Source: Deltaproteobacteria bacterium (GTDB lineage Bacteria > Desulfobacterota > DSM-4660 > Desulfatiglandales > HGW-15). Taken from it: DNA of 41,485 nt. Shown here in pieces: positions 1 through 41,485 of the stretch. Where the stretch lies: positions 1 to 41,485 of the forward strand of contig JAFDHB010000010.1 of assembly GCA_019308985.1 (NCBI GenBank), given 5' to 3'. How positions within the stretch are numbered: position 1 is the stretch's first letter; each line of letters opens with the position of its first letter. The notes beneath the pieces are model-generated. The model did no database searches. It was not told where the DNA came from and saw only the letters and a list, made by a program, of their open reading frames with translations. Made by a program: the position numbers and the translations under genes.

Positions 1-121
1 AGGTCGTGATCAGGGACCTGAACAACCGGACGCGGATGCTCTTCAGCGCTATGTCCACGGACTTCTTAAAGGGCAGGACAACCAGCCTGTCCACGGAATC
101 GCGTTCTTTCTCTGTTGGCAC
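1..121 (-). CDS. FtsX/MacB-like ABC transporter permease, N-terminal fragment (runs off the window)
   Basis: An open frame on the minus strand runs from a GTG at 121-119 to the window edge, giving 40 residues. The fragment contains LPFKKSVDIALKSIRVRLFR followed by SLITT. This matches the basic amphipathic segment just before the first membrane helix of FtsX/MacB-type permeases, which usually reads like 'ALxxIRxxxLRSLLT'. It lies 73 bp downstream of the original stop of the exported OB-fold-like gene, so the two could be co-transcribed as an export system. The start is uncertain: a strong GGAGGGA lies about 16 bases before the GTG, too far for normal spacing, and the only codon at normal spacing is ATC. 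The hydrophobic part is outside the window, so the family call rests on this short N-terminus and is tentative. Confidence 0.45.
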   Translation of the reverse strand, partial: MPTEKERDSVDRLVVLPFKKSVDIALKSIRVRLFRSLITT

Positions 122-252
122 TACGCTGTTGATTTGCTCCCTCCACCGTCATAAATGCCCGGCCGATATGTTATACACAAAAGCGGCCCTTGGATCATTT
201 CCTCGTCCTCTCCCTGGCGAGTTGCTCCGGTGTCATGGTCCAGAAGGGAGTG

Positions 253-386
253 CCGTCCTTGGTTAGTCTCACCTTGAATTCAAAATCATTTCCCCTCTTG
301 ACCTTTGATGCCATGAACACCGTCCTTGGTTAGTCTCACCTTGAATTCAAAATCATTTCCCCTCTTGACCTTTGATGCCATGAACA
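253..386. repeat. Perfect 67-bp tandem duplication
   Basis: Bases 253-319 and 320-386 are identical over all 67 positions, and the identity extends one base further (320 = 387). The unit lies inside the C-terminal coding part of the minus-strand exported-protein gene. Because 67 is not a multiple of three, the second copy shifts the reading frame. Removing one copy restores a frame that runs to a TGA at 195-197. The absence of any mismatch points to a recent event or an assembly artefact. Confidence 0.95.
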
Positions 387-759
387 CGTCTTTGCCGTTG
401 ATTTCAGCGAAAACACCCTTGACCTTGACCTTGTCTCCCTTACGGATCCCTATGTCTCCGGGCTTGGCAAACCAAAGAGGGCACAGGTGCACCAGGATGT
501 CCTCGTCGTTTCCCCTCTCACGCACGATCAGTGCAACCCCTGGTGACATCCCGGGCATGGGGACTACCTGGGTGACCTTCTTGACGATTCCCTTGAATGA
601 CTCAAATTCCGTGGGGTCGTAATGCTTGTTATAGGCGCCGTGTATTTCCCAGCCACCCATATCCTTTTTCCCCTCAGCCCCTACATGGGCCGGGCCAAGG
701 GTTCCGGAGACCCAACAAAAGAAGCCTATTATCATTGTACATATTGTCTTTCCCATCAT
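286..759 (-). CDS. Exported OB-fold-like protein, C-terminus frameshifted by the 67-bp duplication
   Basis: The start is the ATG at 759-757, which has AGGGAG seven bases upstream; an upstream ATG at 789 has no such site. The N-terminus MMGKTICTMIIGFFCW is a signal peptide, with likely cleavage near AHVGA. The mature part has a small beta-barrel pattern: FKGIVKKV, then VHLCPLWF, then KGDKVKVKG, then NGKDVFMASKVKRG. This resembles periplasmic OB-fold proteins of unknown function that carry 'VHLGPxWY' and end in 'GxPxW'. As the sequence stands, the protein is 157 residues and ends in ten out-of-frame residues after KDG. Without one repeat copy the frame would read KDGTPFWTMTPEQLARERTR plus one Lys, stop at 195, and give a 165-residue protein from this start whose GTPFW matches the family's end. 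I infer the intact gene was 195-759 minus 67 bp. No enzymatic function can be assigned. Confidence 0.75.
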   Translation of the reverse strand: MMGKTICTMIIGFFCWVSGTLGPAHVGAEGKKDMGGWEIHGAYNKHYDPTEFESFKGIVKKVTQVVPMPGMSPGVALIVRERGNDEDILVHLCPLWFAKPGDIGIRKGDKVKVKGVFAEINGKDVFMASKVKRGNDFEFKVRLTKDGVHGIKGQEGK

Positions 760-884
760 TTTCAAGCTCCCTGAAGAAATTTGTCTCAATGTGCTCTAAA
801 ATAGCATTATGTTCCATGTCCTTTCCGGAACATCGATTTTGGAATCATAGCAGACATGCCGCCTCAGATCCAACCCGTCATCCG

Positions 885-1487
885 TCAGCCGGTTGCGGGC
901 ACGTTAATCTCCCCGGCACTCATCCCGCCATTCCCATAGATGATCCAATGGAGGCGGCCTGACCTGAGGATTGATGGCTCTGTGGGGAGAAATCTTCTGC
1001 CAAGGCAACGGTATAGGAGGCATTTTATGACGCCTTCATGGGTTATGACCAAAATCTTCTCCCCGGCCCATTTGTCTGATGCGGCCCTAATGGACTCCAG
1101 GCTCCTTTTCAGCACCGCCAGGCGATCTTCCCCGCCAGGAGGGCAAAAGCCCCAGCCCGAATCTACCTGCTCCTCGAGGAGATCAGGCTCTTGGGTCCTA
1201 ATCTCCGCAATTGTCCTGCCCGTCCATCTTCCCCAATCCTGTTCCCTCAGACGTCTGTCCGCATGGACGGGAATCTTTAGGAAATTATTAATAATATCAA
1301 CTGTTTCCAGGGTCCTGCCCGTATCGCTAGACATGATCCTGTCCCACTTGAACCTCACGAGGAACTTTCCCCACCTTTCGGCCTCCTCTCTTCCGGTCCG
1401 AGTCAGAGGGCTGTCCATCTGCCCCTGAATTCGCTTCTCTTGATTCCAGCGGCTTTTTGAATGCCTCAGAAGACCGTAAGTCGTCAC
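885..1487 (-). CDS. Histidine phosphatase (phosphoglycerate mutase-like) family protein
   Basis: A 200-residue branch-1 histidine phosphatase. The N-terminal LLRHSKSRWN is the RHG-type motif, here RHS, carrying the phosphate-accepting His. SSDTGRTLETV supplies the phosphate-pocket Arg, REQDWGRWTG is the acid-loop region, and ITHEGVIKCL holds the second catalytic His. Such enzymes dephosphorylate small phosphorylated substrates (sugar phosphates, alpha-ribazole phosphate and others); the substrate here cannot be told. I chose the GTG at 1487 because AGGACG sits nine bases upstream and the protein then begins seven residues before the RHS motif, as is usual. An ATG at 1544 or GTG at 1508 would overlap or abut the preceding glycosyltransferase gene. 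It ends the minus-strand glycosyltransferase run, 13 bp after its neighbour's stop, so co-transcription is likely. Confidence 0.85.
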   Translation of the reverse strand: MTTYGLLRHSKSRWNQEKRIQGQMDSPLTRTGREEAERWGKFLVRFKWDRIMSSDTGRTLETVDIINNFLKIPVHADRRLREQDWGRWTGRTIAEIRTQEPDLLEEQVDSGWGFCPPGGEDRLAVLKRSLESIRAASDKWAGEKILVITHEGVIKCLLYRCLGRRFLPTEPSILRSGRLHWIIYGNGGMSAGEINVPATG

Positions 1488-1500
1488 GGGAAAGCGTCCT

Positions 1501-2814
1501 TCATCCACTGTCCCACACCCCCGTGGCACCCTTGAATATCTCAATGAGATCTCTTACAAGGATCTTGTTATCAAACCTCGTCAGCACCCGCTTTTTGGCC
1601 CCGGCGATCACCCTGGTCCTGAGGTCCCGATCCTCCAGGAGCCTTTCCATGGCCTGCGCCATGGCCTGGGGTTGTCGGGGAGGGACGAGGAGGCCTGTCT
1701 TCCCGTCCTCTATCAGTTCCGGGATCGCCGAGACAGAGGTCGTAACCACCGGCACTCCCATGGCCATGCTCTCAAGCAGCACGTTGGGGATTCCGTCTCG
1801 GTCACCGTTGGAGGCCACTTCGCACCCGAGCACAAAGAGGTCGGACCTGCGGTAGTGTTCCAAGACCCTGCCGTGGGGCTGAGTCCCGAGCCAGTGGGTT
1901 ACCCCTTTCAGGCCGAGTCCCTCAATGATGGAAAGGACCTGCGCACGGTCTTCTCCGTCCCCGATGAGTGTGTGGCGCACGGAAACACCTTTGTTGAGCA
2001 GGTGTCTGAGGGCCCCGTACACCGTGGCCAGCCCCTTTTTCTCCGTGATGCGCGCAACGGTCAGTATCCTGTAGGGAGGTGAGGGGGCGCGCACCCTCTC
2101 GGTATGGGAAAAGAGATCGACATCAATCCCGTGGTAGATGCGATGGATGGGCACCTCGCGTCCCGGTACAAGGCCGAGGAGGTAACACCTGTTATATTCC
2201 GTACACGTGATCACGAAACTGGAGAGCATCATCTTTTCAAGGAGTTGAACTCGATCAGACGTATAGATATCTTTGGCATGGGCCGTAAAACTAAAGGGGA
2301 TGCCGCTCAATTGACTCGCGAACATGGCCACCGAGGTGGGGGAGTGGGCGAAATGGGCGTGCAAGTGGACGACCCTCGAGTCCTCCATGAGGTGCCGAAC
2401 CAGGTATCCTGCCTGCAAAAGGTGTTTGATCGTGGCAACCCTCTTTGTCCGGGAATAGCGCCTCAAAGCCGTCTTGAAAGCCAGGGAGTATCTCTTGGGT
2501 CTCTCCCCGGCCAAGAGAAGATTATGAAAGACAAGCTTTGGAAAGTGGGGCAACATTCTCTCCGGCAGATAATCTACAGGTGCCTTGATTTCCCTTACGG
2601 ATTCATGGGCAAAGGTCTCCCTCGGCCCGCGCATTGGAAAGAGGTGGAGGGATAGGCCAGCCTTCTCAAGGAGGAGTATTTCGTTTGAGATAAAGGTTTC
2701 GGAAATTCGGGGGTAACCCTTGAGTATCAACCCCAAGACAGGACCGTTGTCTTGCCCTGGTCTCTTTTTCCTATTCCCGTCCATCTGTTCTGTCGTGATC
2801 CTGGGGGCTCCCAT
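1501..2814 (-). CDS. Glycosyltransferase family 4 protein
   Basis: A 437-residue GT-B fold glycosyltransferase, the normal size for GT4. The N-terminal domain carries ILKGYPRISETFISNEI and HLHAHFAHSPTSVA, then FTAHAKDIYT, a pattern typical of the WcaL/AmsK-like branch that builds exopolysaccharide. The C-terminal domain has the nucleotide-sugar binding signature DGIPNVLLESMAMGVPVVTT, with the EX7E-type glutamate, followed by GKTGLLVPP. It transfers a sugar from an NDP- or GDP-sugar to a lipid-linked or glycan acceptor at the cytoplasmic face of the membrane; donor and acceptor are unknown. It lies 30 bp after the preceding glycosyltransferase-like gene and 13 bp before the histidine phosphatase, which suggests one operon. 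Its start is uncertain because no strong ribosome site precedes the ATG at 2814. Confidence 0.9.
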   Translation of the reverse strand: MGAPRITTEQMDGNRKKRPGQDNGPVLGLILKGYPRISETFISNEILLLEKAGLSLHLFPMRGPRETFAHESVREIKAPVDYLPERMLPHFPKLVFHNLLLAGERPKRYSLAFKTALRRYSRTKRVATIKHLLQAGYLVRHLMEDSRVVHLHAHFAHSPTSVAMFASQLSGIPFSFTAHAKDIYTSDRVQLLEKMMLSSFVITCTEYNRCYLLGLVPGREVPIHRIYHGIDVDLFSHTERVRAPSPPYRILTVARITEKKGLATVYGALRHLLNKGVSVRHTLIGDGEDRAQVLSIIEGLGLKGVTHWLGTQPHGRVLEHYRRSDLFVLGCEVASNGDRDGIPNVLLESMAMGVPVVTTSVSAIPELIEDGKTGLLVPPRQPQAMAQAMERLLEDRDLRTRVIAGAKKRVLTRFDNKILVRDLIEIFKGATGVWDSG

Positions 2815-2844
2815 ATCCTAAAGCAGGCGAGGGTATGTTATGCC

Positions 2845-4050
2845 CTACTTGCACTTGTTGCGGCAGGCCTGAAGGCGCTCACTGATGACATCGAGCCCGG
2901 TCAGGGGGAATTGTGACATGGCGTCCTGGTAAGGTTTTGGATTGTCCAGCAGGGAGAAAACCTTTTCCCTGAGGCTGCTGGGAGTGAAAGAATCCCAGGG
3001 AAGGTAGTCGACCATCTTCTGCTCGGAGAATATCCTGGCTCGTATCAGTTGCTCCTTTCGTGGTGTATCCCTCGGGATTATCAAAGAGACCGTCCCCAGG
3101 GTGAGTATCTCGCAAAGGGTATTGTATCCTCCCATGGTGACCACCAGGTCGGCGGCTGCCAGGATCTCTTCCATCTTTGGGTAGAAATTCCATGTACGGA
3201 CTCCCAATTTCTTTGCCAATTCGGAGACTTTGTCCCGCTCCTTACCAGGCATGAAAGGGCCCGTGATAATAACCGAGCGAAAGGGGACCGCACCGTTTTC
3301 CCCTTCCAGCATCCTTAGAAAGGTATCCATCATGGCATATCCATCTCCCCCTCCGCCTGCCGTGACAACTACCAGCTTTTCTCCGTCACGGCGGACCTGT
3401 TTTCTCTTTATCTTCTGCACGGCCTTTTTGCTCGGGACCTGCCGGGGGATGTAACCTGTAAAAACCATCTTTCTGCTGGCGGATTCAGGAACCTCATACT
3501 CCTGGACCGGGTCATACAACTCCCTGTTTCCGTAAACCCAAATCTCGTCGTACAGCTCCTCCATGGCCTCATAGACACCCTTATTGTCCCAATCATTCTT
3601 GACGACGGATGCCTCATCCATGATGTCCCTTAGCCCCAAGATGGTCCGGGTCCTGGGCAGACACCGCTTTAGCCATCTCAAGGTCGGCAACACTTCCTTC
3701 TTCATCCCCAGGGGCTCCTTGTCGACAATGAACAGGTGGGGCTTAAAGGTCTTAGCCGTCGTCTTGATAATATTCTTTCTTATGTCCAGGGCGTGCTGGG
3801 GGTTTATCTTTATGGAGAGAGGAAGGTATTCCTCATTGGTCATCTTGATCATTCCGGGGATCCGCACAAAATCGGTCTGTTCTGGGAGGGGAAACTGACC
3901 TGCCAGGGCCGAGCCCGTCAGTATCAGTGTGTTGATATCCCTGTCTCGCAGGTGGGAGGCAATTGCCATTGTCCTCCTTATATGCCCGAGGCCATAGGTG
4001 TCATGGGAATACATGAGGATCTTAAAACAGAATTTGCTGCGTCTGGTCAT
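2845..4050 (-). CDS. MurG-like predicted glycosyltransferase (COG4671 type)
   Basis: A 401-residue GT-B-type protein. Near its start it has YSHDTYGLGHIRRTMAIA, the glycine-rich loop of MurG-like and COG4671 predicted glycosyltransferases. Its C-terminal half has VVTAGGGGDGY and MGGYNTLCEILTLGTVSLII followed by RDTPRKEQ, the nucleotide-sugar pocket of this group. The ATG at 4050 was chosen because GAGGGGG lies directly in front of it; the longer frame from 4068 lacks a site. No signal peptide or membrane segment is seen, so it is probably cytoplasmic. Its substrate is unknown. It is distantly related to its upstream neighbour at 4350-5528, with the same GLGH and GGYN motifs, so the two probably arose by an old duplication and may add successive sugars. 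Confidence 0.82.
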   Translation of the reverse strand: MTRRSKFCFKILMYSHDTYGLGHIRRTMAIASHLRDRDINTLILTGSALAGQFPLPEQTDFVRIPGMIKMTNEEYLPLSIKINPQHALDIRKNIIKTTAKTFKPHLFIVDKEPLGMKKEVLPTLRWLKRCLPRTRTILGLRDIMDEASVVKNDWDNKGVYEAMEELYDEIWVYGNRELYDPVQEYEVPESASRKMVFTGYIPRQVPSKKAVQKIKRKQVRRDGEKLVVVTAGGGGDGYAMMDTFLRMLEGENGAVPFRSVIITGPFMPGKERDKVSELAKKLGVRTWNFYPKMEEILAAADLVVTMGGYNTLCEILTLGTVSLIIPRDTPRKEQLIRARIFSEQKMVDYLPWDSFTPSSLREKVFSLLDNPKPYQDAMSQFPLTGLDVISERLQACRNKCK

Positions 4051-4349
4051 CTCCCCCTCGGATTGCAAGGTAGCGGCATATCACTCGAGCGGACCAAAGA
4101 CACCTTGTTCGCACTCTGACAGACTGGAGGGGCTTAAATAGAAATCAATTCACTCGTAAGGTAACACTCTCATAACCTATTGATATGTATAAAATAACAG
4201 AAAGTCTGAATAGGTGCGGCCTATCATCCCCGGAAATCGAAGTATTCCTTCTCGCGGCCTACTGGGATTCGAAATGAGCCTATCACAGCATACAATAGAA
4301 GGGCAAGAAAGAAAAAAAGGAGAAAGATATCCGAAAATACGTGCCAACT

Positions 4350-5528
4350 TTAGGGCCCTTCCATCAATCCGGCGAGGACCTTGGCCGTGTTTTCAGCCCC
4401 GTTCAAATTCACTCCCCTGCCCGCAGGGGCCGCAGAATCCAGCAAAGATCTGAGCTCCCTGTAAAGCCTCTCTGAATCGGCATCCCTGTCTTCAAGGAAG
4501 ACCAGGTTACCGGTATAGTCTGCCAGTTTGGCAACATGATCCTCCTGTTCCCTGTCCTGCATCCCCCGCAATACGACCACAGAAGGCCTACGCGCGCACA
4601 AGACATCGGTCAAGCTATTATAGCCTCCGTAAATAAGAGAGACCTTTGAATTCAAGAGACTCTTGATGTACCTGGGACCGACCTGGCGCACAATGCAAAA
4701 TGGCATGGCCTTCAAGGCTTCCTTGACTTCAGGTTCCGTCTCCTCTATTACTCTGAAACCGAGGTAGAGGTGCCACTGACCGTGCCTATCGCCGAGCATT
4801 TCCAGGCCCTTCGAAATCTCCCGCAGGAGCGAGGACGTGCTCTCACCCATCCAGGGGACGGAAACCGTTCCGGCGACATCTTTGCCGGCTGTTTCCTTGA
4901 GGTCTTGATCAAGGTGAATAAGCTCCTGCATCCTGGACACGTATCCCACTTCCAGGGGCCGTACTCCATAGCGGCGGAAAATATTCCTCAAGGGGTCGTC
5001 CCCGAGGATCGTAGAGTCCCCATACCACACGATTCCCTGGTAGTGAGCCTTGAAAGTCGAGAGGGCCATTTCAGACCACACGCTGTTGACATCACCGATC
5101 ACAGCCCTCATTCCCAGGACCCATTTGATTCTGCCTGGTTCACCGTCTCGCAGGGCCGGAAGGAGTTCCCGGTGCTTCCCCTGGGGGCTATGGTCTACCA
5201 GGACACAGCGAGGATCGTGGGTCCTTACAATTGCCCTTATCAACTCCCCGCGAATTATTCCAATCTCCTTTGAAGAGAATCTGGAACAGCCCTCCTTCCC
5301 CCTTGATTTTCCGTCCACCACCTGGGACTCGTAAGAGGGCAATTTGATCCAGTCAAGGGGCGCCCCGGCGATGAGTTCAGCAGCCTCCCTGCATCCGGAC
5401 ACAAAAAGGACTCTCATGCTCGGGAAGAGTCTGCGGACCGCCATGCCCACGGCAATTCCGCGACTTGCATGGCCGAGTCCTCTTCCATCATGAGCGTATA
5501 TCAGCAGATCCAGTCGAGGCAAAATCAT
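4350..5528 (-). CDS. Second MurG-like predicted glycosyltransferase (COG4671 type)
   Basis: A 392-residue protein with YAHDGRGLGHASRGIAVG at the N-terminus and IYGGYNSLTDVLCARRPSVV near residues 310-330, followed by DREQEDHVAKLA. These are the two halves of a GT-B active site and match the neighbour at 2845-4050. Other positions differ widely, so the two are old paralogues. The start is a choice: the ATG at 5528 puts the YAHD loop about ten residues in, as in the neighbour, but it has no clear ribosome site. A GTG at 5588 would add 20 residues with no family resemblance. A TTGACA-like box at 5563-5558 lies close upstream. A 281-bp gap separates this gene from its neighbour's start at 4050, so the two may have separate promoters. 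Donor and acceptor are unknown. Confidence 0.78.
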   Translation of the reverse strand: MILPRLDLLIYAHDGRGLGHASRGIAVGMAVRRLFPSMRVLFVSGCREAAELIAGAPLDWIKLPSYESQVVDGKSRGKEGCSRFSSKEIGIIRGELIRAIVRTHDPRCVLVDHSPQGKHRELLPALRDGEPGRIKWVLGMRAVIGDVNSVWSEMALSTFKAHYQGIVWYGDSTILGDDPLRNIFRRYGVRPLEVGYVSRMQELIHLDQDLKETAGKDVAGTVSVPWMGESTSSLLREISKGLEMLGDRHGQWHLYLGFRVIEETEPEVKEALKAMPFCIVRQVGPRYIKSLLNSKVSLIYGGYNSLTDVLCARRPSVVVLRGMQDREQEDHVAKLADYTGNLVFLEDRDADSERLYRELRSLLDSAAPAGRGVNLNGAENTAKVLAGLMEGP

Positions 5529-5603
5529 GGTCGCATGGTATATAATGCCGGGATCTATGTCAAATTGAACGAGAGGGTTACACGGCACCCGGTGACAAAA
5601 CAG

Positions 5604-5633
5604 TTGACAGTCCTAACCCCTGGATTCTAAATA
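5604..5633 (+). promoter_or_regulatory. Putative sigma-70 promoter for the plus-strand glycosyltransferase
   Basis: TTGACA at 5604-5609 and TAAATA at 5628-5633 are separated by 18 bases, a near-consensus housekeeping promoter. It points at the GT4 gene starting at 5720, giving a leader of about 80 bases. It lies between two divergently transcribed glycosyltransferase genes. Confidence 0.5.
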
Positions 5634-5719
5634 GGTGGAAGATCATGTGAGTATATACATGCCAGCGTCGATGGAATGTCTCAATACTGGTGAACAGGAG
5701 AGGAGGCCTTCCTGTCTTC

Positions 5720-6838
5720 ATGAGAATTGCCTTCTATATGCCCTTCAAGCCCATGGGACACCCTCACCCATCTGGGGATCTGGTCACGGGGAGTGAGCTC
5801 TTCCGCTATCTTCAGGGCCAAGGTCACAGGTTGCACCTGGCGAGCAACTTGAGGGCGCGCTGGATCTACTGGAAGCCCTGGTTGTGGCCGTTGTTTGCGG
5901 GAGAGGTGCTACGACTCCGGAGGATGCTGGGGAGGAAGGGGAGACCTGACCTTTGGATAACCTACCACTCCTACTACAAGGCCCCTGACCCACTGGGCCC
6001 CTTGTGCAGCCGATCTCTCGGGATTCCCTATGTGATCTTTCAGGGGATCTTTTCCACAAAGAGGCGCAGGAGGTTGAAGACCCTGCCGGGTTACCTGTTA
6101 AACACTGCGGCCCTCTCAAGGGCCGACATTGTAATCACGAACAAGTTGAAGGACCAAAGGAATCTCCTGAGGATTGTTCCCAGGGAACGTCTTCACTACG
6201 TAAGGCCGGGGATCGACCCGAGGTGCTTCTTCTTTGATCAAGAGGCGCGCTCTGAGCTGCGGGCCTCTTGGCAGGTGGGGAAGGAATGTGTCATACTGAC
6301 GGCCGCTATGCTCAGGCAGGGAGTAAAGGCTCAGGGTGTAGGCCTGGTAATAAGGTCATGCGGGAGGCTTCTCCAGCAGGGCCTGCGCTTCCGGCTCGTC
6401 ATAGCAGGAGATGGCAAGGAACGGCAGAGCCTCGAAAGACTTGCTCAAAAGCATGTGCCCGGCCGGGTAGTTTTCTTGGGGAGAGTTGATCGTCGTACCA
6501 TGTATAGGTTTTACAGCGGTGGAGACCTGTTCGTTTTCCCCGGTATCCAGGAGAGTCTGGGGCTTGTTTATCTGGAGGCACAATCCTGCGGGCTTCCGGT
6601 GGTCGCCCTTGACGGCTGGGGCGCGGCTGAGGCCGTCGTCCATGGTAAGACCGGCCTGCTGTCCGGCCCGAAGGATTTGGAGGGGTTTTCGAACAATATC
6701 GCCCTGCTCCTTAAGGACACGGCGCTCAGGGAAAAGATGGGCCGTGCCGCCAGGCGACACGTCCAGGAACACCACGACGCCCACACAAATTACAGGACCA
6801 TAGAGGATATCCTCTCATCTAAGGTCCCTGGGAACTAA
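5720..6838 (+). CDS. Glycosyltransferase family 4 protein
   Basis: A 372-residue GT4 enzyme. The N-terminal domain begins MRIAFYMPFKPMGHPHPSGD followed by LVTGSE, a classic glycine-containing acceptor loop. The C-terminal domain has VIAGDGKERQSLERLA, VVFLGRVDRRTMYRFY and IQESLGLVYLEAQSCGLPVV, which holds the EX7E motif for the donor phosphate. It probably transfers a sugar to a lipid or glycan acceptor in the cytoplasm. The ATG at 5720 begins right before the Rossmann strand and has AGGAGG thirteen bases upstream. An in-frame GTG at 5690 has no ribosome site and adds ten unlike residues. It is divergent from the glycosyltransferases to its left and has its own candidate promoter at 5604-5633. 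A 494-bp gap follows. Confidence 0.9.
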   Translation: MRIAFYMPFKPMGHPHPSGDLVTGSELFRYLQGQGHRLHLASNLRARWIYWKPWLWPLFAGEVLRLRRMLGRKGRPDLWITYHSYYKAPDPLGPLCSRSLGIPYVIFQGIFSTKRRRRLKTLPGYLLNTAALSRADIVITNKLKDQRNLLRIVPRERLHYVRPGIDPRCFFFDQEARSELRASWQVGKECVILTAAMLRQGVKAQGVGLVIRSCGRLLQQGLRFRLVIAGDGKERQSLERLAQKHVPGRVVFLGRVDRRTMYRFYSGGDLFVFPGIQESLGLVYLEAQSCGLPVVALDGWGAAEAVVHGKTGLLSGPKDLEGFSNNIALLLKDTALREKMGRAARRHVQEHHDAHTNYRTIEDILSSKVPGN

Positions 6839-7332
6839 TTCCCCGCTTGAACCCGTTCTGCAGACTCACGCTCCGACCGGTTACCTCCAGAGAGGCTTTT
6901 GCTTAAATCATGAAAAGGATAGCGGATAGTCTCAAACCACGGCGTGCCCCAATATGACCTCCTTGGGACCGAAGCAAACAAGGGACTTCGGGCAACAGGC
7001 CGTAAAAGGACGAATGATTTCCTTGTTGCACACCCGCATACCATTAACGGGGAATGAGGCTTTTTGATAAAGGCCTGGTGCCGAGATAACAACGCTGTCT
7101 CAGGGTGATTCCACAGGAAAAGGGCTGGGCCTTTGCCTGGAAGGATGGGTTCCAGGGTCAAAAATCGACAAAATCTTAAGGCCCCGCTCTATCCGACAAT
7201 CTCTGGGGGATGATTTTTCTGTTGACATTCGAGCATGGCTCTGCTTCCATAATATGAAATAGAACTATCATAATGTGATAAATAACTGGTTCGGCCCGAA
7301 CGAAGGTGTTGGTGGGCAGTGGAGAGTAATTC
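6839..7332. other. Gene-free gap of about 490 bp ahead of the regulator
   Basis: No convincing gene lies here. A 108-codon open frame on the minus strand (6835-7161) has no ribosome site and no recognisable sequence. The right-hand part holds the control region of the IclR gene: a TTGACA at 7222-7227 with poorly placed AT-rich -10 candidates (TTCCAT at 17 bases, CATAAT at 20), followed by two inverted repeats listed separately. The gap marks the border between the glycosyltransferase region and the plus-strand cassette. No attachment site or repeat was recognised at the border. Confidence 0.6.
7266..7301. promoter_or_regulatory. Two candidate operators upstream of the IclR gene
   Basis: TATCA at 7266-7270 and TGATA at 7276-7280 form a five-base inverted repeat around five bases. 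GTTCG at 7289-7293 and CGAAC at 7297-7301 form a second one around three bases. IclR-family proteins bind short palindromes near their own promoter, and these lie 32 to 67 bases before the start codon. Which protein binds them is inferred. Confidence 0.4.
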
Positions 7333-8112
7333 TTGCCTCATAGCCGTAATAATCCGGAAGAGACCCGAGGGCAAAAGGGAACCCAAAGCATAAATCGAGC
7401 CGTTGCCATAATCCGTTCTGTAGTTAACTACAATGATAAGGGCGGGGTGCGATTGTCAACCCTAGCAAGGGATATCGGGCTCCATGTAGCGACAGCCCGC
7501 AGGATACTACAGGTCCTTGTACAGGAGGGGCTGATTCTTCAAGATCCTTTTTCCAAGCTCTATTATCCCGGGCTGGAACTCTTTTCCCTCGGGATGAGGG
7601 CCAGGCAGTTTACCATTATTGAAAAATACCGGACGGCCCTTGAACGGATTGCCCACGAGACAGGGGACACGGTTTTTCTTCTCATACGATCAGGTCATGA
7701 TGCCATGTGTATTGACAGGGTTGAAGGGACCTTTCCCATTAAGGCTTTGACCGTGGACGTTGGTGCACGGCGCCCCTTGGGCATAGGACCTGGAAGCCTT
7801 TCCCTTATCGCCTTTCTCCCGGAGGCGCAGTTTGAGGAAATCCTGAAGGCAAATGAAAGGCGATATCCTTATTATCGAAACCTAACCTCGAATGACATTA
7901 GAAGACTGGCCGAGAAGGCCCGAAGAATTGGCTATGTTGCCACCGAGTCCGTGTTCTACGAGGGGGCCATTTCATTGGGAGTTCCTATCTACAATAGAGG
8001 AAATGAAGTCGTCGCTGCCATTACCGTTTCCTCCATCCCCCAGCGAATGCGACCCAAACGCCGGCGAGAGATCGCACAGATCATTAAGCGCATATCCAGC
8101 GAGTATTGCTGA
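7333..8112 (+). CDS. IclR-family transcriptional regulator
   Basis: A 259-residue protein of normal IclR length. Residues about 17-75 form the winged helix-turn-helix: SINRAVAIIRSVV, then LSTLARDIGLHVATARRIL, then LVQEGLI. Residues about 90-255 form the ligand-binding domain, with GDTVFLLIRSGHDAMCIDRV and the family signature RIGYVATESVFYEGAISLGV. Such proteins usually sense an organic acid or aromatic compound and control neighbouring catabolic genes. The start is a TTG at 7333, supported by GGAGAG six bases upstream; no ATG fits. It stands first in the plus-strand cassette and is followed, after 196 bp, by the flavoprotein gene. It is the obvious candidate to control that cassette and itself through the inverted repeats at 7266-7301. 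The effector is unknown. Confidence 0.93.
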   Translation: MPHSRNNPEETRGQKGTQSINRAVAIIRSVVNYNDKGGVRLSTLARDIGLHVATARRILQVLVQEGLILQDPFSKLYYPGLELFSLGMRARQFTIIEKYRTALERIAHETGDTVFLLIRSGHDAMCIDRVEGTFPIKALTVDVGARRPLGIGPGSLSLIAFLPEAQFEEILKANERRYPYYRNLTSNDIRRLAEKARRIGYVATESVFYEGAISLGVPIYNRGNEVVAAITVSSIPQRMRPKRRREIAQIIKRISSEYC

Positions 8113-8308
8113 TGTCTTTCCCATTCTTGAGTTAGGAGACGGGCCTCATCGACACCAAACCTACAGAATAATAGATTTGCGCGGCTACATTACCTTTTTA
8201 ATAAGCTTTGTTCCACAAGAAGACCGAGAACTGGTAGGCATAACCAAAAGCATGCGGGTTTGATTTCGATCTCATCCATTTTGAGAATTGTCTGAGGAGG
8301 TGCCTGAT

Positions 8309-10030
8309 ATGAATACGAAGGATTCCCCCACAGAAGTCATGGATACCGATGTGCTGGTCATAGGCGGAGGATTGGCGGGATGCCTTGCAGCAATAAAGGC
8401 AAGGGATCAGGGCGTCAGCTGTATTGTGGTAGAAAAGGCGAATATTGCGAGAAGCGGAAGTGGGGGGCCTGGCTTGGATCATTTGCCTTCAGTCGCGGAT
8501 GTAAGACTAAATGGAATTACCCCCGAAGAACTTGTGGAGGCCCGGGAAACAGGGGGATGGGGAAGTATTACGAATCATCGGTTAAACCTCATCCCGTCCA
8601 AGCACTCTGTTCAGGTGATCAAGGAACTGGAAAGGGCAGGGGTCCAAGTGGCGGAAGAGGATGGAACCTATAAATTTGCACCAGGCAGGATCCGAGCGGG
8701 GACGGATGGCGCTGCTGGAAGGGCAAAGCTCGGGGACTTTATCCTTTACAGGGGCGCTGACCTGAAATTAAAGCTGGCAGAGGCCGTAAGGAAAAGCGGG
8801 GCAAAGGTTATCAACAGAAGCATGCTGGTCGACCTGCTTACGAATGAGGGTCGGGTAGTAGGTGCCACGGCTTTCAATATACGTGACGGCAAATATATGG
8901 TGATCAAGGCAAAGGCGACAATTATCAGTACAGGAGGTGCCCACCGCCTGTATCAACAACCATATGGGACGTACCCCAATAGGCTCTTTCTTAATCATTA
9001 TTCACCGCTCGTTACGGGCGATGGGGCTGCCGCAGCTTATCGAGCTGGAGCGAAGTTAGTGAATATGGAATTTCTGATGATCCAACAGATGGATGCGGGG
9101 CTACCTCCTGGTCCTCGGCCAGTGCTTTTTGGTGGTTTGAAGAACTCGAAGGGCGAAGAGATCTTGAAGAAGCATAAAGATCTTCTCGAGAAATTGAAAG
9201 GCGAGTCTGCCTATCGATTTATGATGGCCGCAGCAAGGGAGAAGGGGGAGGTATTGGTCTGGGACACCACATCTCTGCCTGAAGAGGTGGAGCGCTACTG
9301 GGAATTCATGATGTCCAATGAAGACCCTCGCTCCCTCAAGTTCATGAAAGCCAGGGGGGGGCTGAGAAAGGCGCCCATACAATCCCGGACCCACATATGG
9401 GGACTTCGAAGGAGTGTTGCGGGTGTGATCATAGACGAAGAAGGCAAGGCCTCCTTACCAGGGCTGTTCGTGGCAGGCGACACCCAGGGAGGAGCCATTT
9501 CCACAGGTTCCATGGGGGCATTCGCGTGGGGTTATCTCTGTGGGCTCAAAGCGGGTGAATTCGCCAGGAATGCTGGAGCTCTCAACCCGATCGGCGCTCA
9601 AATAGAACGGATTAGACAAGATCTCTATGCCCCCCTGGCAAGAAAAGAAGGCGTCGATCCGCTGGAACTTGAGGACACTGTCCGAACTATGTTGACCGAT
9701 TACGCAGGCATGGAAAAACACGGTGCCAGGATGACCCGTTTTCTCGAGTTCTTGAAGCTGATCAGAGAAAGCTATAAACCAAACCTAAAGGCCAAGGATC
9801 CTCATGAACTGATGCATGTTCAAACCGTCAAGAATATGATGGAGGTGGCTGAACTGCATGTAAACTCATCGTTGATACGCACGGAAAGCCGTCTTATTCC
9901 TGCACACCATCGTGTCGACTATCCCGAGCAGGATGACGAAAAATGGGAGAATAGGACCGTTGTTGTCTGGCGGGAAGACGGAACCATGAGATTCAGCATT
10001 GAATCTCCCGAATGGGTACATGAATGGTAG
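8309..10030 (+). CDS. AprA/FrdA-like FAD-dependent oxidoreductase, flavoprotein subunit
   Basis: A 573-residue flavoprotein of the fumarate reductase/succinate dehydrogenase superfamily. VLVIGGGLAGCLAAIKA (residues 15-31) is the FAD-binding loop. EKANIARSGSGGPG follows, closely like the APS reductase alpha subunit. ATIISTGGAHRLY is the second dinucleotide contact, and LPGLFVAGDTQGGAISTGSM is the C-terminal FAD signature. The ATG at 8309 has GAGGAGG eight bases upstream; the longer frame from TTG 8288 does not. There is no Tat signal or membrane segment, so it is cytoplasmic. The gene for a 2x[4Fe-4S] protein follows 19 bp later, so the two probably form an AprAB-like electron-transfer pair. 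In the cassette it would oxidise or reduce an organic acid. Sulfate activation genes are absent, so APS reduction is unlikely. Confidence 0.88.
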   Translation: MNTKDSPTEVMDTDVLVIGGGLAGCLAAIKARDQGVSCIVVEKANIARSGSGGPGLDHLPSVADVRLNGITPEELVEARETGGWGSITNHRLNLIPSKHSVQVIKELERAGVQVAEEDGTYKFAPGRIRAGTDGAAGRAKLGDFILYRGADLKLKLAEAVRKSGAKVINRSMLVDLLTNEGRVVGATAFNIRDGKYMVIKAKATIISTGGAHRLYQQPYGTYPNRLFLNHYSPLVTGDGAAAAYRAGAKLVNMEFLMIQQMDAGLPPGPRPVLFGGLKNSKGEEILKKHKDLLEKLKGESAYRFMMAAAREKGEVLVWDTTSLPEEVERYWEFMMSNEDPRSLKFMKARGGLRKAPIQSRTHIWGLRRSVAGVIIDEEGKASLPGLFVAGDTQGGAISTGSMGAFAWGYLCGLKAGEFARNAGALNPIGAQIERIRQDLYAPLARKEGVDPLELEDTVRTMLTDYAGMEKHGARMTRFLEFLKLIRESYKPNLKAKDPHELMHVQTVKNMMEVAELHVNSSLIRTESRLIPAHHRVDYPEQDDEKWENRTVVVWREDGTMRFSIESPEWVHEW

Positions 10031-10049
10031 GAAGGAGGAGGTGACATCA

Positions 10050-10280
10050 ATGAGCCACGGGCCGAGAATAGACTACTCAAGTTGTAAGAGTTGTAAGACC
10101 TGCTACGACATTTGTCCCATGGATGTATTCGGGTGGGACACTGAAAAGAACCTTCCCTTTGTGCTCCGTCCCGACGAATGCTCCTATTGTGTCTTGTGCG
10201 AGCTGGATTGCGCTGAACTCGCCATTGATGTCGAGCCCCCTCTTTGGGTTCGCGTCGAGCATTTGGAGCGCCGTACTTAA
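10050..10280 (+). CDS. Small 2x[4Fe-4S] ferredoxin partner of the flavoprotein
   Basis: A 76-residue ferredoxin. Eight cysteines sit in two C-x2-C-x2-C-x3-C groups: C12, C15, C18, C22 (SCKSCKTCYDICP) and C44, C47, C50, C54 (CSYCVLCELDC). This is the pattern for two cubane clusters and resembles the iron-sulfur half of APS reductase without that protein's C-terminal tail. The ATG at 10050 has GGAGGAGG eight bases upstream; an in-frame ATG at 9999 would overlap the flavoprotein gene and lacks a site. It is almost certainly translated together with the flavoprotein and carries electrons between it and a soluble or membrane carrier. It lacks an NAD- or quinone-binding partner here, so the final electron carrier is unknown. 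Confidence 0.92.
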   Translation: MSHGPRIDYSSCKSCKTCYDICPMDVFGWDTEKNLPFVLRPDECSYCVLCELDCAELAIDVEPPLWVRVEHLERRT

Positions 10281-10336
10281 GTCAAAGCCTTAAATAAGGA
10301 GCCAGTAGTACGCGCAGAAAGAAAGGAGCTTCGAAG

Positions 10337-11137
10337 ATGCCGGCAATTGTTGACTTGTCACATGAAATCTTTGAAGACATGCCCTCGCTTATCAAAGGGG
10401 CCCCTGTGAAGACTTGGATGTTGCATACCCATGACAAACCTCAGATATGGGACAAGGGCTTACCACCAACCGAATGGCATCAACTGCAAAAGGACGGTAA
10501 GGAGCCCTTTATGAGCCACGACACGATGATGTTGCTGCTTTCTGATCACGTAGGGACCCACGTGGATGCTCCGAGTCATACTTGCCCCAGGACGAAACCC
10601 CACGGGGAGACTATTGATGAGATTCCCTTAGAAAGACTGTGGATGCTGGATGCTGTCCTCTTGGACATGAAATACAAAAAGAAACATGACCCAATCCTGG
10701 TCACTGATTTCGAGAAGGCGGAAGAAGAAGCTGGGGTGGAAGTAAAGCCGGGAACAATGGTCATTGTGAATACAGGGAACTATGTCAATTTCGACAAGAA
10801 TCCCGTTGAGTATATTCAAATGCGAATTCATTTGACCCAGGAGTCGGCTGATTGGCTGGTATCAAAAAAGATCACGGCATTTGGCATGGATTCGGTGAAC
10901 TTTGACACTCACGGTCTTCCCGATGTGTCGGAACAGAGGCGAATGCATAGCCTTACCGTTGTCGGGCATCCGGTACATGAGACCTTGCTCTGTCAGAATG
11001 GAATCCTGCACGTGGAAGGACTTAACCTTAGGGATCTTGAGGAAACGGGCAAGACCAGATTCAAGTTCTGTGCTCTTCCGTTGAAGATACGCGGAGGGAG
11101 CGGCTCTCCAGTGAGGGCCATTGCCATAGTGGATTGA
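10337..11137 (+). CDS. Cyclase family protein (metal-dependent amidohydrolase/kynurenine formamidase-like)
   Basis: A 266-residue member of the 'cyclase' family (Pfam PF04199), which includes bacterial kynurenine formamidase and isatin hydrolase. The metal-binding motif HxGTHxDxPxH is complete at residues 71-81 (H71, H75, D77, H81). GMDSVNFDT near residue 175 and PVHETLLCQNGILHVEGL near residue 215 form the rest of the active site. These enzymes hydrolyse amide, lactam or lactone bonds using Mn or Zn. The ATG at 10337 has AAAGGAG eight bases upstream. The N-terminal half has an insertion-rich stretch (KTWMLHTHDKPQIWDKG) longer than in formamidase. It lies 56 bp after the ferredoxin and before the importer, so it probably acts on the imported compound or a product of it. 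Confidence 0.87.
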   Translation: MPAIVDLSHEIFEDMPSLIKGAPVKTWMLHTHDKPQIWDKGLPPTEWHQLQKDGKEPFMSHDTMMLLLSDHVGTHVDAPSHTCPRTKPHGETIDEIPLERLWMLDAVLLDMKYKKKHDPILVTDFEKAEEEAGVEVKPGTMVIVNTGNYVNFDKNPVEYIQMRIHLTQESADWLVSKKITAFGMDSVNFDTHGLPDVSEQRRMHSLTVVGHPVHETLLCQNGILHVEGLNLRDLEETGKTRFKFCALPLKIRGGSGSPVRAIAIVD

Positions 11138-11198
11138 ATACTTGTTGGACATGATTCAATCTTGCGGTGTCAACATCAAGGGAAAGGAGGTTTTATTT

Positions 11199-12290
11199 AT
11201 GGAACGCAAGGATACCATTAAACGATATAGCCTGATGGTAATGATGCTCGCTTTGATGTTTTTCTTTGTCAATACCGAAATCAGCCAGGGTGCGGATCCC
11301 TACGCGGAGGCCTTGGAAGATTGGCCGGCCATAGAGGCGGCAGCGAAAAAGGAGGGGAAGTTGGTCATCTATGGTTTTGCACAGCCTGATTGGGACAAAA
11401 GGAGGGTCAAGTTGTTCAATAAGCTCTACCCGGAGATCAAGGTCAAGAAACTGGCCATGAGAGGCTCGGAGGCCCGAAATCGTTTTGACGCGGAAATCGG
11501 GGCCAATAAGGGTTTGGGTGACGTCTCCTACCAAGGGGTAGATGCGGCATTTTCAATGAGTGAAAATGGGATGCTCCTCTCTTTCACGCCACCGAATGCC
11601 TTGGAACCGGACGTGCCCTGGACGACCCACCCCTTGGCGTACGCAAAGAACGCTTTTGTGTTCTACGGTACATACTACGGCATAGGGGTAAACAGAAAAC
11701 TGCTGGCCAAGAATGAGTATCCCAGAAACTACAGGGACCTGCTGAAGCCCAGGTGGAGGGGGAAATTCTCCCTGAAGGAACCTCGTATCCCGGGGTCCGG
11801 CAACTATTTCTGGTATACCCTCGAAAAGCTATACGGAAAGGGATTTCTCAGGCAACTCATGGATAACAAGCCCAAAGTAAAGAGGAGCTATTGGGACCAG
11901 GTGAAAGGCCTTGCAAGCGGCCAGGAAGAGCTGATGCTCATCATCAGCAAAAGCGAGACCATGAAACAACAGGCTAAGGGTGCGCCTATCGACTGGATCG
12001 CTCCCGAAGAGGGCATCATGCCAATAGTCATTTTGGCAGTTGTGTCAAAAGTGGCTCCACACCCCAACGCTGCCAAAGTGTGGATTAATTTCCTGCTCAG
12101 TAAGGAAAGACATCAGATGAGGGCAGCCAACAAGGGGGCACCATGGCGTTCGGACGTTGCCGCAGGATCAGCATACGAGGATATAGCAAAGTTGAAACCG
12201 ATCACTGTATTCTCAACCGAGGAGTGGAGAGAGGTTCTGCCCAAAAAAAGAAAAGAAGCAGAAGCACTATTGAAGGAATATGGCCTTTAG
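11199..12290 (+). CDS. ABC transporter substrate-binding protein (Fe3+/organic-acid type, copy 1)
   Basis: A 363-residue periplasmic binding protein. Residues 1-31 are a signal peptide (basic MERKDTIKRY, hydrophobic LMVMMLALMFFFV, probable cleavage after SQGA). The mature part starts with WPAIEAAAKKEGKLVIYG and later has PHPNAAKVWINFLLSK, the hallmarks of the family-1 extracellular binding proteins related to FbpA, PhnS and AfuA. That family binds ferric iron, but many members bind phosphonates or organic anions, and the catabolic neighbours favour an organic substrate. The ATG at 11199 has AAGGAGG eight bases upstream; the earlier ATGs at 11142 and 11151 are not supported. It is followed by its permease and ATPase. 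The second binding protein at 18920 is a distant relative. Confidence 0.9.
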   Translation: MERKDTIKRYSLMVMMLALMFFFVNTEISQGADPYAEALEDWPAIEAAAKKEGKLVIYGFAQPDWDKRRVKLFNKLYPEIKVKKLAMRGSEARNRFDAEIGANKGLGDVSYQGVDAAFSMSENGMLLSFTPPNALEPDVPWTTHPLAYAKNAFVFYGTYYGIGVNRKLLAKNEYPRNYRDLLKPRWRGKFSLKEPRIPGSGNYFWYTLEKLYGKGFLRQLMDNKPKVKRSYWDQVKGLASGQEELMLIISKSETMKQQAKGAPIDWIAPEEGIMPIVILAVVSKVAPHPNAAKVWINFLLSKERHQMRAANKGAPWRSDVAAGSAYEDIAKLKPITVFSTEEWREVLPKKRKEAEALLKEYGL

Positions 12291-12403
12291 CAGCCCTTGA
12301 AGATGATGGCAGAGGCCGGTGGCACGGATCGACGTAATAGCAAAAGAGGCCAGACCCGATAGAACCCCAGCACGGTATCTATGAGAAGGGGGGATCAAGG
12401 CTA

Positions 12404-14101
12404 GTGGGAAGAGTCAATGCTGTAATCCTTTTTCGGGGACTGATTACGGCGCTTATGATTTTCTTTATCCTTTACCCATTGGGTATGATCTTCTACGCCG
12501 GATTCTTGAAAGGGAGCCCTGCAAATCCAGGAGGATATGATTTGGAGGGCTTCCGCCGAGCATATTCCAACCCGGCTCTGCCGCGGCTTATTTGGACAAC
12601 CCTGTGGCTCGCCCTCTGCCGATCCTGCATCAGCACTACTCTTGCCATCGCGGTAACCTGGATCATTACGCGTACCAATACCCCATTGAGACATTTTTTC
12701 GAAAGGATATTCGTCTTCAAATTCTTTCTCCCCTATCTTCCAATTATTTTGGCATGGGTGTTGCTTTTCCAAAGAGATGTAGGGATGTTCAATATGTTCC
12801 TGGAAAGAGTTATCGGACTTCCCAGATCTCCGATAGATATCAATTCCTATGGTGGGATTATCTTCGCGAGTGTTATGGGAATGTTCCCTTTCTTGATTAT
12901 TTTTCTCATTCCCGCATTCAGAAATGTCGATAGTAGCCTGGAGGAGGCCTCTAGGATGTCAGGGGCCTCCTGGTTTACGACGATATGGAAGATATACTTA
13001 CCCTTGTTAAGGCCAGCCATCTTCGCAGCCTTTATTATCAGCTTTGTCTTGGCCATAGAGTCATTTGAGACGGAGCTGTTTCTAGGATTCGATAAAGGTA
13101 TCAGGGTGTTCACGACCGCCATCTTCGAAAACATCTTTTTTCGGAATCCCCCGCGATTTCAGGATGCAATGGCCTTGTCTTCTGCCTTATTCCTCACGAC
13201 CATTACCCTCATAGTTATCCAGTGGAAGCTCCTGGGGACGAAGGAGTACACCACTATTTCGGGAAAGCAATACGCGGTGAGGCCTATTGATCTGGGTGCC
13301 TGGAGGTACGTGACCTGTGGAATTGTTGTCGCTTTTCTCTTCCTGGTCCTGTTGCTTCCTTTAGCGGTCCTGGTCCAGGGATCATTCATGAAGATCATCG
13401 GGTACTTCCAGCATGATATGTATACCTTGGAATATTGGAAAGAGGCGCTGGCAAGTGAGGGTCTGATGGAGGCCTTGAAGAATACAATTATCGTTGCAGT
13501 CGTGTGCGCCACGGTCGGGATGGGCTTTTGCTCGGTAATAGCCTATTTGGTCGTGAGGACCAAATTCAAGGAACGAAAACTACTCGACATTATGGCCTGG
13601 TTACCATGGGCAGTACCGAGGCTGGTTCTTTCTTTGGGCTTTCTGTGGGCCTTCCTCTTGTTCCCTCCTACTTCCTTCCTCTACGGCACCATGGGAATCC
13701 TCATAATTGCCTTGATGATCAAAAGCCTGCCCCTGGGGACAAGGCTAATGAGCACAACCATGATCCAAATACACAAGGAACTGGAAGAATCTTCGTGGGT
13801 GCACGGAGCTTCAACCGCACAGACTTTCTGGCGCATTCTAGTGCCGCTGCTTTTGGGGGCGTTTCTATCTGGATGGATATTACTTTTTACTTTGGCAGCC
13901 AAAGACTTGAGTACTGTGATTCTCCTCTATGGTCCCAACTCAAGCGTGCTTTCGACCGTAGTATTCGAACACTGGGATGGGGGATGGATGCAATCGGCTG
14001 TCGTGGTAGGTTTAATCCAAACGTTGGTTCTACTGGTCGCATATATTGTATCGCAGAGATTCCTTTCCAGGCTGTCAAGGACGGTTTCCTATGCAGGCTA
14101 A
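12404..14101 (+). CDS. ABC transporter permease, fused double domain (copy 1)
   Basis: A 565-residue inner-membrane permease made of two fused halves, each with about six membrane helices, as in FbpB/ThiP-type importers. Each half has an EAA loop, which couples to the ATPase: EEASRMSGASWFTTIWKIYL at residues 180-199 and EESSWVHGASTAQTFWRIL in the second half. The start is a GTG at 12404; a run of six G lies about ten bases before it, so initiation is plausible but not proven. It lies between its binding protein (113 bp upstream) and the ATPase (177 bp downstream). It carries the substrate from the binding protein into the cytoplasm. It shares order, size and EAA motifs with the permease at 20312-22066. 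Confidence 0.93.
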   Translation: MGRVNAVILFRGLITALMIFFILYPLGMIFYAGFLKGSPANPGGYDLEGFRRAYSNPALPRLIWTTLWLALCRSCISTTLAIAVTWIITRTNTPLRHFFERIFVFKFFLPYLPIILAWVLLFQRDVGMFNMFLERVIGLPRSPIDINSYGGIIFASVMGMFPFLIIFLIPAFRNVDSSLEEASRMSGASWFTTIWKIYLPLLRPAIFAAFIISFVLAIESFETELFLGFDKGIRVFTTAIFENIFFRNPPRFQDAMALSSALFLTTITLIVIQWKLLGTKEYTTISGKQYAVRPIDLGAWRYVTCGIVVAFLFLVLLLPLAVLVQGSFMKIIGYFQHDMYTLEYWKEALASEGLMEALKNTIIVAVVCATVGMGFCSVIAYLVVRTKFKERKLLDIMAWLPWAVPRLVLSLGFLWAFLLFPPTSFLYGTMGILIIALMIKSLPLGTRLMSTTMIQIHKELEESSWVHGASTAQTFWRILVPLLLGAFLSGWILLFTLAAKDLSTVILLYGPNSSVLSTVVFEHWDGGWMQSAVVVGLIQTLVLLVAYIVSQRFLSRLSRTVSYAG

Positions 14102-14278
14102 CTCCATTATTTTAGGCAGAGAACAGGGGCGACAGAAAAAGAGGGGCAAGATATGAGGATCGGAACTCAAGGTCCTCCAAGGGTTGAGTTATGAAAAATT
14201 GCATTTGAATGGGTATCGTGAAGCGGAAGGAACCGCCCCATATCCAATCATTGATGATTTGACAGGAGACGGCAAACG

Positions 14279-15379
14279 ATGATCAGAGTCGAGTCTTTGT
14301 CCAAGTGTTATGATACAGGTCGCGGTAAGGTCAGAGCCGTAAGAGACATGGACTTTGAAGTCGAAAGAGGGGAATTCTTCACTTTGCTTGGCCCCAGCGG
14401 ATGCGGCAAGAGCACTACCTTGCGGTGTGTGGCGGGACTCGAAAGGCCCGAAAGCGGTAGAATCTATATCGGAGATGACCTTGTGTTTTGTGGTGAAACA
14501 CGGCTTTTTGTTCCCCCCAACAAAAGAAATATCGGAATGGTGTTTCAATCATACGCCATTTGGCCGCATATGACTGTCTTTGACAATGTGGCCTATCCAT
14601 TGAGGGTGAGTAAGAAAAGGTTCTCAAGAAAAGAGATAAGGGATAAGGTCGAAGAAGCATTGCTTATGGTAAGGCTCGGTGGCTTGTTCGAACGGCCCGC
14701 CACACAGCTGAGCGGGGGACAGCAACAGAGACTGGCCTTGGCGCGGGCAATTACTCGAGAACCTAACATCCTCCTGCTGGATGAGCCTTTGAGCAATCTT
14801 GATGCCAAACTCAGGGAGGAGATGAGGATCGAGCTGAGAGATCTTGTTCGCAGACTGGGAATAACAACCCTGTACGTGACCCACGACCAGATAGAGGCCT
14901 TAGCCATGTCGGACAGAATCGCAGTGATGTCCGAGGGTGTCCTACAACAACTGGACAGGCCTGCACAATTATACAATAGCCCCAAAAACAAATTCGTGGC
15001 CAGCTTTTTGGGTGCCGCGAATCTTTTTTCAGGAGAGGTTGAATTGGACTCGGCAGGAGGTGCGCGAGGGACAGTGAATACGGAACTAGGCCATCTGATA
15101 TGCCATCTTCCTGAAGGGATGAAAAACAAGGACCGTGTAATTGTTTCAGCCAGGCCTGAGAAGATAGGGATTTTCCAGGAAAAGCCCCCCGAGGGAGAGA
15201 ACTTGATAAGGGGAAATCTCCAAAGCATCGTCTTCCTTGGCGACAGCACGGATTGCCGGGTCGGGGTAAAGGACTTGTCTGTACGGGTCAAAACGGTTTC
15301 CACGGGATCGCTTAAGGAAGGAGACAGCATTTACATCCAGTTGGATCCACGGATCTGTACGATAATACCAATTGATTGA
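14279..15379 (+). CDS. ABC transporter ATP-binding protein
   Basis: A 366-residue importer ATPase of the FbpC/PotA type. Walker A is GPSGCGKST (residues 38-46), the Q-loop is VFQSYAIWPHMTVFDNV, the signature is LSGGQQQR (144-151), Walker B is ILLLDEP (164-170), and the switch His is H202 in VTHDQIEALAMSDRI. Residues from about 240 form the TOBE-type regulatory domain, with VIVSARPEKIGI. The start is the ATG at 14279 with AGGAG ten bases upstream. It is the only ATPase in a cassette with two binding-protein/permease pairs, so it may serve both. The ferric-iron reading of the family is possible but not required by the sequence. Confidence 0.95.
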   Translation: MIRVESLSKCYDTGRGKVRAVRDMDFEVERGEFFTLLGPSGCGKSTTLRCVAGLERPESGRIYIGDDLVFCGETRLFVPPNKRNIGMVFQSYAIWPHMTVFDNVAYPLRVSKKRFSRKEIRDKVEEALLMVRLGGLFERPATQLSGGQQQRLALARAITREPNILLLDEPLSNLDAKLREEMRIELRDLVRRLGITTLYVTHDQIEALAMSDRIAVMSEGVLQQLDRPAQLYNSPKNKFVASFLGAANLFSGEVELDSAGGARGTVNTELGHLICHLPEGMKNKDRVIVSARPEKIGIFQEKPPEGENLIRGNLQSIVFLGDSTDCRVGVKDLSVRVKTVSTGSLKEGDSIYIQLDPRICTIIPID

Positions 15380-15397
15380 AAGGGGGACTATTTCACG

Positions 15398-15742
15398 GTG
15401 AACAAGGATACTGTGATTAATATCTCGGCCTTCGATATTGAACCAGGGTCGGAGGGGGATTTCTTTTCCTGGTACGACGAAATCCATATCCCTATGCTTC
15501 TCAAATTCCCCGGCCTTAGAAGGGCATCGAGAGCTGAAAAAAGAGAAGAAAATGACCAATATCCAAGATTCCTTACCATCTTTGAATTCGAAGATGAAGA
15601 GGCGTTTGCAGCATATTTGACAAGTCCGGAGCTTAGGGGGGCCCACAGGGATGCAACCGTTAGAAGCTCTGAAAAGAGAGACAGGGTGGGAAGATGGCGG
15701 GTTCAGTACAGAGTAAAGAAGACTTGGACTAAAGAGCCATAA
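15398..15742 (+). CDS. Small protein of probable ferredoxin-like (EthD/Dabb-type) fold
   Basis: A 114-residue cytoplasmic protein. The pattern is strand-helix-strand-strand-helix: INISAFDIEPGSEGDFFSWY, then DEIHIPMLLKFPGLRRASRA, then RFLTIFEFEDEEAFAAYLTS. This resembles small alpha+beta-barrel proteins such as EthD, Dabb and antibiotic-monooxygenase-like domains, which often act as dimers on small organic molecules. I do not recognise a specific family. The start is a GTG at 15398 with AGGGGG eleven bases upstream. It lies only 18 bp after the ATPase stop, so it is probably co-transcribed. The 150 bases after it contain a possible long-range stem (15821-15829 with 15860-15868). Confidence 0.7.
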   Translation: MNKDTVINISAFDIEPGSEGDFFSWYDEIHIPMLLKFPGLRRASRAEKREENDQYPRFLTIFEFEDEEAFAAYLTSPELRGAHRDATVRSSEKRDRVGRWRVQYRVKKTWTKEP

Positions 15743-15892
15743 GGCGTCAGAGGATTTAACGTTTATCCCTATTTGATATCCTTTTGTTTCTGTGTCCCGG
15801 GAAGGGCAAAGTCTGGTTTCCCTGGGGCCAAGTAGCGTCTCTAAAGAATCGAAGAGCCAGGCCCCGGGGGAAGGGAATATGGAGTTTGAGAA

Positions 15893-16459
15893 ATGATTGA
15901 AGGCAGGATCACTTATTTTGAGAGTTCAGGAGCAGAAAATACAGATGCAGTTCTTGAGATCGTTGGGAAGAGGGCAAAGGAATTGGATGTCAAGAAGATA
16001 GTCATAGCATCCAGGACAGGGGATACGGCTGTTAAGGCTGTCATGGCCCTCGAAGGCTTCAAGTTGGTTGTTGTCAGCCATTCAACAGGATTTGATAGTC
16101 CCGATGTCCAGAAGTTCTCGGTAGATAATAGGAAGATCGTAGAAAGTAAAGGCGGTGTCATTCTTACCATGACACATGTATTCGCAGGAATCCACCGGGC
16201 CATGAGAACAAAGTTCAATACCCACGTAACAGGTGATGTCATGTCAAACACTCTGCGTATATTCGGGCAAGGGATGAAGGTTGCCTGTGAAATAGCAATG
16301 ATGGCCGCAGATGGAGGTCTGGTTCGCACGGATGAGGATATTATATCAATCGGGGGGACTCGATATGGGGCGGATACAGCGATCTTGCTGAAGCCTCTCA
16401 ACAGCCATCAGTTCTTTGACCTCAGAATCCGGGAGATCCTCTGCAAGCCCCGGTTCTGA
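15893..16459 (+). CDS. Stand-alone pyruvate kinase C-terminal (alpha/beta) domain protein
   Basis: A 188-residue protein that matches the pyruvate kinase alpha/beta domain family (COG1751), found without the catalytic barrel. It has NTDAVLEIVGKRAKELDVKK, then IVIASRTGDTAVKAVMALEG, then VVVSHSTGFDSPDVQKFS and DIISIGGTRYGADTAILLKP. In pyruvate kinase this domain binds the allosteric effector; free-standing versions in archaea and anaerobes have no known function. The ATG at 15893 has GGAG eight bases upstream. It cannot have pyruvate kinase activity because the barrel is missing. It lies 44 bp before the selenoprotein gene, and the two are probably translated from one mRNA. A role in binding a phosphorylated or carboxylated metabolite of the pathway is speculative. 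Confidence 0.85.
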   Translation: MIEGRITYFESSGAENTDAVLEIVGKRAKELDVKKIVIASRTGDTAVKAVMALEGFKLVVVSHSTGFDSPDVQKFSVDNRKIVESKGGVILTMTHVFAGIHRAMRTKFNTHVTGDVMSNTLRIFGQGMKVACEIAMMAADGGLVRTDEDIISIGGTRYGADTAILLKPLNSHQFFDLRIREILCKPRF

Positions 16460-16503
16460 TATAGGTTTTCTTATGGCCCATGTTTACAAGGAAGGTTGCC
16501 TTT

Positions 16504-18213
16504 ATGTCCTCTAGAATCAATTCGGTAAAACTGGAGACCCTTTGTCCGACTCCCCCTCGATCCATTGAAGGGGAAAACGCCCCACGCCTGGATTCTGTGG
16601 AGGGGAAGACTATTTGCGAGGGCTGGCCCCTATCAGGGTGGCGGGCTGACGAAACCTTTCCTCTGATCAGGGCACATCTGAAGAGGAGATTCCCAACCAC
16701 AAAGATAATCCCGTACACAGAATTTCCCCGCCTAAATCTGTCACCTCTGCGGGGGCAACTGGATAACGCGATCCCTCTCGAACAAATCGGTCAAATATTG
16801 AAGGGCATGGGCTGCGATGGAGTGATATTGGGCAACGGTGGGTGAACTTGCGCAGGGCCTCAAAGCGCTGTAGGCGCTTTAATAGAGAAAAGCGGTATTC
16901 CCGTCGTCTCCATAGTAACAAAGGAATATAAAGGACTTGCAGAAACCTTCGCAAGGGCGCGGGGGTTACCTTCCATAGCGACAGCCTTGATTCCCTTTGA
17001 AGTGATTTCAGCTCCCACAGGGGAAGTTCGAATGTCCTGGGAGCCGATCATTCAGGAAATTGTATATGGGTTAACTGGTTGGAAGTCCAGTGTAGAAGAT
17101 GTACAGGATGGCCCTCTTATCTTCGAAGCTCGCACCTATCAAGGTGCGGTTGACAAGATGGAGGACATGTTTCTGTCTCGTAAATGGAGCGACGGACTGC
17201 CTTTGGTTCCTCCCACAAGGGACCGGGTCGATTGGCTGTTGACGGGCACTGATCTTGATCCTCACGAAACACTGACCAGAGATTTCGGACCCCGTTTCTG
17301 TCCCATCCGTGTCCGAGATGTTGCTGTCAATGCTGCAATGGCAGGCGCAAGACCGGAATATATGCCTGTCATTCTTGCTACCATAAAACTCCTCGGAAGC
17401 AAAGATGGACTGGAGGTGATGTATCCTCTTACACAAAGCCAGCATTCCTTTGCCCCTGTGATCATCATAAATGGCCCCGTTGCAAGGGAGTTAGACATCA
17501 ATGGTTCAATCGGTTTGATGGGCCCAGGGAATAGAGCGAACGCAACCATAGGCAGAAGCATCAGCCTGTTGCTCATCAATGGGGCGGGGGCCTATGCGGG
17601 CCAAGGGGGACTTCCGACCACCCACAGCCTGCCGGGTCGATATACCTGGTGTTTTGCTGAAAACGAGGAAAATAGCCCATGGGAGCCCCTTCATGTTGAG
17701 CTGGGTCACGAGCACCCGGAGAGCACGGTGACAGTTATGGGAGGACGGGGGACTCAGGCCCTTATGGTCAGTCCACCGGCGACCAAGATCCTGAATTCGA
17801 TCAAAAGGGCTTTGGAAGGGGTTACAGTGACGCGGTACCCCATTCCGTGGGATCAGCTTCTGATTTTGAGTCCTGAACACGCCCGGGTACTTGTAAGGTC
17901 TGGCTGGTCAAAAGCAGAGATAAAAAGGTATCTTCACGAAAACGCATCAATCAGCGAGGAAGAGGCGGTGGCCGCCCGTAGTACACTCTCAAAAGAAAAA
18001 GGAGAGTATCCAGAAAAGGGGAGCATGATTGGCAGACCAGTTCCGGTTATCGCCAAACCAGATCATCTCGTAATCATAGTAGCCGGCGCCACCGGAGCAA
18101 ATACCTCCACTTTCATCCCAAGTATCATGAAAAGGGTGACTGGGCAAATAGATCCCTTCAAGCCCGCCAATTGGAAAGAACTCCTTGAGGAGGGACGAAA
18201 AGGCGCACGCTAG
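16504..18213 (+). CDS. UGSC-like selenoprotein with in-frame UGA at codon 114
   Basis: One 569-residue protein if the TGA at 16843-16845 is read as selenocysteine. The ATG at 16504 has AAGGAAGG eight bases upstream. Residues about 30-112 run LDSVEGKTICEG to GMGCDGVILGNGG, then Sec114-Thr-Cys116-Ala-Gly. After the UGA the frame stays open with GIPVVSIVTKEY, GLAETFARARGLPS and ALIPFEV. As I recall the UGSC-type (seleno)proteins, these segments follow their UGSC motif. A hairpin fitting a bacterial SECIS lies 16 bases after the UGA (16862-16880). Residues about 175-569 form a second domain also seen in long members: RVRDVAVNAAMAGARPEYMP, then GPGNRANATIGRSISLLLIN, then WCFAENEENSPWEPLHVELG. Biochemical function is unknown; Sec-x-Cys suggests redox or thiol chemistry. 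The motif here is U-T-C, not U-G-S-C. A gene caller would report 16504-16845 and 16987-18213 as separate genes. Confidence 0.85.
16862..16880 (+). promoter_or_regulatory. bSECIS-like hairpin for selenocysteine insertion
   Basis: AAAGCGC at 16862-16868 pairs perfectly with GCGCTTT at 16874-16880 around the loop TGTAG. The loop begins 23 bases after the UGA (16843-16845) and carries G at its second position followed by U. Known bacterial SECIS elements have a short stem, a G in the first two loop positions, and a UGA-to-loop distance of roughly 16 to 37 bases; this fits. It is inside the coding sequence, as in bacterial selenoproteins generally. Confidence 0.75.
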
Positions 18214-18363
18214 TATCGACATAATATCTTAAGATCAATGGGAAGATTGCGACCAGTATTTCAGTGAAAGGGCTTTCCGCTCACTTGAGACATCCAAGAA
18301 GAGGAGTAATCATCATAAAATGCATGGGGCGCACATGAAAACCCGACTAAGGAGAGAGATAAA

Positions 18364-18570
18364 ATGACTGAAGATATACCCTTTAGGTGTGAGTTCTGTG
18401 AAAGGTCCATCAACCATGAACCTGTTAGAAAAAAGATCAGGGGGAAAGATCATAGGTTTTGCAGCCAGAGCTGTTTCGTTCTATGGCGTTACGACATGCC
18501 ACGGAACGATCGGGAAGTCTTCTACTCTAAGTATGTTGTGCCAGTGCCGGTCTCGAACATTGACGACTAA
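18364..18570 (+). CDS. Small TRASH-like zinc-finger protein
   Basis: A 68-residue protein with CEFCERSI near the N-terminus and FCSQSCFVLWRY in the middle, giving C9-x2-C12 ... C33-x3-C37 (counting from the ATG). This two-pair cysteine arrangement, with an aromatic after the last Cys, resembles TRASH/YHS-type metal-binding modules. These bind Zn or Cu and occur in metal sensors and in small proteins of unknown role. The ATG at 18364 has GGAGAG seven bases upstream. It lies 150 bp after the selenoprotein gene and 350 bp before the second binding-protein gene. A role as a metal donor or sensor for the cassette is a guess. Confidence 0.72.
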   Translation: MTEDIPFRCEFCERSINHEPVRKKIRGKDHRFCSQSCFVLWRYDMPRNDREVFYSKYVVPVPVSNIDD

Positions 18571-18919
18571 CTTCATGCATTGTCCGTCTTTTACAGAATG
18601 GCCTCCGATTTCGAGGAAAACAGAGTGTTAATAGGGGGTGGTATCATTCATTCGGGGAGAAGCATAGGATGGAATGGCTTGTGGGTTGCAAGAGCTCCGT
18701 GAACCCGCGTCTTCCACCTGGGTGAACTCGGCATCCATGGTCTTGCTGGAATGCCTCATGGGGTGTTGCGTTGCTTATCGGGCCCCTTGCAAAGGCATTC
18801 AGGTTTGGGAGGTTTTCAATCTGATGCACCTCGGCTCAAAGATGAGGGCTAGAGGGAGGTAAAGCCGCTTTCAATAGGGGGGACAGCATTATTCACCTTA
18901 AATGCAAAGGAGGACTCGT
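18571..18919. other. Gene-free gap of about 350 bp
   Basis: No convincing gene. A 62-codon open frame (18674-18862, plus) and one of 61 codons (18644-18829, minus) overlap each other. Neither has a ribosome site or recognisable sequence. No promoter or terminator was clear. The right end carries the AAAGGAGG ribosome site of the next gene. Confidence 0.6.
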
Positions 18920-19990
18920 ATGAAAACAAGAAAACTTGTGATTGGGAGAGTGATCTTTGTTTTGGTTTCCCTATTCTGCGCTGGCTTGGTCACAGCACCC
19001 ACGGTCCTAGCACTTGATTGGAAACAGATTGAGGCGGCCGCCAATAGGGAAGGGATGCTAACGGTATACAGTCCCACAAGAGCGAAGGATGCAGAGGAAT
19101 TGGCAAAGGCCTTTAACCGGGAGTATCCAAAGATCAAGGTTGAGTGGGTCCTGGGGCGTGGTCTTCTGGAGAGGGTCAAGACCGAAATAGCTGCAAGGCG
19201 CATTGTCTGCGATGCCTTTCAAGGCGGAACATCCAGCACAGTGCCGGCAGTTGACATGGGCATATGTGAAATGTTTGTGCCGCCAGCTCTTTCCGCTCCC
19301 GGCGTCAAATGGAATCTCCCGATGAACAAAATCCTCGTCAAGAATGGCCTCGCTGTTTGGCGACAAGTGAGCGTGGTCTCAGCCATGTGGAACACAAAAG
19401 TGGTGCCCGAAAATATTCGTCCCAGGTCCTTGCAGGACCTGACGGCCCCAAGGTATAAGGGACTCATCGCCTTCGATAATCCCAAATCTCGCGGCACCGG
19501 CATTATGCTGATCCACGCGGCTAGGGAAATTGCCCCCGATAAGCTGGGCGAGCAATGGATTCGAGAATTCATGAAAAACGCAGTGATTTCATCCTTCAGA
19601 AAGATCCGCGCACAGATTACGACCGGGGAATACGGTATAGGGCTCCCCATGAGCACGGGTTCGGCTGCAGCGGCAGCGAGAAAGGGGGCCCCTGTGAAAT
19701 TCTTAACCTTCAGCGAGGGATTGATCCTGTCGCCTACTGCGACATGGATCGTCAAGGGCTGCCCCCACCCCAACGCCGCCAAGGTATTCGCAAATTGGGT
19801 TATGACGAAAAATGGGCAGCAAGCCGCTGCAAGGTTGGGCGGAGGAGCGCCTCTGATGGCAGGAGTTGTGCCGCCGGACCCCAATCTCAATATCGAAGGC
19901 AAGCCTATCCTTTATAGCCTGACATATGAATCCACCAAAGCTCAACAGAAGACGATGAAATGGGCCGCGACTTCGGGCATATTTGACTGA
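18920..19990 (+). CDS. ABC transporter substrate-binding protein (Fe3+/organic-acid type, copy 2)
   Basis: A 356-residue periplasmic binding protein. Residues 1-32 are a signal peptide (MKTRKLVIGR, hydrophobic VIFVLVSLFCAGLV, probable cleavage after TVLA). The mature part begins LDWKQIEAAANREGMLTVYS and later has PHPNAAKVFANWVMTKNGQQ, the same family hallmarks as the first copy at 11199. Overall they are clearly diverged, so they probably bind different, related ligands. The ATG at 18920 has AAAGGAGG six bases upstream; the upstream ATG at 18902 does not. The gene is followed by a 321-bp gap and then its permease. No ATPase follows. The ligand is not readable from the sequence. Confidence 0.9.
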   Translation: MKTRKLVIGRVIFVLVSLFCAGLVTAPTVLALDWKQIEAAANREGMLTVYSPTRAKDAEELAKAFNREYPKIKVEWVLGRGLLERVKTEIAARRIVCDAFQGGTSSTVPAVDMGICEMFVPPALSAPGVKWNLPMNKILVKNGLAVWRQVSVVSAMWNTKVVPENIRPRSLQDLTAPRYKGLIAFDNPKSRGTGIMLIHAAREIAPDKLGEQWIREFMKNAVISSFRKIRAQITTGEYGIGLPMSTGSAAAAARKGAPVKFLTFSEGLILSPTATWIVKGCPHPNAAKVFANWVMTKNGQQAAARLGGGAPLMAGVVPPDPNLNIEGKPILYSLTYESTKAQQKTMKWAATSGIFD

Positions 19991-20311
19991 TAGTGGAAGC
20001 TGGGCTGTAACGGAGGAGGGCTCTGGGGTGATTATTTTGAGATACACAGGTGTTTCTAGCCCTATTCGACTATTTTGACCCCTGGCATCCAAGATTGTCT
20101 GCAGTGAACGGGCTGTTGCCTCAAGCCTGACAACAATGGCTAAGCAGTGCTGTGATAGGCTTTATTGGGCACAAAGCGAATGAAAGGATTTGGGCAAGAG
20201 CCTGTGAAGACGTGACCATTATTCCCTCATTCTTAGGAGAGCTGTATTTCATAAGTCAATAGTTTGGAGGGAAAGGGTTTCTTAGGCCGATTAGGGGGGC
20301 CTCCATAGATC
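19991..20311. other. Gap of about 320 bp between second binding protein and permease
   Basis: I see no gene, clear promoter, hairpin or repeat here. Such a long gap between a binding protein and its permease is unusual in importer operons, where spacing is normally a few tens of bases. A terminator-like or mRNA-stability element that lets the binding protein be made in excess is possible but not visible. Confidence 0.55.
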
Positions 20312-22066
20312 ATGTCCTTGAATGACCTGGCCAGAGGTATAACGAGACAAACATATTTTCCGTCACGAAAATGGCTGCGCGTCGATATATCACTGCTGTT
20401 TATGATGGGCCTATTGACCGTGACTATCTTTCTGGTAGTCTATCCCATGGGAATGGTCTTCTATGGTAGCTTCTGGAGCTCATCCCCTGGATGGCCAGGA
20501 CATTTTACCGCTGAAGGCTACAAACAAGCCTTCGAGGATCCTAAGACACTGTCACTTATCTGGACAACTGTCTGGCTTGCTGCCGCCCGCACCGCGCTTT
20601 CTGTAGCCATGGCAATATTGCTTGCGTGGATTATTGCACGGACGGACACTCCCTTCAGGGGGCTACTCGAAAAGCTGCTCTTCGTGAAGTTCATTCTTCC
20701 CATATTGCCATTACTCTTGGGTTGGATACTCCTTGCCAGCCCCCGCACAGGCATCCTCAACATTGTTTTGATGAGGTTATTGCCACTTAAGAGTCCACCC
20801 TTAAACATATATTCTTTTGGTGGCATCATTTGGGTCAGTGTAATTGGCTGGGCGTCGCTTTTGGCCATATTTCTCCTGCCAGCATTTCGCAACATGGATG
20901 CAAGCCTAGAGGAGTCTTCGAGGATGTCAGGAGCTGGCACCTTTACAACCATTTGGCGTATCACCATCCCACTCATGGCCCCTACTATCTTGGCTACCGT
21001 GATACTCGGTTTTGTGCGCATGTTGGAATCCTTTGAGACTGAACTCTTCCTGGGGTCGGGGGCGCACATCTGGGTCTTTACGACAAAGATTTTTGATTTC
21101 ATTTTCAATAGGCTTAGCGCCCAGTATAACAGTGCCATGGCCCTTGCGGTGATCCTTCTCAGTATCACGTTCCTTTTGGTTGCGCTCCAGTGGATCATAT
21201 TGGGGAAAAAGGAGTTCACAACCGTCACAGGGAAAGGCTACCATCCCCGTCCGATAAGGCTGGGGCGCTGGAAGTATGTGACGGTCGCCTTTGTGCTGAC
21301 TTGGTTTTTCTTGGCAGTCATCCTGCCTCTGGGGGTTGTTGTCCAAAGTTCTTTCATGAAGGTGGCCGGTGGATATGACATTGAGGGAGGGATCTATACT
21401 TTGGAACACTGGAGAAGTGTTCTAAGTGTAGGCATGTTTTGGATGTCTGTCAAAAACTCCCTTTACGTGGCCGTGGGCAGCGCAACGATCGGTATGCTGC
21501 TCTATACACTCGTGGCCTATGTGGTTACGAGGTCAAGTTTCGCAGGCAGGAAGATCCTAGATCTCATCTGCTATATCCCGTGGGCCATGCCCGGCATTGT
21601 TCTTGCTCTGGGCTTTGTCTGGGCATTCATGTCGCTCCCCATTACCGCACCCCTGTATGGAACCTTATGGATCATGATCATGGCATACCTAACCAGAGGG
21701 TTTCCACTCGGCACAAGGACAATGACGAGCACCATGATCCAGATACATAGAGAGCTTGAGGAGAGCGCCAGGGTGCATGGGGCATCTTGGACCAGGACCT
21801 TCGTGTCTATCTGGCTTCCTCTGTTGAAAAGCAGTTTGATAACGGGCTGGATATTTCTTTTTGTGATCGCCTTCAAGGACCTCACGGTGGTCGTGTTGCT
21901 TTACGGATCCAAGACAATGGTCCTTTCGACGTTGTTTTTCAGTTACTGGGACAGTGCCGACTTAGAGGAAGCCTGCGTTACGGGCTTAATCATGTTCCTT
22001 ATCACCTTCATAGGCTGTATGATTGTGTTGCGTATCGGAAAGGGGGCTGGAGAGGCAGCTTTGTGA
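20312..22066 (+). CDS. ABC transporter permease, fused double domain (copy 2)
   Basis: A 584-residue inner-membrane permease with two fused halves of about six helices each. The EAA loops are EESSRMSGAGTFTTIWRITI in the first half and EESARVHGASWTRTFVSIWL in the second. It is a clear paralogue of the permease at 12404-14101, sharing FYGSFWSSSPGWPGH-like and ARTDTPFRGLLEKLLF-like blocks. The start is the ATG at 20312; a G-rich stretch lies about twelve bases before it, so the exact start is uncertain, and an ATG 31 codons in is an alternative. It should pair with the binding protein at 18920. No second ATPase is present, so it may use the product of 14279-15379. The PrpD-like gene follows after 34 bp. 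Confidence 0.92.
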   Translation: MSLNDLARGITRQTYFPSRKWLRVDISLLFMMGLLTVTIFLVVYPMGMVFYGSFWSSSPGWPGHFTAEGYKQAFEDPKTLSLIWTTVWLAAARTALSVAMAILLAWIIARTDTPFRGLLEKLLFVKFILPILPLLLGWILLASPRTGILNIVLMRLLPLKSPPLNIYSFGGIIWVSVIGWASLLAIFLLPAFRNMDASLEESSRMSGAGTFTTIWRITIPLMAPTILATVILGFVRMLESFETELFLGSGAHIWVFTTKIFDFIFNRLSAQYNSAMALAVILLSITFLLVALQWIILGKKEFTTVTGKGYHPRPIRLGRWKYVTVAFVLTWFFLAVILPLGVVVQSSFMKVAGGYDIEGGIYTLEHWRSVLSVGMFWMSVKNSLYVAVGSATIGMLLYTLVAYVVTRSSFAGRKILDLICYIPWAMPGIVLALGFVWAFMSLPITAPLYGTLWIMIMAYLTRGFPLGTRTMTSTMIQIHRELEESARVHGASWTRTFVSIWLPLLKSSLITGWIFLFVIAFKDLTVVVLLYGSKTMVLSTLFFSYWDSADLEEACVTGLIMFLITFIGCMIVLRIGKGAGEAAL

Positions 22067-22100
22067 TACCGCTAGAATGGACCTTTCGAGATAGGTAGAG

Positions 22101-23558
22101 ATGACGACATCATTCAGAAGTGAAACCGTCTGGTATGAGAAAAAGGCCTCCAGGCCTTTCAGCCTAGAATTGGGTACATTTGTTGAGACAATGGAATACC
22201 GAGATCTGCCCGACTATGTGATTCACGAGACAAAGAGGGTTGTATTCGATTCCGTTGCCTGTGCATTGGGAGGGACAACTTGTGACAAGGGAAGAATCTC
22301 GATTGAGGTCGCAAGAAAGATTGGTGAGGCACGGGATTCCTCGATCATTGGCACCTCTCATCGTGTATCCTGCGCCAGTGCTGCGTTTGCTCACGGTGAA
22401 CTCATCAGTGCCCTTGATTTTGATTCATTTGAAATTCCCCAAGGGCACATTCCCCCTTGCTGCGTTCCTCCTCCGCTATCGGTGGCTGAAAGCACTGGTG
22501 CCTCCGGTCGGGACTTGATCTTGGCAACAGCTCTCGCCCTCGAAGTTGAATGCCGCATCCACCGGGCGCTGACACCCAGGGTGGAAGTCCTTGACGCAGG
22601 GGCTGGGAAGACAAGGGTCGCTTTTGGAGAAAGTCAGTACGTGTTTGGCGGGGCTGCAGGAGCGGGCAAGCTCTTGGGGCTAGACGGGGAAAGGATAGCC
22701 CATGCGCTGAGTATTGCTGTTCACTTTTGCCCTGTCCCCGTTGGAAGGAAATTCCAGGTCACAAAGTCCCCTCTGGCAATGACAAAATATGGGGAATCCG
22801 GATGGCCAGCGATGGGCAGCGTTGTCGCAGCACTCCTGGCCAGTTCAGGTTATGTTGGTGATCTTTGGGCCTTTGATGGGGAGTTCGGATTCTGGAGGAT
22901 GTATTCCTATGGCGATTGGGAGCCCCATAAGGCCCTTGAGCAACTGGGTCAATCTTGGGTCTTTCCTGGGCTCGCGTTCAAACCCTATCCATGTCATCGA
23001 ACCATAAACGGCCCCCTGGATGCCTTTACCTTTCTTATTGAACAACACAATCTCAGACCGGAAGAGATAGATCTGGTCAGGGTTTTCGGGAATCCCAAGG
23101 TGATGAACCAGTATCGGAAGGATCACATTGGAACCCATGTGGCTGCTCAGTTCCATGTACCCCACAATGTCGCGTGTGCTGCTTTCAGACTCAAACCAGG
23201 GCCGGACTGGCAAAGGCGGGATGTCATAAACGACGAGAAGATTGCAGCCTTTAGGGATAAGGTCATAACCGAAGGCTTGCCCGGCTGGGAAGACAGAGTC
23301 AAGGATGATCCAAAAAAGCGGTGGGGCGGTGCAGTGGAGGTTACGGCCCGGGGGAAAATATACAGAGAGGACAGACTGTATGCCAGGGGGACTGCCTTGC
23401 CCGAGCTGGAGATGAGCGAAGAGGAAATGAAAGAGAAGTTCAGGAACTGTGCTGAAGGCATATTGACTCGGGAGAACACGGAAATGGCAATCAACTACCT
23501 CTCGGGACTGGACGAGGCGGATGATGTTCGGGATATTATGAACTTGCTGAAGCCATAG
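22101..23558 (+). CDS. MmgE/PrpD family protein, copy 1
   Basis: A 485-residue member of the MmgE/PrpD family, which includes 2-methylcitrate dehydratase, cis-aconitate decarboxylase and iminodisuccinate epimerase. Family signs are DLPDYVIHETKRVVFDSVAC, GELISALDFDSFEIPQGHIP, AHALSIAVHFCPVPVGRKFQ, the lysine-histidine motif FKPYPCHRTINGPLDAF and a C-terminal KKRWGGAVEVTARG. It is a cytoplasmic enzyme that likely adds or removes water or CO2 on a dicarboxylic or tricarboxylic acid; the substrate is not known. It has about 20 extra residues at the N-terminus compared with copies 2 and 3. The ATG at 22101 has only a weak AGGTAGAG in front. It is the first of three adjacent paralogues and lies 34 bp after the permease. 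Confidence 0.9.
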   Translation: MTTSFRSETVWYEKKASRPFSLELGTFVETMEYRDLPDYVIHETKRVVFDSVACALGGTTCDKGRISIEVARKIGEARDSSIIGTSHRVSCASAAFAHGELISALDFDSFEIPQGHIPPCCVPPPLSVAESTGASGRDLILATALALEVECRIHRALTPRVEVLDAGAGKTRVAFGESQYVFGGAAGAGKLLGLDGERIAHALSIAVHFCPVPVGRKFQVTKSPLAMTKYGESGWPAMGSVVAALLASSGYVGDLWAFDGEFGFWRMYSYGDWEPHKALEQLGQSWVFPGLAFKPYPCHRTINGPLDAFTFLIEQHNLRPEEIDLVRVFGNPKVMNQYRKDHIGTHVAAQFHVPHNVACAAFRLKPGPDWQRRDVINDEKIAAFRDKVITEGLPGWEDRVKDDPKKRWGGAVEVTARGKIYREDRLYARGTALPELEMSEEEMKEKFRNCAEGILTRENTEMAINYLSGLDEADDVRDIMNLLKP

Positions 23559-23759
23559 AATAACGTAAAGCTACCACGTCGGTCTATCCTAGCAGATAAG
23601 GAGAGGGAGCCCTGTCGAGGGCGGGCGAAAGGCCCGGGCCAGACAAGGAATTGGATTGATTCCTTTTGACATGATTGAGGCTGGTGAATCCCTTCTGGGA
23701 GTCGTCGGGTGGTGAAGACTCGAGAGAAATGGGACTTACATCCCTTTGGGGACGATAGG

Positions 23760-25187
23760 ATGAATACCTTCAGCAAGGAAATAGCCGGTTTTATCTTAGA
23801 AACTGATTTCGAGGATCTTCCCGATGCCGTGATACGGGAATCGAAGCGTATTATCATGGACAGTCTCGCATGCGCACTCGCAGGTGTCGAGAGTGACAGG
23901 GGGAAATATGCCGTTGCATTATCCGAAAGGTTGGGAGGCCCGCGGGAAGCATCAATTATCGGGACATCCTTCAAGGGTTCCTGTGCCTACACGGCCTTTG
24001 CCAACGGCGAATTAGTCAATGCGCTGGACTATGATGCACTTGAGATTCCTCCTGGTCATACTCCTCCCTATGTCATACCGGCGGCGCTTTCAATGGCCGA
24101 ACACACCGAAGCCACGGGTAAAGACTTGATCCTAGCCGTGGCACTGGGGCACGAAGTGGCCGCCAGGATCGACAGGGCTCTAGTCCCACGAAAGGGAGCT
24201 GTCAAAGAAGAGACAGAATGGCAGCAATCGAGGCAAAGGGAGGAGAGTTACCTAGCCTCCGGGCAGAGCCATCTCCTATTCGGAGGGACGGCGGCGGGAA
24301 GCAGGCTTTTGAATCTCGATGAGACGAAGATCATCCATGCCCTTGGAATAAGCGGACATTTTTGCCCCATCCCGACAAATAGAAAGTTCCAAGCATTCAT
24401 GCCCTCAGCAATGACAAAATACGGAACCAGCGGCTGGGCATCCATTGCATCAGTTACAGCAGTTTTGCTAGCCGAGCTGGGCTACTTGGGGGACACTTCC
24501 CTTTTTGAAGGGGAGTATGCTTTTTGGAGGATGTATTCCTATGGCGGTTGGGAGCCCGATAAGGCCCTTGAGAAGATCGGAAAGACCTGGTTCTCTGTGG
24601 GTATGGGATATAAGCCCTATCCTTGCCATCGGGCGATGCACGGGCCCTTAGACTGTTTGATGAGCATCCTTCACGGTAATGCCATAATGCCAGAAGAAAT
24701 AGAGCGTATAAGGGTATTGGGAAACCCCGCGATCTTTGAGTCCCGGTACCCCATGGAAGTGCCAAATCACGTCGCTGCCCAGTTTAATCCTTTGTACATT
24801 TTTTCCTGTGCAGCGAATAGGATCGATGCAGTTTACTGGCAGTCACAGGATACCATGAAAAGCCCGGAAGTCTTGAGGTTCATGGAGAGAATCGTCCTCG
24901 GAGGTCTCCCAGACATGGCCGAGAGAATGGGGAGAGATCCGAGAAGTCGCTGGGGCGGCACCGCGGAGGTATTCGCAAGGAGCAAGAAATACATGGAAAC
25001 CAGGATGTTTGCCAAAGGGACTTCCGGAACGGAGGCGGAAATGACGGATGACGAACTTATTGACAAATTCCGGCGCAGTGGATTTAGGGTGCTTCCCGGC
25101 GAAAAGATGGATAGGGCCGTAAGTTACTTGTGCGAGCTTGAGGATGTGAAGGACATAAAGGGACTGATGAGTGAAGTGACCTTGTAG
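23760..25187 (+). CDS. MmgE/PrpD family protein, copy 2
   Basis: A 475-residue paralogue of the preceding gene. It has DLPDAVIRESKRIIMDSLAC, GELVNALDYDALEIPPGHTP, IHALGISGHFCPIPTNRKFQ and YKPYPCHRAMHGPLDCLMS. The ATG at 23760 was chosen because the protein then starts MNTFSKEIAGFILETDFEDL, which lines up with copy 3; GGGGA lies about seven bases upstream. A GTG at 23709 would add 17 unmatched residues. It has an extra stretch after VPRKGAVKEETEWQQSRQRE that is absent from the others. A 201-bp gap with no clear promoter separates it from copy 1. Identities between the copies are moderate by eye, so the duplications are old and the substrates probably differ. Confidence 0.9.
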   Translation: MNTFSKEIAGFILETDFEDLPDAVIRESKRIIMDSLACALAGVESDRGKYAVALSERLGGPREASIIGTSFKGSCAYTAFANGELVNALDYDALEIPPGHTPPYVIPAALSMAEHTEATGKDLILAVALGHEVAARIDRALVPRKGAVKEETEWQQSRQREESYLASGQSHLLFGGTAAGSRLLNLDETKIIHALGISGHFCPIPTNRKFQAFMPSAMTKYGTSGWASIASVTAVLLAELGYLGDTSLFEGEYAFWRMYSYGGWEPDKALEKIGKTWFSVGMGYKPYPCHRAMHGPLDCLMSILHGNAIMPEEIERIRVLGNPAIFESRYPMEVPNHVAAQFNPLYIFSCAANRIDAVYWQSQDTMKSPEVLRFMERIVLGGLPDMAERMGRDPRSRWGGTAEVFARSKKYMETRMFAKGTSGTEAEMTDDELIDKFRRSGFRVLPGEKMDRAVSYLCELEDVKDIKGLMSEVTL

Positions 25188-25444
25188 CGGGTTATCATGA
25201 TAGACAAGGATGCCCCATTCCAATAGTAAAGAGTATATTGCCATTGGTGGCGTATCTTTCAGGCTTAGAGGGAGAGGGCGAGCCTGCGAATTTATCCAAT
25301 ATTAGGTTGAGACGAAGGAGGGTGTCCGCTGTCTGAACGAATAATAAGGTCCAAACGCCCTTGTGAAGGGTTGTCTAGGGAGGAGGGAGGACCGTCCAGT
25401 CAAAGGGTTAAGAGAGGTTGGAAACCGAGGGGGAGGCCTGCCTA

Positions 25445-26842
25445 ATGGAGAGCTTTAGCCGGAGTCTATCAGGTCTTGTACTTGAAATGAATTATGGAAA
25501 TCTGCCTGGCCGGGTTGTTAGGGAGACCAAACGAGTGATCTTAGATAGCATGGCGTGTGCATTAGCCGGACATTTTTGCGACAGGGGGAAATTCTCCGTG
25601 GATATGTCTAGAAGGCTGGGAGGCACGCCTGAGTGCTCTATTCTGGGAACGCAGGAAAAGGTATCCTGTTGCAGTGCAGCTTTTGCCAACGGAGAACTAA
25701 TCAATGCGCTCGACTATGATTCCTTCGAGATTCCCCCCGGACATTTTCCACCATTTGTCATCCCTCCAGCCATGGCAATCGCAGAGTGCCTTGGAGCTTC
25801 CGGAAAGGATCTTATTTTGGCCACTGCCGTCGGTAGTGAGATGGGAAGTCGAATAGCTGCAGGTTTAGGACCTCGAATAGGGAGTATTGATGGAAGGAAG
25901 AGCCCTGTCTTATATGCTTCGGGACAAAGTTTCTTTATTTTCGGCGGGGTGATCTCCGCGGGAAAGCTCATGAATCTGGACACTGAGAAGATGACCCACG
26001 CCATGGGTATTGCGGGACACTTTTGTCCTGTTCCTAATAATAGAAAATTCCAGATGACTGCCCCTTCACCCATGACCCGACTGACTGGGTGGGTGTCACA
26101 GGCCGCGGTTTCGGCAGCCTTGCTTGCGGAAATGGGGTATCTGGGAGATACTAGTATATTCGACGGTGAATTTGGGTTCTGGAGGATGTATGCTTACGAC
26201 AAGTGGTCCCCTGATATGGTTCTTGAAGAGATCGGCAAGAGATGGCTCTTCCTAAACTTAGGCTATAAGAGATTTCCCTGCCATAGGGCGATGCATGCGG
26301 CGCTGGATTCTTTTTTGCATATCATTGAAAGCAACGAGCTCAGGGCAACGGATATTGAAAGAATAAAGGTATATTGCAATCCTTCTCTTGCCTCCCAACC
26401 AGCAAGCAAACTGTTAACCAATCACGTGGACGCACAATCCAACATCGCCTATATTTTCGCCTGTGCGGCCAATCGCATTGAGGTGGAAAAATGGCAATCC
26501 AGGGAGACCATGGAAGATACCGAAATACTGAGCTATTTAGAGAAGATCAGTGTTGAGGCACCGGCAGACTGGGATGAACGTCTAAGGGAAGACAGCAGGA
26601 ACCGCTGGTCTGGCGGGGTCGAAATCGCTGCCCGTGGGACCGTATTTAGAGAGGAACACCGGTATCCAAGGGGGACAGCGCTTTCAGATGTCGAAATGAC
26701 GGACGATGAATTGGCGGACAAATTTAGACGAAGCGCGTCTAGAATACTCCCAAGGGAGAAGATCGACAGGGCCATCAAGTACCTTTTGGACCTTGAAGGT
26801 ATTCCAGATGTTCGAATGATCATGGAACAACTAACCCTTTAG
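25445..26842 (+). CDS. MmgE/PrpD family protein, copy 3
   Basis: A 465-residue third paralogue. It has NLPGRVVRETKRVILDSMAC, GELINALDYDSFEIPPGHFP, THAMGIAGHFCPVPNNRKFQ and YKRFPCHRAMHAALDSF. The last motif differs from the others, with KRF in place of KPY. The ATG at 25445 has GGGGGAGG eight bases upstream and gives an N-terminus matching copy 2; an in-frame start at 25418 adds nine residues without support. It lacks the MTKYGESGW-type stretch of copy 1 and has MTRLTGW instead, a shorter loop. A 257-bp gap precedes it, and the SDR gene follows after 17 bp. Confidence 0.9.
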   Translation: MESFSRSLSGLVLEMNYGNLPGRVVRETKRVILDSMACALAGHFCDRGKFSVDMSRRLGGTPECSILGTQEKVSCCSAAFANGELINALDYDSFEIPPGHFPPFVIPPAMAIAECLGASGKDLILATAVGSEMGSRIAAGLGPRIGSIDGRKSPVLYASGQSFFIFGGVISAGKLMNLDTEKMTHAMGIAGHFCPVPNNRKFQMTAPSPMTRLTGWVSQAAVSAALLAEMGYLGDTSIFDGEFGFWRMYAYDKWSPDMVLEEIGKRWLFLNLGYKRFPCHRAMHAALDSFLHIIESNELRATDIERIKVYCNPSLASQPASKLLTNHVDAQSNIAYIFACAANRIEVEKWQSRETMEDTEILSYLEKISVEAPADWDERLREDSRNRWSGGVEIAARGTVFREEHRYPRGTALSDVEMTDDELADKFRRSASRILPREKIDRAIKYLLDLEGIPDVRMIMEQLTL

Positions 26843-26859
26843 GTAACTCCTCACTCGAT

Positions 26860-27627
26860 ATGAATACAAAGAACGGGACGAAAAGACTGGAAGACAAAAC
26901 TGCTATTGTAACTGGCGGTGGGTGCGGGATAGGCAGGGCCATCGTCTTTGATTTTGCCCGAGAAGGGGCCCGAGTTCTTGCGGGTGATATCGATGAATCA
27001 TGCCTCCAGGACGTCAAGCAGAAAGCCGGCAGGGAGGGCCTTACTGTTCTTACAATGAAAGCGGACATCACAAGGGAGGACCAGGTCTACCAGTTGGTAG
27101 AATTGGGGATGGAGGAACTTGGAAGAATAGATATACTCGTAAACAACGCAGGCGTGAGCGGACCCGAGGGGATTATTACAGATATCAGCAAAAAAGAATG
27201 GGACCGGGTTTTGAACACAAACCTGACCGGAATGTACCTGTGTTCAAAAACTGTGGTTGGACACATGATTGATCGTGGCGCTGGCAATATTATCAATCTC
27301 TCATCGGGTGCCGGTTTGAGGGGCGCACCGGTACGACGTCTGCCATATGTTGTATCAAAATTCGGCGTTGAAGGTTTGACTTATGGGTTGGCGCAACAGT
27401 TGAAAGGATATGGGATTTGCGTCAATGCCATGCGGCCGGCCCCCACTGCGACAAATATGGCAACGCACATTTCTGCGGAGATGAAAGCAAGGTTGCGCAA
27501 GCCGGAGGAGATAAGTAAGCTGGCAGTATTTCTGGCCCTCCAGACCGTTGAAACCATGACAGGCGAATCCATAGCTTTTGCAGAATGGGAAAAGAACAGG
27601 CTTAATCTGCCTGATCAAAGCTTCTAA
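26860..27627 (+). CDS. Short-chain dehydrogenase/reductase (SDR)
   Basis: A 255-residue classical SDR. The cofactor loop is TGGGCGIG (residues 18-25), NNAG lies at 95-98, and the catalytic Ser148, Tyr163 and Lys167 are all in place (NLSSGAGLRGAP, then YVVSK). An acidic residue after the second strand, in GDIDES, suggests NAD rather than NADP. It interconverts an alcohol and a ketone on an unknown substrate. The ATG at 26860 has only a weak ribosome site. It lies 17 bp after the third PrpD gene, so it is probably the last gene of the cassette. Its stop overlaps the stop of the convergent phosphatase gene. Confidence 0.92.
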   Translation: MNTKNGTKRLEDKTAIVTGGGCGIGRAIVFDFAREGARVLAGDIDESCLQDVKQKAGREGLTVLTMKADITREDQVYQLVELGMEELGRIDILVNNAGVSGPEGIITDISKKEWDRVLNTNLTGMYLCSKTVVGHMIDRGAGNIINLSSGAGLRGAPVRRLPYVVSKFGVEGLTYGLAQQLKGYGICVNAMRPAPTATNMATHISAEMKARLRKPEEISKLAVFLALQTVETMTGESIAFAEWEKNRLNLPDQSF

Positions 27628-29168
27628 TCGGGTATTCTTTTCAGGATGACTATGGTTACGTCATCTTCAAAGTCCCGATCCTCGCCCTTGTGTCTATTGA
27701 CGGATCCCAGGATAGAGTCCAGGACTTCCCGTGCGCTGCGCTTCTCTTTGATTTCCCGCATGAACTTCTTCTGGCCTTTTAGACTGTCAAAGGGTTCCCC
27801 TCTTTCGTTGAAACACTCTATTAGCCCGTCAGTCTGGAGGATCAAGAAATCCCCATCCTTTAATGGGAAGTGGTATTCGGGGATCTTGGTTTCACTACCA
27901 TCTCCCGCGCCCAGGGGTGCTCCCTTCAACATTATCAGACCCGCCATGCCCGTGGCCGAGTCATAATAGAGGGGAGGGACACCCCCTGCCGACGCCAGAG
28001 CGCATTCGGAATTGCGGGTGTCGTATATCAGGTACAGAGCCGTGATAAAGATATCGTGCTCATACACACTAAAGGACCTTTCATTGATGGTCTTCAGGAT
28101 CTTTGAAGGACTCAAAGACTCCTCTTTATATTCATCAAAGAGGGTCCGGAATTGAATAGTTGCCAGGCCCGGCATGACCCCATGGCCCACGACGTCTATT
28201 AGGGCCACTCCGAGGTGGTGTTCGTCAATCCTGTCTATGATGAGGAAATCCCCGGATACCTGGCTGTTTGGTCTGAAACAAAAGGCTGATTCAATGCCAT
28301 CCACTTCCTCCAAGAAAGACCTGTCGGGTATCAATGCCCGCTGAAATTGTCCGGCAAGGGCCAGTTCCTCGTTCATAATCCTATTCTGTTCTTCTATCCT
28401 TTTTTGTGCGGCGCTGAGGGCCTCCCGAAAGGACCTGTCGATGAAGAGACCGCATTCGAAGTCCTTGAAGATTTTTATGGCTTCTTCGGCTTGCTCCCGA
28501 TCGAGGATTGAACCGTGCTGGGGAGCTATGAGCTCGATATCACGGTCTTCAAACCTTGTCATGGCATAAAGCAAGATCTCTTTTGCAGGCATATAGTCCC
28601 TGTGAAAGGAAGAAATCTCGTCAAAGTATCGCTCGCCTGCAAAAAGGGCCCAGTTCTCTGTCATCCCGCCAAATATGTCACCGGAAAACAGCACCTTGTC
28701 CTCTTCGTAGTAGGTGGCTATGGCCCCCGGGGCGTGGAGATATGGGGTGTGGATAAACTCGAGGAGGGGTCCTTCTGGTATCATCAGCCTCCCACCGGGC
28801 AAGGCATCGGAATATTGGAACTGCACGTCCCCGCCGTAGTGGCGAACAAGCACCGATGTCCTTTTATGGGCAATTACTCGGCAGGAATCGTTTCCCGCCT
28901 CCTTTAGGGTCCCCATCAACATGGCGATGTTCCCACATACGTCAGGATCCTGATGCTGAATCACCACATGGGAGATGTGCTTCAGGGGCATGACCTCGGA
29001 GACCTTGCGCACCAGGTTGTCGAAGTACAACACGCTACCGGGATCAATGATGATGCCCTGTTGGTCATGGCATATGAGGTACGAATTACACTGAAAGGTA
29101 TCCCTCCTATCGAGGGCTCCTACCCAGAACACATGCTCTGAAATCTTGATGGGTCTATTGTAGTCCAC
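27624..29168 (-). CDS. Fusion of ODP-type metallo-beta-lactamase domain and SpoIIE-like PP2C phosphatase
   Basis: A 514-residue fusion. Residues 1-240 are a metallo-beta-lactamase fold of the flavodiiron/ODP branch: H72-x-D74-x-D76 in QHQDPDVCGN, H145, D164 in FSGDIFGG, and H218 in APQHGS. These are the ligands of a non-heme di-iron site that binds O2 or NO in flavodiiron and ODP proteins. Residues 245-285 form a linking helix (AQKRIEEQNRIMNEELALAG). Residues 290-512 are a PP2C/SpoIIE phosphatase with VSGDFLI (D307), IDVVGHGV (D325), TDGL (D447) and EDDVTIV (D502/D503). I infer a cytoplasmic gas- or redox-controlled protein phosphatase. The start is a GTG at 29168 with AGGA close in front. 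No anti-sigma or STAS partner is adjacent. It lies 77 bp after enolase. Confidence 0.88.
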   Translation of the reverse strand: MDYNRPIKISEHVFWVGALDRRDTFQCNSYLICHDQQGIIIDPGSVLYFDNLVRKVSEVMPLKHISHVVIQHQDPDVCGNIAMLMGTLKEAGNDSCRVIAHKRTSVLVRHYGGDVQFQYSDALPGGRLMIPEGPLLEFIHTPYLHAPGAIATYYEEDKVLFSGDIFGGMTENWALFAGERYFDEISSFHRDYMPAKEILLYAMTRFEDRDIELIAPQHGSILDREQAEEAIKIFKDFECGLFIDRSFREALSAAQKRIEEQNRIMNEELALAGQFQRALIPDRSFLEEVDGIESAFCFRPNSQVSGDFLIIDRIDEHHLGVALIDVVGHGVMPGLATIQFRTLFDEYKEESLSPSKILKTINERSFSVYEHDIFITALYLIYDTRNSECALASAGGVPPLYYDSATGMAGLIMLKGAPLGAGDGSETKIPEYHFPLKDGDFLILQTDGLIECFNERGEPFDSLKGQKKFMREIKEKRSAREVLDSILGSVNRHKGEDRDFEDDVTIVILKRIPD

Positions 29169-29245
29169 GGATTCCTGCCTTGATGTCCCGGTTCCTTACT
29201 CAGGATAGAAGGACCAGGAGACGGAGTTGCGTGCTACAGGATGAA

Positions 29246-30550
<1,305 letters not shown>

Positions 30551-30565
30551 TCACTATCTTACAGG

Positions 30566-30594
30566 ATAATATGAAGTTTTCACCTCCATTACAA
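30566..30594 (-). promoter_or_regulatory. Putative promoter of the enolase gene
   Basis: On the minus strand TTGTAA (30594-30589) and TATTAT (30571-30566) are separated by 17 bases. The expected start of transcription is near 30559, giving a leader of about 42 bases to the ATG at 30517. A 7-bp inverted repeat (CCAAGAC 30611-30617 with GTCTTGG 30632-30638) lies just upstream of the -35 box. Confidence 0.42.
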
Positions 30595-30890
30595 TATCAA
30601 AAACTGGCGCCCAAGACCGAGATGATTTCTTGTCTTGGAACTTGGGGTCTTGTAAGGAACCGATGCGGCCCATTTTGAGAACGGCAACATGGTTGCCTCG
30701 CTCCAAAAGGTGATGAAATTGTCCAATTCTTCCAAGGTGTTCAAGCGTATGCATTCGGGCGTTAACAATTCTTGGCAGGATATGCAAAGGTCTCGTCCCC
30801 TTCTATGATAGCGGTGAGTTCGCTGGGGTCGTGGAGTCTATCTTTGAGAGCTATCCGGCCTGAACAGGAGAAACCGTCTAGGCAGAGTCC
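30595..30890. other. Gene-free gap between the exopolysaccharide operon and the enolase promoter
   Basis: About 370 bp separate the two genes in all. A 77-codon minus-strand open frame (30554-30787) has no ribosome site and no recognised domain, and other frames carry stops. Apart from the 7-bp inverted repeat noted with the enolase promoter, nothing was identified. No terminator with a T-run was found for the exopolysaccharide operon. Confidence 0.55.
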
Positions 30891-32285
30891 CTAAGCCTTT
30901 TCGGGGAGGCGAGGAAGCATGGTCACTAGGGCGGCGGTGAACCAGAAGGGCTCCATGATTCTCACGATGATGAAGGTATTCGCACCGAAGGCATGAAAGA
31001 GGAGCCCGATGAGACCGGCCAAAAAGCCCGTGGAAAGCCCCTTTTCAAGGGGTTCCTTCGAAGCCTGGTAGCTGACCCAGCCCTGTTTGAATATGGCATG
31101 CATGAGCAGAAGAAAGGTCAAGAGCCCCATCACGCCTGTCTCTGCAATAACCCTTATGTACTGGGCATCCACGAATCGGTAACCCGTCACGCCGAAACCC
31201 AGGAGGGGGTGTTTGATCGAATCGCTGATAGCATCCCTCCAACTTATGAGCCTGGCGGAGGTGGATGTATCCAGCTTCACTCCTCCCACCTTAACCACGT
31301 CTTTTCTTTTCAGGCCTTGGGTGAAGGTGTACTTCACCCTTTCCTTGGTCACCCTAGGTGCAAAAAAGGGCAGGGTGAAAGCCACTACCAGGATGCCCAG
31401 AATGATCCAGTGTTTTTTCTCCGACAGGAACACGAACATCAGGAGGGCGGGTATGGCGGCCACATAAGAACTCCTTGACTGGGTATAGAGCAAGGGGACC
31501 GCAAAAAGGATCAGGAGGGAGAGGTATATGAATTTGTCTCGCAAGACCCTGGTTGTTATCAAAAGACCGGTTACGAGGGAAATCATGAATACCAGGTATC
31601 CTCCGAAGGTGTTGGGTTCTCCGATCTCTCCCTCGAAGGGGGCAGATACCCTTCCCCCGCCAGGGATTTGGGCAATTCCGATGATGGAAACCAGCACACA
31701 GGTAAAGAGCATGGCCCATAGGTACCTCCGGGCCTGGCTTTTGTCCCGGATATGGTTGACAACCATAAAGAACACGATGATATACTCGAAGTATTTGAGG
31801 ACAAAGAAGAAGCCGGTCTTCAGATGGACCCTGCCGAACAGGGATCCGAGCAATGTAGATACGAGGCATATGACGATATAGAAGGCGATAGGCTTGTTCA
31901 AGGGGGTCCTGAGGAACAGACCCAGATCCTTGTTTATGGCCATCTTGGCCAGCCAACTGAATCCTATGATGACCAGGATGAAGTCGTCAAGCCTGAGGGT
32001 TACCCCCCTTCCCATGGAGGCCCCTGCCGTGGATCCCACGATAAACTCCGGGCTCAAGAGCATGGATAAGATAAGCACGTATAAACCGATTTCCGTACTC
32101 ACAAAACACAGGATGAAGATGACCAGCCCTGCTGCAAGGGCGATCGTCTTGGTCGCAGAGAGCGTGGGGATGATCATAGCAAAAAGGACCAAGACGGAGA
32201 GAAGTATCAATAGGGGGAGGATGAGCTGGATATTCGTCTGGCCGTCATTTCCCGGCCAGGCTCCTCTGAGTGCGCCTTTGCCCAT
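30891..32285 (-). CDS. O-antigen ligase/polymerase-like membrane protein (Wzy/WaaL family)
   Basis: A 464-residue membrane protein with about ten to twelve hydrophobic helices, beginning near residue 20 (IQLILPLLILLSVLVLFAMI). The features of this family are a large periplasmic loop and short motifs, here GEPNTFGGYLVF, TQSRSSYVAAIPAL and GFGVTGYRFVDAQYIRVIAE. Such proteins polymerise or ligate undecaprenol-linked polysaccharide at the periplasmic face. The ATG at 32285 has AAGAGG four bases upstream and lies 8 bp after the kinase stop, so it is co-transcribed with the export genes. Whether it is the polymerase or a ligase cannot be told from sequence. It is the last gene of the exopolysaccharide operon in this window. 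Confidence 0.88.
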   Translation of the reverse strand: MGKGALRGAWPGNDGQTNIQLILPLLILLSVLVLFAMIIPTLSATKTIALAAGLVIFILCFVSTEIGLYVLILSMLLSPEFIVGSTAGASMGRGVTLRLDDFILVIIGFSWLAKMAINKDLGLFLRTPLNKPIAFYIVICLVSTLLGSLFGRVHLKTGFFFVLKYFEYIIVFFMVVNHIRDKSQARRYLWAMLFTCVLVSIIGIAQIPGGGRVSAPFEGEIGEPNTFGGYLVFMISLVTGLLITTRVLRDKFIYLSLLILFAVPLLYTQSRSSYVAAIPALLMFVFLSEKKHWIILGILVVAFTLPFFAPRVTKERVKYTFTQGLKRKDVVKVGGVKLDTSTSARLISWRDAISDSIKHPLLGFGVTGYRFVDAQYIRVIAETGVMGLLTFLLLMHAIFKQGWVSYQASKEPLEKGLSTGFLAGLIGLLFHAFGANTFIIVRIMEPFWFTAALVTMLPRLPEKA

Positions 32286-32293
32286 TGTGCCTC

Positions 32294-35200
32294 TTACCGT
32301 TCCACTACGTGGCTTTCAATACCTTGTGCTAGGAGATCCTGCTGGTTTTGCCGAGCCCCTTCCTCGGTGATATAGGCCCCCACCAAAAGCCTTGCCTCCT
32401 TTTCTCCTCCCCTGATGACATAGGGGCTCCATCCCATGCGTTCCAATTCGTCCATTTTTGCCTTTAGGTCGCTATCGTTGCTGGAAATGCCGATGAGGTT
32501 CGCATATTGCGTCTTCCTCACTTCAGCATCCTGGAGGCCTTGGGCCCGCTTGTACCTTTCGGCTTCCTCTTGAGACGGGAAGGTCCCGGCAAAGACACGG
32601 TACCAGGCCCCCTTTTCTTTGAAACGAACCTTTGCCCAATAGGTGGCAATTCCCCTTTCGGCGTAAATGGATCGTGCCCTCTTTGCCAGGGCCACATTGC
32701 GGAAGGACCCCAGATATAGGGCATAGGGATATGACGGGCGCGTGACAGATGAGCCAACTCTTTCCGTTGGCCTTGCCGCGGACACGGTCTTGGTGGGGGG
32801 GGGCTGTTCCTTCGGAGGCATTTTCTTGCCCACAGGTGCCTTTACCTCCGGCGGAGATATGGGGCCCTTCACCGGACTCTCCACCTTCTCTTTTTGTTTC
32901 GGCCTTTCTGGGACAACCGGGGCCTTGATTTCTCCCTTCAACAGGCTCCTTTTCAGAGGAGGCGCAGGTCCCGGGGCTTTGACCGGTTCCTTGAAAGGTA
33001 GCCACTTCGAGGGGTCGAAGATGCCATTATGCCATAGCAGTCCCAGGGCCAGGATGACCAGGGTCGAAAGAAGGAGCAGTGACCTCCAGGGGCCTTTCCG
33101 CTTCTCCACCCCCTCTGCTTCCTTTGCTTGGCGCCTCAAAGGGAAATCCTGGTGCAACTCCGGTTGCCTCGCCTTTTTCTTCCTTCCAAGAAAGAACCAG
33201 CTACCAGGGAACCTCTTCTTCCTTTTTTCCCCTCTGTCGCTGTACGAGCGATAGTACTTGTAATAGTCCTTGAAGTCGGGGCTGATCTCCGGCTTCATCC
33301 CGTTGAGGATCACGCCGATGAGATTGCAGTCAATCTGGTCCAATTGGGCCTTGGACCTCTTCAACAGCACCCTGGAAACAGCACCAACTCGATAGACCAG
33401 AACCACCCCGTCCATCTTGGATGCCACGATCGCTGCATCGGCGGTGGAAATAATGGGCGGGGAATCGAAGATGATGAGATCGTATTCCTTCTTGACGTCC
33501 TCCAAAAAGGTGTCAAAACGCCTGGATTCTATGAGCTCCGCCGGGTTAGGTGGAACAGTGCCCGAGGTAATTATGCTCAAATTATCAAGCCCAGGGGTGA
33601 GCATGACTTCATCAAGGGACATCTTACCCATGATGATGTCCGTTATGGTCTTTGCCGTATCGCGCCAGGAGAGATTTCCCAGGAGGACGTCCGTCAGGCC
33701 AGGGCTGTTTTCCAGTCCGAAGACCTTTCCCATGACAGGCTTTCGCATATCAGCCCCGACGAGGAGCGTCTTAACCCCTGCCTGTGCCATGGTGATGGCG
33801 AGATTGGTAGAAACGAGGGTCTTTCCTTCCTGTGGTGAAGTGCTGGTCACGACGATTGTCTTGACCTTCTTTTCGGAGAACTTGAACTGAACGTTGGTCC
33901 TAAGGGCCCTGAAGCTCTCCGCCATCATGGACTTGGGGGCATAATGAGAGGCGAGGTGAGGGGTCTGCAAGAGCTGGGATTTCTTTAGTCCCTCGGGATA
34001 GGTCACCTTCAAGCTTTCCATGATATCTTTTAGGTCGGAATGGGGAATGACCCCGAGGACCTGGGCTCCGATAGTCTGTTCCACGTCCTCGATGGCTCCA
34101 AGGGAGGTGTCAAATGTCTCCACGATAAAGGCAGAAACCAGGCCTATTATTAAGCCGATCATAACTCCCAGGGCACCTGTAGTGGCCGTCTTTGGAGGGT
34201 TTACGGGGACTGTCGGCAGGAGGGCGGGCTTGACAATGGTGATTTCCTCGGGTTTCTCGGCCTTTCTGATGAGGGCCTCCTGGTTCTTCTGCTCCAGGAG
34301 GGCCGTCATATCGTGATAGAGGTCCACCTTCCTCTTGAGTCTATCGTACTCCAGCTTCTTCTCCATTATGGCGCTTGTTCTCTTCTGGAGATCCTCGAGG
34401 TCCTTGAGGAGGTCCGATTCCTTTTTCCCGAGATCCCGCAGATGGAGTTGGAGCAGGATCTTCATCTTTCGGGCGTTTTCCGTGATCTTGCGGTCTATGG
34501 CCACCACTTCGGGGTGTTGGAGGGTGTAATCTTCCAGCAGAGAGTCCCTTTTCAAGAGCAGTTCAACCAGGATGCCGTTGGTATTCTTGTACTGCTCGTC
34601 GGCCCTTGAAGAGTAAAAGTTCACGCCCGGCTGGCCGGGGTCCTCAATGAAGTCAGTCAATCTCCTCAGCAGGACCTCCAGTTCCCTCCGGGCATCCCTG
34701 GCTTCACGGATCTCCTTCTTGATCTCCTGGCTCCTGACGAGCAGGCTTTCACTCTGCAGATCAATGGAGATAAGTTGGTTATCCTGGGTAAAACGATTGA
34801 ATTCTTCTTCAGACTCCTTGAGTTTTCCCCTCACCTTCTTGAGCTGGTCGGCAATGTACTTCAGGGCCTCGGCCGTGCGTTTCATCTGCTCTTGGGCATG
34901 CATCGCCTTGTAGGTCTGAGCCAGGGTATTTGCAAGCCTCTGGGCAAAGGCCGGATCGCGGTCAGAGACTTGAATATTGATGATGTTGGTGAAGCCCTCC
35001 CGGGATGCCTTGACCTTGGATTGAAGATCTTCAATGACATTGATGAACTGAGGCCTTGGGATCTTTTGATCCGTGGCACCCCTGGGAATGAGACCCATTT
35101 CTTCCGCTACTTTCTGGAACACGGAAAAACTGCTTATCATGGAAATCTGGGTCTCCATGTCGTCGCTCTCGGACCAGGAGATGGTCCTGGCATAGAGCCC

Positions 35201-35383
35201 TTCGACCGTGGTCTCCTTTTCGAATTTTACGCTGCAGGTGGCCCTATAGACAGGTGGGGGGGCGCGAAACTCCGCAAAGAGCGTACTGAAGGCGCCGAGG
35301 ATGATCGCGATGAGGATGACGATGGCCTTCCTCTTCTTCAGAATCCTCCAGTATTCTCTGAGATTTATGTCATACTGAGCCAA
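32294..35383 (-). CDS. Wzc-type chain-length/tyrosine autokinase with C-terminal SPOR extension
   Basis: A 1029-residue inner-membrane protein, about 300 longer than usual Wzc-type kinases. Residues 1-420 are the Wzz part: membrane helix 21-38, periplasmic coiled coil about 160-380, second helix 401-421. Residues about 485-700 are the BY-kinase: Walker A STSPQEGKT (514-522), Walker A' LVGADMRKP (541-549), Walker B DLIIFDSPP (635-643) and a tyrosine cluster YYKYYRSY (707-714). A third helix follows at about 768-784. A Pro/Lys-rich linker (790-880) leads to a SPOR-like domain (885-950, YALYLGSFRNVALAKRARSI) and a second SPOR-like repeat to the end (972-1029). The SPOR part should therefore lie in the periplasm and bind peptidoglycan. 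The start is TTG 35383 with GGAGGGG seven bases upstream. It lies between the Wza-like gene and the polymerase-like gene. Confidence 0.92.
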   Translation of the reverse strand: MAQYDINLREYWRILKKRKAIVILIAIILGAFSTLFAEFRAPPPVYRATCSVKFEKETTVEGLYARTISWSESDDMETQISMISSFSVFQKVAEEMGLIPRGATDQKIPRPQFINVIEDLQSKVKASREGFTNIINIQVSDRDPAFAQRLANTLAQTYKAMHAQEQMKRTAEALKYIADQLKKVRGKLKESEEEFNRFTQDNQLISIDLQSESLLVRSQEIKKEIREARDARRELEVLLRRLTDFIEDPGQPGVNFYSSRADEQYKNTNGILVELLLKRDSLLEDYTLQHPEVVAIDRKITENARKMKILLQLHLRDLGKKESDLLKDLEDLQKRTSAIMEKKLEYDRLKRKVDLYHDMTALLEQKNQEALIRKAEKPEEITIVKPALLPTVPVNPPKTATTGALGVMIGLIIGLVSAFIVETFDTSLGAIEDVEQTIGAQVLGVIPHSDLKDIMESLKVTYPEGLKKSQLLQTPHLASHYAPKSMMAESFRALRTNVQFKFSEKKVKTIVVTSTSPQEGKTLVSTNLAITMAQAGVKTLLVGADMRKPVMGKVFGLENSPGLTDVLLGNLSWRDTAKTITDIIMGKMSLDEVMLTPGLDNLSIITSGTVPPNPAELIESRRFDTFLEDVKKEYDLIIFDSPPIISTADAAIVASKMDGVVLVYRVGAVSRVLLKRSKAQLDQIDCNLIGVILNGMKPEISPDFKDYYKYYRSYSDRGEKRKKRFPGSWFFLGRKKKARQPELHQDFPLRRQAKEAEGVEKRKGPWRSLLLLSTLVILALGLLWHNGIFDPSKWLPFKEPVKAPGPAPPLKRSLLKGEIKAPVVPERPKQKEKVESPVKGPISPPEVKAPVGKKMPPKEQPPPTKTVSAARPTERVGSSVTRPSYPYALYLGSFRNVALAKRARSIYAERGIATYWAKVRFKEKGAWYRVFAGTFPSQEEAERYKRAQGLQDAEVRKTQYANLIGISSNDSDLKAKMDELERMGWSPYVIRGGEKEARLLVGAYITEEGARQNQQDLLAQGIESHVVER

Positions 35384-35407
35384 GACTGATCCCCTCCGAG
35401 GGATTCG

Positions 35408-36580
35408 TTATTGGATCTTGAACTTGTACCCCGTGGAATACTTGTCTGTGAATTCACCCGGCCAAAGCAGGATGCCCAGCAGGGGCAAGGTGTTATTGAT
35501 CCAGCGATTCAGGTCACCGATGCGTCTTGGGGGAACATAGACCAGGTCACCGTCTTGCAAAGGTATATTCTGCATGATATCAGCCCCCCTCAAGATAGCG
35601 TTCACGTCTGCCATCATCACCAGAGGCTCAGTGCCTGGTCTGTAGCCCCTTATGACCAGGGTGTTCTCTTCCTTTGCAACATCCGTAAAGTTTCCTGCCA
35701 GGGAAAGGGCCCCCAGCAGGTCCTGTGCCTGTTTGAGCGGATAGATCCCCTGTTTGACCACCTCCCCCAGGACGTAGACCCTGTCCCCGAAGGTCGGCAG
35801 TTCCGGTACGGTGACCACGTCTCCGGCGTCAATGATGACATTCTGACTCTGGTCTCCCCTGGAAATGATATCATAGAGGTTGATGAGATATGTCTCTCCT
35901 CCCCTCGTGAGCTTGATTCTCCTTATGTCCGCGTCGACCGTATATCCGCCGGCCAGGGCAATGAGGTCCACAAGGGTCGTCTTGCCTTTGAGATACACCC
36001 TTCCACTGGCCGCCTTTCCCACGGTGGTTCCCTGCAATGACGTGAGAAAACCAATGATCATGGCGCTCTTGCTCTTGTATTCCTTGACCATGACGTCTAT
36101 TCTCGGTTTGCGGATATAGTTGGACAGCTCCCTTGTCAGGGCCTCGTCGAGCTGGCTCGGTGTCATCCCTGACACGTAGAGATCATCAACAAAGGAATAG
36201 GAGATTTTTCCAAGGCTGTTTACTGTGACTATTGTTGATTCCACCCTGTCTCCTATGCGGGAGTTGACCTCCAGGATATCATTGGGTCCGATCCGGTATT
36301 CAGGCACCCCGGAGGCCTCGCTGAAGACCTGGTTCTCGGCCACCATGCTCATCCCTTTGAGCCTCTTGGCTTTTTGCTCCGTCATTATCTGCTTGCGGAC
36401 CACCCTGAGCTTTTTCTCCCTGACCAGGTCCTTGACAGGCACGCCTTTGACGGGTGGTTCATGGTAGTAGCACGAAGTGAGGAGCGGGAACAGGATCAGG
36501 AAAGGTGTAAGGACCAAGACGGACTTCAAATGGGTATTTGAGCCTCTGCTTGTGATGATCTGTCTCATGTAAGTGCACAT
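35408..36580 (-). CDS. Wza-like outer-membrane polysaccharide export lipoprotein
   Basis: A 390-residue polysaccharide export protein. The N-terminus has a type II signal with lipobox LLTSC at residue 37, so it is an outer-membrane lipoprotein. Next is the Poly_export domain (YRIGPNDILEVNSRIGDRVE, then GKISYSFVDDLYVSGMTPSQ), followed by two SLBB domains (VYLKGKTTLVDLIALAGGYT and VYVLGEVVKQGIYPLKQAQD). It forms the channel that carries polysaccharide out through the outer membrane, working with the Wzc-like kinase. The ATG at 36580 has GGAGGG twelve bases upstream; an ATG four codons later is also possible. It is separated from the kinase by 24 bp and from the HD-GYP-like gene by 61 bp, all in one operon. 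Confidence 0.93.
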   Translation of the reverse strand: MCTYMRQIITSRGSNTHLKSVLVLTPFLILFPLLTSCYYHEPPVKGVPVKDLVREKKLRVVRKQIMTEQKAKRLKGMSMVAENQVFSEASGVPEYRIGPNDILEVNSRIGDRVESTIVTVNSLGKISYSFVDDLYVSGMTPSQLDEALTRELSNYIRKPRIDVMVKEYKSKSAMIIGFLTSLQGTTVGKAASGRVYLKGKTTLVDLIALAGGYTVDADIRRIKLTRGGETYLINLYDIISRGDQSQNVIIDAGDVVTVPELPTFGDRVYVLGEVVKQGIYPLKQAQDLLGALSLAGNFTDVAKEENTLVIRGYRPGTEPLVMMADVNAILRGADIMQNIPLQDGDLVYVPPRRIGDLNRWINNTLPLLGILLWPGEFTDKYSTGYKFKIQ

Positions 36581-36641
36581 GGGGGCATCATTCCCTCCCG
36601 GTTACCCTGTCTTCTTGCTAATAGCTTCTGCTACAGGTATT

Positions 36642-37694
36642 TCAAAGGTCTCTTTCATCAATCCCTTGAGTGATATAGAGCAGGGGGTTTTCGGACAGAC
36701 GTATCGATTCTTTCCCTTGCAATCTGTTTCCCTGGCTGTGGAACAGGATCTCAATGACCGGCCGCAGGGGTTGTTTTTCGTTGGTTGAAACAACGCGACC
36801 GACGTGTTTGTTATTAAGCCTTACCATCGTGCCGACGGGGAAGAGAGAGATCTGGTTCAAGAACACCTTGAGGACCTTCGGTGGGAATAGGCCCCTCTGC
36901 CTTGTTATGATGTATTTCACGGCATCAGGCTGGATGAGCCTCTTCCTCTGTCCCCTGTCGTTTATCAGGGATACGTATGTGTCCATCAGGCCAATAATAG
37001 AGGCCTCTTCCAGGATATCGCCACCGGACAGCCCCTTGGGATAGCCTGAGCCGTCCGCCCTTTCGTGGATCTGGAGCACTATCTCCGCGAGCCATTGGTA
37101 TTGTCTTCCAAGCTGAGAAAGGATCTCGTGGCTGAACTCAGGGTGTCTCCTCAGGAGCTCTATGTCTTCCCCATCCAGCTCGATCTCCCTATTCCAGACC
37201 TCTTCCGGTATCCTGTACATTCCCACATGCCCGAGAAATGCCGCAAGACTCAGTTTCAAGAGGGGCCTGATGTCGTATTCCATCCCCTTGCCTATCTTCA
37301 AGGCCCCAAAGGTGACGGCCACCGCATGTGTCTCGAGATCCTGTTGGCCGGCGGGTACCAGGGCCGCATAGTCATAAAGATGATTTATCAGGCCTTTCTC
37401 AATGACATGGTGGAGATCAGCAAGGATAGGGGAGGGGCTCACGCCCTTGGATCCTTTGACCCTCTCGGCAACCTCCCTTTGTCTTTCGACGAGTCTGTCA
37501 TAACAGGAAGCGATCTCCTCCTCGGAATCCCTGGCCAGCTCTCCACTGGACTTAGGGGCCTCCTCGTCTTTCTTGAGACTGATCAACTCCGTATTGGTGA
37601 ACCAGAGCTTTTCCTCACCTGCCTCCTCCTTTGCAGGCCCTTGTTTTTCCTCCTTGCCGTCCTCAAGGTTGATAATGTCAGTAAATCGCACCAT
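36642..37694 (-). CDS. Degenerate HD-GYP-domain protein
   Basis: A 350-residue protein. Residues 1-100 are charged and low in structure. Residues about 115-270 match the HD-GYP fold: ETHAVAVTFGALKIGKGMEY, LAAFLGHVGMYRIPEEVWN, RRHPEFSHEIL and IHERADGSGYPKGLSG. The canonical 'LLHDIGK' reads LGHVGMY here, so the metal-binding His-Asp is lost (Gly155-His156), and the HHE motif reads IHE. GYP and the surrounding residues are kept (GSGYP, 215-219). It probably does not cleave cyclic di-GMP but could still bind it or another partner. A PilZ-like tail is possible (SLFPVGTMVRLNNKHVGRVV). The ATG at 37694 lies inside the preceding ATPase gene (17-bp overlap), so the two are translationally linked. The location suggests post-translational control of polysaccharide export. 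Confidence 0.85.
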   Translation of the reverse strand: MVRFTDIINLEDGKEEKQGPAKEEAGEEKLWFTNTELISLKKDEEAPKSSGELARDSEEEIASCYDRLVERQREVAERVKGSKGVSPSPILADLHHVIEKGLINHLYDYAALVPAGQQDLETHAVAVTFGALKIGKGMEYDIRPLLKLSLAAFLGHVGMYRIPEEVWNREIELDGEDIELLRRHPEFSHEILSQLGRQYQWLAEIVLQIHERADGSGYPKGLSGGDILEEASIIGLMDTYVSLINDRGQRKRLIQPDAVKYIITRQRGLFPPKVLKVFLNQISLFPVGTMVRLNNKHVGRVVSTNEKQPLRPVIEILFHSQGNRLQGKESIRLSENPLLYITQGIDERDL

Positions 37695-38478
37695 CTTTGA
37701 TAATGCTCTCAACGATATTAGGCCCGATTACCTTCTCATTCTTGCTGTATCCCACCAGGAGGGACAGGTCGCACAGATTGTTGATACTGCGCGGGACTCC
37801 CGTGGTATGGTCGTAGATCCTCTCGATTGCCTCGGGGCTGAAGGCATTGCCATTTCTGCCGGCCCTCTTCTGCCTGAACAATATGTACTCCTCCGTATCC
37901 TGGTAATCAAAGGGCTCAAGATGGTATTTGATGGCTATCCTCTGGTTAAGCTGGGGTATATCTTGCACCTTTTCCTTCAATTCGGGCTGCCCCACGAGCA
38001 AAACAGTCATGAGGAAACGGTCGTTCAACTGAAAATTAAGCAGAAGCCTGATCTCCTCCATATTTGAAGGAGACAATAAATGGGCCTCGTCAATGATCAA
38101 GATGGTCTCCCTATTGGCCCTCATGTTCTCAATCATCCGCTCATTGAGCCGGTGGAGACACTTCACCTTTGTGTCAGGGACGTCATTCAACCCGAACTGG
38201 TACACGATTTCCTGGATGAATTCCCTCGGTTCAAGTCTGGGATTCACCACGAGCCCGATATCGAACTCTGCCCTGGAGAGTTCCTGGACGCATACCTTGG
38301 TAAGTGTGGTCTTTCCGCATCCGATCTCCCCGGACAGGATGGCGCCCCCCTTTCGCATCTTCCCAGCATAAATAAGGCGCGCAAGGGCCTCCTCATGGGA
38401 TTTGGAAAGGTAGAAGAACCTGGGGTCAGGCACGTTTTCAAAAGGGGACTCCTGAAACCCCCAGTGGTTAAGGTACAT
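37678..38478 (-). CDS. ExeA/XrtA-associated-type AAA ATPase
   Basis: A 266-residue ATPase of the ExeA/GspA type and close to the ATPase of exosortase (PEP-CTERM) loci. It starts MYLNHWGFQESPFENVPDPR, the family's typical start. Walker A is GEIGCGKTT (residues 50-58), Walker B is ILIIDEAHLL (126-135), and a sensor-type segment VLLVGQPELKEKV follows, then GVPRSINNLCDLSLL. In exosortase and polysaccharide loci such ATPases accompany Wza/Wzc genes, with an unclear role. The ATG at 38478 has GGGA seven bases upstream; an in-frame TTG lies two codons earlier. It is the first gene of the exopolysaccharide operon, behind a consensus promoter. No exosortase or PEP-CTERM protein is present in this window. 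Confidence 0.9.
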   Translation of the reverse strand: MYLNHWGFQESPFENVPDPRFFYLSKSHEEALARLIYAGKMRKGGAILSGEIGCGKTTLTKVCVQELSRAEFDIGLVVNPRLEPREFIQEIVYQFGLNDVPDTKVKCLHRLNERMIENMRANRETILIIDEAHLLSPSNMEEIRLLLNFQLNDRFLMTVLLVGQPELKEKVQDIPQLNQRIAIKYHLEPFDYQDTEEYILFRQKRAGRNGNAFSPEAIERIYDHTTGVPRSINNLCDLSLLVGYSKNEKVIGPNIVESIIKDGAIY

Positions 38479-38510
38479 AAGCAAATCCCATCGTAATCTA
38501 TTTTTTTATA

Positions 38511-38538
38511 ATTATATATAAAATGTAATATTTGTCAA
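38511..38538 (-). promoter_or_regulatory. Consensus sigma-70 promoter of the exopolysaccharide operon
   Basis: On the minus strand TTGACA (38538-38533) and TATAAT (38516-38511) are both perfect and separated by 16 bases. The flanking 80 bp are very AT-rich, in contrast to the rest of the window. Transcription should start near 38504, about 26 bases before the ATG at 38478. Confidence 0.72.
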
Positions 38539-38627
38539 TATATAAATTAATAATTATCCAAAATTATGTATATTTAGCATCAGTAGTCTTTTCTTATCCT
38601 TCCCCTTCATCAACATTCCTCGTTCAA

Positions 38628-38658
38628 GCTCACCCCTTTTTCATGTTCACGGGTGAGC
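38628..38658. repeat. 8-bp inverted repeat between cupin gene and exopolysaccharide promoter
   Basis: GCTCACCC at 38628-38635 and GGGTGAGC at 38651-38658 are perfect inverted copies around a 15-base loop. It lies past the stop of the minus-strand cupin gene and about 90 bp upstream of the exopolysaccharide promoter. It has no T-run, so it is a weak terminator candidate or an operator; the sequence does not decide. Confidence 0.4.
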
Positions 38659-38716
38659 CGCCACATCCTGTTTTCCCTCTGAGCTCTATACAAGTCCCCA
38701 AAATTACAGGATTTTC

Positions 38717-39058
38717 CTACCAGGCAGGAGAGGCGACCACCAGCAGTATGCAGTCCTCCTTTCCGTTGTTCGTAAGGCTGTGTTCCAATCCTGCTGGTAT
38801 CCAGATGGCATCACCGGGTCCGACCTGCCGAGTTTCATCGCCCACTCTCATCTCCCCCTCGCCGCTCAACAGGAAATAGATCTCTTCCATGGGGTCCGCG
38901 TGGGCCTCCAAGGTCTTGGCCTTTTCCAGTTTTGCAATTGCAAGAAAGCCTATCTCCTTCAGGATGCGGCGGTCCAGTATCATCTGGGCAATGCCGCCTC
39001 CGTGGGCTATGTAAGTGGTTTCCAGCACTTCCTTATCTCTCAGGTTCCTTACGATCAT
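38717..39058 (-). CDS. Cupin-domain protein
   Basis: A 113-residue single-domain cupin. The barrel motifs are HADPMEEIYFLLSGEGEMRV (motif 1, starting at a His, with EE in the position of the metal-binding Glu) and PGDAIWIPAGLEHSLTN (motif 2 with its His). It probably binds a metal and a small carboxylated or sugar ligand; the function is not predictable. The ATG at 39058 has GGAGGG about ten bases upstream. It stands alone, transcribed on the minus strand. No neighbour explains its role. Confidence 0.85.
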   Translation of the reverse strand: MIVRNLRDKEVLETTYIAHGGGIAQMILDRRILKEIGFLAIAKLEKAKTLEAHADPMEEIYFLLSGEGEMRVGDETRQVGPGDAIWIPAGLEHSLTNNGKEDCILLVVASPAW

Positions 39059-39443
39059 ATTGCCGCGGCCCTCCCCTGTTGAGATTGGTTGATCTGCAAG
39101 TCTTCTTAGAAATAATCATTTGATTTCACGTAGTTTTTGCGATATAAGAGACATAGCACCTGCTCATTATCAGCAGAGCCGGTGGGGGTTGGCTTTTGGG
39201 CCGCCCAACTCCCCGTGATGGGGCTCCTCGGGGAATACCCGGTGTCCTTTGAGATTCGTGCCATTGCAGGTGCCACTATCTTGACGATGGCAGCAGCCGA
39301 GTTCTCTATATTCTTCAGTTTGGAAGAAAGTGCGGCCAATGTCAATTCTTTCAAGACCTATGCAAGAAAACGGAAATCAGAGAACCTGGACCCGTGAGCA
39401 AGAGTTTTTGTATGGAGATTGATCTATCGGAGGGGAGAACTAT
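39059..39443. other. Gene-free gap of about 385 bp
   Basis: An 86-codon plus-strand open frame (39137-39397) and an 82-codon minus-strand frame (39106-39354) overlap. Neither has a ribosome site or a recognisable sequence, so I do not call them genes. No promoter, terminator or repeat was clear. The last 20 bases hold the GGAGGGGAG ribosome site of the formyltransferase gene. Confidence 0.55.
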
Positions 39444-40244
39444 ATGACAATCAAGCCTATTTTTGATCCAGAAAAGATGGGCCGCGCTATGAGGGTGGCA
39501 GCCTTTATGTCGGGTTCCGGGACAAATATTATTAAGCTCATAGAGCATGAAAGGAGGCTCAAGAAGGAAAAGGGTGCTTCTCCCTACCAGGTCATTTTCA
39601 TCTTCAGCGACAGGTCCGATGGTAGCTGCCAGGGAGAGAGTATTGCCTGTGAGAATGCCATTCCCTACTTCAGTTATGATATTCGGTCCTTTCATCACGT
39701 GAGGGGGCTTGCCAGGACAATAAAAACCCCTGAAGGCCTTGCTGCAAGAAAGGAATTCGACAGTGTTGCCAGCAGGTTGGTAGAGGCCTTTGAGATAGAC
39801 GTGAATGCCCTCGGCGGATACATGAGCTATACGACGCTTGATAGGTGCATCAACGTCCACCCGGCCGATCTCTGCATCCTGGACGAGGCCGGAAAGCGGA
39901 AATATGTGGGAGACAATGCGGTGCTGGACGCTATCGCCGGCGGAGAACCCTATCTCCGGTCCTCGACCCTTTGGACCGACAAGGGAATAGATACCGGCCC
40001 TGTCTTGATGGTGTCCAGGCCCATCAAGGTAGATCTGCCAGAGCCCCTTGAATTCTTGCTCAAGAACCGGGACAGTCTGGTAAAGGTGGCTGAGGAACAC
40101 CAGGGCCGTCTGAAGGAGGAGGGGGACTGGAAGGTCTTTCCCCTCACCATGGAACTAATAGCACGGGGACGTTTTGGGCTGGACGAGGAAAACCGGGTCT
40201 ATTTTGATGGCAAACCGGTCCCCGATGGCTTTCGATACGACTAG
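39444..40244 (+). CDS. Formyltransferase-like protein (PurN/GART fold)
   Basis: A 266-residue protein with the formyltransferase fold. FMSGSGTNIIKLIEHERRLK (residues 21-40) matches the GSGSN phosphate loop of PurN. INVHPADL carries the catalytic Asn137 and His139. TDKGIDTGPVLMV carries Asp183, the third catalytic residue. These match the Asn-His-Asp triad of phosphoribosylglycinamide formyltransferase. It is about 50 residues longer than typical PurN, mainly in the middle (residues 60-125), so it may act on a different amine. The ATG at 39444 has GGAGGGGAG six bases upstream. No purine genes are adjacent. The real PurN may lie elsewhere in the genome. Confidence 0.8.
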   Translation: MTIKPIFDPEKMGRAMRVAAFMSGSGTNIIKLIEHERRLKKEKGASPYQVIFIFSDRSDGSCQGESIACENAIPYFSYDIRSFHHVRGLARTIKTPEGLAARKEFDSVASRLVEAFEIDVNALGGYMSYTTLDRCINVHPADLCILDEAGKRKYVGDNAVLDAIAGGEPYLRSSTLWTDKGIDTGPVLMVSRPIKVDLPEPLEFLLKNRDSLVKVAEEHQGRLKEEGDWKVFPLTMELIARGRFGLDEENRVYFDGKPVPDGFRYD

Positions 40245-40337
40245 ATCCTTACCCTTCCGGGGTCCATGGTCGTCTCGCTCCATATCTCAGGGGGAGTTCA
40301 AAGTTATCGGTTATTTGTTATGCATGCTGCGTTCTTT

Positions 40338-40371
40338 GTCGTCGGTCGTCCGTCCCCGGTCCGCGGTCGTC
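40338..40371. repeat. Short low-complexity tract of GTCGTC/GGTCCG-type units
   Basis: Bases 40338-40371 consist of imperfect GTCGTC, GGTCGTC and GGTCCG units, lying between two convergent genes (stops at 40244 and 40408). The tract is too short to call a defined repeat. It may be a residue of a dispersed intergenic repeat or part of a transcription end. Confidence 0.3.
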
Positions 40372-40407
40372 TAACATCCCTCCAGCACCGAGGCAACCAT
40401 GGTGCCC

Positions 40408-41301
40408 TTATGAAGACGGTCGCTTGTTAACAAATACCGTTCCCACGCTCACGAGTGTAAGAGCCACAATCAGGTTCAGCCCTATCTCTTCTCCCAATAT
40501 GAGCAACCCGCCCAGAAAAACTCCAAAAACGGGCGTAAAAAAGGTGAACGCATGGAGGAGACTCACGGGGTAGCGGTGGATGAGCTCAAACCAGACTAAG
40601 TAGCTGAGAAAGGCAACGATAATGCACTGGTAGAAGACCGAGAATCCCGCCGACCAGGAGATGCGAGACGCAAAAGGATCTTCCAGGACAAAGCTCATGA
40701 ACAACAGCAAGGGGGCAGAAAAACAAACTTGGTAGAACAGGGTCTGAAGGGGCACAGTCACTCTTGAGAGGTATTTCTTGAGATAGACAGTGGTAGCGCC
40801 CCACAGGGCTCCCGCCACAATGGCCATCATGTCCCCTGGCAGGGCAACAAGAGAAAAGGTCCCCAATTTCCTTATGAAAAGGATGAATATCCCGGCAAAG
40901 GCCATAACGAGGCCCGCGATCTTCCACGGATTTAGTCTGTCATCCCTCAGGAAAAAATGGGCCCCCAGGGCCACGAAAAATGGGGCAGTATACACGAGGA
41001 CATAGGACCGGGATGCCGTTGTGAATTCCAGGGCCGTGTAAATGAAACCGAATTCAGAGCCAAAGAGGACCCCAATAACGATGCCGTGAACAAGGATCTT
41101 CCTTGATGGAAAGGGATTGATCCCCTTTATCTTCATCCATATGTACAGGCATATGGCGGCCACCAGGGAGCGAAACCCTGCCATGAAGAGAGAGGGGAGG
41201 TCCTGGGCCCCGATCTTTATGATGGCCAAGTTGGCACCCCATATGAGGGCGAGAATCAGCAGGGTGACCATTGGCCTTATACTCAAATGAAGCCTATACA
41301 T
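40408..41301 (-). CDS. EamA/DMT-family transporter
   Basis: A 297-residue inner-membrane transporter with two EamA repeats and about ten helices, the usual size. The first helix is MVTLLILALIWGANLAIIKI. Later markers are YTALEFTTASRSYVLVYTAP and the second-repeat GALWGATTVYLKKYL and LHAFTFFTPVFGVFLGGLLI. It probably exports or imports a small metabolite; the substrate cannot be told. The ATG at 41301 was chosen because GGTGGA lies about ten bases upstream and the length is right; earlier frames to 41418 lack a ribosome site. Convergent with the formyltransferase-like gene. About 180 bp upstream to the window edge hold nothing I can identify. Confidence 0.88.
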   Translation of the reverse strand: MYRLHLSIRPMVTLLILALIWGANLAIIKIGAQDLPSLFMAGFRSLVAAICLYIWMKIKGINPFPSRKILVHGIVIGVLFGSEFGFIYTALEFTTASRSYVLVYTAPFFVALGAHFFLRDDRLNPWKIAGLVMAFAGIFILFIRKLGTFSLVALPGDMMAIVAGALWGATTVYLKKYLSRVTVPLQTLFYQVCFSAPLLLFMSFVLEDPFASRISWSAGFSVFYQCIIVAFLSYLVWFELIHRYPVSLLHAFTFFTPVFGVFLGGLLILGEEIGLNLIVALTLVSVGTVFVNKRPSS

Positions 41302-41485
41302 AAGGACGTATTCCACCGATGGATGTTTTGTGGGCATTACTATCACGACATTGTCCAAACAGTCCAGTAGAATCTGGAATTCCGATATAAGGATTAAGAA
41401 AAAGTGAATTTTTTTCAAAAAAATTGCATCTCTGTGATTTTCCTTTGCTTTTTCATGTTGCCACGAGAAGGGGTCTGAGAACGCA

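What the first reader, a model, noticed from the sequence alone, without database searches (positions are those of the whole stretch)
16504..18213. Hidden selenoprotein: in-frame UGA with a bSECIS-like hairpin joins two apparent ORFs
Seen: the TGA at 16843-16845 is followed by an open frame that continues 1368 bases to a TAG. The 47 codons between the TGA and the first start of the downstream ORF are open and protein-like (GIPVVSIVTKEY, GLAETFARARGLPS). A 7-bp perfect stem with loop TGTAG lies 16-34 bases after the TGA. Known: bacterial SECIS elements sit just 3' of the UGA with a G early in the loop, and UGSC-type proteins place Sec in this context. Inference: this is a real 569-residue selenoprotein of unknown function that standard annotation would break.
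Basis: partly seen in the sequence, partly recalled or inferred. Interest (0 to 1): 0.87.

Follow-up and report, generated by a model that had tools for sequence, protein, structure and literature searches.

The report
Real selenoprotein, UGSC-family variant
The gene that seems to be cut in two by a stop codon is very probably one intact selenium-containing enzyme of a known but poorly understood family, and its active-site region resembles enzymes that use selenium to break bonds in small nutrient molecules.

Summary
TGA 16843-16845 lies in one frame from ATG 16504 to TAG 18213 (569 residues, Sec114), with a 7-bp hairpin 17-35 nt after it. Full-length homologues carry Cys at position 114. A Chloroflexota relative (48% identical) has TGA at the same codon, and all 62 in-frame stops found at this motif in fetched loci are TGA. 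Of the 44 closest database proteins, 39 start after the site, as truncated selenoproteins do. The same assembly holds selA, selB, selD, tRNA-Sec and further TGA-containing selD and grdB genes. Pfam assigns UGSC (49.3 bits, cut-off 25), but NCBIfam's UGSC model stays below its cut-off and the motif is U-T-C: a divergent U-x-C variant. Added here: the Sec region aligns, Sec on Sec, with GrdB and PrdB-like reductase selenoproteins, and importers occur beside this and some other UGSC genes. I infer a GrdB/PrdB-like nucleophilic reductase of an imported compound; substrate unknown. One relative has 18 TGA-bearing UGSC matches; three share a tandem TGA TGA.

The parts
16504..18213 (+). UGSC-family selenoprotein gene, 569 aa, Sec at residue 114
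   Evidence: translation with TGA=U; PF24696 residues 13-191, 49.3 bits; full-length Cys homologues P0004-P0007, 44-47% identical
16843..16845 (+). UGA codon read as selenocysteine (motif GNGG-U-TC)
   Evidence: aligned Cys in P0004-P0007; TGA at the same place in L111; 62 of 62 motif-site stops are TGA
16862..16880 (+). bSECIS-like hairpin, 7 bp perfect stem, loop TGTAG (8 bp with a U-G closing pair and loop GTA)
   Evidence: sequence; score against shuffles; L111 has a 5-bp hairpin at the same distance (24 nt)
16597..17088 (+). N-terminal Rossmann-like domain carrying Sec (residues about 32-195), related to the Sec region of GrdB/PrdB
   Evidence: model m154d4e1719e5, VIA-align, hhalign
17116..18210 (+). 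C-terminal domain (residues about 205-569), no Pfam match over a cut-off; distant resemblance to class I fumarase / Toblerone-fold enzymes only
7333..8112 (+). IclR-type regulator
   Evidence: PF01614, PF09339
8288..10030 (+). fumarate-reductase/AprA-like flavoprotein
   Evidence: PF00890, PF02910; NCBIfam
10050..10280 (+). 4Fe-4S ferredoxin-like protein
   Evidence: frame; Fer4 matches, PF00037 and PF13237 over cut-off
10337..11137 (+). putative cyclase (arylformamidase-like)
   Evidence: PF04199
11142..15379 (+). ABC importer: solute-binding protein, double permease, ATPase
15398..15742 (+). small ABM/DUF4286-like protein
15893..16459 (+). pyruvate-kinase C-domain-like protein directly upstream
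   Evidence: PF02887
18364..18570 (+). 68-aa zinc-finger (FCS/TRASH-like) protein directly downstream
   Evidence: PF06467 27.6 bits, cut-off 22.4
18902..22066 (+). second solute-binding protein and double permease
22101..26842 (+). three MmgE/PrpD proteins
   Evidence: PF03972, PF19305
26860..27627 (+). short-chain dehydrogenase
   Evidence: PF00106

Best explanation
The gene encodes one 569-residue selenoprotein. UGA 16843-16845 is decoded as Sec by SelB and tRNA-Sec, helped by the hairpin just 3' of it. The protein is a divergent U-x-C variant of the UGSC family. Its N-terminal Rossmann-like domain holds Sec114 at a strand-to-helix turn, in the place that Sec holds in GrdB and PrdB-like proteins. 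The most likely mechanism (inferred): a compound brought in by the neighbouring importer is attacked by the selenolate, a carbon-heteroatom bond is cleaved reductively, Cys116 resolves the product as a selenenylsulfide, and a cell reductant (perhaps via the flavoprotein and ferredoxin of the cluster) regenerates it. The C-terminal domain would bind or prepare the substrate. Shown by computation: reading frame, Sec position, family, sel genes and GrdB/PrdB alignment. Inferred: chemistry, substrate, electron donor and operon co-function. The confidence given is for the selenoprotein reading and the family; the mechanism alone I put at about 0.45.
For: Sec: Cys at position 114 in P0004-P0007 and in further UGSC proteins; TGA at the same codon in Chloroflexota L111; 62 of 62 motif-site stops are TGA (60 single, 2 tandem), while the 130 other stops in the same stretches were 85 TGA-type, 26 TAG-type and 19 TAA; hairpins score better than codon shuffles at p<0.1 in 32 of 60 distinct TGA sites, against 0 of 4 distinct Cys homologues; 39 of the 44 closest proteins start after residue 114; selA, selB, selD, tRNA-Sec and TGA-containing selD and grdB in the same assembly; the window's enolase is the only one in the assembly and is 78-81% identical to six same-family genomes. 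Mechanism: hhalign with GrdB P 9.4e-9 to 4.9e-8 with Sec on Sec (UGSCT over UGTCT), reversed-template control 0.051; PrdB-like P 2.2e-5 against 0.31 reversed; weak NCBIfam GrdB/PrdB matches at residues 93-171; importer and catabolic genes beside the gene, and TctC, SBP_bac_5, DctM or TctA genes around some other TGA loci.
Against: No peptide, selenium-labelling or read data. MFE folding of the 3' region is not unusual, and 6 of 60 TGA sites have no hairpin under my criteria. The GrdB/PrdB alignment is confident only over about 37-87 columns, the template alignments are shallow (7 and 3 sequences), and the N-terminal part of GrdB also gave a weaker match (P 7.5e-5 over 33 columns). The GOS authors guessed a Trx-like fold (PMC2398784, passage). 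Foldseek gave no PDB match below E 1e-3 for the whole model. The window's cluster genes are rare around the 80 named relatives (0-7 of 80 per gene, 6-kb flanks). Importers are common genes and no background rate was measured, so the neighbourhood argument is weak. One homologue (P0009) has Gly at the site. Enolase identity to six other genomes of the family, the UGSC-rich ones among them, is only 62-64%.
Confidence: 0.9

Rival explanations
1. Selenoprotein as stated, but the enzyme is a general thiol/peroxide redox protein (Trx-like role), not a substrate-cleaving reductase.
For: [quoted passage not shown] a U-x-C pair could form a selenenylsulfide.
Against: The predicted N-domain is Rossmann/flavodoxin-like, with best VIA matches to B12-domain-like, receiver and PurE folds; the Sec region aligns with GrdB/PrdB-like proteins; the gene sits with importers and catabolic enzymes.
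Confidence: 0.3
2. The TGA is a real stop: a short 113-aa protein and a separate downstream protein starting at 16987 or later, i.e. a split gene.
For: The window's database protein P0002 starts after the TGA; 39 of 44 closest homologues are listed as starting after the site.
Against: The codons between TGA and the downstream start encode conserved protein (L111, Cys homologues); the same TGA recurs in records of many phyla, never TAA/TAG among 62 sites; full-length Cys proteins exist.
Confidence: 0.02
3. Sequencing or assembly error, or a decayed pseudogene with one nonsense change.
For: The source is a fragmented assembly (418 contigs, 91.5% complete).
Against: TGA at the same place in independent assemblies; the rest of the frame is intact and conserved.
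Confidence: 0.02
4. TGA is reassigned throughout the genome (for example to Trp or Gly).
For: None found.
Against: TGA ends 10 of 29 window frames and is internal in this one only; homologues mostly have Cys, none seen with Trp at the site.
Confidence: 0.01

Closest known systems
UGSC family (Pfam PF24696; NCBIfam NF041046 UGSC family (seleno)protein)
   Same: N-terminal domain matches Pfam above cut-off; Sec/Cys at the same position; many members of similar length align over the C-terminal domain too
   Different: motif U-T-C instead of U-G-S-C; NCBIfam score 31.7 against a cut-off of 125; closest relatives have U-G-C or C-G-C
GrdB / PrdB (glycine, betaine, sarcosine, D-proline reductase selenoprotein B)
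   Same: Sec-containing core: strand, turn, Sec, helix, E-x-x-G-I-P strand; Sec columns coincide in hhalign
   Different: only the Sec region aligns well; different C-terminal domain; GrdA/GrdC/PrdA partners not specifically looked for
UGSC / Unknown_1 fusion of the GOS survey (PMC2398784)
   Same: a UGSC domain fused to an uncharacterised conserved domain (passage)
   Different: its alignment is in a supplement that I could not read, so identity of Unknown_1 with this C-terminal domain is not tested

Membership tests
Selenoprotein (UGA-encoded) | in-frame UGA aligned with Cys in homologues | tested here: met
Selenoprotein (UGA-encoded) | Sec machinery selA, selB, selC, selD in the genome | tested here: met
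   selA 622.5 bits, selB 375.1, selD 386.3, all over cut-off; tRNA-Sec 73.1 bits and ARAGORN anticodon tca
Selenoprotein (UGA-encoded) | bSECIS hairpin just 3' of the UGA | tested here: inconclusive
   hairpin with loop G present and better than shuffles, but MFE folding not unusual; bSECISearch itself not available
Selenoprotein (UGA-encoded) | Sec found in the protein | not testable with these tools
   needs mass spectrometry or 75Se
UGSC family PF24696 | score over Pfam gathering cut-off | tested here: met
   49.3 against 25 bits
UGSC family NF041046 | score over NCBIfam equivalog cut-off | tested here: not met
   31.7 against 125 bits
UGSC family | U-G-S-C (UxxC) motif | tested here: not met
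   motif is U-T-C; L111 has U-G-C
GrdB/PrdB reductase | score over TIGR01918 / TIGR04483 cut-off | tested here: not met
   15.3 against 65.45 and 14.2 against 300 bits
GrdB/PrdB reductase | homologous Sec-bearing core | tested here: met
   hhalign P 9.4e-9 to 4.9e-8 (GrdB, 7 sequences), 2.2e-5 (PrdB-like, 3 sequences), Sec columns aligned; reversed controls 0.051 and 0.31
GrdB/PrdB reductase | partner subunits encoded nearby | not tested
   none named among the neighbours scanned, but no dedicated search was made
Thioredoxin-like fold | Trx fold | tested here: inconclusive
   model resembles Rossmann-like folds; a family not listed is not excluded

The most novel reading that the evidence does not exclude
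UGSC proteins are a third branch of the GrdB/PrdB superfamily: importer-linked, two-domain selenoenzymes that cleave carbon-heteroatom bonds in imported compounds, duplicated into many copies (18 TGA-bearing matches in one genome), with sub-branches that changed the Sec motif itself (U-x-C here; a tandem Sec-Sec, U-U-G-C, in three kin genomes).
Probability: 0.4. Interest if true: 0.72.

Novelty: new variant of a known kind. Interest (0 to 1): 0.5.

Why it matters
UGSC is one of the commoner selenoprotein families of aquatic metagenomes (255 sequences in PMC2398784, passage), and no function is assigned to it in the passages that I read. Linking its Sec site to GrdB/PrdB gives a concrete, testable chemistry. 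The case also shows that a whole sub-branch is truncated in databases: 39 of the 44 closest proteins. Relatives with 13-23 family matches suggest that some bacteria built a set of such enzymes, perhaps one per substrate (inference).

Tried and rejected

Literature: searches for consecutive or adjacent UGA/Sec showed nothing relevant (1 paper; 15 of 7,411 shown, so not exhaustive). For a published link of UGSC to GrdB/PrdB I read passages of all eight papers listed, plus section 9 of PMC13188914 (further listings), and saw no such statement. That does not prove that it is unpublished.

In one search I scanned 111 of the 135 neighbour frames listed; 24 were left out by hand, mostly antisense to or overlapping a UGSC gene, some short or at a contig end. 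One search had taken up to five frames from each of 32 loci (148) and dropped those of 700 aa or more. Only the first 25 of 100 families are shown. No background rate of importers was measured.

Full report
Observation. The sequence is as described: ATG 16504, TGA 16843-16845, TAG 18213, one open frame of 569 residues if UGA is read. The start at 16504 agrees with homologues and has AAGGAAGG eight bases upstream (sequence); ATG 16480 is an alternative start. The hairpin is at 16862-16880. By a bSECIS-style score, 1.3% of nucleotide and 4.3% of codon shuffles do as well; by plain MFE it is not unusual.

Is UGA read as Sec? The strongest evidence is a test across relatives. The 129 loci held at that point (19 of them, L001-L019, fetched for sel genes and tRNA) were searched with the protein, X at residue 114. 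Stops were listed whatever the codon, and those at the UGSC motif were kept by a protein pattern. There were 62 in 55 loci, 60 distinct sequences: 60 single TGA and 2 tandem TGA TGA; no TAA or TAG. The other 130 stops in the same stretches were 85 TGA-type, 26 TAG-type and 19 TAA. The sites come from records titled Chloroflexi, Rokubacteria, Betaproteobacteria, Acidobacteria, Deltaproteobacteria, Nitrospinae, Planctomycetaceae, Firmicutes and others. A TGA site was found in 32 of the 80 named loci; many of the others match only the C-terminal domain and a few have Cys. The nearest named relative, L111 (Chloroflexota, 48% identical), reads GNGG-U-GCAGPQSAVGA against GNGG-U-TCAGPQSAVGA here and has a 5-bp hairpin at the same distance. 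Cys replaces Sec in P0004-P0007 and in L050. Hairpins beat codon shuffles at p<0.1 in 32 of 60 sites and nucleotide shuffles in 31 of 60; 6 of 60 had none; of 4 distinct Cys homologues examined none did (p 0.46 to 1). The sequences are related, so these are not independent trials.

Database damage. Of the 44 closest proteins after the window's own (P0003-P0046, from a list of 120 shown of 2,778), 39 begin after residue 114, 24 of them at residue 123; 4 have Cys and 1 has Gly.

Genome. The assembly (5.06 Mb, 418 contigs, 91.5% complete, 5.9% contamination) has selA, selB and selD over cut-off, with a TGA inside selD itself, and a tRNA-Sec found by Infernal and ARAGORN. It also has GrdB genes with one TGA on C248 and C341. 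The window's contig looks native: its enolase is the only one in the assembly and is 78-81% identical to six same-family genomes and one same-order genome. Against that, six other genomes of the family, the UGSC-rich ones among them, give only 62-64%, and three more only distant matches, so kinship inside this family is loose. The own genome has one UGSC match only. The gene is closer to Chloroflexota copies (45-49%) than to any listed match in relatives (at most 40%) or in 395 genomes of its phylum (at most 39%, up to three candidates scored per genome), which suggests horizontal transfer (inference).

Family. PF24696 is matched over residues 13-191 above cut-off; NF041046 is not. The motif is U-T-C. 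I therefore call it a variant within the UGSC superfamily, not an orthodox member.

Neighbourhood. In the window: IclR regulator, AprA-like flavoprotein, ferredoxin, cyclase, a full ABC importer, a small ABM-like and a PK_C-like protein, the selenoprotein, a small zinc finger, a second binding protein and permease, three MmgE/PrpD proteins and an SDR, all on the + strand. Around 32 named TGA loci, 111 scanned frames gave TctC 8, SBP_bac_5 5, UGSC 4, DctM 2, TctA 1; L111 has TctA, TctC and a dehydratase-like gene near two UGSC genes. The individual cluster is not conserved (0-7 of 80 per gene), and no background rate was measured. I infer that UGSC enzymes act on imported small molecules, with different importers for different copies; this is the weakest link.

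Expansion. In 61 genomes (own plus 60 relatives), 11 have matches, the own included; four have 13, 23, 19 and 16. In G005, 18 of 23 match rows hold at least one TGA (my count; I did not check each to lie at the motif, and some rows are fragments). The Chloroflexota genome of L111 has 16 matches. An earlier survey lists UGSC with the numbers 26 and 33, which I read as organisms and genes, the headings not being in the passage (PMC5029168). Three genomes of two genera share TGA TGA at the motif (GFGG-UU-GC), with differences in the surrounding codons.

Verdict. It is very probably a real selenoprotein; the mechanism proposed here is a reasoned inference, about even odds.

Noticed in passing
L044 (- strand, site 1753 of the reverse complement), L049 (804), L140 (459): UGSC genes with two consecutive UGA codons (GFGG-TGATGA-GC) in three genomes of two genera, with a 7-bp hairpin after it in L044 and L049; would be adjacent Sec-Sec.
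   Followed up: partly
G005, G008, G016, G002, G204: 13-23 UGSC-family matches per genome, many with an in-frame TGA: a large paralogue expansion.
   Followed up: partly
G000:C211, C248, C341: Further TGA-containing genes of the own genome: selD and grdB.
   Followed up: no
window 18364-18570: 68-aa FCS/TRASH-like zinc-finger protein right after the selenoprotein; no convincing counterpart at other UGSC loci.
   Followed up: partly
window 22101-26842: Three MmgE/PrpD paralogues in a row beside two ABC importer sets.
   Followed up: no
P0009: Chloroflexi homologue with Gly at the Sec position (GNAGGGAA), possibly redox-inactive.
   Followed up: no
G205:C435:1205-2941 (L157) and G005:C126:10715-12106 (L141): UGSC matches with four and two in-frame TGA codons; decayed or multi-Sec, not resolved.
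   Followed up: no
L104, L123, L125: Record titles Bordetella parapertussis on MAG records; labels look doubtful.
   Followed up: no
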